The notes under the pieces: model-generated
Database searches by the model: none
What the model saw: only the letters and a program-made list of their open reading frames with translations
Told to the model about the DNA's origin: nothing
Source: Methylobacterium sp. Leaf104
Lineage (GTDB): Bacteria; Pseudomonadota; Alphaproteobacteria; Rhizobiales; Beijerinckiaceae
NCBI RefSeq assembly: GCF_001422885.1
Contig: NZ_LMMZ01000037.1
Location: forward strand, 126,105-190,104
DNA length: 64,000 nt
Reading direction: 5' to 3'
Part shown: piece by piece, positions 1 through 64,000 of the stretch
Position numbering within the stretch: the first letter of the stretch is position 1
How the letters are laid out: every line of letters begins with the position of its first letter
Position numbers and translations under genes: made by a program

Positions 1-311
1 AGCACGATGGGGATCGAGCCCGCATGGCGCGCCAGCCCCCCCGCCACCGCCTCGATCGTGGCGACCTGCGACAGCATCCCGATCTTCACCGCGCCGACGG
101 CGAGATCGGAGAACACGCTGTCGATCTGCGCCGCCACGAAGTCGGCGGGCACGTCGTGGATGGCCTGAACCCCGCGGGTGTTCTGCGCGGTCAGGGCGGT
201 GATCACGCTCGCCCCGTAGACCCGCAGGGCCGCGAACGTCTTCAGGTCGGCCTGGATGCCGGCGCCGCCGCTCGAATCGGATCCCGCGATGGTGACGGCG
301 ATGGGGGTCAT
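1..311 (-). CDS. thiD: Hydroxymethylpyrimidine/phosphomethylpyrimidine kinase, 3' part missing
   Basis: ThiD phosphorylates HMP and then HMP-P, supplying the pyrimidine half of thiamine. Only the first 103 or so residues are here; the gene runs off the left edge. The N-terminus MTPIAVTIAGSDSSGGAG followed by IQADLKTFAALRVYGAS and VITALTAQNT is the ribokinase-fold substrate-binding start typical of ThiD. The ATG at 309-311 fits the family start. It lies 40 nt downstream of thiE on the same strand, so the two probably form a thiamine operon. Confidence 0.93.
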   Translation of the reverse strand, partial: MTPIAVTIAGSDSSGGAGIQADLKTFAALRVYGASVITALTAQNTRGVQAIHDVPADFVAAQIDSVFSDLAVGAVKIGMLSQVATIEAVAGGLARHAGSIPIV

Positions 312-351
312 GGCGTGGCGGTCCTGTCGCTTCCTCGGTCTTGGGGGAAGC

Positions 352-1062
352 TTAGGCCGCGACACCCCGCGCGGCGAGGGCGGAATCGACGCGGAAACGC
401 AGGTCGCGGGCGCGGCCTTCCACCGACTCGCCGGCGAACAGCGAGGAGATCACCGCGATTCCGTCCGCTCCGACCTTGATGACGGCCGCCGCGTTGCTGG
501 CGTCGATGCCGGCGATCGCCCCGAGGGGGAAGGCGGCGCCGCGGGCGAGGCGTCCGCGGAAGAGGATGCGTGCGAGGCCGTCGAGGCCGACCGGCGGGTC
601 GGGATTGTCCTTGCTGGTCGTCGCGAACACGCCGCCGATACAGGCGTAATCGACCGGCAGGCGGTAGAGCTCGTCGGCCTGGGTGCCGGTCTTGAGGGTC
701 AGGCCGATGATCGCTTCCCGGCCGAGGAGACGGCGCGCGTCGGCGGGGTGGAGGTCGCTCTGGCCGAGATGCACCCCCTCGACGCCGGCTGCCAGGGCCA
801 GGTCGACCCGGTCGTTGATGAGGAGCGGCACGCCGGTGCCCGCGAGCGCGGCCTGGATCGCCCGGATTCGGGCCAGGGCCGCGCGGGCATCCGCGATGGA
901 CTTTTCCCGGTACTGCAGGAGGGTGCACCCGCCCCGCACCGCCTCCGCCGCCATCGCGGCGAGTCGCCCACCATCGAAGCCGGACACTCCGGTGTCGAGG
1001 AGGCCGTAGAGCCGCAGGTCGACGGGCCGCCCCCGGCCGATGGCTTCGTCCCGTCCGATCAC
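352..1062 (-). CDS. thiE: Thiamine-phosphate synthase
   Basis: ThiE joins HMP-PP with thiazole phosphate to make thiamine monophosphate. The 236-residue product has the TIM-barrel motifs QYREKS, LLINDRVDLALA, GVHLGQSDL, IIGLTLKT and, near the end, the phosphate-binding stretch AIAGIDASNAAAV. I chose the GTG at 1062 because a GGGGGAAG ribosome site precedes it and because the reading frame further upstream (to 1206) looks non-coding. The product is slightly longer than the usual 210-220 residues. It is followed at once by thiD. I see no TPP riboswitch in the 149 nt upstream. Confidence 0.92.
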   Translation of the reverse strand: MIGRDEAIGRGRPVDLRLYGLLDTGVSGFDGGRLAAMAAEAVRGGCTLLQYREKSIADARAALARIRAIQAALAGTGVPLLINDRVDLALAAGVEGVHLGQSDLHPADARRLLGREAIIGLTLKTGTQADELYRLPVDYACIGGVFATTSKDNPDPPVGLDGLARILFRGRLARGAAFPLGAIAGIDASNAAAVIKVGADGIAVISSLFAGESVEGRARDLRFRVDSALAARGVAA

Positions 1063-1211
1063 GCTGCACTTCCCCCGGTTCGTCACCGTTCGGTCCCAGT
1101 GTAGGACCGCGCTCCCGTCATCGGAAGGCCCGTCGCGCCAGACGGAGCCTTCGGAGATTCCTCGCGTTCTTCCCCGGATCCGAATCCGCACGGGCAGGAG
1201 CCTCACCTCGC

Positions 1212-1775
1212 ATGGACTTGACGCAGAAGCAGAAGATGCTCGCCGGCGAGGTCTACAATCCCGACGATCCGGAGCTTCACGCCGACAGCCATGCCTGCAA
1301 GGCCTGGATGCAGCGCTACAACGCGGCCCTGGCCGAGACGCCGGCGGTCCGGCGTGCGTTGCTGCGCGAGCGGCTCGCCGCCGTCGGCGAAGGCGCGGTG
1401 ATCCGGCCGCCGTTCCACTGCGACTACGGGCTGCACATCAGTCTCGGCGCCCACGTCTTCCTCAACTTCGGCTGCGTCATCCTCGATTGTGCCCCGGTGA
1501 GCATCGGGGACCGCACCCAGATCGGGCCCGGCGTCCAGATCCTCACCCCCGACCATCCGCGCGAGCCGCGCCCGCGCGAGGCCGGGCTTGAATTCGCCCG
1601 GCCGATCCTGATCGGCCGCAATGTCTGGATCGGCGGCGGGGCGATCCTTCTGCCCGGCATCACCGTGGGCGATCACGCCATCATCGGGGCCGGCAGCGTC
1701 GTCACCCGCGATGTCGCGGAAGGCACCACGGTCGTGGGCAACCCGGCGCGCGCCCTCCCGCGCAGCCAGGTTTGA
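1212..1775 (+). CDS. Sugar O-acetyltransferase (maltose/galactoside acetyltransferase type)
   Basis: A 187-residue member of the LacA/Maa/NodL family, which moves acetyl from acetyl-CoA to sugar hydroxyls. The N-terminal Mac domain starts MDLTQKQKMLAGEVYNPDD. Left-handed beta-helix hexapeptide repeats follow from about residue 70 (VFLNFGCVILDCAPVSIGDR, then IGRNVWIGGGAILLPGITVG). The catalytic His is probably in ILTPDHPREP, and the C-terminal VVGNPARALPR is typical. AGGAG sits 11 nt before the ATG. The natural substrate cannot be told from sequence, and the neighbours (thiamine, NAD) give no clue. Confidence 0.9.
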   Translation: MDLTQKQKMLAGEVYNPDDPELHADSHACKAWMQRYNAALAETPAVRRALLRERLAAVGEGAVIRPPFHCDYGLHISLGAHVFLNFGCVILDCAPVSIGDRTQIGPGVQILTPDHPREPRPREAGLEFARPILIGRNVWIGGGAILLPGITVGDHAIIGAGSVVTRDVAEGTTVVGNPARALPRSQV

Positions 1776-1845
1776 GGCACCAGCCGAACCCGGATGTGGG
1801 ACGAATTCGCCGGCACGGCTTTTCCGCGTTCATCACACCGTCGCG

Positions 1846-2907
1846 ATGTGCCATGAGCAGGTGACAGTCGAACCGGATGAAACGGATAGCGGGCGGGGAT
1901 CGGGGCGCGTGACCACGGCGGAGGAGATCCAGCGGCATGCGGAGGGTGCGCTCTCCAATCCGTCCGCCGTCGGACTCGTGGCCGTGATCATCGCGGCCAC
2001 CGACGGCGAGCCGCGGGCGCTGACCGTCCAGGTCGGCAGCCAGGCCAAGGGCCGCTCGGACGGCCTGCCAGCGGGTCCCCTGGTGCCCGAGCACCCGACC
2101 CTGGAGCGCGGCCTGCGCGCCTGGGTGGAGCGCCAGACCCACCAGCGCCTGGGCTATGTCGAGCAGCTCTACACCTTCGGCGACCGCGACCGGCAGGGCG
2201 ACGATGCCGGCGGCCTGCATTCCCTGTCGGTGGCCTATCTCGCCCTGGTGCGCGAGGTGCGCACGGGCGGCCTCGCGGAAGCCTCCTGGCGCAACTGGTA
2301 CCGCTACCTTCCCTGGGAGGATTGGCGGGAGGGCCGGCCCGAATCGCTCGGCGAGATCGAGACGAAGCTCCTGGCCTGGGCCGAGCAGGCGACCGATCCG
2401 AAGCTGCGCCGCCGGCGCGAGGACCGCCTCGGCCTGACCTTCGGGCTATGCGGCGGGGCCTGGAACGAGGAACGGGTGCTGGAGCGCTACGAACTGCTGT
2501 TCGAGGCAGGCCTGATACCGGAGGCGCAGGGCCAGTGCGGCGAGGCCAGCGAGTCGGATCTCGCGATCACGGGCCAGCCCATGGCCCTCGATCATCGCCG
2601 GGTTCTGGCCACCGCCATCGGTCGCCTGCGCGGCAAGATCAAGTACCGCCCCGTCGTCTTCGAACTGATGCCGCCGACCTTCACGCTGTTCCAGCTCCAG
2701 CGCACGGTGGAAGCCCTGTCCGGCACCAACCTGCACAAGCAGAATTTCCGCCGCCTCGTGGCGCAGCAGGGATTGGTGGAGGAAACCGACGACGTGACCA
2801 GCGGGGCGACAGGTCGGCCAGCACGCCTCGTGCGTTTCCGGCGGGAGGTGCTGCTGGAGCGGCCGGCCCCGGGCTTCCGCCTGCGACCCGCTCGCCGGCC
2901 GGCCTGA
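1846..2907 (+). CDS. nadQ: NadQ-like transcriptional regulator of NAD synthesis (COG4111, NrtR-related)
   Basis: A 353-residue protein with a Nudix-like N-terminal half (GLVAVIIAATDGEPRALTV; no intact Nudix box seen, so probably a ligand sensor rather than a hydrolase) and a C-terminal winged-helix segment (RLRGKIKYRPVVFELMP, then FTLFQLQRTVEAL and HKQNFRRLV). This layout matches the NrtR-related COG4111 family, called NadQ in alphaproteobacteria, where it represses NAD synthesis genes. It sits 154 nt before nadA on the same strand, and a palindrome between them is the likely operator. The start is uncertain: ATG 1846 is used, but GTG 1909 has a purine-rich upstream region and is a good alternative. 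Confidence 0.78.
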   Translation: MCHEQVTVEPDETDSGRGSGRVTTAEEIQRHAEGALSNPSAVGLVAVIIAATDGEPRALTVQVGSQAKGRSDGLPAGPLVPEHPTLERGLRAWVERQTHQRLGYVEQLYTFGDRDRQGDDAGGLHSLSVAYLALVREVRTGGLAEASWRNWYRYLPWEDWREGRPESLGEIETKLLAWAEQATDPKLRRRREDRLGLTFGLCGGAWNEERVLERYELLFEAGLIPEAQGQCGEASESDLAITGQPMALDHRRVLATAIGRLRGKIKYRPVVFELMPPTFTLFQLQRTVEALSGTNLHKQNFRRLVAQQGLVEETDDVTSGATGRPARLVRFRREVLLERPAPGFRLRPARRPA

Positions 2908-2969
2908 CGCCACCGCCTGGGGCGAATGACGTTTGCGCCGCAGCGTAATTTTCGCATCGCAAAAACGTT

Positions 2970-2986
2970 ATGCTCAAACCCTGCAT
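2970..2986. promoter_or_regulatory. Possible second, degenerate NadQ site
   Basis: ATGCTCA-AAC-CCTGCAT repeats the left half-site of the 3029-3045 palindrome exactly. It keeps the 3-bp spacer and matches 4 of 7 bases in the right half. The two centres are 59 bp apart, which could allow cooperative binding or looping over the promoter. It may also be chance. Confidence 0.45.
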
Positions 2987-3028
2987 ATCTGGACAAGGCG
3001 ATCCGGGCCGCCTACGTTAGTCGGCACA

Positions 3029-3045
3029 ATGCTCAGATTGAGCAT
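3029..3045. promoter_or_regulatory. Probable NadQ operator, perfect 17-bp palindrome
   Basis: ATGCTCA-GAT-TGAGCAT is a perfect 7-3-7 inverted repeat ending 16 nt before the nadA start codon. Its place between a NAD-type regulator gene and nadABC makes it the obvious operator. Assignment to NadQ is inferred from position. Confidence 0.75.
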
Positions 3046-3061
3046 AAGTGAGGACGCGTCA

Positions 3062-4087
3062 ATGTCGGCGACCAGTCTCCCGATCGGCCCGGCTTTCCGG
3101 GGGCTTCCCGCGGGCTTTCCCCTTCCCGAGATCTACGAGCGCGTGAGCCGTCACGTGCCGGCGATCGAGTGGCCGGCCCTGGCCGAGGATGTCGCTGCCA
3201 TCCTCGCGCTGAAGAAGGCGCGCAATGCCGTCATCCTGGCCCACAATTACCAGGCACCGGAGATCTTCCACACGGTGGCCGACATCGTCGGAGACAGCCT
3301 CGCGCTGGCTCGCGAGGCGGTGACGGTCGATGCCGACGTGATCGTGCTCGCCGGCGTCCACTTCATGGCCGAGACGGCCAAGCTCCTGAACCCCGGCAAG
3401 ACCGTGCTGATCCCGGACAGCCGGGCCGGCTGCTCGCTCGCCGACTCGATCACCGCAGCGGACGTGCGCGGCCTGCGGGAGACGTATCCGGGCGTTCCGA
3501 TCGTGACCTACGTCAACACCTCCGCGGCGGTGAAGGCGGAATCGGACCTGTGCTGCACCTCCGGCAATGCCGTCGAGGTCGTGCGCTCGCTGAACGCGCC
3601 GCGCGTACTGATGATCCCGGACGAGTTCCTGGCTCAGAACGTCCAGGCGATGGTGCCGGAGGTCGAGATCCTCACCTGGGCCGGGCACTGCGAGGTCCAC
3701 GAGCAGTTCACCCCAGCCGACATTCGCGACGTCCGGGAGAGCTATCCGGGCGTCACCGTCATCACCCACCCGGAATGCCCCCCCGAGGTCGTCGCCGAGG
3801 CCGATTTCTCGGGCTCGACCGCGATGATGATGAACTTCGTCCTGGAGAAGCGTCCCAAGCAGGTGGTGCTCGTGACCGAGTGCTCCATGGGCGACAACAT
3901 CGCGGCGGCCAACCCCGACATCGAGTTCATCAAGCCCTGCAACCTGTGCCCGCACATGAAGCGCATGAGCCTGAAGAACATCCGTCGCGCCCTGGAGACC
4001 ATGACCCAGGAGGTCACGGTGGAGCCGGAACTCGCCGAGCGCGCCCGGATGGCGGTGGAACGCATGCTCGCGGTACGCACCCGATGA
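3062..4087 (+). CDS. nadA: Quinolinate synthase A
   Basis: NadA condenses iminoaspartate with dihydroxyacetone phosphate to quinolinate using a [4Fe-4S] cluster. The 341-residue protein has family motifs AVILAHNYQAPEI, VGDSLALAREA, GVHFMAETAKLLNP and VNTSAAVKAESD. Likely cluster cysteines are C124 (RAGCSLADS), C239 (THPECPPEV) and C293 or C296 (PCNLCPHMK). The ATG at 3062 was chosen over the longer frame because GTGAGGA precedes it and the N-terminus then fits the family. It is the first gene of the nadABC operon; its stop overlaps the nadB start (ATGA). Confidence 0.96.
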   Translation: MSATSLPIGPAFRGLPAGFPLPEIYERVSRHVPAIEWPALAEDVAAILALKKARNAVILAHNYQAPEIFHTVADIVGDSLALAREAVTVDADVIVLAGVHFMAETAKLLNPGKTVLIPDSRAGCSLADSITAADVRGLRETYPGVPIVTYVNTSAAVKAESDLCCTSGNAVEVVRSLNAPRVLMIPDEFLAQNVQAMVPEVEILTWAGHCEVHEQFTPADIRDVRESYPGVTVITHPECPPEVVAEADFSGSTAMMMNFVLEKRPKQVVLVTECSMGDNIAAANPDIEFIKPCNLCPHMKRMSLKNIRRALETMTQEVTVEPELAERARMAVERMLAVRTR

Positions 4088-5628
4088 ACGCGCACGCTCC
4101 GTTCTCCTTCGCGCTTCCGGGGTCGGACCGGATCATCGTGATCGGCGCCGGCATCGCCGGCCTCGCCACGGCCCTGCGCCTCGCGCCGCGTCCCGTCACC
4201 CTGGTCACGGCCTCCCCCCTCGGGGTCGGCACGGCGACCGGCTGGGCACAAGGGGGCATCGCCGCCGCCATGGCACACGACGACGCCCCGGCCCTGCACG
4301 CCGCCGACACGGTGGCGGCCGGCGCGGGCCTGACCGAGGCCGACGTCGCCCTGCGCGTCTCCACGGCCGGACCTGGCCTGATCGACTGGCTCGTCGGCCT
4401 CGCGGCGCCCTTCGACCGGGATGCCGCCGGTGCCCTCGCCCTCGGCCTCGAAGCGGCCCACTCGCGCCGCCGGATCGTCCGGGCCGGGGGGGATTCCACC
4501 GGGCGGATGGTGCTGGAGACCCTGGTCCGGGTCGTGGAGCGGACGCCGTCCGTCACGGTCCTCGTCGCCTCGGCCCGCGACCTGATGCGGGACGCCCGCG
4601 GCGCCGTGGCCGGCGTGGTCTGCGAGCACGACGGAGCCCGCTTCGCCCTGCCGGGCCGGGCCGTGGTGCTCGCCACCGGCGGGGTCGGAGCGCTCTATGC
4701 CTCGACCACCAATCCGCGCGGGGCGACCGGGCGCGGCCTCGCCCTGGCCGCCCGGGCCGGCGCGGTGCTGCGCGACATGGAATTCGTGCAGTTCCACCCC
4801 ACCGCCATCGCCACGGGCGCCGATCCGATGCCCCTGGCCACCGAGGCCCTGCGCGGCGAGGGGGCACGGCTGATCGACGAGACCGGCGCCCCGGTAATGG
4901 CCGGAATCGCCGGCGGCGACCTCGCCCCGCGGGACGTGGTGGCACGCGGCATCTTCCAGGCGCAGGCGCGCGGCGCCCGGGTGTTCCTGGATTGCCGGGG
5001 CGAGCTCGGAGCCCGCATGGCCACGCGGTTTCCGACCGTGGCCGGCCTCTGCGCCGGCGGCGGCATCGACCCGAGGATCCAGGCGATTCCGGTCCGGCCG
5101 GCGGCGCACTATCACATGGGTGGCGTGAAGGTGGATGGGACCGGCGCCAGCACGGTGCCGGGTTTGTTCGCCTGCGGCGAGGTCGCCTCGACCGGGTTGC
5201 ACGGCGCCAACCGTCTCGCCAGCAACTCGCTCCTGGAGGCCATGGCCTTCGCGCCGTGGATCGCCGAGGCCGTGTCCGCGGTGCCGGCTCCAGGCTATGC
5301 CCGGGCCGAGGCCGCTTCGTCCCGCATCGACGCCGACCGGGAGACCCTGCGGGCCGTGATGGAGCGGCAGGTCGGCGTGGTGCGCGAGGCGGAGGGGCTC
5401 GCGGAGGCGGTGCGCCACCTCGCTCCGGCGGCGCGGAGCGGCTGCGACGCCGCACTCACCGGCCTCGCCATCGCGGCCTCGGCGCTGTCGCGACGGGAGA
5501 GCCGGGGCGCGCACTGGCGCAGCGACCATCCCGCCCAGGACGTGCCGGCCCACACGGAAGTGGCTTTGTCCGATCTCTGGGCGATGGCCGCGGCGGTCGA
5601 ACCCGATCAGGCCGTCGCCGCCGCCTGA
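4084..5628 (+). CDS. nadB: L-aspartate oxidase
   Basis: NadB is the FAD enzyme that oxidises L-aspartate to iminoaspartate, the substrate of NadA. The 514-residue protein has a Rossmann FAD motif IIVIGAGIAGLATALRL at about residues 17-33, then GWAQGGIAAA and HYHMGGVKVD, and the flavoprotein signature GLFACGEVASTGLHGANRLA. The C-terminal helical domain (residues about 415-500) is shorter than in E. coli. The ATG overlaps the nadA stop by 4 nt, indicating translational coupling. Confidence 0.95.
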   Translation: MNAHAPFSFALPGSDRIIVIGAGIAGLATALRLAPRPVTLVTASPLGVGTATGWAQGGIAAAMAHDDAPALHAADTVAAGAGLTEADVALRVSTAGPGLIDWLVGLAAPFDRDAAGALALGLEAAHSRRRIVRAGGDSTGRMVLETLVRVVERTPSVTVLVASARDLMRDARGAVAGVVCEHDGARFALPGRAVVLATGGVGALYASTTNPRGATGRGLALAARAGAVLRDMEFVQFHPTAIATGADPMPLATEALRGEGARLIDETGAPVMAGIAGGDLAPRDVVARGIFQAQARGARVFLDCRGELGARMATRFPTVAGLCAGGGIDPRIQAIPVRPAAHYHMGGVKVDGTGASTVPGLFACGEVASTGLHGANRLASNSLLEAMAFAPWIAEAVSAVPAPGYARAEAASSRIDADRETLRAVMERQVGVVREAEGLAEAVRHLAPAARSGCDAALTGLAIAASALSRRESRGAHWRSDHPAQDVPAHTEVALSDLWAMAAAVEPDQAVAAA

Positions 5629-5697
5629 GTCCAGCGTCTCCGGTCCCGCCCCGAGGGGCGGTACCGGCTCCTCCTCCTCCGCACCGGAAGCTGGACC

Positions 5698-6561
5698 ATG
5701 TCCGATCCCTCAGAGCTGCCTCCCCTGCCCCGCCTGATGGTGGAACCGATCGTCCGCGCGGCGCTGCTGGAAGATCTCGGCCGGGCCGGCGACATCACCA
5801 CCGACGCCATCGTGCCGGCCCGCGCCCGCCTGGAGGGCGTCATCGCCGCCCGTCAGGATGGGGTGATCTCCGGGGTCGACACGGCGGTGATCGCCTTCGG
5901 GCTGATCGATCCGAGCGTCGCCGTGACGGTGGAGCGCGGCGATGGCACCCGGGTGAAGCCGGGCGACGTGGTGATCCGCCTCGCCGGGCCGGCCCGGGCC
6001 ATCCTCACCGCCGAGCGCGTCGCCCTCAACCTCTTGTGCCGCATGTCCGGGGTCGCCACCGCGACCGCTTCCCTCGTCGAGGCGGCTCGGCCCCACGGCA
6101 AGGCCCGCATCGTCTGCACCCGCAAGACCACGCCGGGCCTGCGCGCCCTGGAGAAGCACGCGGTGCGCGCCGGGGGCGGCTCGAACCACCGCTACGGTCT
6201 CGACGACGCCGTGCTGATCAAGGACAACCACGTCGCCGTGGCCGGCGGTATCGTGCCGGCGATCGAACGGGCACGGGTCTATGCCGGCCACCTCGTGAAG
6301 ATCGAGGTGGAGGTCGACACACTGGCCCAGCTCGAGCAGGCCCTCTCGGTGAACGCCGACGCCGTGCTCCTCGACAACATGTCCCCGCAACAGCTCGCCG
6401 AGGCTGTGGCGATGATCGACGGGCGGGCCATCGCGGAGGCATCGGGACGGATCAACCGCGAAACCGTGGGGGCCGTGGCGGCCTCCGGCGTCGACCTGAT
6501 CTCGTGCGGCTGGATCACCCATAGTGCGCCGATCATCGACCTCGGCCTCGACGCGGTCTGA
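5698..6561 (+). CDS. nadC: Nicotinate-nucleotide pyrophosphorylase (quinolinate phosphoribosyltransferase)
   Basis: NadC turns quinolinate and PRPP into nicotinate mononucleotide, completing de novo pyridine ring synthesis. The 287-residue protein shows LEDLGRAGDITTDAI, LLCRMSGVAT, the substrate-binding CTRKTTPGLRALEKHAV, GGGSNHRYGLDDAVLIKDNH, and the barrel end VDLISCGWITHSAPIIDLGL. It lies 69 nt after nadB with no terminator between, so it is the third gene of the operon. Confidence 0.96.
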   Translation: MSDPSELPPLPRLMVEPIVRAALLEDLGRAGDITTDAIVPARARLEGVIAARQDGVISGVDTAVIAFGLIDPSVAVTVERGDGTRVKPGDVVIRLAGPARAILTAERVALNLLCRMSGVATATASLVEAARPHGKARIVCTRKTTPGLRALEKHAVRAGGGSNHRYGLDDAVLIKDNHVAVAGGIVPAIERARVYAGHLVKIEVEVDTLAQLEQALSVNADAVLLDNMSPQQLAEAVAMIDGRAIAEASGRINRETVGAVAASGVDLISCGWITHSAPIIDLGLDAV

Positions 6562-6605
6562 GAGCCACCCGAACGGCCAAGGTGACACGGTGTTGCCACG
6601 AAATC

Positions 6606-6627
6606 ACGACGCTGCGGCAAGCGTCGT
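6606..6627 (+). terminator. Hairpin after nadC
   Basis: ACGACGCT and AGCGTCGT form a perfect 8-bp stem around the 6-nt loop GCGGCA, 44 nt past the nadC stop. There is no strong T-tract, so this is a weak intrinsic terminator or an mRNA 3'-end hairpin. Confidence 0.4.
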
Positions 6628-6752
6628 TGCGGTGCGAATTCGGCTTGGCTTTGGAGCGTGAGCGTTTACGTCTTGGGCACACTTCGCACCGTAACGTGCG
6701 TCAAGTTTTCCAAGCCGTTTCCACAGAATACGTTCGCCTTTGAGAGGCTCCG

Positions 6753-7418
6753 ATGCGCCGTTTCGCCCCCGCCCTGACCGGGCTCGTCTGCGCGCTGGGC
6801 GCGTGGGCTTCGCCCGCCGCCGCCTACGAGATCGACCCACTGACCCGTCAGCCGCTCGATAACGCCCTGGTCATCCGGGTGCGGCCACAGAACGAGCCCG
6901 TCGCGCTCCCCACCGCCAACGCCTCCCTGCCTGCCGCCGACCCGATGGCGCCGTCCGCCGCCGTGCCGCAGATGTCGGCGATCCAGCGCGAGGAAGTCGC
7001 CTATGCCGGCGGCTATGCCCCGGGCACCATCGTTGTCTCCACCGGCGAACGGCGCCTCTACTACGTGCTCGGCGACGGCAAGGCCCTGCGCTACGGCGTC
7101 GGCGTCGGCCGGCCCGGGTTCACCTGGGGTGGCGTGCAGACCATCACCATGAAGCGCGAGTGGCCCGATTGGCGTCCGCCGGCCGAGATGCTGCGCCGCC
7201 GTCCCGACCTGCCGCGCTTCATGAAGGGCGGCATCGAGAACCCGCTCGGCGCCCGCGCCATGTACCTCGGCAACTCGATCTACCGCATCCACGGCTCGAA
7301 CGAGCCGGAGACGATCGGCACCGCCGTGTCCTCGGGCTGTATCCGCATGACCAACGACGACGTGGCCGATCTCTACACCCGCGCCAAGGTCGGTGCGAAG
7401 GTCATCGTCCAGCGCTGA
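6753..7418 (+). CDS. L,D-transpeptidase (YkuD domain), exported
   Basis: A periplasmic cell-wall enzyme that makes 3-3 peptidoglycan cross-links or attaches proteins to peptidoglycan. The 221-residue protein starts with a signal peptide (MRRFAPALTGLVCALGAW, cleaved near SPAAA-YEI). The YkuD domain spans about residues 90-221: IVVSTGERRLYYV, YGVGVGRPGFTWGG, then the active site IHGSNEPETIGTAVSSGCIR with catalytic Cys196 and upstream His. It is a single-gene unit closed by a strong terminator. Confidence 0.93.
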   Translation: MRRFAPALTGLVCALGAWASPAAAYEIDPLTRQPLDNALVIRVRPQNEPVALPTANASLPAADPMAPSAAVPQMSAIQREEVAYAGGYAPGTIVVSTGERRLYYVLGDGKALRYGVGVGRPGFTWGGVQTITMKREWPDWRPPAEMLRRRPDLPRFMKGGIENPLGARAMYLGNSIYRIHGSNEPETIGTAVSSGCIRMTNDDVADLYTRAKVGAKVIVQR

Positions 7419-7446
7419 ACGCGCTCTACGCGTCCTGACTGTTCTC

Positions 7447-7474
7447 AAGGGGCCGGTGGAAACACCGGCCCCTT
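7447..7474 (+). terminator. Intrinsic terminator of the L,D-transpeptidase gene
   Basis: A perfect 12-bp stem (AAGGGGCCGGTG with CACCGGCCCCTT), a GAAA tetraloop and TTC after the stem, 29 nt past the stop. It lies between convergent genes and probably serves both. Confidence 0.88.
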
Positions 7475-7497
7475 TTCGTCTGTGACGTCGGGTCCCG

Positions 7498-7845
7498 TTA
7501 CTTCGACACGGCGAAGAAGCGCGACAGGAGCCAGAGCGGCACCACCACGACCGCGCCGGCCAGGATCCAGCGGCCGAAATCGTGGAAGGTGGCGAGGCCG
7601 AGGTCGATCAGGGTTCGGACCGCGTCGTAGGCGTGCCAGAACAGCAGACCGGGCGTGAGGCCGAGGGTCGCCATCACGGCACCGACCAGCACCGACAGGA
7701 ACAGCAGCTTCATGAACACGGTGGTGGGCGAGCCGCCGAGGAAGCGACGCAGGGCCGAGCGCCGGCCCTGGTCGGGGAACGGCGCGCCGGCATAGGGTTG
7801 GCCCCCATAGGGCGGCGGGCGGCGCGGGTCGTGGTCGAGCGTCAT
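7498..7845 (-). CDS. Small two-helix membrane protein, DUF6460-like
   Basis: A 115-residue protein: a Pro/Arg-rich cytoplasmic start (MTLDHDPRRPPPYGG), then FLGGSPTTVFMKLLFLSVLV entering the first membrane helix and a second helix near the end (WILAGAVVVVPLWLLSRFF). The FLGGSP-plus-hydrophobic pattern resembles DUF6460, a family of unknown function in Hyphomicrobiales. I chose the ATG at 7845; the longer frame to 7950 reads as non-coding Arg-rich sequence. No function can be assigned. Confidence 0.7.
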   Translation of the reverse strand: MTLDHDPRRPPPYGGQPYAGAPFPDQGRRSALRRFLGGSPTTVFMKLLFLSVLVGAVMATLGLTPGLLFWHAYDAVRTLIDLGLATFHDFGRWILAGAVVVVPLWLLSRFFAVSK

Positions 7846-8086
7846 GGGGGTCCCGGGGCGTGTCCTGAGGTCGTGCAATGCTCGCCTCTCAACCCCGTGA
7901 ACCCGGCGGAACCGTGACGCAAGCGACACAGTTTGCACGAAAGCCGACACATGCGGGAGCGTTAGGCGTTTTCACCCAGCGGACGGATGGCCCCGTTGCC
8001 TGGACCGGCCCATCTTAGGGACGCGATCCCTTCCCCGGACCGACTCGCGCCCCGCAGACTGACCCGTTGATGAAACGAACCGTTCC

Positions 8087-9049
8087 ATGATCGACCACGC
8101 CCTGTTCGATCCGGCGATGATCGATCCCGACACGAAGCGCTTGAACGCCGAGATCGTGGCCGCGCACGCCGCACAGGTCGACCCGTGGTCGATCCCGATG
8201 ACCGAGGTTCGGGCGCGCCGCCGCCAGGGCACGCAGGCCTCGCCGGCCATGCCACGCAGCGCCCGCGCCGAAACCCTCACGATCGACGGCCCCGGCGGCC
8301 CTCTGCAGTTGCGCGTGATCCGGCCCGACGCGCGGAAATGGGTCAAGCTGCGCGGCGCCTACCTCCATATCCATCGCGGCGGCTGGGTCTGGGGATCGGC
8401 CGACGAGCAGGACCCGTGGCTGGAGCGGATCGCCGACGCCTGCGGCTTCGTGTGCCTGTCGGTGGAGTACCGCCTGGCCCCCGAGCATCCCTACCCGGCC
8501 GCCCTCGAGGATTGCGAGGCCGCGGCCCTCTGGCTCGCCGGTCCCGGCCGGGCCGAATTCGGCATCTCGGCCCTGACCATCGGGGGCGAATCGGCCGGCG
8601 CGCAGCTCGCCGTGATGGTGCTGCTGCGCCTGCGCGACAGGCACGCCCTGCCCCGCGCTTTCCGGGGCGCAAATCTGAATGCCGGCTTCTTCGACCTGGG
8701 CCTGACCCCCAGCGTGCGCAACTGGGGCACCGACCGCCTGGTGGTGAACACCCAGGACCTCACCAACTTCGCCAACGTCTATGTCCGCGAGGGCATCGAC
8801 CGCCGCCGGCCCGACGTCTCGCCTGTCTATGCCGACCTCAAGGGCCTGCCCCCGGCGCTGTTCACGGTTGGCACCCACGATCCGCTTCTCGACGACACGC
8901 TCTACATGTCGGCCCGCTGGGCGGCGGCCGGAAACGGTGGCCACACGGCGATCTATCCGGGCGGCTGCCACATCTTCGTGCGCTATCCCGGGGCGATGTC
9001 CGAGCGCGCGCTGGAGCTCATCGACCGCTTCCTGATGGCCCTGGCCTGA
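8087..9049 (+). CDS. Alpha/beta hydrolase, hormone-sensitive-lipase family esterase
   Basis: A 320-residue carboxylesterase-like hydrolase. It has an oxyanion-hole motif close to HGGGW (HIHRGGWVWGSAD), the tyrosine-containing SVEYRLAPEHPYPAALED, the nucleophile motif GGESAGAQL, and downstream acid and base in TVGTHDPLLDD and YPGGCHIF, giving a complete Ser-Asp-His triad. The glycine loop is changed (HRGGW instead of HGGGW). The substrate is unknown. The helicase frame begins at its stop codon, so the two may be co-translated. Confidence 0.86.
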   Translation: MIDHALFDPAMIDPDTKRLNAEIVAAHAAQVDPWSIPMTEVRARRRQGTQASPAMPRSARAETLTIDGPGGPLQLRVIRPDARKWVKLRGAYLHIHRGGWVWGSADEQDPWLERIADACGFVCLSVEYRLAPEHPYPAALEDCEAAALWLAGPGRAEFGISALTIGGESAGAQLAVMVLLRLRDRHALPRAFRGANLNAGFFDLGLTPSVRNWGTDRLVVNTQDLTNFANVYVREGIDRRRPDVSPVYADLKGLPPALFTVGTHDPLLDDTLYMSARWAAAGNGGHTAIYPGGCHIFVRYPGAMSERALELIDRFLMALA

Positions 9050-11577
9050 GCAAGCGCGCCACCGCATCGCCGCTGCCCGAGCGCTTCGCCGCGTGGTTCT
9101 CCGCGCGCGGCTGGGCACCCCGTCCCCACCAGCTCGAGCTTCTCGACATCGTCGGACGCGGAAGCTCGGCCCTCCTCGTAGCGCCCACGGGCGCCGGCAA
9201 GACGCTGGCGGGCTTCCTGCCGAGCCTGACCGCCCTGGCGGCGCGGCCTGCCTCGGCGAAGCCGCGCGGATTGCACACGCTCTACGTCTCACCCCTGAAG
9301 GCGCTCGCCGTCGACATCGCCCGCAACCTCGACGCACCCATCGCCGAGATGGGCTTGAGCGTGCGCGTCGAGACCCGCACCGGCGACACACCCTCGCACA
9401 AGCGCACCCGGCAGATCGCGCGCCCGCCCGACATCCTGCTGACCACGCCGGAACAGCTCGCCCTGCTCATCGCCCATCGCGAGGCGGCGGAGCTCTTCGC
9501 CGACCTGTCCTGCGTCGTCCTCGACGAGTTGCACGCCCTCGTCACCTCGAAACGCGGCGACCTCCTCTCCCTGGCGCTCACGCGCCTGCACCGCCTCAGC
9601 CCGGGCCTCACGGCGATCGGCCTCTCCGCCACCGTGCGCGAGCCGGACGAGCTGCGCCGGTATCTGGTGCCGCAGCGCGCGAGCCCGGGTCCATCCACGA
9701 AGGGATCGACGGTCGCCATGGCGGAGCTCGTCGTGGTCAAGGGCGGCGCGGCGCCCGACCTCCACATGCTCGATACCGGGCTGACCCTGCCGCTGGCCGG
9801 TCACACGGCCTGGCAGGCGATGCCAGCGATCTACGACCTGATCGGGCAGCACCGCACGGTGCTGGTCTTCGTCAACACCCGTCTTCAGGCGGAGTACACC
9901 TTCCAGGAGCTCTGGCGGATCAACGACGCCAACTATTCCATTGCCCTGCATCACGGCTCGCTCGACGCCACGCAGCGTCGTCGGGTCGAGGCCGCCATGG
10001 CGGCGGGCCGGCTGCGGGCGATCGTTTGTACCGCCACCCTGGACCTCGGCATCGACTGGGGCGACGTCGACCTCGTCGTCAATATCGGGGCGCCGAAGGG
10101 GGCGAGCCGGATCATGCAGCGCATCGGCCGCGCCAACCACCGCATGGACGAGCCGTCGAAGGCCTACCTGGTCCCGGCCAACCGGTTCGAGATGCTCGAG
10201 TGTCAGGCCGCCCTCGACGCCGTCGAGGCCGCCGCTCAGGACACGCCCGATGCACGCCTCGGCGCCCCCGACGTGCTGGCCCAGCATGTCCTCGGCATGG
10301 CCTGCGCCGACGCCTTCGATCCGGTTCAGCTCTACGAGGAGATCGTCTCGGCGGCGCCCTACGCGGGGCTGTCCTGGGAGGATTTCGAGGCGGTGGTCGA
10401 TTACGTCGCCACCGGCGGCTACGCGCTGCGCGCCTACGAACGCTTCGCGAAGATTCTCCGCGGACCGGACGGCCTGTGGCGGGTGCGCGACGCCCGCATC
10501 GCCCAGCAATACCGAATGAATGTCGGCACCATCGTGGAATCCGCCAAGGTGAAAGTCCGCCTCGCCCGCGGCGTGCGCGGCAAGCCCGGTGCGATCCTGC
10601 CCAAGGGCGGGCGGGTGCTCGGCGAGATCGAGGAGGATTTCGCCGATACCCTGACGCCCGGCGACACCTTCCTGTTCGCCGGCGAAGTCCTGCGCTTCGA
10701 GGGCCTGTCCGAGGACGAAGCGCTGGCGACCCGGGCCGGGCCGGGCACCGACCCGGCGATTCCCTCCTATGCGGGCGCCAAGTTCCCACTCTCGACCTTC
10801 CTCGCCGCGCGGGTCCGTGCGCTGATCGCCGACCCGTTCGAGTGGGACCGCCTGCCGAAGCAGGTGGCCTCCTACCTCCTGCAGCAGCGCAGCCGCTCGC
10901 TCCTGCCGGGCGAGCGCGACCTCCTGGTGGAGACCTTCCCGCGGGCGGGGCGTTACTACATCACCGCCTTCCCCTTCGAGGGGCGGCTCGCGCATCAGAC
11001 CCTCGGCATGCTGCTCACCCGACGCCTCGAACGGGCTCGGATGCGGCCCCTGGGCTTCGCCGCCAACGATTACGGCATCGCCATCTGGCTCAACCGGGAC
11101 GTCGGCGAGCGGATCGGCCGCGAGCCGGACTTCCTCGAGACGCTGTTCGCCGAGGACATGCTCGGCGACGACCTCGAGGCTTGGCTGGACGAATCCGCCA
11201 TGATGAAGCGCACCTTCCGGCAATGCGCCGTGATCGCCGGTCTGATCGAGCGACGCTATCCCGGGCAGGCCAAGACCGGGCGCCAGGTCACGATCTCGAC
11301 CGATCTGGTCTACGACGTGCTGCGCAAGCACCAACCCGATCACCTCCTCCTGAAGGCGGCGCGCCAGGATGCGGCAACCGGACTCCTCGACGTGAAGCGC
11401 CTCGGTATGATGTTGAGGCGCATCCAGGGGCGAATCACCCACAAGGCGCTCGATCGCGTCTCGCCGCTCTCCGTCTCCGTCATGCTCGAGATCGGGCGCG
11501 AACGGGTCTACGGCGAGGGCGCCGACGAGATTCTGGCCGAAGCCGAGGCCCAGCTGCTCGAAGAAGCGCTGGCCTGA
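9046..11577 (+). CDS. Ligase-associated DEXH-box DNA helicase (Lhr-like)
   Basis: An 843-residue superfamily-2 helicase of the ligase-associated type, linked in many bacteria to DNA repair with PdeM, an ATP-dependent ligase and an exonuclease. Motifs: Walker A APTGAGKT (46-53), TTPEQLALL, VVLDELHAL (DEXH), GLSATVREP, the C-terminal helicase motifs LDLGIDWGDV and QRIGRANHR, then the Lhr-type winged-helix/core region. No ATG, GTG or TTG occurs in frame from well upstream to past Walker A. The start given is a CTG whose last bases overlap the preceding TGA (CTGA), which suggests reinitiation. PdeM follows after 4 nt. Confidence 0.88.
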   Translation: MSKRATASPLPERFAAWFSARGWAPRPHQLELLDIVGRGSSALLVAPTGAGKTLAGFLPSLTALAARPASAKPRGLHTLYVSPLKALAVDIARNLDAPIAEMGLSVRVETRTGDTPSHKRTRQIARPPDILLTTPEQLALLIAHREAAELFADLSCVVLDELHALVTSKRGDLLSLALTRLHRLSPGLTAIGLSATVREPDELRRYLVPQRASPGPSTKGSTVAMAELVVVKGGAAPDLHMLDTGLTLPLAGHTAWQAMPAIYDLIGQHRTVLVFVNTRLQAEYTFQELWRINDANYSIALHHGSLDATQRRRVEAAMAAGRLRAIVCTATLDLGIDWGDVDLVVNIGAPKGASRIMQRIGRANHRMDEPSKAYLVPANRFEMLECQAALDAVEAAAQDTPDARLGAPDVLAQHVLGMACADAFDPVQLYEEIVSAAPYAGLSWEDFEAVVDYVATGGYALRAYERFAKILRGPDGLWRVRDARIAQQYRMNVGTIVESAKVKVRLARGVRGKPGAILPKGGRVLGEIEEDFADTLTPGDTFLFAGEVLRFEGLSEDEALATRAGPGTDPAIPSYAGAKFPLSTFLAARVRALIADPFEWDRLPKQVASYLLQQRSRSLLPGERDLLVETFPRAGRYYITAFPFEGRLAHQTLGMLLTRRLERARMRPLGFAANDYGIAIWLNRDVGERIGREPDFLETLFAEDMLGDDLEAWLDESAMMKRTFRQCAVIAGLIERRYPGQAKTGRQVTISTDLVYDVLRKHQPDHLLLKAARQDAATGLLDVKRLGMMLRRIQGRITHKALDRVSPLSVSVMLEIGRERVYGEGADEILAEAEAQLLEEALA

Positions 11578-11581
11578 CCGC

Positions 11582-12334
11582 GTGGTGAAACGCCCTGCCC
11601 CGAACGCAGAGGATGCGGTTTTGGCGCTCGGCCAGAGACTTGAGAAATCCACCCGGGCCCCCGGCCTGACCCTTGCCGGCGAAACCCTCGCCCTCGACCT
11701 CTGCGGTGGCCTCTGGCTCGCGCAGCACCGCACCCTGATCGTGTCCGACCTCCACCTGGAGAAGGGCTCGGCCTTTGCGGCCCGGTCCGGTCAGTTCCTG
11801 CCACCCTACGACACCCGCGAGACCCTGGCCTGCCTGCACGAAGTGATCGCCCGTCTGGACCCGGCCTGCGTGGTCGCGCTGGGCGATTCCTTCCACGATT
11901 CGCGCGCCCCCGAGCGCATGGAGCCCGGCGACCGCGCCATGGTGGCTGCCCTGCAGGAGGGGCGCGACTGGGTCTGGATCGCCGGCAACCACGACCACGC
12001 GGTGAGCGAGGGCGTCGGCGGACGCTACGCCGAGACCCTGATGGTCGGCGGCCTGACCCTGCGACACGAGCCGACCGTCGACGCCCCCGAGGGCGAGGTC
12101 GCCGGTCACCTGCATCCCTGCGGCAAGGTCGCCATGCGGGGCCGCGCGGTGCGCCGGCGCTGCTTCGTCACCGACGGGCGCCGCCTGATCATGCCGGCCT
12201 TCGGCGCCTATGCGGGAGGACTCAACGTCCGCAACGCCGCCTTCGAGCCGCTGTTTCCGGCCGGCTTCACGGCCCATCTCCTCGGGGACGGCCGCGTCTT
12301 CGCCATCGGAAAGGCGATGCTGAGCAAGGATTGA
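11582..12334 (+). CDS. pdeM: Ligase-associated DNA damage response endonuclease PdeM
   Basis: A 250-residue calcineurin-like metallophosphoesterase, the nuclease partner of the ligase-associated helicase. Metal-binding motifs in order: VSDLHLEKGSAF, VALGDSFHD, WIAGNHDHAV and GEVAGHLHPCGKV; the end MPAFGAYAGGLNVRN is typical. It starts with GTG (11582 or 11585), 4 nt after the helicase stop, so the two are an operon. The ligase and the exonuclease often found with them are not in this window. Confidence 0.9.
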   Translation: MVKRPAPNAEDAVLALGQRLEKSTRAPGLTLAGETLALDLCGGLWLAQHRTLIVSDLHLEKGSAFAARSGQFLPPYDTRETLACLHEVIARLDPACVVALGDSFHDSRAPERMEPGDRAMVAALQEGRDWVWIAGNHDHAVSEGVGGRYAETLMVGGLTLRHEPTVDAPEGEVAGHLHPCGKVAMRGRAVRRRCFVTDGRRLIMPAFGAYAGGLNVRNAAFEPLFPAGFTAHLLGDGRVFAIGKAMLSKD

Positions 12335-12346
12335 GGCGGGGCCGGC

Positions 12347-12784
12347 TCAGGCCGCGATCAGCAGCGAGGCCCCCGCGACCCCGGACAGGGCCAGCCGCAG
12401 GCGCCCGAGCCAGACCGGGACGAGGCCGCGCCGCGGCAGATCCTGGTCGACGAGGCCCCAGGCGAGCACGAGAACGCCGAGGATGCGCAGATCCCACGGC
12501 ATCGGCGCGGCGAGCGCCGCCCAGGCGATCAACGAGGGCAGGATCGCGATGGCGTAGTCGGCTCCCCCAGAATTGCGGGCGGCGGCCGCACCCCAGCGGA
12601 TCCCGCCGAGGAACGATGCGATGACGGCGCCGTAGGTCGAGAGCACCAGGCGTGGGCTGAGGCCGATGGTGCCGAGGCCGCCATCGGAGCCGCTATAGGC
12701 GAGCAGGGCGAAGCCCAGGAACGGAATCAGCCCGGCGACGCCCAGGATCAGGGCGGCCGGTGGAACCGTCGTCACGCGCGCCAT
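12347..12784 (-). CDS. DUF3429 family inner-membrane protein
   Basis: A 145-residue protein with four or five predicted membrane helices. The motifs LILGVAGLIPFLGFALLAY and AVIASFLGGIRWGAA are the hallmark of DUF3429, a family of unknown function found next to respiratory or photolyase genes in other bacteria. The start ATG at 12784 has GGAGAG just upstream. It converges on pdeM with a 12-nt gap. I see no functional residues beyond the conserved Gly/Trp/Arg of GGIRWG. Confidence 0.82.
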   Translation of the reverse strand: MARVTTVPPAALILGVAGLIPFLGFALLAYSGSDGGLGTIGLSPRLVLSTYGAVIASFLGGIRWGAAAARNSGGADYAIAILPSLIAWAALAAPMPWDLRILGVLVLAWGLVDQDLPRRGLVPVWLGRLRLALSGVAGASLLIAA

Positions 12785-12948
12785 CGGCTCTCCGCTCCTC
12801 CGGGCCGCCCCGCGGAGGCCGCCTCCGCTTCGGAATGGGTCACCCGACCCGTATGATCCGGGATCCATCCCCCGGACAACGCCGGGACGCCGGGTTCGCT
12901 GCACCGCGGAGCGGCGGCAGAAGCTCGCATCTCCGAAGTGCGCGTCCG

Positions 12949-15900
12949 TCAGATCCGCCGCGCCGGCGGAATGTTGCCCGAGGGCGCCGGTGCCCCGAGC
13001 AGGCTCATGGTGTTCTCGGTCGGCAGGGGCGCCGGGATCTCATTGGATGCCGGCTCCGGAACCTTGGGCTTGAACGCCGCGACCTGGGCGCGCGCGGCGG
13101 CCAGGGCCTTCACATCGAGCTTGGCGGCCACGTCGTCGCGCTTCTTCGCGGCGTCCTCGTCGCCCTGCGCCGCGGCGGCGGAGAACCAGAGGAAGGACTG
13201 TGCGAGATCCTGCTGGACGCCCATGCCGCGGGCGTAGAGCACCGCGAGATTGTACTGGCTGTCGCGGAGGCCGAATTCGGCGGCGCGCTTGAACCAGAGC
13301 GAGGCGGTGGCGAAATCGGCCTTGCCGCCGGCAGCCGGATTTTCGGCGTAGATCACCGCGAGGTTGTGCATGGCCCGGGCGTTACCAAGCTCGGCGGCGC
13401 GCCCGTACCAGAGCTTGGCCTGGTTCAGGTCGCGGGCGACGCCGACGCCCTTCTCGTAGAGGCTGCCGAGCTTGTACTGCGCCGGCGCGAAGCCGCTCGC
13501 CGCGATCTGCTCGAAGATCTTGACCGCCAGCGCGGGATCACGGGCCATTCCGCGGCCTTCGGCGGCCCGCATGCCGAGGTCGTAGGCGGCCGCACCGTCG
13601 CCGTCGAGGGCGGCCTGGCGCAGCTTGACCAGGGCGGGCGGCACCACCGCGAGGTCGGCGGAGATGCCGGCCATCGTGGTCACCCGCGGCACCGCGGAGC
13701 GGGACGCAGGGGATCCCGCCGCCTTGGCGGGCGCGCTCTCGGCGAGGCTCTGCGTCGTCTGCGGATCGGCGACGGGCGGGGCCGCGGCCTTGCCGTTTTC
13801 CGACTGGCTCTCCTGGGACTTGCTCGCGGCATCGGTCCCGGCGGCGACAGGTCCGGCGGGGGTCGAGACGGCGGCGACCGGCTCGGCCGCAGGCGTCTCG
13901 GTGCCGGCGCTCCGACGGGCGTTCAGGGCCTGCAGCGCGCCGAGGAGGAGGACCACCGCGGCGAGGCCGAGGAGGAGTGGCTTCCGGCGGCGATCGACGC
14001 CGCTCCGGAAGCGCGCGAGGCGACCGGCGCGCCGGCCAGCATCGGCGCCGTCGCGGTTGCCCTCTGCGTCGGAGGCGCCGGTCTGGCCTGCGGCCTCGGC
14101 CTGGGCCGCCTGGGCCGCGCGCCGGGCGGCCGCGATGAAGCTGGTCTTGATGTCGCTGTCGGCTGCGCCGGCGTCGCTCGGCTCGATCCGACCCGCGGCG
14201 CGATCGCGGCCCGGTCGCCCGGCGCCCGGCTCCAGCGGCAGGTCGGGACCCGAGACCTGGGGGCGCTCGGCCCGCATCGCGTCCGGACGGCGCGAGGGTG
14301 CTGTTCCGGCGGGATGCTCGGCACTCGGCTCCCTGGACAGCTCCCGGACGAGATCCTTGTCCCGGACCAGGTCCTTGGCGACATCCCGTTGCATCCGGGG
14401 CGTGAGGACGAGCGGAGCATCCGGATCGGTCGGGCCGATGCGTCCCACCAGCCGCTCGAGGGCGGAATAGACGCCCGTCAGCGTCGACTGCATCCGCTGC
14501 TCGGAGGCGACCTGATGGGCGCGCAGGTCCGCGAGGCTCGCCCGAAGAAGCGCGACTTCGCCGGTTTCGGCGGCCGCACCCATGGTCTCCGCGACCGCGT
14601 TGCGGGCCGCGCGCTCGACGGCGGCCTCCATCGGCGCCTCCGCCCGCAGGGCCGAGACCTGGTCGAGGAGGTCGGTCATGGTGCGCTCGAGCCCGGCCAG
14701 CGCCGGGTCGGCATCGCGGGTGTCGATGCGCTCGGCCAGGGCCAGCACCTGCTGCTCCAGGGCGTCGAGACCTTCGTCGCGCGGACCCTCGCCCGTGCCG
14801 ATCCGGTCGAGCTTGACCGTCAGTTCGTGCAGCATGCCGTGAATGGAGGCGAGGTTCTCGTCTGGCTGCGCCGGCCGGCGCAGGGTCGCGCCGATATCCT
14901 CGAGGCGTCCGATCAGGTCTCCGACGGGATTGATGCTGACCCGGTCGACCTTCTCGGACAGGGCATCGATCCGGTGGAGGATGATGTCGGAATCCTGGTG
15001 GGCGGCCATCGGCCCTACCCCGCGAAGGGCGTCGAGCTTGGCATCCATCTGCTGGATCTGCTCGCCGATGCCGGCATCGGTGCTCGACCGCAATCCGATC
15101 CGGATCTCCTCCAGCAAGGGGCGCAACTCCGCCATGCCCTCACCGGGCATGCCGGTCTGGATCTGCGAGACCTGGTTGCTGATGGCCTGGATGCCGGCGG
15201 CGAGGCTCTGGATCCGCTCCGGTCCGGCGAGCGCACCGATCAGGCGACGGATCTCGTCGAGTTCCCGGAACAGGCCGGCCACGACGTCCTGCTCGGCGAG
15301 GCCGGACGGCACGCCCTGGAGCGTGCCGTTCATCCTGGCGGCGAGGCGCTCGACATCGGCGGCGACGCGGGCATGCACGTTCTCGGCGACGTCCTCGGCC
15401 AGGCGCTCCACCTGGGCCCGGATCGCCTCGATCGGGGCGGCGATGGCCGCGAGGTCGGCCGGGGCCTGCGCCTTCTGGACGCCGGCCGCGAGGGTCTGCA
15501 TCGCTTTCTCCAGCGCGCCAACGTCGCGGCCGCTGGCGAGGCTGCCGATCGATTCGCGCAGGCGTGTTGTCTCGTTCTGGAGTTCGGCGATGGCGGGCGC
15601 GTCGACGGGGCGCGCCGGCGGGGCAGGCTGAGCCGGTGCGGAGGCCGCCGGAGCACCGGCCAGCTCGCGCTGGCGCTGGCGGATCTCGGTGACCGCATCG
15701 CGGATCTCGGTGACGGCGGGCCGGCCGCGGCGGCCGAGGGGACGCGGCGTGGCGAGCTGCTCGCCGATCTCCGTCATGCGGCGCTCGATCTCGGCGAGGC
15801 GCTGCGCCATCTCGGAGGCCGATTCGGCCTGCGGGAGCGCGGGCGCCGCCGGGACGGGCGCCTCGGACCCGATGCGCTGGTCGATTCCGTCCAGCCGGCG

Positions 15901-16185
15901 CATCATCTCGGTGAGGGCGGCGTTCTTGCCGGGGCGGACACCGGCGGTCGGCGCGGCGGACCTGACCTCGACCGGGCTCGACGGCGCGGCGGTCTGGGCT
16001 GCCTCGGCTGCCGGCGGCCGCGAGGGCGCCGGCGCGGTGGGGGCCTTGTCTCCGCGGGCGTCGGGCTCGACGATCGACGCGATCCAGGTCTCAACCGGAA
16101 TACCGGCGCGGCGCGCCATGTCCCGCGCCGCTTCGAGCACGTCGGGATCGAAGCCTTCGAGGTCGAGGGTCGCGTTGCGTGTCAT
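12949..16185 (-). CDS. PodJ-like polar-organising protein: coiled coil, one membrane helix, Sel1 repeats
   Basis: A 1078-residue protein. The short N-terminal motif NATLDLEGFDPDVLEAARDM is followed by about 600 residues of Ala/Glu/Arg-rich coiled coil (for example RRLDGIDQRIG, LAEIERRMTEIGEQLA). A single membrane helix KPLLLGLAAVVLLLGALQAL lies near residues 735-755. A Pro/Ala linker and four or so Sel1/TPR repeats follow at about 862-1012 (AAYDLGMRAAEGRGMARDPA, LGSLYEKGVGVARDLNQAK). This order matches alphaproteobacterial PodJ, which marks a cell pole from the cytoplasm and reads the periplasm. No peptidoglycan-binding domain follows the Sel1 repeats. ATG 16185 has an AGG site; ATG 16215 or 16239 are alternatives. 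Confidence 0.8.
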   Translation of the reverse strand: MTRNATLDLEGFDPDVLEAARDMARRAGIPVETWIASIVEPDARGDKAPTAPAPSRPPAAEAAQTAAPSSPVEVRSAAPTAGVRPGKNAALTEMMRRLDGIDQRIGSEAPVPAAPALPQAESASEMAQRLAEIERRMTEIGEQLATPRPLGRRGRPAVTEIRDAVTEIRQRQRELAGAPAASAPAQPAPPARPVDAPAIAELQNETTRLRESIGSLASGRDVGALEKAMQTLAAGVQKAQAPADLAAIAAPIEAIRAQVERLAEDVAENVHARVAADVERLAARMNGTLQGVPSGLAEQDVVAGLFRELDEIRRLIGALAGPERIQSLAAGIQAISNQVSQIQTGMPGEGMAELRPLLEEIRIGLRSSTDAGIGEQIQQMDAKLDALRGVGPMAAHQDSDIILHRIDALSEKVDRVSINPVGDLIGRLEDIGATLRRPAQPDENLASIHGMLHELTVKLDRIGTGEGPRDEGLDALEQQVLALAERIDTRDADPALAGLERTMTDLLDQVSALRAEAPMEAAVERAARNAVAETMGAAAETGEVALLRASLADLRAHQVASEQRMQSTLTGVYSALERLVGRIGPTDPDAPLVLTPRMQRDVAKDLVRDKDLVRELSREPSAEHPAGTAPSRRPDAMRAERPQVSGPDLPLEPGAGRPGRDRAAGRIEPSDAGAADSDIKTSFIAAARRAAQAAQAEAAGQTGASDAEGNRDGADAGRRAGRLARFRSGVDRRRKPLLLGLAAVVLLLGALQALNARRSAGTETPAAEPVAAVSTPAGPVAAGTDAASKSQESQSENGKAAAPPVADPQTTQSLAESAPAKAAGSPASRSAVPRVTTMAGISADLAVVPPALVKLRQAALDGDGAAAYDLGMRAAEGRGMARDPALAVKIFEQIAASGFAPAQYKLGSLYEKGVGVARDLNQAKLWYGRAAELGNARAMHNLAVIYAENPAAGGKADFATASLWFKRAAEFGLRDSQYNLAVLYARGMGVQQDLAQSFLWFSAAAAQGDEDAAKKRDDVAAKLDVKALAAARAQVAAFKPKVPEPASNEIPAPLPTENTMSLLGAPAPSGNIPPARRI

Positions 16186-16468
16186 CGTCAAACCTGACTC
16201 GGCGAAGTCCATGGCTCGATCCGCGCGTGGCCCCGCCACGCGAAAACGAGGGAGGGGTTAACGACGGACCCGTGCTCCCCGACATTTGGTAGTCTTGGTA
16301 AACAGGCGGTTAAGGCGCGACCGATTGATGGCTCGTGCATGATTCGCGTGGGGCGCGCCGCGCCCCCCCCTTTCGCCCCTCGCAAAATAGTTTATATGTG
16401 AACCATCAGATGCGCCGGCGGTCGGAAGGCCGTCCAGGAACGCAGCCGTTTCCGGGAGATGATGCGCG
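16186..16468. other. Divergent intergenic region, PodJ-like gene / acyl-CoA dehydrogenase
   Basis: This 283-nt spacer must hold promoters for both genes. The most AT-rich part, AAAATAGTTTATATGTGAAC at about 16384-16403, is on the acyl-CoA dehydrogenase side and contains GTTTATATGTGAAC, an imperfect inverted repeat that could be a regulator site. GGGAGATG precedes the 16469 start. No tRNA or small RNA was seen. Confidence 0.4.
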
Positions 16469-18256
16469 ATGCCAAGCTACAAGGCACCGGTCGAGGACGT
16501 CCTGTTCCTGCTGAACGACGTGCTCGGATTCCACCGCTACGACAACCTGCGCGGTTTCTCGGATGCGTCGCCGGACGTGATGGAGGCGGTTCTCAACGAA
16601 GGCGCCAAGCTCGCCGAGACCGTGCTCGCGCCGCTCAACCCGGTCGGCGATCGGGAAGGCTGCACCCGGCATCCCGACGGCAGCGTCACGACCCCGAAGG
16701 GCTTCAAGGCCGCCTACGACGCCTATGCGGGCGGCGGCTGGATGGGGCTCTCGATGCCCGAGGAATATGGCGGGCAGGCCCTGCCCCACACCCTGAACAC
16801 GGCGATCCAGGAATTCGCCTCCGGGGCCAACCTCGCGCTCGGCATGTATCCGGGCCTGACCCAGGGGGCGATGGCGGCCCTCGTGGTGCATGGGTCGGAC
16901 GAGCAGAAGGCCCTTTACCTGCCGAAGATGGTGGAGGGTGCCTGGACCGGCACCATGAACCTCACCGAGCCGCATTGCGGCACGGATCTCGGGCTCCTCA
17001 AGACGAAGGCCGTGCCGAACGGCGACGGCTCCTACAGCCTCACCGGCACCAAGATCTTCATCTCGGCCGGCGAGCACGACCTGTCGGAGAACATTATCCA
17101 TCTGGTGATCGCCCGCATCGAGGGCGCGCCGGCCGGCACCAAGGGCATCTCGCTCTTCGTGGTTCCGAAGTTCCTGGTGAACGCGGACGGCTCGGTCGGC
17201 GAGCGCAACCCGGTCTCCTGCGGCTCCCTCGAGCACAAGATGGGCATCCACGGCAACTCGACCTGCGTCATGAACTACGACGGGGCGAAGGGCTGGCTCG
17301 TCGGACAGGAGAATCGCGGCCTGAACGCGATGTTCGTGATGATGAACGAGGCCCGCCTCGCGGTCGGCGTTCAGGGTCTCGGCCAGTCCGAGGTCGCCTA
17401 TCAGAACGCGGTCGCCTACGCCAAGGACCGGCTCCAGGGCCGCGCCCTGACCGGCGCCAAGGCGCCCGAGAAGGCTGCCGACCCGATCATCGTCCATCCC
17501 GACGTGCGCCGGACCCTGATGGGCATCCGCGCCTTCAACGAGGCCGCCCGCGCCCTCGTGCTCTGGACCGCGCTCCAGGCCGATATCGGACACCGGTCCG
17601 ACGATGCGACCGAACGGCAGAATGCCGAGGACCACATGGGCCTGATGACCCCGGTGGTGAAGGGCGTGCTGACCGACCGGGGCTTCGCCAACGCGGTCGA
17701 GGCCCAGCAGATGTTCGGCGGCCACGGCTACATCGAGGAATGGGGCATGTCGCAGTTCGTGCGCGATGCCCGCATCGCGATGATCTACGAGGGCGCCAAC
17801 GGCATCCAGGCCATGGACCTCATCGGCCGCAAGCTGCCCAAGGACGGCGGGCGGGCGATGATGACCTTCCTCGGCGAGGTGCAGACCTTCATCAAGGACC
17901 ACGGCGAGGACGCGGCGATGAAGCCCTACGTCGCGCCCCTCCAGGCTGGCCTCAACGACCTGCAGGGCGCCACCATGTGGTTCATGCAGAACGCCTTCAC
18001 GAAGCCCGACAATGCCGGCGCCGGTGCCACCGACTACATGCACCTGCTCGGACTCGTGGCCATGGGCTACATGTGGGCGCGCATCGCCAAGGCCGCCCTG
18101 GCGCGGCAGGCGGAAAGCCCGTCCGAGGCGATGGCCGCCAAGCTGGTGGTGGGCCGCTTCTACATGGAGCGCCTCCTGCCCGAGACCGCGACCCGGCTGG
18201 TGCGGATCAAGGCCGGATCGGAAACCACGATGGCGCTGAGCGCCGAGGCGTTTTAG
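16469..18256 (+). CDS. Acyl-CoA dehydrogenase (long form, with extra C-terminal domain)
   Basis: A 595-residue FAD enzyme for the first step of fatty acid beta-oxidation, making trans-2-enoyl-CoA. The N-terminal MPSYKAPVEDVLFLLNDVL, then WTGTMNLTEPHCGTDLGLLKT, the FAD-binding KIFISAGEHD, ARLAVGVQGLGQSE, MFGGHGYIEEWGMSQ and the catalytic glutamate E441 in IAMIYEGANGIQA, are all as in 590-600-residue FadE-like enzymes. The last 120 residues form the additional helical domain of this subgroup. Thiolase follows after a palindromic repeat; the FadB-like gene is 3 kb on. Acyl chain preference cannot be read from sequence. Confidence 0.93.
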   Translation: MPSYKAPVEDVLFLLNDVLGFHRYDNLRGFSDASPDVMEAVLNEGAKLAETVLAPLNPVGDREGCTRHPDGSVTTPKGFKAAYDAYAGGGWMGLSMPEEYGGQALPHTLNTAIQEFASGANLALGMYPGLTQGAMAALVVHGSDEQKALYLPKMVEGAWTGTMNLTEPHCGTDLGLLKTKAVPNGDGSYSLTGTKIFISAGEHDLSENIIHLVIARIEGAPAGTKGISLFVVPKFLVNADGSVGERNPVSCGSLEHKMGIHGNSTCVMNYDGAKGWLVGQENRGLNAMFVMMNEARLAVGVQGLGQSEVAYQNAVAYAKDRLQGRALTGAKAPEKAADPIIVHPDVRRTLMGIRAFNEAARALVLWTALQADIGHRSDDATERQNAEDHMGLMTPVVKGVLTDRGFANAVEAQQMFGGHGYIEEWGMSQFVRDARIAMIYEGANGIQAMDLIGRKLPKDGGRAMMTFLGEVQTFIKDHGEDAAMKPYVAPLQAGLNDLQGATMWFMQNAFTKPDNAGAGATDYMHLLGLVAMGYMWARIAKAALARQAESPSEAMAAKLVVGRFYMERLLPETATRLVRIKAGSETTMALSAEAF

Positions 18257-18272
18257 ACCGTCGCGACGCCCC

Positions 18273-18385
18273 CTCCTCCCCCTTGCGGGGAGGAGCCGGA
18301 GGTGGGGGTGGTCGGGCGACCCTCCGTCGGCCGAGGCTGGCGGCGCCACCCCCACCCCTAACCCCTCCCCGCAACGGGGAGGGGG
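18273..18385. repeat. GC-rich nested palindromic repeat element
   Basis: Three nested inverted repeats lie between the dehydrogenase and thiolase genes. Hairpin 1 is CTCCTCCCC/GGGGAGGAG (18273-18295). A long-range pair is GGTGGGGGTGG (18301-18311) with CCACCCCCACC (18346-18356). Hairpin 2 is CCCCTCCCC/GGGGAGGGG (18362-18384). The outer arms resemble each other in inverse orientation, so the unit is a large cruciform. It looks like a dispersed intergenic repeat of the REP type and may act as an mRNA stabiliser or attenuator between the two genes. Confidence 0.7.
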
Positions 18386-18424
18386 ACTGCCCGCGCCGCC
18401 AGGGTCAAGAGAACGAGGACACGC

Positions 18425-19633
18425 ATGCCCGAGGCCTTCATCTACGACCATGTCCGCACCCCGCGGGGCCGCGGCAAGCCCGATGGCTCGCTCCACGAGG
18501 TGACGGCCCTGCGCCTCGCCGAGGTGGCGCTCCGCGCCCTCAAGGAGCGCAACGACCTCGACACGCGCCGCGTCGACGACGTGGTCCTCGGCTGCGTCGA
18601 TCCGGTGGGCGAGGCCGGCGGCGACATCGCCCGGGCGGCGGCCCTGGTGGCCGATTACGGCACGCACGTGCCGGGCGTGCAGATCAACCGCTTCTGCGCC
18701 TCGGGCCTCGACGCGGTGAACTTCGCCGCCGCGCAGGTGATGGCCGGCCAGCACGACCTGACGGTGGGCGGCGGCGTCGAATCCATGAGCCGCGTTGGCC
18801 TCGGCGCCTCGGGCGGCGCCTGGCCGGTGGATCCGGCCATCGCGATCAAGTCCTACTTCATGCCCCAGGGCGTGTCGGCCGACCTCATCGCCTCGAAATA
18901 CGGCTTCAGCCGCGACGATTGTGACGCCTACGCCGTCCAGTCGCAGAAGCGCTCGGCCGCCTCCTGGGCCGAGGGCCGCTTCGCCAACGCGGTCGTGCCG
19001 GTGCGCGACATCAACGGCATCACGCTGCTGGCCAATGACGAGCACATGCGGCCGTCCACCGACATGCAGTCGCTGGGACAGCTCAAGGCCTCCTTCGTCC
19101 AGATGGGCCAGATGGGCGGGTTCGACGCCGTGGCCATCGACGCCCATCCGGACGTGGAGACCGTCAACCACGTCCACCATGCCGGCAACTCGTCGGGCAT
19201 CGTCGACGGCGCCGCCGCGGTGCTGATCGGCTCGGCCGAGGCTGGCAACGCCGCGGGCCTGAAGCCCCGCGCCCGCATCCGCGCCTTCGCGAATATCGGC
19301 TCGGACCCGGCCCTCATGCTCACCGGCCCGGTGGACGTGACGAAGAAGGTCCTGGCGCGGGCCGGCATGAGCCTGGCCGACATCGACCTGTTCGAGGTCA
19401 ACGAGGCCTTCGCCGCGGTGGTGCTGCGCTTCCAGCAGGCCTTCGACGTCGACCCGGCCAAGATCAACGTCTGCGGCGGCGCCATCGCCATGGGCCATCC
19501 GCTGGGCGCCACCGGCGCGATGATCCTCGGCACGGTGCTCGACGAGCTGGAGCGCACCGGCAAGGAGCGCGCCCTGGTCACCCTCTGCATCGGTGCCGGC
19601 ATGGGCACCGCCACCATCATCGAGCGGGTGTGA
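18425..19633 (+). CDS. fadA: Acetyl-CoA C-acyltransferase (thiolase)
   Basis: A 402-residue thiolase that cleaves 3-ketoacyl-CoA in the last step of beta-oxidation or, running backwards, condenses acetyl-CoA. The nucleophile C91 is in QINRFCASGLDAVNFA. The other active-site motifs are LFEVNEAFAAVV, GGAIAMGHPLGATGAMI and the second cysteine in LCIGAGMGTATI. It follows the acyl-CoA dehydrogenase and precedes the FadB-like gene, so a degradative role is more likely than PHB synthesis. The symbol reflects role, not proven orthology. Confidence 0.9.
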   Translation: MPEAFIYDHVRTPRGRGKPDGSLHEVTALRLAEVALRALKERNDLDTRRVDDVVLGCVDPVGEAGGDIARAAALVADYGTHVPGVQINRFCASGLDAVNFAAAQVMAGQHDLTVGGGVESMSRVGLGASGGAWPVDPAIAIKSYFMPQGVSADLIASKYGFSRDDCDAYAVQSQKRSAASWAEGRFANAVVPVRDINGITLLANDEHMRPSTDMQSLGQLKASFVQMGQMGGFDAVAIDAHPDVETVNHVHHAGNSSGIVDGAAAVLIGSAEAGNAAGLKPRARIRAFANIGSDPALMLTGPVDVTKKVLARAGMSLADIDLFEVNEAFAAVVLRFQQAFDVDPAKINVCGGAIAMGHPLGATGAMILGTVLDELERTGKERALVTLCIGAGMGTATIIERV

Positions 19634-19734
19634 GCCTGCGCCGCCTCCCAAACCCCGCGCAAGTGGGGTAGAGGGCGGCGCCCGCCGCCGCCCGGCGCCG
19701 GGCTCACAACAAGAATCTCCGAGGACACGCCACG

Positions 19735-20235
19735 ATGACGCGCCTGCTCGCCACCCTCTGCCTGACCACCGCCCTGTGCCTGCCGATCGCCGCCCGCGCC
19801 GACGAGGCCGCCGAGCGCATCGCCGTCGCCAAGGATCTGGTGCAGAAGACCACGATCAAGAACCTGGAGGTCGGCTTCACGGGCGCCCTCGAGAAGACCG
19901 TGGCGCCGATGAAGGAGGACAAGGCCGAGGCCGTGCGCAAAGAGATCCGCGCCGAGTTCGACAAGCAGCGCGAGACCATGCTCGACGGCCTGTCGAAGGC
20001 CTATGCCGAGAAGTTCAGCCTCGACGAGCTGAAGCACCTCTCCGAGATCTACGGCGACAAGACCTACCAGAAGTTCCAGGCGGTCAATGCCGACCCGGCC
20101 TCCACCGTGACCACGATCTCGCAGGCCTCCGTGACCAAGCTCCTGAACATGCTGGCCATCGCCTCGGCCGGTGACTCGGCGGCCAATGCGGCCCCGGGCG
20201 CACCCGGCGCCCCGATGCCGATGCCGGCGCGCTGA
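19735..20235 (+). CDS. Exported DUF2059 protein
   Basis: A 166-residue protein with a clear signal peptide (MTRLLATLCLTTALCLPIAARA, cut before DEAAER). The mature part is helical and fits DUF2059: VRKEIRAEFDKQRETMLDGL, KAYAEKFSLDELKHLSEIYG and KTYQKFQAV. It ends in a flexible Ala/Gly/Pro/Met tail. The family is periplasmic with no known activity. It lies about 100 nt after thiolase, separated by GC-rich inverted repeats (19640-19700), so co-transcription is uncertain. Confidence 0.82.
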   Translation: MTRLLATLCLTTALCLPIAARADEAAERIAVAKDLVQKTTIKNLEVGFTGALEKTVAPMKEDKAEAVRKEIRAEFDKQRETMLDGLSKAYAEKFSLDELKHLSEIYGDKTYQKFQAVNADPASTVTTISQASVTKLLNMLAIASAGDSAANAAPGAPGAPMPMPAR

Positions 20236-20265
20236 AGCGGACCGGCGGGGATCCCGATGGCCGGC

Positions 20266-21066
20266 TCAAGCCACATGCGCGCGGGCGTACCCGCCCGCCG
20301 GAGAGCCGGTCACCGGGAAGCCGTTCACGTTGGGCAGCGCTTCGAGGTGGGGTTTGGCGAAGTGGTAGCCCTGGAAGAGGGTCGCGCCGAGGCCGCGCAG
20401 GGTGTCGAGCTCGGACGCCGTCTCGACGCCCTCGGCGATGACCGCGATGTCCAGGGAGCGGGCGATGCCGATGATGCCCGCGACGATGATCTGGCGGCGC
20501 CGGTCGGTGTCGATGCCGCGCAGCAGGTCCATGTCGATCTTGATGAGGTCGGGCTGGAAGTTCGCCAGCAGGCTCAGGCCGGCGAAGCCCGCGCCGAAAT
20601 CGTCGAGGGCCGTCAGGAAGCCCTGGCGCCGGTACTCGGCGACGATGCGCGAGACGTGGGCGGTGTCGCGGAACTTCTCGTTCTCGGTGAATTCGAACAT
20701 GATCCGGTCGTGGGCGAAGCCGGCCTTGCGGGCCGCCTCCAGGGACGAGCGGATGCAGGCCGCCGGTTCGTAGACGGCGTTCGGCATGAAGTTGATCGAC
20801 AGGCGGGTCGCGTCGTCCGTCGGGAACAGGCGTCCGGCGAGTTCGATCGCCTTCACCCGCGCGGCCTGGTCGAAGCGGTAGACGGTTTCCGGCGTCACGC
20901 GGCCGAGAATCGAGGCGGCCGATTCGCCACCCGTGCCGCGCACCAGTGCCTCGTAGCCCCAGACACGGTTCGCCGCGAGGTCGAGAATGGGCTGGAACGC
21001 CATCGTGAAGGTGAAGTCGAGTTCGGCTCCATCGCGGCAACCCTGGCAGCCGGTCCGTGCGGTCAT
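20266..21066 (-). CDS. EAL-domain cyclic-di-GMP phosphodiesterase
   Basis: A 266-residue stand-alone EAL protein predicted to hydrolyse c-di-GMP to pGpG. All metal and catalytic positions look present: the EAL signature in VWGYEALVRG, Asn in LSINFMPNAVY, Glu in IMFEFTENE, the Asp pair in LDDFGAGFAG, Lys in DLIKIDMDL, Glu in AVIAEGVET and Gln in QGYHFAKP. The short N-terminal tail has a paired-cysteine motif (GCQGCRDG) before MAFQPI. There is no GGDEF or membrane segment. ATG 21066 has AGGACA upstream. It sits opposite to, and between, beta-oxidation genes. Confidence 0.88.
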   Translation of the reverse strand: MTARTGCQGCRDGAELDFTFTMAFQPILDLAANRVWGYEALVRGTGGESAASILGRVTPETVYRFDQAARVKAIELAGRLFPTDDATRLSINFMPNAVYEPAACIRSSLEAARKAGFAHDRIMFEFTENEKFRDTAHVSRIVAEYRRQGFLTALDDFGAGFAGLSLLANFQPDLIKIDMDLLRGIDTDRRRQIIVAGIIGIARSLDIAVIAEGVETASELDTLRGLGATLFQGYHFAKPHLEALPNVNGFPVTGSPAGGYARAHVA

Positions 21067-21185
21067 GGTCGTGTCCTGTCGCAGCAAGGTGCCCCCCGGC
21101 ATGCCTTGATGCATTCGCAAGGTTTGAGATTGGCTTAACCACGCCAGCCGAAGCCGCCCACCCGCCGCTTATTCGAGGATCAGCG

Positions 21186-23390
21186 ATGAATCTCACCAAC
21201 TTCCGACTCGAAACCGACGCCGACGGGATTGCGCTGGCGACCTGGGACATGCCCGGCCGCTCCATGAACGTCTTCACCGATGCGGTGATGGACGAACTGA
21301 GCCAGGTGGTCGACGCCGTGGTGGCGGACCCCGCCATCAAGGGCTGCGTCATCGTCTCGGGCAAGGACAACTTCTCGGGCGGCGCCGACCTGACCATGCT
21401 CCAGGGTCTCGGCCGCGCGTTCGAGGCCCTCAAAGCCGAGCGCGGCGAGGAGGAAGCGATGCGCCACTTCTTCGAGGAGTCGCGCAAGCTCAGCCTCGTC
21501 TTCCGCAAGCTCGAGACCTGCGGCAAGCCCTTCGCGGCGGCGGTGAACGGCATCTGCCTCGGCGGGGCGTTCGAGCTCGCCCTCTCTTGCCACTACCGGG
21601 TGCTGTCCGACGATCCGAAGACCCGCGTCGGCCTCCCCGAGATCAAGGTCGGCCTGTTCCCGGGCGGTGGCGGCACCCAGCGCGTCGCCCGCCTGATGCA
21701 GACTGGCGACGCCCTGCAGATGCTGTTCAAGGGCGAGCAGATCCGTCCGCTGATGGCCAGGAACATGGGCCTCGCCCAGGAGGTCGCCGCCAAGGACGAG
21801 ATCGTCGCCAAGGCCAAGGCCTGGATCGCGGGCGGCGGCTCGGCCGTGGCACCCTGGGACCAGCCGAAGTTCAAGTCGCCGTCCGGCAAGGTCTACTCGC
21901 CCGCCGGCATGATGATCTGGCCGCCGGCCAACGCCATCTACCGGCGCGAGACGCACGACAACTACCCGGCCGCCAAGGCGATCCTGGCCTCCGTCTACGA
22001 GGGCCTGCAGCTGCCGATGGACCAGGCCCTTCGGGTCGAGAGCCGGTACTTCGCGCACATCCTGCGGACCAAGGAGGCGGCGGCGATGATCCGCACGCTG
22101 TTCCTGTCGATGGGAGAACTTAATAAGGGCGCGCGCCGTCCGAAGGACGTGCCGGCCACCAAGGTCCAGCGGGTCGGCGTCGTCGGCGCCGGCTTCATGG
22201 GCGCGGGCGTCGCCTACGTCACGGCCAATGCGGGCATGGATGTCGTGCTCGTCGACCAATCGGTCGAGGCGGCCGAGAAGGGCAAGGCCTACGCCCACAA
22301 GCTCGTCACCGACCAGATCAACAAGGGTCGCGCGAAGACCGCCGACCGCGACGCGCTGCTCGGCCGCATCAGCGCGAGTGCCGACTACGCCGACCTCGCC
22401 ACCTGCGACCTCGTCATCGAGGCGGTATTCGAGGATCCGAAGGTCAAGGCCGAGGTCATCGCCAAGGTCGAGGCCGTGATCCGGCCGGAGACGATCTTCG
22501 CCTCCAACACCTCGACCCTGCCGATCACGGGCCTCGCCAAGACCTCGGCCCGGCCGGAGCAGTTCGTCGGCATCCACTTCTTCTCGCCGGTCGAAAAGAT
22601 GATGCTCGTCGAGATCATCAAGGGCGACCAGACCGGCGACGCGGCGCTGGCCACCGCCCTCGACTATGTCCGCGCGATCAAGAAGACCCCGATCGTCGTC
22701 AACGATGCGCGCGGCTTCTTCGCCAACCGCTGTGTCGGCGCCTACCTGCTCGAGGGCCACAAGATGCTCAACGAGGGCATCCCGGCAGCGATGATCGAGA
22801 ATGCCGGCCGTCAGGCGGGCATGCCGGTCGGCCCCCTCTCGCTGACCGACGAGGTCGCCGTCGATCTCGCCCTGAAGATCGTCAAGGCGACGGAGGCGCA
22901 ACTCGGGGCCGAGAGCATCGACCCGGCCCAGAAGGCGCTCCTCTCCACCCTCGTCGAGGGCGAGGGCCGGCTCGGCCGCAAGAACAAGCGCGGCTTCTAC
23001 GACTATCCGGAGGGGGCACCCAAGCGACTGTGGCCCGGCCTCGCCGGCCTCCAGGCGACCAAGGTCGACCCGGACGAAGTGGACTTCGCGGAGCTGAAGC
23101 AGCGTCTCCTGGTGGTGCAGGCGCTGGAAGCCGCGCGGACCGTCGGCGAGGGCGTCGTGACCGATCCGCGCGAGGCGGATGTCGGCTCGATCCTCGGCTT
23201 CGGCTTCGCGCCCTTCACCGGCGGCGCCCTGTCCTACATCGACTTCATGGGCGTCCAGGCGTTCGTGACGCTGGCGCAGGGCCTGGAAGCCAAGCACGGC
23301 CCGCGCTTCGCCGTACCGCAGAACCTCCTCGACATGGCCGCCCGCGGCGGCACGTTCTACGGCGACGCAGCGGTGAAGAAGGCGGCGTAG
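21186..23390 (+). CDS. fadB: Multifunctional enoyl-CoA hydratase / 3-hydroxyacyl-CoA dehydrogenase (FadB/FadJ-like)
   Basis: A 734-residue fusion catalysing the two middle steps of beta-oxidation. The crotonase domain (about 1-190) has DNFSGGADLTML and NGICLGGAFELALSCHYRV, forming the CoA and oxyanion site, with the acidic LPEIKVGLFPGGGGTQRVA. The NAD domain starts near residue 325 with VGVVGAGFMGAGVAYV, then FASNTSTLPIT and GIHFFSPVEKMMLVEII with the catalytic His. C-terminal domains carry the conserved FFANRC and GRLGRKNKRGFYDY. ATG 21186 has GAGG upstream. It is the natural partner of the acyl-CoA dehydrogenase and thiolase upstream. Confidence 0.94.
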   Translation: MNLTNFRLETDADGIALATWDMPGRSMNVFTDAVMDELSQVVDAVVADPAIKGCVIVSGKDNFSGGADLTMLQGLGRAFEALKAERGEEEAMRHFFEESRKLSLVFRKLETCGKPFAAAVNGICLGGAFELALSCHYRVLSDDPKTRVGLPEIKVGLFPGGGGTQRVARLMQTGDALQMLFKGEQIRPLMARNMGLAQEVAAKDEIVAKAKAWIAGGGSAVAPWDQPKFKSPSGKVYSPAGMMIWPPANAIYRRETHDNYPAAKAILASVYEGLQLPMDQALRVESRYFAHILRTKEAAAMIRTLFLSMGELNKGARRPKDVPATKVQRVGVVGAGFMGAGVAYVTANAGMDVVLVDQSVEAAEKGKAYAHKLVTDQINKGRAKTADRDALLGRISASADYADLATCDLVIEAVFEDPKVKAEVIAKVEAVIRPETIFASNTSTLPITGLAKTSARPEQFVGIHFFSPVEKMMLVEIIKGDQTGDAALATALDYVRAIKKTPIVVNDARGFFANRCVGAYLLEGHKMLNEGIPAAMIENAGRQAGMPVGPLSLTDEVAVDLALKIVKATEAQLGAESIDPAQKALLSTLVEGEGRLGRKNKRGFYDYPEGAPKRLWPGLAGLQATKVDPDEVDFAELKQRLLVVQALEAARTVGEGVVTDPREADVGSILGFGFAPFTGGALSYIDFMGVQAFVTLAQGLEAKHGPRFAVPQNLLDMAARGGTFYGDAAVKKAA

Positions 23391-23400
23391 GGCACGGGTA

Positions 23401-23457
23401 CCGCCCGGCTTTCCCCGGGCGGATCCCATGACGGGTGAGGCGGCGACCGCCTCACCC
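23401..23457. terminator. Two tandem hairpins between convergent genes
   Basis: CCGCCCGG/CCGGGCGG (23401-23422, 8 bp) is followed by GGGTGAGGCGG-CGA-CCGCCTCACCC (23433-23457, 11 bp). The second overlaps the last codons and stop of the minus-strand exonuclease gene. They probably end transcription from both sides. Confidence 0.6.
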
Positions 23458-24327
23458 CACCGATGCCGCAGTCATCCGGGCGCGCAGGACCTCGACATCG
23501 TCGTGGTTGCTCGACAGCAGGTCGGTGATGTCACCGGCGAGCAACGCCTTCACGTGGCGGCAGCGGGTGCCGTAGCGGCCCGCCATGCAGGTGCAGCGCA
23601 GGTGCGGGCCGCCGGTGCGGTCTTCCAGGGTCACGGCGTAGCGGTTGCCGCTGCTGCCGCGGACCGCGAAGTGCAGGCCCGCCGAAGAGGCTGGGCGTGC
23701 GCCCGCGGCGAGACGGGCCCGCTCCGTGAGGGAGCCCGGGCGGCTCCGCGGAGGCATGGCGAGGTCGGGTCCCGCCGGGACCGTGGTGATCGGCAGGTGA
23801 AGCGCCCGCGACAGGGCCGGCACGTCCGGCGCACCGGTCTCCCGTACCGCCGCGAGAGCGATCTCCGCGCAGGCATAGGCGTCCTCGCCCGCATCGTGGT
23901 GCTCGAAGCGGATCCCGAGCCGCGCCGCGACCTTGCCGAGGCCGCAGCCCTCCTCCGCCGGAAACACCCGCCGGGCGATCTGCAGCGTGCAGAGATAGGA
24001 GAAGGCCGGGGGTCGAACCCCGTACGCGGCCAGGGAGGCGCGCAGCACGCCGAGGTCGAAGCCGGCATTGTGCGCCAGGATCAGACCGGAGGCGAGCTCG
24101 GGCAGGAACTCCGCCATCACGGCGGAAAAGTCCGGCTGGTTACGCACGTCCGCCGGGAGGATGCCGTGGACCCGGATGTTGCCCGGCGAGAAGCGCAGCT
24201 CCGGCGGCCGGATCAGCCGGGATTCCCGCCGGACCACCCGGCCGCCGGCGATCCAGGCGAGCCCGACGGCACAGGCGCTGTCACGCCGCTCGTTGGCGGT
24301 CTCGAAATCGAGGGCGATGACGGTCAT
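23452..24327 (-). CDS. DEDDh 3'-5' exonuclease fused to a SWIM-type zinc finger
   Basis: A 291-residue protein. Residues 1-165 are a DnaQ-like exonuclease: VIALDFETAN (acidic pair D7/E9), LILAHNAGFDLGVL, and HHDAGEDAYACAEIAL, whose H-x4-D spacing marks the DEDDh subgroup. After a basic linker (MPPRSRPGSLTERARLAAG) the C-terminal 80 residues carry C-x-C...C-x-H in RCTCMAGRYGTRCRHVKALL, which is the SWIM zinc finger, a nucleic-acid or protein-binding element. The start MTVIALDFE fits the family. It is next to ligA, transcribed the same way, 88 nt upstream of nothing else. The target (DNA or RNA) is unknown. Confidence 0.87.
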   Translation of the reverse strand: MTVIALDFETANERRDSACAVGLAWIAGGRVVRRESRLIRPPELRFSPGNIRVHGILPADVRNQPDFSAVMAEFLPELASGLILAHNAGFDLGVLRASLAAYGVRPPAFSYLCTLQIARRVFPAEEGCGLGKVAARLGIRFEHHDAGEDAYACAEIALAAVRETGAPDVPALSRALHLPITTVPAGPDLAMPPRSRPGSLTERARLAAGARPASSAGLHFAVRGSSGNRYAVTLEDRTGGPHLRCTCMAGRYGTRCRHVKALLAGDITDLLSSNHDDVEVLRARMTAASVG

Positions 24328-24414
24328 GCGGGAGTTATGGGCCCTGTCCCGGCCGGACGCGGCCAAGCTCCTGCGGATGCAGAAACCCGACTCTAGGCGT
24401 CCGCGAATCCGGGC

Positions 24415-28039
<3,625 letters not shown>

Positions 28040-28117
28040 GGGCCGGCGCATGCGGGACTTGCTCCGGGCCGCCGGCACGCGCATGAAGCGGCCGGCGTCA
28101 CGGAGGGGAAAACCCGC

Positions 28118-28444
28118 ATGCGGACACGGATCTCGACGGTGGCAGCCCTCGGCCTCGGCACTCTGGTTTCGGCCGGCGCGGCCCGCGCCGCCTGCACGCT
28201 GCCCGAGCCGCCCCCGGCCGCGTCCCGTCCGACCAAGCCGCCGCTCCCGGCCAAGCCCGCCTGCCTCGACGCCAAGGGCGGCTGCCCGGGCTGGGAGGCC
28301 TACAGCTACAACGACGCCATCAAGGCCTACAACGAGAAGGCCGCCGCGTTCCGTCCCCTGGCGGAGACCTACGTCAAGGCACTGAATGCCTACGTGAAGG
28401 CGAGCAGCGACTACGCGCAATGCGAGGTGAAGACGCTGCAATAG
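28118..28444 (+). CDS. Small exported cysteine-containing protein, unknown function
   Basis: A 108-residue protein with a signal peptide (MRTRISTVAALGLGTLVSAG, cut near AARA-ACTL). The mature part has a Pro-rich start (LPEPPPAASRPTKPPLPAK), then four cysteines (ACTL, PACLD, GGCPG, AQCEV) that could form two disulfides, and a helical, Tyr/Lys-rich end (AETYVKALNAYVKASSDY). I do not recognise the family. A purine-rich GGAGGGGAAAA precedes the ATG. Codon use matches its neighbours. Confidence 0.72.
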   Translation: MRTRISTVAALGLGTLVSAGAARAACTLPEPPPAASRPTKPPLPAKPACLDAKGGCPGWEAYSYNDAIKAYNEKAAAFRPLAETYVKALNAYVKASSDYAQCEVKTLQ

Positions 28445-28535
28445 GCAGGCGGCCGGCCGGGTTCGCTTGACCCCTGCCAGGAGCGATGCCACAGCCCGGC
28501 GCAGTTTTCCCCACATCGCCAGACTGGACGGCCCG

Positions 28536-29549
28536 ATGCCCGAATCCCTCGACCTCCTCGTTCTCGGCAACGCCATCGTCGACCTCATCGCCCGCACCGA
28601 GGAAGAATTCCTGGCGGCGCAGGGCGTGCCGAAGGGGGCGATGCAGCTGATCGACGAGGCGCGGGCCGAGTCGCTCTTCGCCGCCATGGGGCCGGCCACC
28701 ATCGTGTCAGGCGGTTCCGGTGCCAACACGGCCGTGGGCGCGGCGATGCTCGGCGCGAAGACCGGCTTCGTCGGCAAGGTCCGCGACGACGAGCTCGGCG
28801 GCCTCTTCGCCCATGATCTGAAGGCCACCGGCGTCCGCTTCCCGGTCGCCGCCGCGGTCGACGGACCGGCCACCGCCCGCTGCTTCATCCTGGTGACGCC
28901 GGACGGCGAGCGCACCATGAACACCTATCTCGGCGCCTGCCAGGGCCTGTCCCCGGCCGATGTCGACGCGGCCACCGTGGCGAGCGCCCGCGTGGTCTAC
29001 CTCGAAGGCTACCTCTGGGACCCGCCGGCCGCCAAGGACGCGTTCCGCAAGGCCGTGACCATCGCCCACGAGGCCGGCAACGCCGCGGCGCTGACCCTGT
29101 CGGACGCGTTCTGCGTCGGACGCTACCGGGACGAGTTCCTCGGCCTGATCCGCGACGGCAGCATCGACATCCTGTTCGCCAACATGGCCGAGTTGCAGAG
29201 CCTCTACGAGACCGACGATGCCGAGGCCGCCGTCAAGGCGCTGCGCGACGAGAGCGGGTCCCGCGGCAAGGACCTTCTCGCTCTCGTCACCCGCTCGGCG
29301 GACGGCGCCCTCGTGATCCAGGGCGGCGACGTGCAGGCCGTGGCCGCCTCTCCGGTTCACGAACTCGTCGACACCACGGGAGCGGGCGACCTCTTCGCGG
29401 CGGGTTTCCTGGCCGGACATGCCCGCGGCCTCGACCACACGGTCAGCGCCCGCCTGGGAGCCCTCGCCGCCGCCGAGGTGATCCAGCACATCGGCGCCCG
29501 GCCGCAGCACGATCTCGTGGCCCTCGCCAAGGCGCAGGGCCTGCTCTGA
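28536..29549 (+). CDS. PfkB-family adenosine/sugar kinase
   Basis: A 337-residue ribokinase-fold kinase. The N-terminus LVLGNAIVDLIARTEEEFL, the glycine motif SGGSGANTAVGAAMLGAKTG (substrate lid), and the catalytic-base signature VDTTGAGDLFAAGFLAGHA (the anion hole and Asp) are complete. The GN...D start and overall length match bacterial adenosine kinases of alphaproteobacteria, but ribokinase or another nucleoside/sugar kinase is possible. ATG 28536 was chosen because the upstream frame is Arg/Ser-rich with no family match. It ends before a bidirectional terminator. Confidence 0.85.
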   Translation: MPESLDLLVLGNAIVDLIARTEEEFLAAQGVPKGAMQLIDEARAESLFAAMGPATIVSGGSGANTAVGAAMLGAKTGFVGKVRDDELGGLFAHDLKATGVRFPVAAAVDGPATARCFILVTPDGERTMNTYLGACQGLSPADVDAATVASARVVYLEGYLWDPPAAKDAFRKAVTIAHEAGNAAALTLSDAFCVGRYRDEFLGLIRDGSIDILFANMAELQSLYETDDAEAAVKALRDESGSRGKDLLALVTRSADGALVIQGGDVQAVAASPVHELVDTTGAGDLFAAGFLAGHARGLDHTVSARLGALAAAEVIQHIGARPQHDLVALAKAQGLL

Positions 29550-29582
29550 CCCCGTCGCCCTGAGCGCCGGTCGTCCGGGCGG

Positions 29583-29608
29583 CGGATCCCGGACATCCCC
29601 GGGATCCG
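29583..29608. terminator. Bidirectional hairpin between convergent genes
   Basis: CGGATCCCGG and CCGGGATCCG make a perfect 10-bp stem around the 6-nt loop ACATCC, 34 nt after the kinase stop and 21 nt from the end of the minus-strand reductase gene. There is no T-tract. Confidence 0.55.
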
Positions 29609-29628
29609 TCCCGCGCACGGACCGGCGA

Positions 29629-30603
29629 TCACAGGCGCAGCAGCACCTTGCCGACGGCCTCGCGCCGCTTGAGGATGCCGAGCGCGGCCTCGTAATCGGC
29701 GAGCGGATGGACGCCATGCACCTTCGCGGTCAGGCGGCCCTCCGCCACCCAGGCGAGAAGCTGCTCCTGGTTGGCCCGGTGCGCTTCCGGCTCGCGCTCG
29801 ACGAACACGCCCCAGTGGACGCCCTGAATGTCAATGCCCTTCAGCAGCGCCAGGTTGAGCGGAATGCGCGGGATGTCGCCGGCCGCGAAACCGATGACGA
29901 GGTAGCGCCCCTTCCAGCCCAGGGACCGCAGGGCCGGCTCGGCATAGTCGCCGCCGATCGGATCGTAGATCACGTCGACGCCCTCGCCCTCTGTGAGCGT
30001 ACGCAGGGCCTCGCGCAGATTCTCCGCGGCGTAGTCCACCGTCATCGTGGCGCCATGGGCCTGCGCCGTCGCCAGCTTCTCGGGTGAGGACGCGCAGGCG
30101 ATCACGCGGGCCCCCATGATCGCGCCGAGTTCCACGGCCGCGAGACCGACGCCCCCCGAAGCGCCGAGCACCGCCAGGGTCTCGCCGGGCTGCAGCCGGG
30201 CCCGGTCGCGCAGGGCGTGCAGCGAGGTGCCGTAGGTGATGGTGAGTCCGGCGGCCTGCTCGTCCGAGACGCCCTCCGGCACGCGGGTCAGGTGCCGGGT
30301 GGCGACGGCGATCCGCTCGCGGCAGGTGCCGAACTTCTGGTGGACGATGACGCGGTCTCCGACCGCGAAGCCCTCGGACCCCTCGCCCAGGGCCTCGACC
30401 ACGCCGCAGGCCTCGCCGCCCGGCGAGAACGGGAGCTCGGGCTTCACCTGGTAGCGACCGGCGATGATCAGGGTGTCGAAGAAGTTGAGGGCCGCGAGCG
30501 TGACGCGGACCAGGGCCTCGCCCGGACCGGGCACGGGATCGGGCAGATCCGCGAGTTCGAGATCCTCCGGTCCCCCGAGCCGGGTACACAGCAGCGCCTT
30601 CAT
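29629..30603 (-). CDS. NADPH:quinone oxidoreductase-type MDR protein
   Basis: A 324-residue zinc-free medium-chain dehydrogenase/reductase, likely reducing quinones or enones with NADPH. The N-terminal catalytic fold begins MKALLCTRLGGPEDLELADL; the substrate region has EACGVVEALGEG and VGDRVIV. The nucleotide motif AVLGASGGVGLAAVELG lies near residue 150, followed by VIYDPIGGDYAEPALRSL. GGAGG sits 7 nt before the ATG. No structural zinc cysteines are seen. The physiological substrate is unknown. Confidence 0.88.
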   Translation of the reverse strand: MKALLCTRLGGPEDLELADLPDPVPGPGEALVRVTLAALNFFDTLIIAGRYQVKPELPFSPGGEACGVVEALGEGSEGFAVGDRVIVHQKFGTCRERIAVATRHLTRVPEGVSDEQAAGLTITYGTSLHALRDRARLQPGETLAVLGASGGVGLAAVELGAIMGARVIACASSPEKLATAQAHGATMTVDYAAENLREALRTLTEGEGVDVIYDPIGGDYAEPALRSLGWKGRYLVIGFAAGDIPRIPLNLALLKGIDIQGVHWGVFVEREPEAHRANQEQLLAWVAEGRLTAKVHGVHPLADYEAALGILKRREAVGKVLLRL

Positions 30604-30673
30604 GCCCAAACCTCCGCCTGATCGTCCTAGCGGCGCTTGCACCGGCCCGGGCGCCCGCGCAAGCGCCGCGGCG

Positions 30674-31234
30674 TCAGGGACGCTCGTAGAGGCCGGCGAG
30701 GCAGCCCTTGGCGCGCACGCGGCCTGACATCGCCTCCAGGAGGGCGCCCCGTCCCGGATGCTCGGGCAGCTCCAGCGCCCGGTCGAGCGCGTAGGCCTGG
30801 AACAGGTAGGCGTGCGGGCCGTGACCGGTCGGCGGGTCGGGGGGCAGCCAGCCCGGCTTCAGGAAGCTGTTCTTGCCGAGGTCGAGCCCTGATGCGGCCT
30901 GGCTGGCAGCCCCTTCGGCCAGCGGTGCGCCGGGGTCGAGATTCCAGGCGATGAGGTGGACGAGCGGGCTCGGCGTCGGGCTGCCCGCATCCTCGCAGAG
31001 GATCACGACCCGCGCCGTGCCGGGCGGCAGGCCGGTCCAGGCCAAGGGCGGCGACGCGCCGGTCCCGTCGGCCGTGAAGCGCGCCGGCATGGGCGTGCCG
31101 TCGGTGAAGGCGAGGCTGCTGAGCGAGAGGCCCTCGGGCACCTCGGCGAAGCTGGTCCTGTAAGCGGTCTTTTCGAGCCCGGCCTTCAGGCCGGACAGGG
31201 CGGCGCCCACGGCGTGCGGAATCTTTTCGAGCAA
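30674..31234 (-). CDS. YbhB/YbcL (PEBP) family protein
   Basis: A 186-residue phosphatidylethanolamine-binding-protein fold. Conserved segments: LSSLAFTDGTPMPARFTADG, ASPPLAWTGLPPGTARVVIL, EDAGSPTPSPLVHLIAWNLD and GHGPHAYLFQAYALD, forming the anion-binding pocket. There is no signal peptide. I chose TTG 31234 because GGGAG lies 7 nt upstream; a TTG at 31264 is the only longer option. Bacterial members lack a settled role; kinase-inhibitor or lipid-binding roles are extrapolated from eukaryotes. Confidence 0.85.
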   Translation of the reverse strand: MLEKIPHAVGAALSGLKAGLEKTAYRTSFAEVPEGLSLSSLAFTDGTPMPARFTADGTGASPPLAWTGLPPGTARVVILCEDAGSPTPSPLVHLIAWNLDPGAPLAEGAASQAASGLDLGKNSFLKPGWLPPDPPTGHGPHAYLFQAYALDRALELPEHPGRGALLEAMSGRVRAKGCLAGLYERP

Positions 31235-31284
31235 GGTCGGTCTCCCACGGGGTACGCCGACCAACCGCGGGCGACCGCGAAGGT

Positions 31285-32049
31285 TCAGGCCAGCCGCCCG
31301 TCGCCGGCCGGGCGCTGCGCCGTGATCATGTAGTTCACCGCGGTGTCGCGGCTCGCTCGCCAGGACCCGTCCAGGGGGTTGAGCACCACCCCGGTCGTGT
31401 CGGTGACGGTGAGGCCCCCGGCACTCACCGCGCGGCCGAGTTCGTCGGGGCGCACGAACTTCTCCCAGTCATGGGTGCCCCTGGGCAGCCAGCCGAGGAC
31501 GTATTCGGCCCCGACGATCGCCAGCGCGAAGGAGCGCAGCGTCCGGTTGAGGGTGGCGGCGAAGAGGAGGCCGCCGGGCTTCACCGCCCGTGCAGCCTGG
31601 GCGACGAAGGCCGGCATGTCGACCACGTGCTCCACCACCTCCATGGCGAGCACGATGTCGAAGCGCTCGCCGCCGGCCACGACGTCCTCGATGGTGCGGG
31701 CGCGGTAATCCACCGGCACGCCCTCGGCATCGGCATGGGCCTGGGCGACCTCGATGTTGGTCGGCGCCGGGTCGAGTCCGGTCACCCGGGCGCCGAGGCG
31801 CGCCAGCGGCTCGGACAGGACGCCGCCGCCGCAGCCGATATCCACCAGGGTCAGGCCCTCCAGGGCGAAGGGCGCGCGGGCGTCCCGCCCGAAATGCCGG
31901 CAGGCCGTGTCGCGGATATAGGCGAGGCGGACGGGGTTGAAGCGGTGCAGCACCCGCATCGGCCCGGCCTCGTCCCACCACGTCGCCGCGATGGCCTCGA
32001 AGCGGGCGACCTCGTCGCGGTCGATGGAGGCGCCTGTGGGTCCGGTCAT
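31285..32049 (-). CDS. ubiG: Ubiquinone biosynthesis O-methyltransferase UbiG
   Basis: UbiG performs both O-methylations in ubiquinone synthesis. The 254-residue protein has the family N-terminus ARFEAIAATWWDEAGPM and HRFNPVRLAYIRD, the SAM motif LVDIGCGGGVLSEPLARLGA, VTGLDPAPTNIEVAQ, DIVLAMEVVEHV, and the C-terminal LPRGTHDWEKFVRPDE. It is divergent from lysC across a 201-nt spacer. Confidence 0.95.
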   Translation of the reverse strand: MTGPTGASIDRDEVARFEAIAATWWDEAGPMRVLHRFNPVRLAYIRDTACRHFGRDARAPFALEGLTLVDIGCGGGVLSEPLARLGARVTGLDPAPTNIEVAQAHADAEGVPVDYRARTIEDVVAGGERFDIVLAMEVVEHVVDMPAFVAQAARAVKPGGLLFAATLNRTLRSFALAIVGAEYVLGWLPRGTHDWEKFVRPDELGRAVSAGGLTVTDTTGVVLNPLDGSWRASRDTAVNYMITAQRPAGDGRLA

Positions 32050-32250
32050 CGTCTCGGCATGTCTCGTGCGAAGTTGGCGCGCCCCATTGTTGACACGCCC
32101 GGGCGGCCCTTGTACCCGCCGAAGCCCTGTCCGGTACAGCAGCCAAGCGACGCGGACGGCCGTGCGGGCGGGGGAAATCCGTCCGCAGCCCGCCGAATCC
32201 CTGGCAAACGCGATGTGTCGCGGACGCGACAGGCTCCGTCTGGTGAGAAC

Positions 32251-33486
32251 ATGCCCCGTCTGGTGATGAAGTTCGGCGGTACGTCCGTCGCCAATGTCGA
32301 GCGCATCCGCAACGTGGCGGCCCACGTGGCGCGCGAGGTCGCGGCCGGCTACGAGGTGGCCGTCGTGGTCTCGGCCATGTCCGGCAAGACCAACGAACTC
32401 GTCGCCTGGGTCAAGGATGCGAACCCGATCTACGACGAGGCCGAGTACGACGCCGTGGTCGCCTCGGGCGAACTCGTCACCGCCGGGCTGCTGGCCATTG
32501 CGCTCCAGAAGAACGGCATCAAGGCCCGCTCCTGGCAGGGCTGGCAGATCCCGATCCTGACGTCGGACGCCCATGGCTCCGCCCGCATCGAGGGCATCGA
32601 CGGCGCCCGCCTCGATGCCGGCTTCCGGCGCGGCGAGGTGGCGGTCATCGCCGGGTTCCAGGGCCTGCACGAGGCCACCGGCCGGGTCACCACCCTGGGC
32701 CGCGGCGGCTCGGACACCAGCGCCGTGGCGATCGCGGCCGCCATCGGCGCCGAGCGCTGCGACATCTACACCGACGTCGACGGCGTCTACACCACCGATC
32801 CGCGCGTGGTTCAGAAGGCCAAGCGCATGGAGCGCGTGACGTTCGAGGAAATGCTGGAGATGGCGTCCCTGGGCGCCAAGGTCCTGCAGGTCCGCTCGGT
32901 CGAGCTCGCCATGGTCCATCGCGTGCCGACCACGGTGCGCTCCTCCTTCGATCCGCCGGACAATGCCCGGCCCGGCACCCTCATCTGCGACGAGGACGAC
33001 ATCGTGGAACAGCAGATCATCACCGGGATCGCCTTCTCCCGGGACGAGGCGCAGATCACGCTTCGTCGCGTGAAGGACAGCCCCGGCATCGCCGCCGCCA
33101 TCTTCGGCCCCCTGGCGGACGCCAACATCAACGTCGACATGATCATCCAGACCGTGTCGGGCGACCAGTCGACCACCGACATGACCTTCACGGTCCCGTC
33201 GGCCGATTACGACCGGGCGCGCAAGATTCTCGACGCGCAGAGCGGCGCGATCGAGTTCGCCCAGATCGAGGGCGCCACCGACGTGGTGAAGGTCTCGGCC
33301 ATCGGCGTCGGCATGCGCAGCCATGCGGGCGTCGCCGCCAAGGCCTTCCGGGCCCTGGCGCAGAAGGGCATCAACATCCGCGCCATCACCACGTCGGAGA
33401 TCAAGTTCTCCGTCCTGATCGATGCCGCCTACACGGAGCTTGCCGTTCGCACGCTCCACTCGCTATACGGCCTCGACCAGGCCTGA
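32251..33486 (+). CDS. lysC: Aspartate kinase
   Basis: Aspartokinase makes aspartyl phosphate, the entry to lysine, threonine and methionine. The 411-residue protein has the kinase motif VMKFGGTSVANVERI, GRGGSDTSAVAIAAA, DIYTDVDGVYTTDPR, and two C-terminal ACT domains (RVKDSPGIAAAIFGPLAD and IGVGMRSHAGVAAKAF), so feedback inhibition by lysine and/or threonine is likely. GGTGAG precedes the ATG. ptsP follows after 66 nt. Confidence 0.96.
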   Translation: MPRLVMKFGGTSVANVERIRNVAAHVAREVAAGYEVAVVVSAMSGKTNELVAWVKDANPIYDEAEYDAVVASGELVTAGLLAIALQKNGIKARSWQGWQIPILTSDAHGSARIEGIDGARLDAGFRRGEVAVIAGFQGLHEATGRVTTLGRGGSDTSAVAIAAAIGAERCDIYTDVDGVYTTDPRVVQKAKRMERVTFEEMLEMASLGAKVLQVRSVELAMVHRVPTTVRSSFDPPDNARPGTLICDEDDIVEQQIITGIAFSRDEAQITLRRVKDSPGIAAAIFGPLADANINVDMIIQTVSGDQSTTDMTFTVPSADYDRARKILDAQSGAIEFAQIEGATDVVKVSAIGVGMRSHAGVAAKAFRALAQKGINIRAITTSEIKFSVLIDAAYTELAVRTLHSLYGLDQA

Positions 33487-33552
33487 AGACCCGGAGCGCG
33501 CGAACGCCTGCGCGCGAACCGGACACGAGGCCGAAGCCGGATCGAGGAGACC

Positions 33553-35817
33553 ATGCCCGCTGCGCCCGGAGGCCCGCGCCTGCTTCTGCGCCGCCTCCGC
33601 GAAGCGATGGCGGAGCCGGTCAGCCCACAGGCCCGTCTCGACCGCATCGTCACGTTGATCGCCGCCAACGTGATCGCCGAGGTGTGCTCGGTCTACGTGC
33701 TCAGCGATGACAACATCCTCGAACTGTTTGCAACCGAGGGTCTGAATCGCGAGGCCGTCCACCTGACACGGCTGCGGGCCGACGAGGGCCTCGTCGGTCT
33801 CATCGCCAAGACCGCCGAACCGCTGTCGCTCTCCGACGCGCAGTCCCATCCGGCCTTCTCCTATCGCCCGGAGACGGGTGAGGAGGCCTATCACGCATTC
33901 CTCGGCGTGCCGCTCCTGCGCGCGGGCAACACCCTCGGCGTGCTGGTCGTCCAGAACAAGACCTACCGGGTCTATTCCGAGGAGGAGATCGAGGCGCTCC
34001 AGACCACCGCCATGGTGCTGTCGGAGATGATCGCCTCGGGCGAACTGCAGGCGCTGGCGCCGGGGGCCGGCTCGGCCGCCCGCCGGGCCGTGAGCCAGCG
34101 CGGCGTAGCCCTCGCCGACGGCATCGGCCTCGGGCACGTGGTGCTGCACGAGCCGCGCATCGTCATCAAGCAGCTGATCGCCGAGAACGTCGACCGCGAG
34201 GTCGAGCGCCTGGAGCAGGCCATCGGCGAGGTCCGCTCGGCCATCGACGACCTCGTCGAGCGCGGCGACAGCATCGGCACGGGCGAATCCCGCGAGGTGC
34301 TGGAGACCGTGCGCATGTTCGCGCACGACAAGGGCTGGCTGCGCCGGATGCGCGAGGCCGTGCATTCGGGCCTGACCGCCGAGGCCGCCGTCGAGCGCGT
34401 CCAGTCGGACAACCGCGCCCGGATGATGCGCCAGAGCGACCCGTATCTGCGCGACCGCCTGCACGACCTCGACGACCTCGCGAATCGCCTCCTGCGGACG
34501 CTGATCGGGGCCGAGGGCAACGGCGCGCAGCGCGTCCTGCCGGAGAACGCGATCCTGGTCGCGCGCTCCATGGGCCCGGCCGCGCTCCTCGATTACGATC
34601 GCACGGCGCTCCGCGGCGTCGTGCTGGAGGAAGGTGGTCCGACGAGCCACATCGCCATCGTGGCGCGCGCGCTGGGCATCCCGGCCGTGGGCGAGATCGC
34701 CAACGCCACCGCCCTCTGCGATGCCGGGGACGCGATCATCGTCGACGGCGCCACCGGCGAGATCCAGGTCCGGCCCGGCCCGGAGATCGAGGCGGCCTAT
34801 GCCGAGATGGTGCGCCTGCGCGCCCGGCGGCAGGAGCAGTACCGGGCGCTGCGCGACGTGCCCGCCGTCACCCTCGACGGCACGGCGATCGGCCTCCAGC
34901 TCAATGCCGGCCTCCTCATCGACCTGACCCACCTTCACGAGACCGGTGCGGACGGCATCGGCCTGTTCCGCACCGAGCTGCAGTTCATGGTGGCCCAGCG
35001 CATGCCCTCGGCCGCCGAGCAGCAGGCGCTCTACGAGGCCGTGTTCGCGGCCACCGGCGACCTGCCCGTCACGATCCGCACCCTCGACATCGGCGGCGAC
35101 AAGATCCTGCCCTACATGCCGGCCCTCGAGGAGGAGAACCCGGCCCTGGGCTGGCGGGCGATCCGGATCGGCCTCGACCGACCCGCACTCCTGCGCGTGC
35201 AGCTGCGCGCGCTGCTCAAGGCGGCCGGCGGGCGCGCCCTGAAGATCATGTTCCCGATGGTGGCGACGGTGGACGAGTTCACGCGCGCCAAGGCCATCGT
35301 CGAGCGCGAGAAGGCGCACCTGCGCCGCCACGGCCACGCCCTGCCGAGCGACTGCAAGCTCGGCGTGATGGTCGAGGTGCCCTCGCTCCTGTTCCAGATC
35401 GACGAGATCGCCCGGGCCGCCGACTTCCTGTCGGTGGGCTCCAACGACCTGATGCAGTTCCTGTTCGCCGTCGACCGGGAGAACCGCCGCGTCGCCGACC
35501 GCTTCGACACCCTGAGCGTGCCGGCCCTGCGCGCCTTCCGCGTCATCGCCGAGCGGGCCGCCGCCGCCGGCTGCCCCGCCACCGTCTGCGGCGAGATCGG
35601 CGGGCGCCCATTGGAGGCCATGGCGCTGATCGGCCTCGGATTCCGCCATCTCTCGATGTCGCCGGCCGCCATCGGCCCCGTGAAGGCCATGGTGCTGGGC
35701 CTCGATGTCAAGGCGGTGGCGGCGCTGATCGACACCGAACTGGCCCGCGCCGGAGACGGCGCCACCCTCCGCCCGGCCCTCGCGGCCTTCGCGAAGGCCC
35801 AGGGTGTGCCAATCTAG
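33553..35817 (+). CDS. ptsP: Phosphoenolpyruvate-protein phosphotransferase PtsP (enzyme I Ntr)
   Basis: First enzyme of the nitrogen-type PTS relay, passing phosphate from PEP to NPr. The 754-residue protein has an N-terminal GAF domain (about 20-160; EVCSVYVLSDDNILELFATE), where glutamine or oxoglutarate may be sensed, then the EI N-domain with active-site His366 in GGPTSHIAIVARALG. The PEP-binding TIM barrel follows (RTLDIGGDKILPYMP, NPALGWRAIRIGLD, SVGSNDLMQFLFAVDRENRR, and Cys in ATVCGEIGGRPLEAM). It lies between lysC and prfA on the same strand, as in many alphaproteobacteria. Confidence 0.95.
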   Translation: MPAAPGGPRLLLRRLREAMAEPVSPQARLDRIVTLIAANVIAEVCSVYVLSDDNILELFATEGLNREAVHLTRLRADEGLVGLIAKTAEPLSLSDAQSHPAFSYRPETGEEAYHAFLGVPLLRAGNTLGVLVVQNKTYRVYSEEEIEALQTTAMVLSEMIASGELQALAPGAGSAARRAVSQRGVALADGIGLGHVVLHEPRIVIKQLIAENVDREVERLEQAIGEVRSAIDDLVERGDSIGTGESREVLETVRMFAHDKGWLRRMREAVHSGLTAEAAVERVQSDNRARMMRQSDPYLRDRLHDLDDLANRLLRTLIGAEGNGAQRVLPENAILVARSMGPAALLDYDRTALRGVVLEEGGPTSHIAIVARALGIPAVGEIANATALCDAGDAIIVDGATGEIQVRPGPEIEAAYAEMVRLRARRQEQYRALRDVPAVTLDGTAIGLQLNAGLLIDLTHLHETGADGIGLFRTELQFMVAQRMPSAAEQQALYEAVFAATGDLPVTIRTLDIGGDKILPYMPALEEENPALGWRAIRIGLDRPALLRVQLRALLKAAGGRALKIMFPMVATVDEFTRAKAIVEREKAHLRRHGHALPSDCKLGVMVEVPSLLFQIDEIARAADFLSVGSNDLMQFLFAVDRENRRVADRFDTLSVPALRAFRVIAERAAAAGCPATVCGEIGGRPLEAMALIGLGFRHLSMSPAAIGPVKAMVLGLDVKAVAALIDTELARAGDGATLRPALAAFAKAQGVPI

Positions 35818-35916
35818 ATTCGGCATGCCTATCTGAATGGGTCGTGCCGCGGCCCCGTCGTCGACCAGGCCTCCGGCCCGACGAGCCCTTGTTCTGATGA
35901 GAGTATCCCACGGGCG

Positions 35917-37002
35917 ATGACCCCAATTCCTGCAGAGCGTCTCGACGCGATCCTGACGCGCCACGACATCGTCACCGCGACGCTGAGCGCCGGCTCGGCC
36001 GATTCCGAGACCTTCGTGCAGCTGTCGCGCGAATTGTCGGAGCTGGAGGGGGTCGTCGCCGCGATCCACGCCTACCGCGCGGCGGCGCGGAACCTCGCCG
36101 ACATCGAGGCGCTGATCGACGAACCGGGCAGCGATTCCGAGATGCGGGCGCTCGCCGCCGACGAGAAGCCGGAGGCCGAGGCCGGGCTGGAGGCGGCCCA
36201 CCGCGCGCTCCAGCTCATCCTGCTGCCGAAGGATTCCGCCGACGAGAAGAGCGCCATCCTCGAAATCCGCGCCGGAACCGGCGGCGACGAGGCGGCCCTC
36301 TTCGCCGGCGACCTCTTCCGCATGTACGGCAAGTACGCCGATACCAAGGGCTGGAAGGTCGAGGTGATCTCCGAGAGCGAGGGCACCGTCGGCGGCTACC
36401 GCGAGGTCATCGCCGAGGTGAAGGGCAAGGGCGTGTTCGCCCGCCTCAAGTTCGAGAGCGGCGCCCACCGGGTGCAGCGCGTGCCGGACACCGAGACCCA
36501 GGGACGCATCCACACCTCCGCCGCCACCGTGGCGGTGCTGCCGGAGGCGGAGGAGGTCGACATCGTGATCAACGACGCCGACCTGAAGATCGACACGATG
36601 CGTTCCCAGGGCGCCGGTGGGCAGCACGTCAACAAGACGGAATCGGCGATCCGCATCACCCACATGCCGAGCGGGATCGTCATCTTCGTCCAGGAGGAGC
36701 GCTCACAGCACAAGAACCGCGCCCGGGCGATGTCGCTGCTGCGCTCCAAGCTCTACGACGCAGAGCGCACCGCCAAGGACGCGGTCCGGGCCGCCGACCG
36801 CAAGTCGCAGGTCGGCTCCGGCGACCGCTCCGAGCGTATCCGCACCTACAACTTCCCGCAGGCCCGCGTCACCGACCACCGCATCAACCTGACCCTGTAC
36901 AAGCTCGAGGAGGTCCTGGCCGGCGAGGCTCTGGACGAGCTCGTCGACGCCCTCGTCACCGAGCATCAGGCGGAGCTGCTGGCCGCCGAGGGCATGGCCT
37001 GA
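35917..37002 (+). CDS. prfA: Peptide chain release factor 1
   Basis: RF1 ends translation at UAA and UAG. The 361-residue protein has the decoding tripeptide of PxT type in [20 protein letters not shown], and the peptidyl-hydrolysis GGQ at about residues 234-236 in [18 protein letters not shown], followed by the usual basic end. The PDT variant instead of PAT is conservative. prmC, which methylates this GGQ glutamine, starts 24 nt later. Confidence 0.97.
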
Positions 37003-37025
37003 GCCGGGCGGACGGGCAGGAGCCG

Positions 37026-37892
37026 ATGCGTCTCGACCCGGCGCTCAGCCGCACCGATGCCCTGCGGCGCATCACGGAAGCGCTCGCCGCCCACGGCATT
37101 CCGGCGACCGATGCCCGCTTCCTCGTGCTCGACCTCCTGGGGCTCAGCACGACGGACCTGATCCTGCGCGGAAGCACGCCCCTCGGACCGGACGGGGCGG
37201 CCCTGCTCGAAGGCGCGGTCGCGCGTCGTATCGCCGGCGAGCCGGTGGCCCGAATCACCGGGGCCTGGGAGTTCTGGGGCCTGCCCTTCGGGCTCGCACC
37301 CGAAACCCTGGTCCCGCGCGCCGACACCGAGACCCTGGTGGAGGCCGCCCTCGCCCTCCATCCCGACCGGCGGCACCCGCTGCGGGTGCTCGATCTCGGC
37401 ACCGGCTCGGGCTGCATCCTCGTGGCGCTGCTGACCGAATTGCCGAACGCCTTCGGCATCGGCCTCGACCGCTCGCACGGCGCCGTCGTGCAGGCCCGCG
37501 CCAACGCATCGCGCAACGGCGTCGGGCCGCGGGCTTCCTTCGTCTGTGCGGACTGGACCGCGGGTCTCTCCGGGAGCTTCGACCTCGTGGTCTCGAACCC
37601 ACCCTACATCGCCAGCGCGACGATCCAGGGTCTCGACGTCGAGGTGCGGGCCCATGACCCGAGGGCGGCCCTCGACGGCGGCGTGGACGGGCTCGATGCC
37701 TATCGGCGGATCGTCGAGGCCCTGGCGGACGGGTCCTTTCGCCTCGCCCCGGGCGGTGCCCTCGCCTTCGAGGTCGGGTTCGATCAGGCCGAGGCCGTGG
37801 CGCAGCTCGGGTCGCGGGCCGGCCTCGGCTCCTCCGCCATCCATCACGACCTCGCGGGCCATGCCCGTGTGGTGCGCTTCGGCCCGCTCTGA
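37026..37892 (+). CDS. prmC: Peptide chain release factor N5-glutamine methyltransferase
   Basis: PrmC (HemK) methylates the glutamine of the GGQ motif in release factors. The 288-residue protein has an N-terminal helical domain (ITEALAAHGIPATDARFLVL, ARITGAWEFWGLPF), SAM motif VLDLGTGSGCILVALL and the catalytic SNPPYIAS that holds glutamine. It is co-directional with prfA, with a short gap, so the substrate and enzyme are made together. Confidence 0.95.
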   Translation: MRLDPALSRTDALRRITEALAAHGIPATDARFLVLDLLGLSTTDLILRGSTPLGPDGAALLEGAVARRIAGEPVARITGAWEFWGLPFGLAPETLVPRADTETLVEAALALHPDRRHPLRVLDLGTGSGCILVALLTELPNAFGIGLDRSHGAVVQARANASRNGVGPRASFVCADWTAGLSGSFDLVVSNPPYIASATIQGLDVEVRAHDPRAALDGGVDGLDAYRRIVEALADGSFRLAPGGALAFEVGFDQAEAVAQLGSRAGLGSSAIHHDLAGHARVVRFGPL

Positions 37893-38342
37893 GGGCGGAT
37901 GGGCGCGAAAATCCCGCGGGAAACCAGAAAAAACCGCGCGCTTCGGATGCAGGCGGACAAAAAAGCGCTTGTTGCCCCCTCGTCGAACCGCTAGTGTCGC
38001 AGGCAGATCGCGAACGATCCATTAAGATGGATCGTGGTAAGACGGGTTGCGGCTTTGGTCCGCGACGCTCTTAGACGATCTCCCCACGATCAGGCTGGCG
38101 CGCGCGGGCAGAGGCGCAGGAGCTTGGTCAACTTCGTGCCTGAAAACCGAAGGACGCCTGGACGCTCAGAGCGCGCCTTGGTCAACGGACAGAGACGGCA
38201 AGCACGGCGAAATCGATCACGGACACACCGGACCCGGATCACGCGGCGCCAGCGACGAGCCTGACTTGAGGCTGCGTCGTGGCCGCCTGGAACCCGCCGC
38301 ATCATCAGACGCTCCGAGACGAACGAGGGTCAATCGAGACCG
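37893..38342 (+). promoter_or_regulatory. 450-nt leader of the DUF4167 gene: promoter, hairpin, direct repeat
   Basis: No gene is supported here; two short Arg-rich frames look like noise. A plausible promoter is TTGTTG (37969-37974) with CTAGTG (37991-37996), spacing 16. Just downstream is a perfect 9-bp hairpin ACGATCCAT-TAAG-ATGGATCGT (38014-38035). CTTGGTCAAC occurs twice, at 38123-38132 and 38177-38186. If transcription starts near 38003, the mRNA has a leader of about 340 nt, long enough for an RNA regulator. I cannot match it to a known riboswitch. Confidence 0.5.
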
Positions 38343-39575
38343 ATGAGACCAAACCAGAATAGACGGATGCGCGGTCGCAACCGCCCCAAAGGTCCTAATC
38401 CGCTCACGCGTTCCTACGAATCCAACGGACCGGACGTCAAGATTCGCGGTACCGCCCAGCACATCGCCGACAAGTATGCCCAGCTCGCGCGCGATGCGCA
38501 GGCCAGTGGCGACCCGGTCGCGGCCGAGAACTACTTCCAACACGGCGAGCATTATTTCCGGATCATCTCCGGCGCCCAGGAACAGACCCGTCAGCAGGTC
38601 GGGGGCTACGCCCGCGGCTTCGACGACGAGGGTGACGACGACGGCGACGAGGGTCAGAACGCGCCGCAGGGCTACGCCGCCTCGAGCTACGGCGCGAATT
38701 CCTACAACGAGGATTACAGCGATCCGGGCCAGCAGCCCCAGCCACCAGCCTACGAGCCCCGGCAGGACGCGCGCCCGGAGGGCCGTCCCGAGGGATACCG
38801 CCAGGATTACAATCGCCAGGACGCCAACCGGCAGGATTCGAACCGGCAGGATTCCGGCTCCGACAACAACCGCCAGAACCGCCGCGACCGCTTCGCCAAT
38901 CGCGGCGACCGCCCGCAGCGCTTCGACAACCCGCGCGACGGCAATCGTCCCGACTACAACAACAACCGTCAGGAGAACCGTCGCGACGACTTCGGTCGCC
39001 AAGACGGGAACCGCCAGGACGGAAATCGACAGGACGGAAATCGCCAGGACGCGCCGCGCCAGGACTACAATCGGCAGGATTTCCGGGCGGATCAGAATCG
39101 CCAGGACAATTCGCGCCAGGACTATAGCCGGCAAGATCAGCCTCGGCAGGATCAGCCTCGGCAGGACTTCCGTCCGGCTCCGGTCCGCTCCGATGCTCCC
39201 CGTTACGAGAACGGACGTGCGGACGGTCCGGCGAACGAGGCGTCGCGGTCCGAGTTCGGCGGTCAGGAAGCCGGCCGCCAGGACGCACCCCGGTCCACCC
39301 GCGGGAACGACGCGGCGCCCCGGCGCAGCCGGCGCCGCGACGAGCGGGAAGCGGCTCCGGCCGAGGACGTGGCCGCTCTGCCGGCCTTTCTGATGACGCC
39401 GCCGCGTCCGGTCCCGGCGGCCGAGCCGGCCATTCCGTCGGAGCCTCAGGGCGAGACGTCGTCCGCGGCTCAGGACGATGCACCGGCGCCCAAGCCCCGC
39501 CGCCGCCGGCGTGCCCGGTTCGAGGGTCCGGAAGGTGCCGTCGGCGCCGATGATCCGACGCCCGTCACCGAGTGA
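38343..39575 (+). CDS. DUF4167 protein with Arg-Gln-Asp repeats, probable RNA-binding
   Basis: A 410-residue, very hydrophilic protein. Residues 1-90 are the conserved DUF4167 domain: basic MRPNQNRRMRGRNRPKG, then SNGPDVKIRGTAQHIADKYA, AENYFQHGEHYFRIISGAQE. The rest is low complexity, rich in Arg, Gln, Asp and Asn, with more than 20 RQD units at about residues 154-275 (GNRQDGNRQDGNRQD, QPRQDQPRQD). It ends in a basic stretch (KPRRRRRARFEGP). DUF4167 is found near prfA-prmC across alphaproteobacteria; RNA binding and a disordered, condensate-like tail are my inference from composition. Repeat number may vary between strains. Confidence 0.88.
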   Translation: MRPNQNRRMRGRNRPKGPNPLTRSYESNGPDVKIRGTAQHIADKYAQLARDAQASGDPVAAENYFQHGEHYFRIISGAQEQTRQQVGGYARGFDDEGDDDGDEGQNAPQGYAASSYGANSYNEDYSDPGQQPQPPAYEPRQDARPEGRPEGYRQDYNRQDANRQDSNRQDSGSDNNRQNRRDRFANRGDRPQRFDNPRDGNRPDYNNNRQENRRDDFGRQDGNRQDGNRQDGNRQDAPRQDYNRQDFRADQNRQDNSRQDYSRQDQPRQDQPRQDFRPAPVRSDAPRYENGRADGPANEASRSEFGGQEAGRQDAPRSTRGNDAAPRRSRRRDEREAAPAEDVAALPAFLMTPPRPVPAAEPAIPSEPQGETSSAAQDDAPAPKPRRRRRARFEGPEGAVGADDPTPVTE

Positions 39576-39602
39576 GTTCGGGTTCTCCTCGCGAAACCTC
39601 CG

Positions 39603-39627
39603 GAAGCCGCCCCCAAAGGGCGGCTTC
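39603..39627 (+). terminator. Intrinsic terminator after the DUF4167 gene
   Basis: GAAGCCGCCC and GGGCGGCTTC form a perfect 10-bp stem with the 5-nt loop CCAAA and a TTC after the stem, 28 nt past the stop. It also faces the end of the minus-strand gene at 39636. Confidence 0.8.
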
Positions 39628-39635
39628 TTCGCGTT

Positions 39636-40373
39636 TCAGGGTCCGCGCCAGTCGAGGAAGGCTTCGACGCGGTGAACGAGGCGGCGGTGGCGCGCGGCCT
39701 CGCCGAAGGGCGCCAGCTCCCAGGTCCAGCACCGGTCGGGCCGCCCGAGGCGGACCCCGTGCAGGAGATCGAGCCGGTCGATCACCTGCCCGCTCCGATC
39801 TTCCTCGATCTGCTCCACGTCGGTGAGGAGACAGACGCGGGCGCGCAGGCGCGCGAGGCCGTCGAGATGGGCCTGCACGATCCGGCTTCCGAGATCGGGC
39901 GGCACGAAGCCGGGCCGGTCGAGGGGCAGGATGGGCAGTTGCGACAGGAGGTTGGCCGAGACCACGAAGTCGACAGCCTCACCGCCGCACAGGGTCGAGA
40001 GCGGATCGCGCCGATCCGGCACGGCCGAGAGGTCGGCGGTGATCAGCCGGACGTTGGCATGCGCCCGGGCCTGGAGCCTGGCCGGCCAGAGATGGACCGC
40101 ATCCACGAGATGAACCGCTTCGAAGCGCGCCGCGAGCGCGGCGAGCGGGACGTCCTCGAGGAGCCCGGAGCCGAGGACGATCGCGACCCGCCGCCGCCCG
40201 AGCCCCTCGCAGGAGGCCAGTATCGCCGCGCGGGCGGCCGCGAGATGCGGCGCCCAGGCGGCGCGGCAGCGCCGCCCCCGGGACATCAGCAGCACGCTCT
40301 CGCGCAGGTGGCCGCGGCGGCGATGCGCGAAGGGGACCGGGGTGATGAGGAGGTGCAGGAGTTCGACGAGCAT
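39636..40373 (-). CDS. Uncharacterised protein, methyltransferase-like fold possible
   Basis: A 245-residue protein I do not recognise. After a basic N-terminus, VAIVLGSGLLEDVPLAALAA followed by FEAVHLVDAVHLWPAR resembles motif I and the acidic loop of class I methyltransferases, and VDFVVSANLLSQLPIL would fit motif IV. No clear catalytic residues are seen, and the N-terminal 50 residues match nothing I know. It follows a DUF2336 gene by 13 nt on the same strand, so the two are probably co-transcribed. Confidence 0.65.
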   Translation of the reverse strand: MLVELLHLLITPVPFAHRRRGHLRESVLLMSRGRRCRAAWAPHLAAARAAILASCEGLGRRRVAIVLGSGLLEDVPLAALAARFEAVHLVDAVHLWPARLQARAHANVRLITADLSAVPDRRDPLSTLCGGEAVDFVVSANLLSQLPILPLDRPGFVPPDLGSRIVQAHLDGLARLRARVCLLTDVEQIEEDRSGQVIDRLDLLHGVRLGRPDRCWTWELAPFGEAARHRRLVHRVEAFLDWRGP

Positions 40374-40386
40374 CCGCGTTCCGCAC

Positions 40387-41253
40387 TCAGCGCCGGGGCG
40401 GGTTCGGCTCGCCCCCCGGCTGCGCCGACAGGCGCATCACCCGCTGCGCCGTGGTGACGGACAGGGCCTGGAAGGCGGTCTGGATGCCGGCCCACGTCTC
40501 TTGCCGGCGCGGGGGTCCGGGCTTCGTCTGCGGGAAGAGCTTCAGGGTTCCGAAGCCGAAACGGATCGCGCGCAGCAGGAACAGGAGCGGATCGTGATCC
40601 GCGGCCTCGTAGGCGCGCCGAGCGACCTGCGGCGCCTCCTCCGCGGGGCGTGCGACCTCGGCGAGCGCCGCATCGATCTCGCCGTGCCTGATCAGGCCCT
40701 TGATCCGGCGCTCGTCATCCTCGCTCGGGCGCGGCAGCCCCGTCGCGCGTGTCGGAGAGGCCACGACGGCGGAGGTCCTTCCCGCGGGCGCGGCACGCGA
40801 TTCGAGCATGGCCCTCAGGACCGCATCGACCCGCGCCCGCTCGGCGAGGGCGGAGAAGGATGCTCCGGCATTGCCGGCGACGACCTGCACCGTCTCCGTA
40901 TCGCCGCGCGCCGCCAGCACGTCGGTGACGAGATCGGATTTGGCGAGGCGCGGGGAGCGCTGCGGTACCGGCCGGGCCACGGCGATGTCCGCGTCGAGGG
41001 CCAGATCCCGCACCACGGCGCGCGGCGCGTTGCTCAGGTCCGCCGGGCCGTCCGAGAGGGCGGCCCGCGCCGCGCCGTCGGCCGAACGCGTCAGCGGACG
41101 CATCACGGCGTCGAAGGCCTCGACATGCAGTTCGTGCAATCCTTCGGCGCGCTCGGTGAACAGCATCGAGAGACGCCGGAGCATGCGGCCCCCCGGCCCG
41201 GACGTGCCGCGCTGCGCCACCTGCTCGATCTCGCGAACGGGACTTTCGATCAT
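40387..41253 (-). CDS. DUF2336 domain protein (short form)
   Basis: A 288-residue, all-helical, soluble protein. MIESPVREIEQVAQRG, RMLRRLSMLFTERAEGLHEL and AFDAVMRPL fit the start of DUF2336 proteins, and the middle has HEAT-like spacing (ALSDGPADLSNAPRAVVRDL; DADIAVARPV). DUF2336 is an alphaproteobacterial family without known activity, sometimes near sensory genes. I chose ATG 41253 because the longer frame would run into the divergent Pmp3 gene. A second DUF2336 gene is at 61027. Confidence 0.75.
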   Translation of the reverse strand: MIESPVREIEQVAQRGTSGPGGRMLRRLSMLFTERAEGLHELHVEAFDAVMRPLTRSADGAARAALSDGPADLSNAPRAVVRDLALDADIAVARPVPQRSPRLAKSDLVTDVLAARGDTETVQVVAGNAGASFSALAERARVDAVLRAMLESRAAPAGRTSAVVASPTRATGLPRPSEDDERRIKGLIRHGEIDAALAEVARPAEEAPQVARRAYEAADHDPLLFLLRAIRFGFGTLKLFPQTKPGPPRRQETWAGIQTAFQALSVTTAQRVMRLSAQPGGEPNPPRR

Positions 41254-41428
41254 CCGCGAGGGGTCCTGCACGAAGCGGCCTGTATCGATGCTGCGGGATA
41301 CTCTGGGGCGGCAGAATTTAAGAAAAAGCAATCCGCCGGCCGACCGCCGGGAACTCGGCCGCGGCGATCCCGTTGCGGTTGGGCCGTTGCGACCGCAACC
41401 CCGCGACCGCAATCCGCCCGGAGCCGCC

Positions 41429-41593
41429 GTGTCGAACCTCGTCCGCATCATCCTCGCGATCTTCCTGCCGCCGATCGCGGTGCTCCTGACCACCGGGATC
41501 GGGCTGCAGTTCCTCCTCAACATCCTGCTGACCCTGATGGGCGTTCTGCCGGGTACCATCCACGCCCTTTGGCTGGTGCTGCGCGATCGCTGA
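41429..41593 (+). CDS. Pmp3/YqaE family membrane proteolipid
   Basis: A 54-residue, two-helix membrane peptide (VRIILAIFLPPIAVLLTTGI, GLQFLLNILLTLMGVLPGTI, ending HALWLVLRDR). The LAIFLPP and GxxH-like ends are the signature of Pmp3/YqaE, which in yeast and plants affects membrane potential and salt tolerance. It starts with GTG and GGAG 5 nt upstream. This short gene is easily missed because the reading frame continues far upstream without a stop. Confidence 0.88.
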   Translation: MSNLVRIILAIFLPPIAVLLTTGIGLQFLLNILLTLMGVLPGTIHALWLVLRDR

Positions 41594-41670
41594 GGGGATG
41601 GTAGCCTGCCCCGCGGGTCGATCGTTCATCCCATGATCGCCGCGAGCGGACGGACGGGCACGAGGCCACG

Positions 41671-42276
41671 ATGAGCACACGAGGTTTCACGGGGCGCAAG
41701 CCTCCCGAGGCGACCCGCGAGCGCCTGCCCCCGGGCCAGTACCTCACCGAGGACTTTCCCGTTCTCCAGATCGGCCCGAATCCGCGGGTCGACCTCGCGA
41801 CGTGGTCCTTCACCCTGCGGGAGGGCTCGCGCCCCCTGAAGAGCTGGACCTGGGACGCCTTCAGCGCCCTGCCGCGTACCCGCTGGGGCGGGGACATCCA
41901 CTGCGTGACGAAGTGGTCGAAGTTCGACACGGCCTGGGAGGGCGTCAGCTTCGACGACCTGCTCGCCGATGCCGGCGTCGCGGCGCCGACCGCGTTTCTC
42001 CTCGCCGAGGGCTACGACGACTACACCACCAACGTGCCCGTCGCCGATCTCGCCGGCGGCAAGGGCATGGTCGCGACCCATTACGACGGCGAGCCGATCC
42101 CGCCGGACCATGGCGGCCCGGCCCGGCTCCTCGTACCGCCCCTGTATTTCTGGAAGAGCGCCAAGTGGGTGAAGGGTCTGCGCTTCACCCGGCGCGACGA
42201 GGGCGGGTTCTGGGAACTGCGCGGCTATCACATGTACGGCGACCCCTGGCGCGAGCAGCGCTTCACCGGTGATTGA
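41671..42276 (+). CDS. Sulfite oxidase-like molybdopterin oxidoreductase (YuiH type)
   Basis: A 201-residue protein consisting only of the oxidoreductase molybdopterin domain. The molybdenum-ligand cysteine is in GGDIHCVTKWSKFDTAWEGV. Also typical are FLLAEGYDDYTTNVPVADL, PARLLVPPLYFWKSAKWVKG and the end GYHMYGDPWREQRF. There is no Tat signal, so it is cytoplasmic, unlike MsrP. The next gene, a flavin reductase, overlaps its stop by 8 nt and is a likely electron partner. The substrate is unknown. Confidence 0.88.
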   Translation: MSTRGFTGRKPPEATRERLPPGQYLTEDFPVLQIGPNPRVDLATWSFTLREGSRPLKSWTWDAFSALPRTRWGGDIHCVTKWSKFDTAWEGVSFDDLLADAGVAAPTAFLLAEGYDDYTTNVPVADLAGGKGMVATHYDGEPIPPDHGGPARLLVPPLYFWKSAKWVKGLRFTRRDEGGFWELRGYHMYGDPWREQRFTGD

Positions 42277-42991
42277 TCCGGCCGCACGGCCCCTCCCCTG
42301 GCAGACGGCCACTCTCACGGCGATCCGGCCGGTGACGAACCGGGTCAAGAGCTACCGCTTCCGGGTCGGCTTCGACCGCCCGGTCCTGGCCGGGCAGCAC
42401 GTCGACGTCCGGCTCACGGCTCCCGACGGGTATCAGGCCCAGCGCAGCTACTCCATCGCCTCGGCGCCGGACGGCGACGGCACCATCGAGCTGATGATCG
42501 AGGGCCTGCCGGACGGGGAGGTCTCGGGCTTCTTCGACGCCGTGGCGGAGGTCGGCGACACGATCGAGTTGCGTGGGCCGATCGGGGGCGCCTTCGTCTG
42601 GCGCCCTGAGGATGGCGGTCCCCTGCTCCTGGTCGGCGGCGGTTCGGGCGTGGTGCCCCTCCTGGCGATGCTGCGTCACCGCGCGGCGGCGGCGCCCGGG
42701 GTGCCGGCCCTCCTGCTCTACTCGGCGCGCGATCCCGGCGAGACCATCGCCGCCGAGGAGCTGGCCGTGCGCGCCCGGGACGAGCCGAACTTTCAGCTGA
42801 TTCTGAACTTCACCCGCGCCGGCGGTCGCCGGGTCGATGCGGCGATGATCGCGGAGGCGCTGGAGCGCCTCGGGCCGCCCCGCCATGCCTATCTGTGCGG
42901 CGGCAACCCCTTCGTCGGTGCGGTGGCGGACCTGCTCGTCGATGCCGGGCTCGATCCCGCCCGCATCCACACGGAGCGCTTCGGCGGCTGA
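42269..42991 (+). CDS. Ferredoxin-NADP reductase-like flavin oxidoreductase
   Basis: A 240-residue FAD/NAD(P)-binding reductase without an iron-sulfur domain. The FAD motif is QRSYSIASAPDGDGTIELM (RxYS), followed by GPIGGAFVWRPEDGG, the pyridine-nucleotide motif LLLVGGGSGVVPLLAMLRHR, and the C-terminal YLCGGNPFVGAVADLL. It starts with GTG inside the end of the molybdopterin gene, so the two are translationally coupled. I infer that it feeds electrons from NAD(P)H to that enzyme, or takes them from it. Confidence 0.9.
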   Translation: MIDPAARPLPWQTATLTAIRPVTNRVKSYRFRVGFDRPVLAGQHVDVRLTAPDGYQAQRSYSIASAPDGDGTIELMIEGLPDGEVSGFFDAVAEVGDTIELRGPIGGAFVWRPEDGGPLLLVGGGSGVVPLLAMLRHRAAAAPGVPALLLYSARDPGETIAAEELAVRARDEPNFQLILNFTRAGGRRVDAAMIAEALERLGPPRHAYLCGGNPFVGAVADLLVDAGLDPARIHTERFGG

Positions 42992-43059
42992 GCCGTCCCG
43001 TCCTTGTCCCGGCATCGGCGTCGGGCCTAGATGGCACGCGCCAGCGGAGGTCGAGAGCG

Positions 43060-43485
43060 ATGGAAGCGAAGTCCAACCGGCATTGCGGGCAATGCCATTG
43101 CGGCGGTGTCCGCTTCCGGGCGACGCTGGTCGACGGCCTCGACACGGCGCGCCGCTGCACCTGCTCCTATTGCCGGATGCGCGGCGCCGTCGTCGTGTCG
43201 GCCGTGACCGGCGGCGTCGAGATCCTGCAGGGCACCGACCTGTTGACCGGCTATCGCTTCAATACCGGCGTGGCGCAGCACTTCTTCTGCTCGCGCTGCG
43301 GGATCTACACCCACCACACGCGCCGCTCGAACCCGAACCAGTACGGCGTCAACGTCGCCTGCCTCGACGGCCTCAGCCCGTTCGATTTCGCCGAGGTCCC
43401 GGTGGTCGACGGCGTCAACCACCCGAACGATACGGGCGGATCGAGCCGGCTCGCCGGTACCCTGCGCTTCGTCGCCGAAGGCTAG
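43060..43485 (+). CDS. GFA / CENP-V family zinc protein
   Basis: A 141-residue protein of the glutathione-dependent formaldehyde-activating (GFA) fold. Zinc ligands are seen in HCGQCHCGGVRF, RRCTCSYCRMRG and QHFFCSRCGIYTHH. Most family members are not true formaldehyde enzymes, so a methylotrophic role is tempting but unsupported. GGAGG lies 9 nt before the ATG at 43060; the longer frame upstream overlaps the reductase gene and is non-coding. Confidence 0.88.
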   Translation: MEAKSNRHCGQCHCGGVRFRATLVDGLDTARRCTCSYCRMRGAVVVSAVTGGVEILQGTDLLTGYRFNTGVAQHFFCSRCGIYTHHTRRSNPNQYGVNVACLDGLSPFDFAEVPVVDGVNHPNDTGGSSRLAGTLRFVAEG

Positions 43486-43500
43486 GGGCGGCCGCATTCC

Positions 43501-44589
43501 TCAGGCCCCGACCAGGCGGTCGGCGACATCCTCGGCGAGGGACAGGCTGGAGGTCAGGCCCGGGCTCTCGATCCCGAAGAGATGGATCAGGCCGGGAAGC
43601 CCGTGCTCGGCCGGGCCGTCGATCCGGAAGTCGGCGGCGGGCTCGCCCGGCCCCGTCAGCTTCGGGCGGATGCCGGCATAATCCGGCGTCAGCACCCCGT
43701 CGGGCAGGCCCGGCCAGTAGCGCCGGATCGCGCGGGCGAAATTGTCGGCGCGGGCGGGATCGACCCGATAGTCCAGGGTATCGACCCATTCGACGTCCGG
43801 CCCGAAGCGCATCCGGCCGGCGAGATCGAGGGTGAGGTGGATGCCGAGTCCGCCCTCGACCGGTGCCGGATAGATCAGGCGCGAGAAGGCCGGCCGACCG
43901 GTGCAGCCGAAATAGCTGCCCTTGGCCAGGACCTGGCGCGGAATGCGCGCGGCGGGATAGCCCTCCACGGCCGCGGCGATGGCCTGGGCTCCGAGGCCGG
44001 CGGCGTTGACGACGCCGTCGAAGGGCAGGGCCTCGCCGTTCACCGTGACGCTCCAGCCCTCCCCGGTCCGCGCGATCTCCGTGATCCGGCTGTCGAAGGC
44101 GACGGCGCCGCCGGCATCCTCCAGGTCGCCCTGGAGGGCCAGCATCAGGGCATGGCTGTCGACGATGCCGGTGCCGGGCGCGTGCAGGGCGGCGACGCAG
44201 GCGAGATGGGGCTCGAGGGCGCGGGCCTCGGCTCCCTCGAGGAGCACCAGGCCCGGGACGCCGTTGGCGTCGCCGCGCACCTTGAGCGCCGCGATGGCTT
44301 CGCGCTCGGTTTCGTCGGTGGCGACGATGAGCTTGCCGCAGCGGCGATGGGCGACGCCGTGGCTGTCGCAGAACGCGGCGAGCATCGCCGCCCCCGCGAC
44401 GCAGTGCCGGGCACGCAGTGAGCCGGCAGGGTAGTACATCCCGCCGTGGATCACCTCGGAATTGCGCGCCGAGATTCCCGTGCCGATGGCGTCCTCGGCC
44501 TCGGCCACGACGACCGAGTGGCCGCGGCGCGCGAGCGACCGGGCCACCGCGAGACCGACGATTCCGGCACCGACGACGAGGATGTCCAT
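43501..44589 (-). CDS. FAD-dependent oxidoreductase, L-2-hydroxyglutarate oxidase-like
   Basis: A 362-residue DAO-family flavoprotein. The FAD motif MDILVVGAGIVGLAVARSLA starts it, and SARNSEVIHGGMYYPAGSLR is characteristic of L-2-hydroxyglutarate dehydrogenase/oxidase relatives. GVVNAAGLGAQAIA and FRIDGPAEHGLPGLIHLFGI follow, ending in GIESPGLTSSLSLAEDVADR. The start codon overlaps the antiporter stop (TGATG), so the two genes are one operon. The substrate is inferred only from family resemblance. Confidence 0.87.
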   Translation of the reverse strand: MDILVVGAGIVGLAVARSLARRGHSVVVAEAEDAIGTGISARNSEVIHGGMYYPAGSLRARHCVAGAAMLAAFCDSHGVAHRRCGKLIVATDETEREAIAALKVRGDANGVPGLVLLEGAEARALEPHLACVAALHAPGTGIVDSHALMLALQGDLEDAGGAVAFDSRITEIARTGEGWSVTVNGEALPFDGVVNAAGLGAQAIAAAVEGYPAARIPRQVLAKGSYFGCTGRPAFSRLIYPAPVEGGLGIHLTLDLAGRMRFGPDVEWVDTLDYRVDPARADNFARAIRRYWPGLPDGVLTPDYAGIRPKLTGPGEPAADFRIDGPAEHGLPGLIHLFGIESPGLTSSLSLAEDVADRLVGA

Positions 44590-45710
44590 CACGGGCTGAA
44601 GATCAGCACGAGATAGACGAAGAAGACAACCAGGTGGACGGCCCCCTCCAGCACGGTCGTCCGCAGGCCCGAGAAGGTCAGGGTGCTGAGGATGAGGGTG
44701 ACGACCAGGAGCGTCATCTCGGTCGGAGCGAGGCCGAGCACGACGGTCTGCCCCGAGATCAGCCCGACGGCGAGCACGGCCGGCACCGTGAGGCCGATGG
44801 TCGAGGTCGCCGCGCCGAGGCAGAGGTTGATGGCGCGCTGCAGCTCGTTGCGGGCGATGGCCTTCAGGGCGCTGATGCCCTCGGGGGTGAACACGATGGC
44901 GGCGATCAGGACGCCGCCCAGTGCGCTCGGCGCCCCCAGGGCCTCGATGCCGTGATCGAGGATCGACGCGAGGCTCTTCGACAGGAGCACGATCGGCAGG
45001 ATGTTGGCGATGAGGAGGCCGATGTGCTTGAGCACCGTGAGGCCGCGCACGCCGCCCGCTCCCCCGGCCTCGGGTCCGGCGGGCGCGTCGGCATTCGACC
45101 GCACCATCTGGCCACCGTCGTGGATGAAGAAGCTGCTGTGCCGGCCCGTCTGGATCATCAGGAAGATCCCGTAGAGCGCCACCGTGAACACCGAGAACGC
45201 CACGGCCTGGAGGGTGGTCAGCGTACCGCCGGTGGTCGAGGTGGTAAAGTTCGGGATGATCAGCGCGATGGTGGCCAGGGGGATGATCACCGACAGGAAG
45301 GCCGAGGTGCCCTGCAGATTGTAGGATTGCTGGTGGTGCCGCAGCCCGCCGATCAGCAGGCCGAGGCCCACGATCCCGTTGAGGACGATCATCAGGACGG
45401 CGAACATCGTGTCGCGCCCGAGGGTCGGCACCGATTTCGGCGAGAGCATCACGGCCGAGACCAGGGCGACCTCGATGAGCACGATCGACAGGGTCAGCAC
45501 CAGCGTGCCCAGCGGCTCGCCGAGCATGTGCGCCAGTTCCTCCGCCTCGTGGACCACGCCGAAGGCCGCCCACAGGATGACGGAGAACAGCCACAGGAAC
45601 AGCGCGGTGGCCCAGAGCGGCGAATCGAGGCTTCCGAGCCAGGACGGACCGTAGACGGCGAAGGCGGCGACGCTCGCCCAGGCCACCACAAGACGTAAGA
45701 TCGCCGCCAT
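44589..45710 (-). CDS. chaA: Calcium/sodium:proton antiporter, ChaA type
   Basis: A 373-residue inner-membrane cation exchanger with about 11 helices. The two inverted alpha motifs carry acidic pairs: VHEAEELAHMLGEPLGTLVL with LSIVLIEVALVS, and FTPEGISALKAIARNELQRA with LGAATSTIGLTVPAVL. A hydrophilic loop with a Gly/Ala/Pro run (residues about 200-220) splits the halves, as usual. It expels Na+ or Ca2+ at alkaline pH in E. coli; here the ion is unproven. It is co-transcribed with the oxidoreductase. Confidence 0.87.
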   Translation of the reverse strand: MAAILRLVVAWASVAAFAVYGPSWLGSLDSPLWATALFLWLFSVILWAAFGVVHEAEELAHMLGEPLGTLVLTLSIVLIEVALVSAVMLSPKSVPTLGRDTMFAVLMIVLNGIVGLGLLIGGLRHHQQSYNLQGTSAFLSVIIPLATIALIIPNFTTSTTGGTLTTLQAVAFSVFTVALYGIFLMIQTGRHSSFFIHDGGQMVRSNADAPAGPEAGGAGGVRGLTVLKHIGLLIANILPIVLLSKSLASILDHGIEALGAPSALGGVLIAAIVFTPEGISALKAIARNELQRAINLCLGAATSTIGLTVPAVLAVGLISGQTVVLGLAPTEMTLLVVTLILSTLTFSGLRTTVLEGAVHLVVFFVYLVLIFSP

Positions 45711-46018
45711 CGTTCACCCTGGTTCCGGCCCGAGGGTCACAGCCTCAGCCACCTTCGCTTCTAAGTGGCACAGCCCGTGCGCCCGCACAGTCCAGCAGCG
45801 GAACTTAGCTGTGGGAGCCGGCGAGATCGGGGTCGGGCGCCCATCGGTGGACGGGCATGCATCCGCAGTCATGGCGCTGCGCCGCAGTTCCGGCTACAAG
45901 AGACACCATCCGTAACCGTTCGAGGCCGGAATCACGTCAGTTCGGAGTTCGTCGCGTCCCGCGCGACACCCTCCCCGGCGGGTCTTCCGCCTGCTTGCCC
46001 GCTAAGGCTTCCGTCACA
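45711..46018. other. Divergent spacer, antiporter / DEAD-box helicase
   Basis: A 308-nt region with no supported gene. It must contain both promoters. The helicase frame is open from 45857, but the segment before 46019 reads as non-coding. The helicase may have a long 5' leader, as cold-induced RNA helicases often do. I see no strong hairpin or known RNA element. Confidence 0.4.
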
Positions 46019-47734
46019 GTGCCCTTCCCCACCCTGCCGGCCCCGCTCGCCCGAGCGCTGACCGCGCGCGACTACGAAGACCCGACGCCCGTCCAGAGCG
46101 CCGTCATCGAGGCGGCCGCCCAGGGCCGCGACCTGCTCGTCTCGGCCCAGACCGGCTCGGGCAAGACCGTGGCCTACGGCCTCGCCTTCGCCGAGACCCT
46201 GCTCGGCGACGCCGAGCGCTTCGGCCCCGCCGGCGCGCCACTGGCCCTCGTCATCGCCCCGACGCGCGAGCTCGCGCTGCAGGTCGAGCGCGAACTGACC
46301 TGGCTCTACGCGGAGACCGGCGCCCGCGTGATCTCCTGCGTCGGCGGCATGGACCCGCGCCGCGAGAGCCGCCAGCTCAACGACGGCGCCCACATCGTCG
46401 TCGGGACCCCGGGCCGCCTGCGCGACCACCTGGAGCGGCGCAACCTCGCCACCCAGGACCTGCGCGCCGTCGTCCTCGACGAGGCCGACGAGATGCTCGA
46501 TCTCGGCTTCCGGGACGACCTCGAATTCATCCTGTCGGTGACCCCGAAGGAGCGGCGCACGCTCCTGTTCTCCGCGACCCTGCCGAAGGCCATCGCGACG
46601 CTGGCCGAGCGCTACCAGAACGATGCCCTGCGCATCGCCGTGAAGGGCCAGGAGCGTGGCCACGCCGACATCACCTACAAGGCCATCCGCGTGGTGCCGC
46701 GCGAGCTGGAGCACGTGGTGGTCAACACCCTGCGCTTCATGGATGCGCCGACGGCGATCATCTTCTGCAACACCCGCAACGCGGTGCGCCACCTCCAGGC
46801 GGTGCTCACCGAGCGCGGCTTCTCGGCCGTGGCGCTCTCGGGCGAGCTCGGCCAGGGCGAGCGCAACGCCGCCCTCCAGGCGCTCCGCGACGGCCGGGCC
46901 AAGGTCTGCGTGGCCACCGACGTCGCCGCCCGCGGCATCGACCTGCCCACGGTCAGCCTCGTCATCCATGCCGACCTGCCGCACGATGCCGAAGTGCTGC
47001 AGCACCGCTCCGGCCGCACCGGCCGCGCCGGGCGCAAGGGCACCAGCCTCCTGCTGATCCCGGCCTCGAAGCGGCGCCGGGCCGAGCAGATGCTGATGAT
47101 CGCCAAGGTCTCCTTCGAGTGGGCCGGCCCGCCCACCGCCGACGAGATCCGCCGCCTCGACGGCGAGCGCATGTGGCAGGACCCGATCTTCACCGAGGAG
47201 CCGGCCGAGGAAGACGTCGCCATGGCCGAGACCCTGATGGCGCAGCGGACGCCCCAGGAACTCGCCGCGGCCCTGGCCCGGATCTACCGCTCCCGCCTGC
47301 CCGCCCCCGAGGACGTCACCGATCCGGGCGCCGGTCCCGAGCGGAAGACGCGCCCGGTCTACGATCCCGCCGACATGGATCGGATCGACGCCCAGGGTCC
47401 GGCCGTGTGGTTCCGGCTCAATCTCGGCCGGCGCGACAACGCCGACCCGCGCCGCCTGCTGCCGATGCTGACCCGCCGCGGCAATATCGGTCGCCAGGAG
47501 ATCGGCGCGATCCGCATCTTCGATCGTGAGACCAAGTTCGAGGTCCGCGGCGGCGCGGCTTCGCGCTTTGCCCAGACCTTCGCCAAGAACGGCTCGCCCG
47601 AGATCCAGGTCGAGCCGCTCCTCGACGGGGAGCCGGCGCGCGAGGAGAAGGGACCGAAGGGCCTCAAGAGCCCGCGCGGCGCCCGGCACGAGCGCGAGAT
47701 TGCCAAGAAGCCGCGCGCCAGCCGGGCGCGCTGA
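46019..47734 (+). CDS. DEAD-box ATP-dependent RNA helicase with DbpA-type RNA-binding domain
   Basis: A 571-residue RNA helicase, likely for ribosome assembly or cold adaptation. Motifs: Q motif region DYEDPTPVQSAVIEAA, Walker A SAQTGSGKTVAYGLA, IAPTRELALQVE, VGTPGRLRDHL, VVLDEADEMLDLGF, LLFSATLPKAI, FCNTRNAVRHL, VATDVAARGIDLP and HRSGRTGRAGRKGT. The end (AVWFRLNLGRRDNADPRRLL, IGAIRIFDRETKFEV) is a DbpA/CsdA RNA-binding domain, then a basic tail. GTG 46019 is chosen as the start since upstream residues do not fit. Confidence 0.93.
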   Translation: MPFPTLPAPLARALTARDYEDPTPVQSAVIEAAAQGRDLLVSAQTGSGKTVAYGLAFAETLLGDAERFGPAGAPLALVIAPTRELALQVERELTWLYAETGARVISCVGGMDPRRESRQLNDGAHIVVGTPGRLRDHLERRNLATQDLRAVVLDEADEMLDLGFRDDLEFILSVTPKERRTLLFSATLPKAIATLAERYQNDALRIAVKGQERGHADITYKAIRVVPRELEHVVVNTLRFMDAPTAIIFCNTRNAVRHLQAVLTERGFSAVALSGELGQGERNAALQALRDGRAKVCVATDVAARGIDLPTVSLVIHADLPHDAEVLQHRSGRTGRAGRKGTSLLLIPASKRRRAEQMLMIAKVSFEWAGPPTADEIRRLDGERMWQDPIFTEEPAEEDVAMAETLMAQRTPQELAAALARIYRSRLPAPEDVTDPGAGPERKTRPVYDPADMDRIDAQGPAVWFRLNLGRRDNADPRRLLPMLTRRGNIGRQEIGAIRIFDRETKFEVRGGAASRFAQTFAKNGSPEIQVEPLLDGEPAREEKGPKGLKSPRGARHEREIAKKPRASRAR

Positions 47735-47741
47735 ACCGCGG

Positions 47742-47764
47742 GGAGCGCCCTGCGCGGGCGCTCC
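47742..47764. terminator. Hairpin between convergent genes
   Basis: GGAGCGCCC and GGGCGCTCC make a perfect 9-bp stem with the loop TGCGC. It lies 7 nt after the helicase stop and 4 nt from the end of the minus-strand gene. A CT-rich run follows. Confidence 0.65.
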
Positions 47765-47768
47765 TCTC

Positions 47769-48683
47769 TCAGAAGTGGTCGGGCAGGCTCTTCACCGCGT
47801 TGCCGAGCGCCTCGACGCTCTCCGCGATCTTGCGCCCGGCGGGTGCGAAGGACGGCACCTTCACACCGAGGAACTCGGTCTGCTCCGGCTCGGGCTCGGC
47901 CTGCGCGACCTGCGCCGCCGCCGCCGCCGCCGCCGGGGGCTTGGCAGCCGCTTTGGCCAAAGCGGGCCTGGCATGGGCCGCGGACACCACGGGCTTGCGC
48001 TTCTCGGGCTCGCGCTCCGGCGTCAGGGCGGTGAAGGTGCCGCCGGTGGCCCGAGACCGGGTGGTCTCGTTGGGCAGAGGGGCGATCAGCGCCGCGGTCC
48101 GGGTCGCCGGAACCAGCGAGGCCGGACGGGCGGGCGGCAGCACGGACGCGTTCTCGATCTGCGGCAGGCGGGGCGGCTTCGGCGCAGCCGCCAGGACGGC
48201 GGGTTTCTGGGCCGGAGTCTCGGCGAGTGTCTCGGTGGGCTTCGCCTCGGGCACCTTCACGTCGGTCGGCGTGGCGGCGGCCCCTCGGGCCACCTGCACC
48301 ACCGGCGGGGCGATCGCGGCCGGCAGCAGCTCCGCCTTCGCGGCGGCAACCGGAACCGCCGCCCCCTCGGGCGCCGCCGCGACGGTCTTCGGAGCCGCGG
48401 GTGCCAGGGCCGGGACACCGTCCCGCAGGTCCGGCCAGTCGGAGGCGCTGTTCCCGAGGCCGGAGCCGGCGGCCGTCGCCTTGGCCAGGGTCGGCCGGGT
48501 GAATTGCGGACCCGCGAGGCTGCCGAGGGTCGTCGAGGCGATGGCGGCGAAGCCGGCGAGCCCCAGCACGCCGAGGCCGGAGAGCAGCACCACCCGGAGG
48601 TTCACCCGGGACGGGCGCGGAGCCGCCGCCGGGCGCCGGGTCTCGGAGGGATCGATCGTCACGGACATCATGGTCTCAGACAT
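47769..48683 (-). CDS. Ala/Pro-rich protein with one membrane helix, unknown function
   Basis: A 304-residue protein with a short cytoplasmic start (MSETMMSVTIDPSETRRP), one membrane helix (VVLLSGLGVLGLAGFAAIAS, about residues 31-50), and a 250-residue low-complexity tail rich in Ala, Pro, Lys and Glu. An Ala run is encoded by a (GCC)7 tract at 47914-47934. The last 40 residues (FLGVKVPSFAPAGRKIAESV) look more conserved. I do not recognise the family. A periplasmic spacer or TonB-like linker is possible from composition only. Confidence 0.68.
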   Translation of the reverse strand: MSETMMSVTIDPSETRRPAAAPRPSRVNLRVVLLSGLGVLGLAGFAAIASTTLGSLAGPQFTRPTLAKATAAGSGLGNSASDWPDLRDGVPALAPAAPKTVAAAPEGAAVPVAAAKAELLPAAIAPPVVQVARGAAATPTDVKVPEAKPTETLAETPAQKPAVLAAAPKPPRLPQIENASVLPPARPASLVPATRTAALIAPLPNETTRSRATGGTFTALTPEREPEKRKPVVSAAHARPALAKAAAKPPAAAAAAAQVAQAEPEPEQTEFLGVKVPSFAPAGRKIAESVEALGNAVKSLPDHF

Positions 48684-48886
48684 CTCGCACGCTTCTGGAG
48701 GTTCGGATTGACCGTTGCCGGTCGATCACGCGGCGCCGGCGGGGCACGACCGGCGCGGCGACGCCGGAGCGGCGCCACCTGCGTGTAACGACAGAGGCGC
48801 CGCAATGGGGCATGAAGATGTCCTTGACCCAAGCCTTGAACAGCTTCGGACCAGACACGGCGCGAATCTGAATAAGCCCGACAGGT

Positions 48887-49849
48887 TTAACGAGGGGTGT
48901 CTGGAGACGACTTCGGACTGTCCTGATTCGCCCGCGCCTCGGCCTGGAGCTGGATGACCCGGCCGATCCCGCGCGTGAACCGGGTCGCCCCCTTCGCCGA
49001 AGGCGGCGCCCCCGCAACCTGCTGCGCCTTGAGCCGGACGAGGGCGGGATCGCCCCACCGGGCGAGCACGGCCTGGAAGGCGGCATGCGCCGCGGGATCG
49101 AAGGGGCGGGCGCGGCCCTCGCGATCCCGGCAGGGATGGGGCGGCACGAACTGCGCCACGGGGACGAGCCCGCGCGGGATCGGAGCGGTGGCCGCATGGG
49201 TGCGGCCGAGGGCGAGGATCTTCGGATCGAGGAAGGCGCGCGGGCCGCCCGGCTCGGTTCCGGTCCCCGCAAGGACCTCGATGCGGCCGAGCGGCGTGGT
49301 CACGACGACGTCCGCGACGGCGAGAAGGTCGAGGGTGCCGACCGGATCCTCGGTCCAGGCGTGGCCGACCAGCTTCGCGAGGCGCGCCAGCGTGTCCGGA
49401 TCGGCCGAGCGCAGGAACATCCGGCCCTGCGGCAGGGCCAGGCCGAGGTCGAACCACTTGTCCCCAAGATTTCGCGGGCGAAGCGCCGCTGCGTCGCGGC
49501 CCGCCGCGCGGATCGATCCGGGTCCGATCCGGGGGCAGCGCCCCGCCGGCAGGCACAGGGCGACGGCGTGGCTCCAGCCCCCTGCGAAGGCCGTCTCGTA
49601 GGCAAGGGGAATCGCGTCGGCCGGATCGAGGGCGATCCCGCCGCGCGGGGTGACCAGCCCGAGGCGTCCGCCCGCCGGAGCGCCCGCCCCCGCGTCGGGA
49701 TCCCGGCAAAAACGCGCGAGTGCCCCGAACCCGCCCATCGTCCAGGTGGTCTCCGGGTCGGCCAGGGCCGTGGCGATCAACCCTCTGACCGGATCGGAAG
49801 GCTGCCATCCGGCTCCGGGTCCGCTACACACGGGGCGACGACCGTTCAC
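48887..49849 (-). CDS. Uncharacterised 320-residue protein (possibly DUF6925)
   Basis: A soluble protein I cannot place with certainty; it may be DUF6925. Visible segments: LIATALADPETTWTMGGFGA, LGLVTPRGGIALDPADAIPL, LGDKWFDLGLALPQGRMFLR and HPCRDREGRARPFDPAAHAA. It has no signal peptide or membrane helix. I chose the GTG at 49849, with GAGGA 5 nt upstream. An ATG at 49880-49882 is in frame but has no ribosome site, and it shares two bases with the start codon of the divergent kinase gene. Confidence 0.68.
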   Translation of the reverse strand: MNGRRPVCSGPGAGWQPSDPVRGLIATALADPETTWTMGGFGALARFCRDPDAGAGAPAGGRLGLVTPRGGIALDPADAIPLAYETAFAGGWSHAVALCLPAGRCPRIGPGSIRAAGRDAAALRPRNLGDKWFDLGLALPQGRMFLRSADPDTLARLAKLVGHAWTEDPVGTLDLLAVADVVVTTPLGRIEVLAGTGTEPGGPRAFLDPKILALGRTHAATAPIPRGLVPVAQFVPPHPCRDREGRARPFDPAAHAAFQAVLARWGDPALVRLKAQQVAGAPPSAKGATRFTRGIGRVIQLQAEARANQDSPKSSPDTPR

Positions 49850-49880
49850 GGTGTCCTCGCCGGGCCTCTCCCCAATCGCC

Positions 49881-51374
49881 ATGACTCACGACGCCGCCTC
49901 CGCTTCCCGCCTCCGGTCGGACCTGCCTGCCCGGACGGGAGCCCACCCGGCTCCGTCCGGGCGGGTCGGCCGCTGGCCGCGCTGGGCCTCGTGGTCGACG
50001 CGCACCCGGATGATCGTCCTGGTCCTCGCCATCGACCTCCTGGCCGCCCTGGTCTCCTGCGCCGTCATCGTGCTGAACGCCCGCTCCGCCGTCGAGGTCG
50101 AGATGCAGGCGGCGATGACGAATGTCGAGCTTCTCGTCTCCGACACCATCGACCTCGCCCAGGCCGGCCCGCCCGCCGGCATTCTCCAGACCCTGAACCT
50201 GCGCATCCACGACCTGCGCCACGTCCGCGTCACCGTGCTCGATTCCGACGGCAAGGTCGTCACCGGAGGCCTCGGCCGGGTCCGGCGCGACCACCACGCG
50301 GCGCCGGCCTGGTTCGCGGCGCTGATCGCCCCGCCGATCCGGGAGCACGACCTGCCCATCGTGGCCCAGGGCCTGCGCATCGGCACCGCCCGCATCACCA
50401 CCCAGCCCAACGACGAGATCGACGAGGTCTGGGGCTATGCCCTGTCGCTGTCCCTCGCGAGCCTCTGCCTCAGCCTCGGGCTCCTCGCCGCGCTGACAGT
50501 GGCCTTCGGCCGGGTGCTGGCGCCCCTGACGCGACTCTCCGACGGCCTGATCCAGCTGGAGCAGCAGGACTACACCGTGCGCCTCGAACCGCCGGCCTCG
50601 CGGGAGCTCGCCGCCATCGCCACCCGCTTCAACCGCGTGGCGGAGGCCCTGTCGGACACCCGCGCGGCCAACGGGCGCCTGAATCGCCAGCTGCTCTCGG
50701 CCCAGGACGACGAGCGCCGGCGCACGGCCCTGGAGCTTCACGACGAGTTCGGTCCCTGTCTCTTCGCCCTGGAGGCGACCGCCGCCTCGGTCGTCCGCAT
50801 GGCCGAGGCCGAGGCGCCCCCCGACCGGGCGCGTCTGAAGCAGCGCGCGCAGGACATCGCCAGCATCGTCGGGCAGGTCCAGACCCAGAACCGCGACCTC
50901 CTCAACCGCCTGCGCCCGCACGCCCTCGGGCAGGTGCCGCTTCCGGAATGCCTCGACCTGCTGCTGCGGGACTTCCGCCGGCGCCACGCCGGCACGCGCT
51001 TCGCCGGCAGCTTCGACGGGCTCGCGCGCGGCTACGGCGACGTCACCGATCTCACGGTCTTCCGCTGCATCCAGGAGAGCATGACCAACGCGGTGCGCCA
51101 TGGCCGCGCCTCGAACGTCACCGTACAGGCCCTCGACGCGGCGACGCCGGGCGGTCCGGGCGGCCGGGCGCTCCACCTCACCATCCGCGACGACGGCAGC
51201 GGCATCGCGCCCGAGCACGGCCTCGGGCTCGGCCTGTCGGGGATGCGCGAGCGCGTGGAGGCCCTCGGCGGCACGTTCCGGCTTGACAATGCACAGCCCG
51301 GCGCGGTTGTCCGGATCATGATTCCGCTCGATGATGAGCGCGACGCCGAAACGAGTCCGATTCCCAGCGCATGA
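49881..51374 (+). CDS. MoxY-like sensor histidine kinase (HisKA_3 type)
   Basis: A 497-residue membrane sensor kinase. A basic cytoplasmic start is followed by helix 1 (MIVLVLAIDLLAALVSCAVI, residues about 44-63), a periplasmic LapD/MoxY-type domain (EVEMQAAMTNVELLVSDTID; HDLRHVRVTVLDSDGK), helix 2 (about 186-210) and a HAMP domain. The phosphoacceptor is His287 in RRRTALELHDEFGPCLFALE, and the ATPase lid is DDGSGIAPEHGLGLGLSGMR. MoxY controls methanol oxidation in Paracoccus; the role here is unproven as no mxa genes are nearby. The start codon is weakly supported. The response regulator overlaps its stop (ATGA). Confidence 0.88.
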   Translation: MTHDAASASRLRSDLPARTGAHPAPSGRVGRWPRWASWSTRTRMIVLVLAIDLLAALVSCAVIVLNARSAVEVEMQAAMTNVELLVSDTIDLAQAGPPAGILQTLNLRIHDLRHVRVTVLDSDGKVVTGGLGRVRRDHHAAPAWFAALIAPPIREHDLPIVAQGLRIGTARITTQPNDEIDEVWGYALSLSLASLCLSLGLLAALTVAFGRVLAPLTRLSDGLIQLEQQDYTVRLEPPASRELAAIATRFNRVAEALSDTRAANGRLNRQLLSAQDDERRRTALELHDEFGPCLFALEATAASVVRMAEAEAPPDRARLKQRAQDIASIVGQVQTQNRDLLNRLRPHALGQVPLPECLDLLLRDFRRRHAGTRFAGSFDGLARGYGDVTDLTVFRCIQESMTNAVRHGRASNVTVQALDAATPGGPGGRALHLTIRDDGSGIAPEHGLGLGLSGMRERVEALGGTFRLDNAQPGAVVRIMIPLDDERDAETSPIPSA

Positions 51375-52030
51375 CCGCGATCGCCACCGCCACCGAGGCC
51401 CAGACCCTCGTCATCGACGATCATCCGATCGTGCTCCAGGGGTGCCGGCGGGTGCTCGAGGATGCGGGGATCGAGCGGATCCTGGAGGCCACCAGCGTGG
51501 TCGCGGGCTATCGCCGCTTCCTGCGCCGGCGTCCCGCCACGGTGATCTGCGACCTCACCTTCCAGGGCAGCGGGCTGGCCGGCCTCGAGCTGATCCGGCG
51601 GATGCGCAGGGCGAGCCCGGCGGTCCGCATCCTCGTCTTCAGCATGCACAACGATCCGGTCATCGTCTCCCGGGCGCTGGAGGCCGGCGCCCTCGGTTAC
51701 GTGCTCAAGGATCACGCCTCGGGCGAGCTGTTCGAGGCCTTCGATCGGGTCCGGTCCGGCCGGCCCTATCTCGATCCGCGGCTGGCCACCGAGGTCGCGA
51801 TGCTGCGCAGCGATCCGAGGCGCACGCCAGAGACCCAGCTGACGCCGCGCGAGTTGCAGATCCTGCAGCGCCTGGCGCAGGGCAAGTCCTACGGCGCCAT
51901 CGCGAGCGACCTCTCGGTCAGCTACAAGACCATCACCAATGCCTGCTCGATGATGCGCCAGAAGCTCGGCCTGCGCACCCTGGCGGAGCTGATCCACGTG
52001 GCGGTGACGCAGGCGCAGCGCCAGGGATGA
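51371..52030 (+). CDS. NarL/FixJ-family response regulator, MoxX-like
   Basis: A 219-residue two-component regulator. The receiver (residues about 10-130) has the acidic LVIDDHPIVLQG, phosphoacceptor Asp61 in TVICDLTFQGSGLAG, the switch Ser in ILVFSMHND and Lys in GYVLKDHASGEL. The LuxR-type helix-turn-helix is LTPRELQILQRLAQGKSYGA and IASDLSVSYKTITNACSMMR. It overlaps the kinase gene by 4 nt, so they are a matched pair. Target promoters are not evident in the window. Confidence 0.92.
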   Translation: MTAIATATEAQTLVIDDHPIVLQGCRRVLEDAGIERILEATSVVAGYRRFLRRRPATVICDLTFQGSGLAGLELIRRMRRASPAVRILVFSMHNDPVIVSRALEAGALGYVLKDHASGELFEAFDRVRSGRPYLDPRLATEVAMLRSDPRRTPETQLTPRELQILQRLAQGKSYGAIASDLSVSYKTITNACSMMRQKLGLRTLAELIHVAVTQAQRQG

Positions 52031-52043
52031 GCCCCGCCGGGAG

Positions 52044-52460
52044 TCAGCCGAGTCCGCCCATCTCGCGCACCACCGCCCACTCCACCTCGGTGACCGGCTG
52101 GACCGAAAGGCGTGAGTTGTTGGCGAGCACCATGGCGGCGAGCCGCGGCTCGGCCTTGATGGCTTCCAGGGTGACGGGGCGCGGCAGCGCCTCCACGGCG
52201 CGCAGGTCGACCATGCCGAAGCGGCCGGTCTCGTCGGAATCATCCGGGTAGTAGGGCCGGATCACCGCGACGATCCCCACCACCGCCTTGCCCTCGTTCG
52301 AGTGGTAGAAGAACCCGCGCTCGCCCACCTCCATGGCCATGAGGTGCTTCTTGGCGACGTGGTTGCGCACGCCGTTCCAGTGGGTGCCGGCGGCGCCCGC
52401 GGCGACCTGCTGCTCCCAGGACCAGGTCGAGGGCTCGGACTTGTAGAGCCAGTAGGCCAT
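52044..52460 (-). CDS. EVE domain protein
   Basis: A 138-residue PUA-like EVE protein, a fold that binds modified bases in DNA or RNA. Hallmarks: MAYWLYKSEPSTWSWEQQ, THWNGVRNHVAKKHLMAMEV, GERGFFYHSNEGKAVVGI and the Trp/Asn of the binding cage in DLRAVEALPRPVTLEAIKAE. ATG 52460 fits the family start. It is the last gene of the tsaD-gpsA minus-strand group, 48 nt after the OGFr-domain gene. Confidence 0.92.
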   Translation of the reverse strand: MAYWLYKSEPSTWSWEQQVAAGAAGTHWNGVRNHVAKKHLMAMEVGERGFFYHSNEGKAVVGIVAVIRPYYPDDSDETGRFGMVDLRAVEALPRPVTLEAIKAEPRLAAMVLANNSRLSVQPVTEVEWAVVREMGGLG

Positions 52461-52508
52461 GCGCTTCTCCAGAGACGCCGGCTCCATAGCACCGGCCAAG
52501 CGTGGCCG

Positions 52509-52973
52509 TCAGGCCCTTCGGAGCGCGGAGTCCCAGTAGCGGAGGCTCGTGGCGTTGACCGGCGCGCCGGCCTTCCCGTTGCGGGCGGTCACGAAGGCGT
52601 GGAACTCGGCCGCCGCCTCGGAGCCCAGGAGATCCGAGACCGCCGAGAGGATGCGGGTGATGCGCAGGTGATTGTGGTCGTGCGAGCGCAGCCAGCCCTC
52701 GGTCTCGGCATAGAAGCGGGTCATCCGGCCGAGGGCGGCGCGCAGGCCCGAAAGGGCGGCCGGATCGTTGCGGATCGCCTCGGCCTCGGCCCGGCTCAGC
52801 ACCGGCGCGCCCGGCACGGCGAGGCTGGCCTCGTGCAGGGGAAAGCACCACTGGATGTAGTCGTGGACGTCCTCGATATGGGCGTCGTCGAAGGCGAGGA
52901 CGTCCGCGAGGCGCCGGCCGGCGCCGTCGCGGCCGCTGCCGGCCAGGAATCCGCGGACGGGATGCTGACTCAC
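52509..52973 (-). CDS. Opioid-growth-factor-receptor (OGFr) domain protein
   Basis: A 154-residue protein whose centre, LADVLAFDDAHIEDVHDYIQ followed by WCFPLHEASLAVPGAPVLS, matches the OGFr_N domain first described in a vertebrate receptor and scattered in bacteria with no known function. The remainder is helical (YAETEGWLRSHDHNHLRITR, EFHAFVTARNG). It starts with GTG overlapping the gpsA stop (GTGA), so it is translationally coupled to gpsA. I infer a soluble cytoplasmic protein; no catalytic residues are evident. Confidence 0.8.
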   Translation of the reverse strand: MSQHPVRGFLAGSGRDGAGRRLADVLAFDDAHIEDVHDYIQWCFPLHEASLAVPGAPVLSRAEAEAIRNDPAALSGLRAALGRMTRFYAETEGWLRSHDHNHLRITRILSAVSDLLGSEAAAEFHAFVTARNGKAGAPVNATSLRYWDSALRRA

Positions 52974-53959
52974 TCGGCTTCTCCTCGCAGCGGCCGCGCC
53001 AGCAGAGCGGCGATGACGCCGTCGACGCTGGCCCCGCCCGAGACGATGGCGGCGACCGCCTCGGCCACCGGCATCTCGATGCCCCGCTTGCGCGCGAGGT
53101 CGACGAGGGCCGCGGCCGTGAAGGCGCCCTCCGCGAGCTTGCCGCCGGCGGCCGCCTCCGGCGAGGCCCCGGCGCCGAGGCGCTCGCCGAAGGCGAAGTT
53201 GCGCGATTGCGGCGAGGAGGCGGTGAGCACGAGGTCGCCGAGGCCGGAGAGGCCCATCAGGGTCTCGGGTCGGCCGCCATAGGCGCGGGCGAAGCGCATG
53301 AGCTCGGCGAAGGCCCGGGCGATCAGCGCCGCCCGGGCGCTCTCGCCGAGGCCGCGCCCGGCGACGATGCCCGACGCGATGGCGAGGACGTTCTTGCCGG
53401 CCCCGCCGATCTCGACGCCGCGCACGTCGTCGGTGTGGTAGACCCGGAGCGCCGGCCCCGAGAGCGTGCCGGCGAGGCGGGCGGCAAGAGCCGCATCCGC
53501 CGCCGCGAGCGTGACCGCGGTGGGCAGGTTGCGGGCGACGTCCGCGGCGAAGCTCGGGCCGGACAGGACCGCCACGGGGGCCGAAGCACCCAGTTGCCCG
53601 GCCGCCACCTCGCTCAGGAAGGCGTCGGTGCCGCGCTCGATTCCCTTGGCGCAGAGCACGATGGCGGCCTCCGACGCGAAGGCGGGCGCCAGGTCGGCCA
53701 GCACCCCGCGCAGGGTCTGGGCCGGCGTCACCATCAGGACGGTCCCGGCCGTGGCCAGCGCCGACGCTCCGGCCGTGACCGCGATGCGCGCGTGGAGGGG
53801 CACGCCCGGCAGGTAGCGGGCGTTCTCGCGGGTGTCCTCCAGCCGTGCGGCCGCCTCCGGATTGCGCAGCCACAGGGTGACGTCGTGCCCCGCCGCGGCG
53901 GCCGCGTTGGCGAGGGCCGTGCCCCAGGCGCCGCCGCCGACGACTCCGATCCGTCTCAT
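52970..53959 (-). CDS. gpsA: Glycerol-3-phosphate dehydrogenase [NAD(P)+]
   Basis: GpsA reduces dihydroxyacetone phosphate to glycerol-3-phosphate for phospholipid synthesis. The 329-residue protein has the NAD(P) motif IGVVGGGAWGTALANAAAAA, WLRNPEAAARLEDTRENARY, VLSGPSFAADVARNLPTAVT, the catalytic Lys region GGAGKNVLAIASGIVAG and GLSGLGDLVLTASSPQSRNF. The ATG overlaps the stop of the GNAT-fusion gene upstream (ATGA). Confidence 0.96.
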   Translation of the reverse strand: MRRIGVVGGGAWGTALANAAAAAGHDVTLWLRNPEAAARLEDTRENARYLPGVPLHARIAVTAGASALATAGTVLMVTPAQTLRGVLADLAPAFASEAAIVLCAKGIERGTDAFLSEVAAGQLGASAPVAVLSGPSFAADVARNLPTAVTLAAADAALAARLAGTLSGPALRVYHTDDVRGVEIGGAGKNVLAIASGIVAGRGLGESARAALIARAFAELMRFARAYGGRPETLMGLSGLGDLVLTASSPQSRNFAFGERLGAGASPEAAAGGKLAEGAFTAAALVDLARKRGIEMPVAEAVAAIVSGGASVDGVIAALLARPLRGEAE

Positions 53960-54852
53960 GCGCGCGTCTCCTGCATCTGGAATGGAGCCCGAGCTTCGAA
54001 GGCGCCTGCCTGCAGACGATACAGGAGATGCGGGCGCAGAGGATGCCCCGACGGCAGGGCCGGATGGGGAAAGCCCCCTGCCGGACGCATGCCCAGGCGC
54101 TCCATCACCCGGCGCGAGGGCGTGTTCGCCTCGGCGGTGAAGGCGACGATCTCGTGGAGGCCGCAGCGCCCGAACAGGTCGGCGAGGGCGAGGCGTGCGC
54201 CCCGCGTGGCGATGCCGAGCCCCCAGGCGCTCCGCGCGAGGCGCCAGCCGATCTCGACGATCCGCCCGGGGCGGTCGCCGCCGGGAAACGGCATCGGGCG
54301 CAGGAGGCGCGCGCCGCCGATCATCCCGACGAACCCCCGCCCCTCCATCTCGACGGCCCAGGGACCGAAGCCGTCCACCGCGAAGCGCCGCGCACAGGCC
54401 CGTGCCTCGGTCCGGCTGGCGGCCGCGTCCTTCGGAGCGGGGAAGTGGCGCATGACCTCGGGATCGGCATTGAGGGCCGCGAAGGGCGCCTCGTCCTCCG
54501 CCTGCCAGGGACGCAGCAGGACGTCACCGTCGCGAAGGCGTTCCGGCGAGGTCGCGGCCTCCGCGTTCCGCAGCTTGCCGCGCAGGGCCAGGGAGCGCCG
54601 GTTCAGCGCGAAGAGGTCGGCGCGGCCGGTCAGGACGGCCTCGCCGAGTTCGGTGGCCGCCGCGAGCTGGTCGAGGGGCAGGTTCGCCCAGGCGGGGGCC
54701 GGCACGCTCTCGCGCCAGGGTCCGCCGCAGGTGTTGTCGAGGAGGATGCGCGCGAAGCAATGGTCGCGCTGCACGGGCCAGTCCGGGCCGGCGGCCTCGG
54801 GCAGGCGCCGCTCCACCAGGGCGCGCCAGCGCAGCCGCGCGGCCTCAGGCAA
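53956..54852 (-). CDS. GNAT acetyltransferase fused to a small conserved alphaproteobacterial domain
   Basis: A 298-residue two-part protein. Residues 1-95 ([59 protein letters not shown]) resemble a small stand-alone protein often encoded next to tsaD/gpsA in Hyphomicrobiales. Residues 105-280 are a RimJ/RimL-like N-acetyltransferase: [60 protein letters not shown]. It overlaps tsaD by 8 nt and gpsA by 4 nt. The acceptor is unknown; TsaD context hints at tRNA or ribosomal substrates, which is speculation. Confidence 0.82.
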
Positions 54853-55888
54853 CCGCCTTCGGCTCCGCGAAGGGCCAGCGGGCGCGGGCCGGCGCGGTGA
54901 GGTCGTCGACGAGGCCGAGGCGCAGGCGCTCGATCCCGGCCCAGGCGATCATCGCGCCGTTGTCACCGCAGAGGGACAGGGGCGGTGCCACGAAGGCGAG
55001 GCCCGCCTCGCCGGCCTGTGTGGTCAGCGCCCGCCGGATCGCGCCGTTGGCCGCGACCCCGCCCGCCGCCACCAGGGCGGTGGGATGGCCGGCGACGGCC
55101 GCGAAGTCGCGCATCGCCACCCGCAGGCGGTCGACCACCACGTCGACCACCGCCGCCTGGAAGCTGGCGCAGAGATCGGCGACGTCGACCGAGGAGAGCG
55201 GCGCCAGCTTCTCGGCCTCGATCCGCAGGGCGGTCTTCAGGCCGGACAGGGAGAAATTGGCTTCGCGCCGGCCGAGCATCGGCCTGGGCAGGGCGAAGCG
55301 CTCCGGATCGCCGGTCTCGGCCATGCGCTCGACCTCGGGGCCGCCCGGGTAGCCGAGGCCGAGGAGCTTGGCGACCTTGTCGAAGGCCTCGCCGATGGCG
55401 TCGTCGATGGTGGTGCCGAGGCGGACGTAGTCGCCCACCCCCTTCACCGCCACGAGCTGGGTGTGCCCGCCGGAGGCGAGGAGGAGGAGATAGGGGAAGC
55501 CGATGCCGTCGGTGAGCCGCGCCGTCAGCGCATGCGCCTCCAGGTGGTTGACCGCGATCAGGGGCTTGCGCGCCACCAGCGCCAGGGTCTTGGCGGTGAC
55601 GAGACCGATGAGGACGCCGCCGATCAGGCCCGGCCCCGCCGCCACCGCGATTCCGTCGACCTGGGCCAGGGTCAGGCCGGCGCCGCTCAGCGCCCTCTCG
55701 ATCAGCCGGTCGAGCACCTCGACATGGGCGCGGGCCGCGATCTCGGGGACGACGCCGCCATAGGCCGCGTGCTCGGCGATCTGGCTCAGCACCTCGTTGG
55801 AGAGGATTCGCCCGCGCCCGTTCTCGCCGGGCGCGACCACGGAGGCGGCGGTCTCGTCGCAGGTCGTTTCGATGCCGAGGACGTTCAT
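54845..55888 (-). CDS. tsaD: tRNA N6-adenosine threonylcarbamoyltransferase
   Basis: TsaD, with TsaB and TsaE, installs t6A at position 37 of ANN-decoding tRNAs. The 347-residue protein starts [20 protein letters not shown]; the metal-binding histidines are in [15 protein letters not shown], and the ASKHA fold motifs [29 protein letters not shown] and [17 protein letters not shown] are intact. It begins the overlapping minus-strand operon and is divergent from hemD. Confidence 0.96.
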
Positions 55889-56034
55889 GGACGGCGGATC
55901 ATCTCGAAGGAGAGCGGGGTGGCCCGTGGGACGCGCGGCACCCTATCGTCCGCCTCCCCCGGCGGCAACGACGGGTTGCCACCGGCGGCCGGACGGGCAT
56001 GGATAGGGATCGGCTTCGGGGAGTGCGGGACGGA

Positions 56035-56760
56035 ATGCGGATCTGGGTCGCACGGCCGGAACCGGGAGCGACGCGCACGGGCGCGCGCCTGGCCACCCTC
56101 GGGCATCGCCCCCTGGTCGCACCCGTCCTGACCGTGCGGCCCACCGGCGCCCGCCTGCCGGGGGATGCCTTCGCGGGGCTGATCCTCACCAGCGCCAACG
56201 CGGTGACGGCCCTGGAACCGGAAGACTGCGCGCGCTTGCGCACCGTTCCGACCTTCGCGGTCGGGAGCCGCACGGCCGCCCTGGCGCGGGCGGCCGGCTT
56301 CGCGGATGTCCGCGAAGCGGCGGGTGAGGCGACGTCCCTGGCACGGCTGGTCGCGGCCTCGCTGCCCCCGGGCGCCCGCCTCCTCCACGCCGCCGGGGCC
56401 GAGCGCAAGGCGGAGCCCGCCGCCGCCCTGGTCGCGGCCGGATTCCGTCTCACGGTGCAGGACGTCTACGCCGCAACGGCTGCGGCGCGCCTGCCCGGCG
56501 CCGTGGCCGAAGGTCTCGGACACGGCGGCCTCGACGCGGCCCTGCACTACTCACGGCGCAGCGCTCAGGTCGCACACGATCTCGCCAGCGCGGAAGGGCT
56601 CGGCGGAGCCTTCGCGGCACTGACGCATTACTGCTTGTCGGCCGATGTCGCCGTGCCCCTGGTCGCCGCCGGGGTCGCGGTCCATTTCGTGGCCGAACGC
56701 CCCGGGGAGGACGCGCTCTTCGCGGGATTGCCGGCCCCCGGGCCAACAGGATTGCGATAA
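56035..56760 (+). CDS. hemD: Uroporphyrinogen-III synthase
   Basis: HemD cyclises hydroxymethylbilane to uroporphyrinogen III in heme and cobalamin synthesis. The 241-residue protein is divergent, as usual for the family, but has MRIWVARPEPGATRTGARLA, GLILTSANAVTALEP, TFAVGSRTAALARAAGFAD and HYSRRSAQVAHDLASAEG, followed by AALTHYCLSADVAVPL. ATG 56035 is chosen; ATG 55999 would add 12 residues. The mitofilin-like and HemY-like genes follow, the usual alphaproteobacterial order, but hemC is not next to it. Confidence 0.86.
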   Translation: MRIWVARPEPGATRTGARLATLGHRPLVAPVLTVRPTGARLPGDAFAGLILTSANAVTALEPEDCARLRTVPTFAVGSRTAALARAAGFADVREAAGEATSLARLVAASLPPGARLLHAAGAERKAEPAAALVAAGFRLTVQDVYAATAAARLPGAVAEGLGHGGLDAALHYSRRSAQVAHDLASAEGLGGAFAALTHYCLSADVAVPLVAAGVAVHFVAERPGEDALFAGLPAPGPTGLR

Positions 56761-56889
56761 GGGCCTCGCTCCGGCGGCGGCCCTGGTGCTAGGACGAGCG
56801 CAAGAAGCTGCGCCGCCAGCCTCGACCCACCGGGCGCCGGATGCGCCGAACGGGCCGGGCTGCGGGAGACGGGAAGGGAGCCTTGAACC

Positions 56890-59076
56890 GTGAAACCACC
56901 CAACAGCGACGCCAACCGCCCGGGTTCTCCCACGGGTGGCCGGCCGCCCGAGCCCGGCAAGCCCGCCCCGCAGGGCGGCTCCGTTCCGCCGAAGGTCGAG
57001 GCATCGGCCAAGCCGGGTCAGCCCGGCGGCACGCCGGGCACCGCTGAGCCGGTCAAGGAAGGCACGAAGACGGACGCCGTGAAGACGGAAGCCGCCAAGG
57101 CCGCGATCCTCGCGCCCGATGCCGCCAAAGCCGACACCAGCAAGTCCGATGCCGTGAAGCCGGATGCCTCCAAGCCGGACCTGACCAAGCCCGATCCGCT
57201 GGCCGTCGGGTCGGCGAAGACCGATGCGATCAAGGCCGACGCGCCGAAGCCGGATGCCCTCAAGCCCGATCCGCTGAAGACCGACGCACCGAAGGCCGAG
57301 GCACCGAGGGCCGAGCCGTTCAAGGCGGATGCCGCGAAATCCGAGCCGCCCCGCTCCGGCGGTTTCGGCGGAACGCAGCCCGGCGCTCGTCCGGGTCAGG
57401 CCGTGACCGATGGTCCGATCATCGACCTCAAGGCCAAGCGCATGCCGGACCCGGTGCCGCCGGCGAAACCGGCCGGTGCTGCCGGTGCTGCCGGTGCTGC
57501 CGGTGCTGCCGGTGCTGCCGGTGCTGCCGCCGGGATGTCGGGCAAGCCGGTGGACGGCAAGACGCCTGACGGCAAGAGTCTGGACGGCAAGCCCTCTGAT
57601 CAGAAGGGCGCCTCGGAGCCGCCCAAGGCCGGTGGTCCGACGACGCCGCGCATCACCCCGGCTGCCGCGACGGCCCCCGCCGCTTCGTCCGGGGCCGGAT
57701 TCGGCTCTCTCGTCACGGCCGGCCTCCTCGGCGGCGTGGTCGGCGCCGGGTTGCTGTTCGGCGTCGCCCGCAGCGGCCTGATGGCGCCGGGCGAGGATGC
57801 GCGCATCACCGCCCTCGACCAGCGGATCGCGGCGCTCGCCCCCAAGGATGCGCTGGCGGGCCTCGACAAGCGGGTCGCCGCCAACGAGGCCGCCCTCAAG
57901 ACCGTGCCCGAGGCGGTCTCGACCGCGCGTCAGGCCCTCGAGAAGGCGAATGCGGCCCAGGGCGGCGCTCCGGCTCCCGCCGAGGGCGCACCGGCCGCCG
58001 CGGCTTCGTCCGCCGTCCCGGCGGATCTGGTCGCGCGCCTCGACGCCCTCGACCAGCGCGTCTCGGCCCTGCAGGAGGAGCCGGGGCGCGACCAGGGCGG
58101 CGACGCCCGCATGGCGGTGTCGCAGGCGCCCGCGCCGCAGCTCGCCGAGTTCGATCGGCGCCTGAAGGCGATCGAGGGCAAGGTCGATTCCGCACCGAAG
58201 CCCCCCGCGCAGCCCGACCTCGCCCCGAAGATCGCCGCCCTCCAGGGTGACGTCGAGGCCAGGACCAAGGCGAATGCCGAGGCGGCTCAGGCGCTGAGCC
58301 AGAAGGTGGCCGCCCTCCAGCAATCGCTGGAGGCGCGCGTCCAGGCCGCCACCGAAGCGGTCCAGAGCGCGACGCAGGCGAGCGAGAAGGTCGCCGACGC
58401 GAGCAAGGTGCAGGCGGCCGAGGCCGCAAAGGCCGTGGAGCGCCAGCTCCAGGCCCAGGCCGACAAGATCGCCGGCCTCGACAAGGCGGTGTCGGAGCGC
58501 GCCGAGACCGCGACGCTGCAGGCGGCCCTGCGCGTCGTCTCGGCCGACCGGATCGTCACCGCCCTCGACACCGGGGCGCCCTACGCCGACGCCCTCTCGG
58601 CCCTTCGCGGGCTGGAGCCGGGCGACCCGGCACGGCTCAGCGCGGTCGCGGCCTTCGCCGACAAGGGCGCGCCGACGGCCCGGTCCCTCGCGGCCGAGTT
58701 CCGGCCCATCGCCGAGAAGATCGCGGCCAAGCGCCGGGCCGCCCAGAGCAAGGCCGTGGCCGAGACCGGCGACATCGGCACCAAGCTGATGAGCATGGCC
58801 GAGTCGATCGTCCAAGTCCGCCGCGTCGAGGCCCCGGCCGGCGGGAGCGGCGCCAGCGCGCCGGCCCCCGACACCGCGCCGAAGGTGCAGGATGCCCTCG
58901 ACCGCGGCGCGATCAAGGAGGCGGCCGAGGCTTTCGCGGCCTTGCCCGAGGCGGCACGGGCCGAAGCGGGCGAGTTCGGCACCAAGCTGGCCTCCCGCGC
59001 CGCCGCCGGCGACGCGGCCCAGGGCCTGCTCGCCGACGCGTTCAAGGGCCTGCCCGCCACCGGCGCCTCCCGTTGA
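56890..59076 (+). CDS. Mitofilin-like (Mic60-type) inner-membrane protein with long disordered head
   Basis: A 728-residue protein. Residues 1-270 are low complexity: repeated K/P/A/D units (DAIKADAPKPDALKPDPLK) and a perfect Ala-Gly-Ala run. A single membrane helix lies near 275-298 (FGSLVTAGLLGGVVGAGLLF). Coiled coil fills about 310-560 (AQALSQKVAALQQSLEARVQ), and the conserved C-terminal mitofilin domain is at 560-725 (ALDTGAPYADALSALRGLEP; AEFRPIAEKIAAKRRAA). Mic60 homologues in alphaproteobacteria shape intracytoplasmic membranes. It starts with GTG and GGGAG upstream, between hemD and the HemY-like gene. Confidence 0.86.
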   Translation: MKPPNSDANRPGSPTGGRPPEPGKPAPQGGSVPPKVEASAKPGQPGGTPGTAEPVKEGTKTDAVKTEAAKAAILAPDAAKADTSKSDAVKPDASKPDLTKPDPLAVGSAKTDAIKADAPKPDALKPDPLKTDAPKAEAPRAEPFKADAAKSEPPRSGGFGGTQPGARPGQAVTDGPIIDLKAKRMPDPVPPAKPAGAAGAAGAAGAAGAAGAAAGMSGKPVDGKTPDGKSLDGKPSDQKGASEPPKAGGPTTPRITPAAATAPAASSGAGFGSLVTAGLLGGVVGAGLLFGVARSGLMAPGEDARITALDQRIAALAPKDALAGLDKRVAANEAALKTVPEAVSTARQALEKANAAQGGAPAPAEGAPAAAASSAVPADLVARLDALDQRVSALQEEPGRDQGGDARMAVSQAPAPQLAEFDRRLKAIEGKVDSAPKPPAQPDLAPKIAALQGDVEARTKANAEAAQALSQKVAALQQSLEARVQAATEAVQSATQASEKVADASKVQAAEAAKAVERQLQAQADKIAGLDKAVSERAETATLQAALRVVSADRIVTALDTGAPYADALSALRGLEPGDPARLSAVAAFADKGAPTARSLAAEFRPIAEKIAAKRRAAQSKAVAETGDIGTKLMSMAESIVQVRRVEAPAGGSGASAPAPDTAPKVQDALDRGAIKEAAEAFAALPEAARAEAGEFGTKLASRAAAGDAAQGLLADAFKGLPATGASR
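57472..57525 (+). repeat. Six perfect copies of a 9-bp unit
   Basis: GCCGGTGCT is repeated six times in a row inside the mitofilin-like gene, coding Ala-Gly-Ala each time. Because the unit is a multiple of three, copy-number change would alter linker length but not the frame. Confidence 0.95.
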
Positions 59077-59211
59077 GCGCGCGGCCGCGCGCCCTACTCT
59101 GCGACGGGATGCGCGGCGCCCCGGATTTCGCGCGGGAGCACCGAGTGCTTCCGCCCCCGACTCTCGGTGTCGCCGGACCGGCCGACGCCACTCCCAGGAG
59201 TTTCTGATCTC

Positions 59212-60873
59212 ATGTGGCGCGCCCTCGCCTTCCTGGCCCTTCTCGCGGTCGCCGCCTACGGCGCGACCTGGGTCGCCGACCATCCCGGCACCGTCACCAT
59301 CGTGTGGAACGGCTACGAGGTGGCCACCAGCCTCGCCATCGGGCTGATCGGCGTCCTGATCGCCGCCATCCTGGTCGGCTTCATCTGGGCCATCGTGCGG
59401 GGCTTCATCACCCTGCCGGAGACCCTGGTGCGCGGGTCGCGCGACCGGCGCCGGGCCAAGGGCTTCTCCGCCCTGTCCCGCGGCATGGTCGCGGTCGGGT
59501 CGGGCGATCCCCTCGCCGCCCGCCGCCACGCCAACGATGCCGAGCGCCTGCTCGGCGCCGAGCCGCTGACGCTGCTGCTCAAGGCCCAGGCCGCGCAGAT
59601 CTCCGGTGACCGCGAGGCCGCCGAGCAGGCCTTCCAGCGCATGGTCAACGACCCCGAGACCCGCGTGCTCGGCCTGCGCGGCCTGTTCGTCGAGGCCCGC
59701 CGCCGCGAGGACGATGCCTCCGCCCGCGCCTACGCCGCCGAGGCCGCCCGCCTGGCGCCCAGCGTCACCTGGGCCAACGAGGCCGTGCTCGAGGCGCAAT
59801 GCGCCGACGGCGACTGGAGCGGCGCCAACGAGACCGTGGAGCGCCGCGCCTCCCTCGGCCTCATCGACAAGGCCTCGGCCCGGCGCCAGCGCGCCGTCCT
59901 GCTCACCGCCGCCGCGCAGGAGCGCGAGGCCGGCGAGCCGGAGGCCGCCACCGAGCGCGTCCTCAAGGCCGTCAAGCTCGCCCCCGACCTCGTTCCGGCG
60001 GCCGTGCTCGCCGCGCGCCTGATGGTGCGCCGGGGCGACCTGCGGAAGGGCGCCAAGATCATCGAGGCCGCCTGGCGCGCCGGGCCGCATCCCGATCTCG
60101 CCAAGACCTACCTCAACCTGCGCACCGGCGACTCCGTGCGCGACCGCATGGCCCGGGCCGAGACCTTGGCCAAGATCTCGTCCTGGCATCCCGAGGCACG
60201 GCTCGCCATGGCGCAGGCGGCCTACGAGGCGCGCGAGTTCGGCCAGGCCCGCGAAGCCCTGGCACCGCTCCTCGCCGACCGTCCCACCGTGCGCGCCTGC
60301 CTGACCATGGCCCGCATCGAGGAGGCCGAGCACGGTGCCGGCTCGGGCCGCGCCCGCGAGTGGCTGTCGCGGGCCGCCCACGCCCCGCGCGACCCGCTCT
60401 GGGTGGCCGACGGCATCGCCTCCGAGCACTGGGCGCCGGTTTCGCCGGTGAGCGGCCGCCTCGACGCCTTCGTGTGGAAGACCCCGACCGAGCTCATCGC
60501 CGGTCCCGAGGAGGCGCATGTCGAGGACGAGACTGCGCCCGAGAGCGTGCTCCCGGCCCCGATGCCGCAATCCGCGCCGGCCCCCGCCGCCGCGCCGAAG
60601 GGGAACGCGCCGACCGAGACCAAGGCCACCACGGTGCTGTTTCCCTCCGGCGGCAACGGGACAGGATCCAAGGACGGCGTGACCAGGGATCCGGCGCATG
60701 CCGGCACGGCTCCGGTGGCCGCCGGCATGGCCGCGGCCGCGGCGAACCCCGCCTCGGCTCCGGTCTCGGGACCGGCCGCGGCGCGCGGCCCCATGGCCGC
60801 CAACACCCCCACCCCGGTGGTCTTCCCCCCGCCGAAATCCGGCGAGGACGCCAAGCCGCGCCGCGCGGGCTGA
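59212..60873 (+). CDS. hemY: HemY-like TPR inner-membrane protein
   Basis: A 553-residue protein of the HemY (heme biosynthesis-associated, HemY N-terminal plus TPR) family. Two membrane helices start it (LAFLALLAVAAYGATWVADH; LAIGLIGVLIAAILVGFIWA), then the conserved FITLPETLVRGSRDRRRAKG. TPR-like helices run to about residue 400 (RRHANDAERLLGAEPLTLLL; EAAEQAFQRMVNDPETRVLG). The last 150 residues are a Pro/Ala-rich tail. Its exact role is unknown; the gene follows hemD and mitofilin in most alphaproteobacteria. AGGAG lies 12 nt before the ATG. Confidence 0.85.
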   Translation: MWRALAFLALLAVAAYGATWVADHPGTVTIVWNGYEVATSLAIGLIGVLIAAILVGFIWAIVRGFITLPETLVRGSRDRRRAKGFSALSRGMVAVGSGDPLAARRHANDAERLLGAEPLTLLLKAQAAQISGDREAAEQAFQRMVNDPETRVLGLRGLFVEARRREDDASARAYAAEAARLAPSVTWANEAVLEAQCADGDWSGANETVERRASLGLIDKASARRQRAVLLTAAAQEREAGEPEAATERVLKAVKLAPDLVPAAVLAARLMVRRGDLRKGAKIIEAAWRAGPHPDLAKTYLNLRTGDSVRDRMARAETLAKISSWHPEARLAMAQAAYEAREFGQAREALAPLLADRPTVRACLTMARIEEAEHGAGSGRAREWLSRAAHAPRDPLWVADGIASEHWAPVSPVSGRLDAFVWKTPTELIAGPEEAHVEDETAPESVLPAPMPQSAPAPAAAPKGNAPTETKATTVLFPSGGNGTGSKDGVTRDPAHAGTAPVAAGMAAAAANPASAPVSGPAAARGPMAANTPTPVVFPPPKSGEDAKPRRAG

Positions 60874-60938
60874 AGGGAGATTCCCGTCCTGATCTGAAGC
60901 CCTCGGGCCGACGATCATGACCGGCATGGCGCAAGCAG

Positions 60939-60960
60939 GGACGGTCCGGTCGGACCGTCC
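60939..60960. promoter_or_regulatory. 22-bp perfect palindrome before the second DUF2336 gene
   Basis: GGACGGTCCG-GT-CGGACCGTCC has 10-bp arms and a 2-bp centre. It is 66 nt past the HemY-like stop and 67 nt before the next start. It could be a terminator stem (TTAAA follows) or a dimeric repressor site. The near-zero central gap favours an operator. Confidence 0.5.
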
Positions 60961-61026
60961 TTAAAGGTCGGTTCACGCAATTCCGCTAATCCCTGCGATC
61001 AGCGAGTTCTGCGTAACCGAAGTGCC

Positions 61027-62151
61027 ATGTCCCCATCATTCGACGATGCGCCGGACCTCTCCGGCCTGATCGAATTGTCGCGTCTCGACAATCTCGACCT
61101 GAAACCCGTCATCCTCCGGGTGCAGACGGATCTCTTCCTCTCGGCCACGGTCCGGGACCGCAAGACCGTGTCGGCCTTCGCTTCCCTGGCCGGCGGACTG
61201 ATCCCGATCGTCGACGACGAGACGGCCGAGATCGTCGCCCGTAAGCTCGCGCCCTTCCCCGACACGCCGCCCGCCCTGCTGGCCGCCCTGGTGGAGCGCG
61301 GCGGCGGTGCCCGGGACGCCGTACTCGCGCAGGCGCCGATCCTCACCCCGTCGATGATCCAGGCCGCCCTGACGGAGGATTCCGAGCTCGGCCCCGCCAT
61401 CGCCAGCCGGCACGATCTCGGCCGCTCCACCCTCGCGGACCTGATCGCGCGCGAGGACGCCACCATCGACCGGTCCCTCGCCGCCAATCCCGCCGTCAAC
61501 CTCCAGGGCGAGATGCTGGCGCGCCTCGTCGCCCGCGCCCGAAAGGCGCCCGATCTCGCCCGCACGCTCCTCGCCCGCCAGGATCTGGCCCATTCCGACG
61601 TGGCGCCGCTCTTCCTCCTGGCCGACGAGACCCGCCGCGAGGCCATCGGCCATGCGATGATGGCGACGGCGGCCTTGCGGCCGAGCCCGCCCGCGCCGCG
61701 CGAGGCCGGGGCGGTGCTCACCGGGTTCTCGGCCCGGGGCGACGTCGCCGGCTTCGTGGCCGCGCTGACCGAGATGCTCGGCCTGCCCAAGGGATTCCTC
61801 GCCGCGACGCCCGATCCGTCCCTGCGCTACGAACTGCTCACCGTCGCCCTGCGCGCCGCCGGCCTGCACGAGGAGGAGGCGGTCTACATCTACCTGACCC
61901 TGAACGAGGCCGTCGCCCGCTCGGTCGACCGGGTCTTCGACCTGGTCAAACTGTTCCGGACCCTGCCGCGGGCCGCCGCGCGCGACCTCCTGGCGGCGAT
62001 CCTCGACTGGACCCCGCAGGATCGCGCCGCCGCGACGGCCCACCAGCCTTATCACGCCCCCGACGCACCACGTCCGCGGGTCCAGGCTTCGGCGTCCGAG
62101 CGCCCGCCCCTGCGCACGCCCCTGCCGAGCCGGCAGCGCCAGACCACCTGA
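61027..62151 (+). CDS. DUF2336 domain protein (full length)
   Basis: A 374-residue, mostly helical, soluble protein. Typical DUF2336 segments: LRVQTDLFLSATVRDRKTVS, FASLAGGLIPIVDDETAEIV, ALTEDSELGPAIASRHDLGR and the HEAT-like pattern ATIDRSLAANPAVNLQGEML. The C-terminal half has ATPDPSLRYELLTVALRAAG and DLVKLFRTLPRAAARDLLAA. The Pro-rich tail may be disordered. Function is unknown. It shares family with the 288-residue protein at 40387-41253 but little visible identity. Confidence 0.84.
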   Translation: MSPSFDDAPDLSGLIELSRLDNLDLKPVILRVQTDLFLSATVRDRKTVSAFASLAGGLIPIVDDETAEIVARKLAPFPDTPPALLAALVERGGGARDAVLAQAPILTPSMIQAALTEDSELGPAIASRHDLGRSTLADLIAREDATIDRSLAANPAVNLQGEMLARLVARARKAPDLARTLLARQDLAHSDVAPLFLLADETRREAIGHAMMATAALRPSPPAPREAGAVLTGFSARGDVAGFVAALTEMLGLPKGFLAATPDPSLRYELLTVALRAAGLHEEEAVYIYLTLNEAVARSVDRVFDLVKLFRTLPRAAARDLLAAILDWTPQDRAAATAHQPYHAPDAPRPRVQASASERPPLRTPLPSRQRQTT

Positions 62152-62184
62152 AGGCGGCGCCGGCCGGCAACCGGCCGGCATGGC

Positions 62185-62526
62185 CTATTCGGCGAGGTCG
62201 AGGCGATGGCGCCCGGCGCGGTCGTCGATCTCGACGATCCAGAGGTCGTCGTCGAAGCGCAGCTCCTTGCCGAGCCTGATCTCCACGTCGGCGGGCGAGG
62301 CCTCGCTGAGGAGGGCCACGAAGCGGCGGTCGCCGTCGCCTTCGGAATCGACCAGCGATTGCGGGGCCGGCCCGTAGAGATCGGCGCGGCCGTCGAGGCG
62401 ATCCACCTTCACGAAGATCGCCCCCGCCTCGGGGGAGCCGCGCCGGCGCTGGACCGCGGCGATGCCCTCGATGTCGAGGCGGCGAAGATGGGCGGAGACC
62501 CAGAAATCCGAGCGCAGGCGTGCCAT
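62185..62526 (-). CDS. DUF1491 family protein
   Basis: A 113-residue protein. MARLRSDFWVSAHLRRLDIE, RRGSPEAGAIFVKVDRLDG and the end LRFDDDLWIVEIDDRAGRHR match DUF1491, a small alphaproteobacterial family of unknown function often located beside a peptidoglycan-binding protein gene, as it is here. The peptidoglycan-binding gene ends 31 nt upstream on the same strand. Confidence 0.86.
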   Translation of the reverse strand: MARLRSDFWVSAHLRRLDIEGIAAVQRRRGSPEAGAIFVKVDRLDGRADLYGPAPQSLVDSEGDGDRRFVALLSEASPADVEIRLGKELRFDDDLWIVEIDDRAGRHRLDLAE

Positions 62527-62557
62527 GCGCGGGTCTATAGCACGCCGCCCCGCCGGA

Positions 62558-63277
62558 TCAGCCCCGCGTCACCCCCGCCCGGGTGGCGAGCTCGCGGAAG
62601 GTCCGCTGCGAGGGCTCGCCCTTCACCGGCAGCTTGCGGTCCCGCTCGAACTTCTCGATCGCCGCCCGGGTGCTCGCGCCCATCAGGCCGTCGGCCTTGA
62701 GCGGCCCGTAGCCGAGCTTGACCAGGGCGCGCTGCGCCTGGGCGATCGACAATCCGCCGAGGCTCGCGACCGAGGCGGTGGTCTCGGCGCCCGCCGACTC
62801 GCCGGATCTGATGAGCTCGCCGATGCCGTCCCGCGGCGCCTTGGCCGCACCTTCGGACCCGGCCGGCTCGTCCCTCGCCTCGGACCTGGCCACTTCGGAC
62901 CTGGTCGCGTCCGCCTTGGCGACCTCCCCCTTGGCCACCTCCCCCTTGGCGACTGCGGAAGCCGGCGGCTTCGGCCCTTCGGCCGCGCGGGAGACCGTCG
63001 CATTCGGAGGAAGCTTCGGGAAGATCGGCGCGGGGTGGCGGCCCATCTGATAGCCCAGCGCGTTCAGGCAGATCATCGATACCGCGCCGAGGACGGCGGC
63101 GACCCCGAGCACCTCGCCGGGATGGCGCAGGACGGCGCGGCCGGCGCCTCCAGCCAGCGCGCTCAGTCCCGCCAGGCGGCCGGGGGGCGGGCGGCGCCGG
63201 GCCACGGGCCGCGCCTCGCGGGTGCGGGTCGGAACCACGATCTCTCGCTGGTCGCGGCGTGCGTGCGGCTCGCGCAT
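62558..63277 (-). CDS. Membrane-anchored peptidoglycan-binding protein
   Basis: A 239-residue protein: basic cytoplasmic head (PVARRRPPPGRLAGLSALAG), one membrane helix near residues 55-75 (VLGVAAVLGAVSMICLNALG), a periplasmic linker with short repeats (VAKGEVAKGEVAKAD, TRSEVARSEA), and a C-terminal PG_binding_1 domain (SIAQAQRALVKLGYGPLKAD, GLMGASTRAAIEKFERDRKL). GAGGAG precedes the ATG. It lies between a histidine kinase gene and the DUF1491 gene, a conserved arrangement in this group. Confidence 0.88.
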   Translation of the reverse strand: MREPHARRDQREIVVPTRTREARPVARRRPPPGRLAGLSALAGGAGRAVLRHPGEVLGVAAVLGAVSMICLNALGYQMGRHPAPIFPKLPPNATVSRAAEGPKPPASAVAKGEVAKGEVAKADATRSEVARSEARDEPAGSEGAAKAPRDGIGELIRSGESAGAETTASVASLGGLSIAQAQRALVKLGYGPLKADGLMGASTRAAIEKFERDRKLPVKGEPSQRTFRELATRAGVTRG

Positions 63278-63366
63278 CGGATCTCCTCAGGGCTGGTCGC
63301 AACGGCGTCCGGGCCTCGCGCGATGCGAGGCCCGGGCCGCCCGGTGCTGGCAGGATTCCGGCGCGC

Positions 63367-64000
63367 TCATCCGACGCGCCGCAAGGGAACGTAGCTCTCG
63401 CGCACCGGCTCGGGGCTCGATTCGAACAGGCCCATCGGCCGGCGCATCGGCACGGGACCGTCCTTGGCGGCGGCGACGAGGCTGCCGCCGGCGATCGGCG
63501 AGCGCAGGCGGGTGCGGATGGTCGCGGCCGGGATGGCACCGGTGGTGGCCCGGCACTCGCGCGGGAGGGTGACGGTGATCGTGGTGCCCTCGCCGCGGGT
63601 GCTCTCGATGAGGATGGCGCCGCCATGCAGGCCGACGAGGCCCTGCACCACGGAGAGACCGAGGCCGGTCCCCTCGTGGGTGCGCTCGTAGCCGCCGGCA
63701 CATTGGTAGAAGGGGCTTCCGACGCGGGGCAGGTCGGCCTCGCTGATGCCGATGCCCGTATCGGCGACGATGAGGTCGAGGTGCTTGCCCGAGCCGCGCA
63801 GGCCGACCTCCACCCGCCCGCCGCGCGGGGTGAACTTCAGCGCGTTCGACAGGAGGTTGATGAACATCTGCCGGCAGGCGCGCATGTCGGCGGTGATCTC
63901 CACCGGGGCGGCGCTGGCGTCGCGCACCAGGGTGATGCCGGCCTGGTCGAACTTGAGCTGCATGAGGGTGCAGCAGGTCTGGACCAGGGCCGAGAGGTCG
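63367..64000 (-). CDS. Sensor histidine kinase, C-terminal part (5' end outside window)
   Basis: The last 210 residues of a kinase that continues past the right edge. Reading enters with DLSALVQTCCTLMQLKFDQA, then the HATPase boxes: N box MFINLLSNALKFTPRGG, G1 IVADTGIGISEADLPR, F and G2 in THEGTGLGLSVVQGLVGLHG. A 65-residue tail after the ATPase (TIRTRLRSPIAGGSLVAAAK) is family-specific. The pattern resembles PleC/DivJ/PdhS-type cell-cycle kinases of alphaproteobacteria, but the sensing and phosphoacceptor regions are not visible. Confidence 0.85.
   Translation of the reverse strand, partial: DLSALVQTCCTLMQLKFDQAGITLVRDASAAPVEITADMRACRQMFINLLSNALKFTPRGGRVEVGLRGSGKHLDLIVADTGIGISEADLPRVGSPFYQCAGGYERTHEGTGLGLSVVQGLVGLHGGAILIESTRGEGTTITVTLPRECRATTGAIPAATIRTRLRSPIAGGSLVAAAKDGPVPMRRPMGLFESSPEPVRESYVPLRRVG

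Follow-up and report, generated by a model that had tools for sequence, protein, structure and literature searches.

The question raised by this locus, which lies in a 64,000-nucleotide stretch of Methylobacterium DNA (the window), is what the array of Arg-Gln-Asp (RQD) units in the tail of a conserved protein does and which of its properties the cell maintains. Our reading, to which we assign a probability of about 0.4, is that the array forms the middle of a disordered, charge-balanced and Arg-enriched mixed-charge tail, which would be weakly cohesive through its Arg and Tyr residues and would present a conserved LPxFL/poly-Arg end. The analysis suggests that the charge pattern of the tail, rather than its exact sequence, is what the cell needs. 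The features that are discussed below are collected in Table 1.

Table 1. Features of the DUF4167 locus, with positions in the window
Feature	Position	Strand	Remarks
prfA, release factor 1	35917..37002	+	conserved neighbour; PCRF and RF-1 domains
prmC, release-factor methyltransferase	37026..37892	+	conserved neighbour; PrmC_N domain
Promoter-like element CTTGTTG-N14-CGCTAGTGT	37968..37997	+	between prmC and the DUF4167 gene; conserved congeneric upstream blocks, by eye
Putative 5' leader	37998..38342	+	about 345 nt, preceded by the promoter-like element and followed by the ATG
Covarying leader RNA, model R1	38012..38131	+	hairpin 38017-38021/38028-38032; 8-bp helix 38088-38095/38122-38129
Hairpin GGTC/GACC	38328..38341	+	4 bp, directly 5' of the ATG; sequence nearly invariant
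DUF4167 protein gene	38343..39575	+	ORF of 410 aa
Basic N-terminus MRPNQNRRMRGRNRPKGPNPL	38343..38405	+	aa 1-21; M1, R2, R8, R10, N19 and P20 invariant in the window and 49 related loci
DUF4167 domain	38364..38585	+	aa 8-81; PF13763 profile, 111.5 bits; AlphaFold2 mean pLDDT 79.5
Acidic low-complexity linker	38604..38744	+	up to a conserved PQP; net charge averaging -9.1 over 55 congeneric tails
Repeat core	38796..39170	+	three runs of strict RQD with 4, 6 and 5 units (15 in all); 5-aa spacing; charge sign alternating
LPAFL motif	39378..39392	+	aa 346-350; conserved, after the repeat; local pLDDT rise to about 64
C-terminal poly-Arg KPRRRRR	39492..39512	+	all 16 full-length homologues keep R388 and R389

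The folded part of the protein was assigned to DUF4167 (PF13763), with a profile score far above the cut-off of 25 bits; the N-terminal part alone scored 116.8 bits. In substance, this is the conserved domain of 90 residues that a preliminary description had noted, and the protein was also correctly described there as a conserved alphaproteobacterial one. The domain was found in 58 of 59 genomes sampled from the genus, with that of the window among them, in 96 of the 99 genomes of the family sample and in 244 of the 289 alphaproteobacterial genomes of the class sample, while among 14 named control genomes it occurred only in Caulobacter. The close relatives that bear names are Methylobacterium and Methylorubrum. 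The window protein resembles other DUF4167 proteins in its domain match, in the prmC gene upstream and in that there is usually one match per genome at each of the three levels. A second match was observed in six family genomes of other genera (G068, G075, G090, G108, G144 and G145), where it lies elsewhere in the genome in short frames of 67-151 aa. With its 78 positions, the Pfam profile includes neither the tail and its charge pattern nor the leader RNA.

In an analysis of the neighbourhood, 149 of the 159 DUF4167 loci with enough DNA (some genomes being counted twice) had prmC upstream in the same orientation; among the named loci with this arrangement (75), the gap between prmC and the DUF4167 start measures 246-696 nt. 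A prfA match was found nearby in 133 of 160 loci. According to the script's rule, clpB follows within 2.5 kb downstream in 56 of 151 loci, a count that admits at least one locus (L255) with the match upstream instead; among the longer congeneric loci (L088-L122, 35 in number), no downstream clpB was found, and three of these loci extend only a short way in that direction. This prfA-prmC-clpB neighbourhood was not found in the open-licence literature.

The structure of the domain was of little help in assigning a role. AlphaFold2 predicted a beta-hairpin (residues 25-36) that is followed by a helical hairpin (38-55/58-86). The best hit of a PDB sequence-profile search with DUF4167 had an E value of 0.087, and the best Foldseek match to the fold had one of 0.87, with none of the 318 matches at E <=0.001. 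A second look using VIA-align gave Z scores of at most 7.3 to generic helical hairpins (PspA, ESCRT-III, rubrerythrin), and NCBIfam returned no match to the protein up to an E value of 1. Because none of the structure searches gave a telling match, the folded module yields no functional hint, and the searches speak against no particular fold. Within the basic N-terminus, residues 11-21 (GRNRPKGPNPL, window 38373-38405) resemble the eukaryotic UTP23 sensor motif (PF24779) at 12.8 bits, below the cut-off of 15; this likeness was set aside and is probably that of a convergent basic peptide.

Searches of the open-licence literature found no function for DUF4167, which is named there in only 4 papers, each time in a table row, and they found nothing under the presumed model-species locus tags or on related mixed-charge proteins in alphaproteobacteria. 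The words "DUF" and "hypothetical" are absent from the main text of a paper on BR-bodies (PMC12691583). A list of proteins from a Paracoccus PHA-granule preparation places a DUF4167 protein beside ribosomal and H-NS proteins (PMC11150862). As far as that list goes, it at least shows that the protein is expressed there, and the protein may travel with nucleoprotein.

Along the protein, the basic N-terminus is followed by the helical hairpin, the acidic linker, the RQD-rich middle, the LPxFL motif and the poly-Arg end. The disorder that was claimed earlier for the tail is borne out as a prediction, since a full-length AlphaFold2 model from a shallow alignment of 16 rows has pLDDT values below 50 at residues 138-340. 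The composition of the window tail is 16.4% R, 0.3% K and 19.1% D+E, with a net charge of -0.024 per residue. The motif [AGS]LPxF[LIV] was found in 56 of the 57 congeneric tails, and LPxF[LIVM] in 49 of 49 tails from other genera of the family compared with 1 of 41 other class tails; the latter 41 have a median length of 111 aa and are more acidic. Outside the family, the tail is thus shorter, mostly without LPxF[LIVM] (40/41) and rarely alternating in charge, which indicates that a tail of this kind is no family-wide need.

The preliminary description had put the number of RQD units at more than 20, which is an overcount: strict RQD occurs 17 times in the whole ORF and 14 times within 38805-39168, and a looser, overlapping count of R-x-[DE] over the whole ORF gives 34. 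In shuffles of the 329-aa tail with the same composition, the mean number of RQD was 0.7 and the maximum was 5 in 5000. At the DNA level, the two-unit pattern CGNCARGAY-N6-CGNCARGAY (RQDxxRQD) has 14 occurrences in the genome (4.97 Mb), of which the DUF4167 gene accounts for 12, while the reversed pattern that served as a control was found 0 times. Based on these counts, the array is real and largely peculiar to this gene. A sub-threshold Rfam match to an archaeal sRNA inside the repeat (27.8 bits, cut-off 42) was taken as chance. Another repeat-rich ORF lies in the same window at 56890-59076 on the + strand; it encodes 728 aa from a GTG start, contains KADAPKPDALKPD-type Lys/Asp repeats with a perfect 9-nt repeat in 6.4 copies, and its mixed charge is Lys-based, compared with the Arg-based charge of the DUF4167 tail.

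The array could be a by-product of its own DNA, i.e., of in-frame slippage of a GC-rich 15-nt unit under little constraint, and be neutral in charge because each unit is neutral. The gene does contain 15-nt tandem units, and insertions and deletions in the RQD arrays are common between congeneric species. The number of RQD ranges from 5 to 19 and the tail length from 231 to 380 aa in 58 congeneric species (the frame-shifted L089 included); in this comparison of one genome per species, the repeat number differs from one species to another. A phase-variable repeat would have near-identical DNA units and a copy number that differs between strains; what was observed here is a difference between species, and DNA identity at 12 or more of 15 nt in 4 of the 12 pairs of adjacent units that are 5 aa apart. 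The near identity over 12 nt that was claimed for neighbouring units thus applies to these four pairs and fails for the other eight, which match at 7-10 of 15 nt. The third codon positions of adjacent units differ at rates of 0.56 (R), 0.25 (Q) and 0.50 (D), compared with 0.58, 0.22 and 0.49 over all pairs of units. As adjacent units are no more alike than distant ones, most units look old, and fresh slippage was rejected as the main cause: the codons have diverged, while RQD has been kept. Across the congeneric 5-aa arrays, 507 of 525 acid positions are occupied by D or E and 507 of 528 Arg positions by R, while the spacers are highly variable.

What stays constant while the array changes is the net charge. 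In 57 congeneric tails, it averages -7.98 with an SD of only 1.03, compared with SDs of 6.2 for the positive residues, 5.9 for the acids and 35 aa for the length; the numbers of positive and acidic residues are correlated at r = 0.987, and the D and E counts are anticorrelated (-0.49). For these charge and array counts, L089, in which the C-terminal frame changes, was left out of the 58 tails, although it was retained in the ranges given above, and the division of the tail into three parts also leaves out L012 and L112 (55 tails). In L089 (the 3' part of the DUF4167 ORF) and L274, the frame seemingly shifts near the C-terminus and the usual end is lost, through either an error of sequencing or a true change. 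The part before LPxF in the 49 tails from other genera of the family has a net charge of -6.9 (SD 1.43, r = 0.991). The lock is looser further out: 68 of 73 named tails from other genera have a net charge of -10.9 (SD 3.7, r = 0.964), a set that leaves out L274, L290, L302, L304 and L311 because of a cut at the contig end or an apparent frame shift (L290 being doubtful). The disordered regions of two other proteins of the same genus served as partial controls, as the anchor expressions could cut the region from 21 IF2 loci and 13 RNase E loci, out of 30 each, and two of the RNase E tails overran the locus; their net charges have SDs of 2.36 and 3.95, respectively. Relatedness fails to explain the lock, since in disjoint nearest pairs the rms change in net charge was 0.87 in the genus (28 pairs), compared with 5.07 if positive and acidic changes were independent, and 2.69 in the family (24 pairs), compared with 18.67.

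Nine disjoint pairs that were drawn from the 22 closest congeneric pairs show how the charge is kept. Arg was identical at 1.00 (to two decimals) of 970 positions, i.e., at least 99.5%, and R and K taken together at 0.994 of 1002. Acids were identical at 0.901 and kept their class at 0.991, with D/E being the commonest exchange (52), while uncharged residues were identical at 0.874. Of 40 indels, 39 were charge-neutral, compared with 19.8 expected from segments of the same length in the same regions, and none of 20000 simulations reached 39; this test has to be read with the caveat that the alignment of repeats can favour gaps at neutral segments, and 14 of the 39 neutral indels hold no charged residue. 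Independently of any alignment, the net charges of the two members differ by 0 in six pairs and by 1 in three.

An RQD unit contains one Arg and one acid, copies are gained and lost with the net charge staying the same, and charged positions are kept while spacers drift. It can be held against selection on charge that the duplication of whole neutral units would give neutrality even if net charge were not selected for. A conserved net charge is also frequent among disordered regions, having been reported for more than 50% of those analysed in PMC6634968. The observed neutrality goes beyond whole 5-aa units, since charged neutral indels of 2, 3, 4, 6, 8 and 12 aa also occur. Moreover, Arg, whose codons are mostly CGN here, is kept while the spacers change, and other lineages follow the same charge grammar with other units (EPREPRE, FQGQNRE, RQERGE and NRDNRD). 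Taken with the diverged codons of the units, these observations make it unlikely that the array is a mere by-product of slippage.

The distribution of charge along the tail bears on its function. Alternation beyond that of shuffled sequences (z > 2) was found in 57 of 57 congeneric tails, in 32 of 49 family tails and in 2 of 40 other class tails, of which 12 were blocky (z < -2); one of the 41 class tails, with fewer than 12 charged residues, was left out of this test. For the window tail, z was 3.7, and its repeat core reached an alternation of 0.865, compared with a mean of 0.504 and a maximum of 0.731 in 2000 shuffles. The disordered region of IF2 was neither alternating nor blocky (0 of 21); the congeneric RNase E tails were blocky in 13 of 13 cases (z < -2; from 30 loci). 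The congeneric DUF4167 tails, which all alternate, thus do not belong to the charge-blocky class of RNase E.

This contrast weighs on the earlier proposal of an RNA-binding RQD tail that drives RNA-protein condensates, a role comparable to that of the RNase E tail in BR-bodies. The tail is indeed Arg-rich and predicted to be disordered, the N-terminus is basic and conserved, and the company of ribosomal and H-NS proteins in the Paracoccus list would fit. The two tails share their organisms, their length, their Arg-richness and their disorder; however, the tail of RNase E is blocky with a net charge of -35, while that of DUF4167 alternates and has a net charge of about -8. The phase separation of BR-bodies is ascribed, in the text of PMC10412687 that deals with it, to the Arg-rich charge blocks of RNase E together with RNA. 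According to the passages of PMC9324279 on synthetic peptides, no phase separation of alternating (DR)12 was seen, even at high concentration, whereas RNA entered the droplets of blocky D12R12, the only one of the two for which such uptake is shown there. An alternating and net acidic tail is a poor candidate for an RNA-driven condensate, and in the light of the published alternating Arg/Asp peptide the proposal that the tail drives such condensates is not supported; we consider it unlikely. RNA contact, if there is any, would be made through the basic N-terminus and the terminal poly-Arg rather than the RQD units.

The same observations would suit an inert neutral spacer, i.e., an extended polyampholyte tether that keeps LPxFL/poly-Arg at a distance from the domain without any cohesion. 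The neutrality and alternation of the tail, the conserved motif beyond it, the range of lengths (196-382 aa in the 49 tails from other genera of the family) and the (DR)12 result in the same part of PMC9324279 all agree with such a tether. A spacer would, however, need neither the retention of Arg at about 100% nor the near absence of Lys (mean 0.5% in congeneric tails), nor would it need aromatics, which make up 5.5% of the congeneric tails, compared with 0.6% in IF2 and 1.4% in RNase E (the other class tails have 1.7%), and are thus about nine and four times commoner than in the two control regions. We therefore regard the inert tether as a somewhat unlikely explanation. The number of aromatics follows that of Arg in the genus (r = 0.60) and not in the family (r = 0.01), and among six low-GC relatives the tail contains more Arg than Lys in four and more Lys than Arg in two.

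The retention of Arg and the aromatics suggest weak protein-protein cohesion over an inert spacer. In the cohesive-tail reading, selection would keep the tail neutralised and evenly mixed, and the tail would thereby stay extended and avoid firm binding to RNA or ribosomes. Through its Arg and Tyr/Phe residues, it may make weak multivalent protein-protein contacts, either with itself or with other Arg-rich partners, while the tail would hold the conserved C-terminal LPxFL/poly-Arg motif away from the folded helical-hairpin domain. That cohesion proceeds through Arg-Tyr contacts is possible on the basis of composition. A precedent may be seen in the eukaryotic R-MCDs (PMC9324279, PMC12629991), which, in the parts of these papers that describe them, share with the tail low complexity, a preference for Arg over Lys, the pairing of Arg with Asp, near neutrality and alternation; the tail differs in being bacterial, in its Q/N/Y spacers and in being net acidic overall, and the likeness is drawn from sequence. 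In HeLa cells, as a passage of PMC9324279 reports, alternating (DR)50 still reached nuclear speckles, and this targeting depends on Arg with Asp rather than on Lys or Glu.

A side finding concerns the long leader of the gene. For the window and 28 other congeneric leaders, which were chosen from 58, a common fold was obtained, and in its 8-bp helix each of the 8 pairs has both partners replaced in at least one sequence. Covariation in these 29 leaders was 0.445 compared with 0.282 in shuffled alignments (0 of 500 as high) and collapsed once the partners were slid; of five measures, only the number of pair types lay within the shuffles (28 of 500 as high). It should be borne in mind that related sequences can beat such shuffles without structure. 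The R1 model, with 120 positions from 28 of the 29 rows (L113 was left out), matched strongly in 50 of the 59 congeneric genomes, each time just upstream of DUF4167; 22 of these genomes are independent of the model and 28 supplied its sequences. In four congeneric genomes, R1 also matched weakly at another place (E 1.7e-4 to 5.7e-4), and the nine negative ones include the genome in which DUF4167 was not found. In 95 genomes of other genera of the family, there were only 5 weak matches (E 2e-4 to 9e-4). Among 51 distinct R1 sequences, whose alignment was fitted to the model and so leans towards it, covariation was 0.482 compared with 0.304 (0 of 500 as high), with unremarkable pair types (98 of 500).

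Neither in window positions 36900-40500 nor in the 14 named loci (of 80) that were scanned did any known Rfam leader family reach its threshold. R1 is a candidate cis-regulatory RNA. The hairpin before the ATG has no covariation evidence because its sequence is nearly invariant, and a TAAG hairpin, which occurred in 28 of 65 congeneric upstream regions and in 0 of 163 others (49 family, 73 named and 41 class), was set aside. In other genera, a promoter-like element and a long leader also precede DUF4167, up to about 480 nt upstream; in L271, L273 and L293 (Bradyrhizobium, Tardiphaga) and in L303 and L310 (Mesorhizobium), the leader blocks are shared within the genus and, by eye, are unlike those of Methylobacterium. 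In the case of RNase E, the leader of its own mRNA feeds back on the amount of the protein.

As regards disordered regions of the Ste50 type, we know of none with an RQD-like repeat array. Their likeness to the tail is that net charge is conserved as the sequence diverges, and the difference is that they come from a yeast signalling protein, as described in the corresponding section of PMC6634968. Conserved net charge in disordered regions, to the extent that this source covers it, and eukaryotic R-MCDs are thus already known. A wider claim would be that of a bacterial R-MCD system, in which selection fixes the net charge of the tail of a near-universal alphaproteobacterial protein and leaves the repeat count free, giving a non-RNA, Arg-Tyr cohesive scaffold that is distinct from BR-bodies; in this genus, a dedicated structured leader of its own mRNA could feed back on the amount of the protein. 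In this full form, we consider the claim a long shot.

DUF4167 matters because it is present in most of the sampled alphaproteobacteria, usually beside translation-termination genes. Its tail amounts to a remarkably clean experiment of nature: the repeat count and length vary within the genus, the unit itself varies between genera, and the net charge is nearly constant. Whether the grammar of charge, and not the sequence, is what counts can be put to a direct test in a bacterial cell that also contains the blocky RNase E tail as a contrast, and the leader RNA offers a second, independent handle on regulation.
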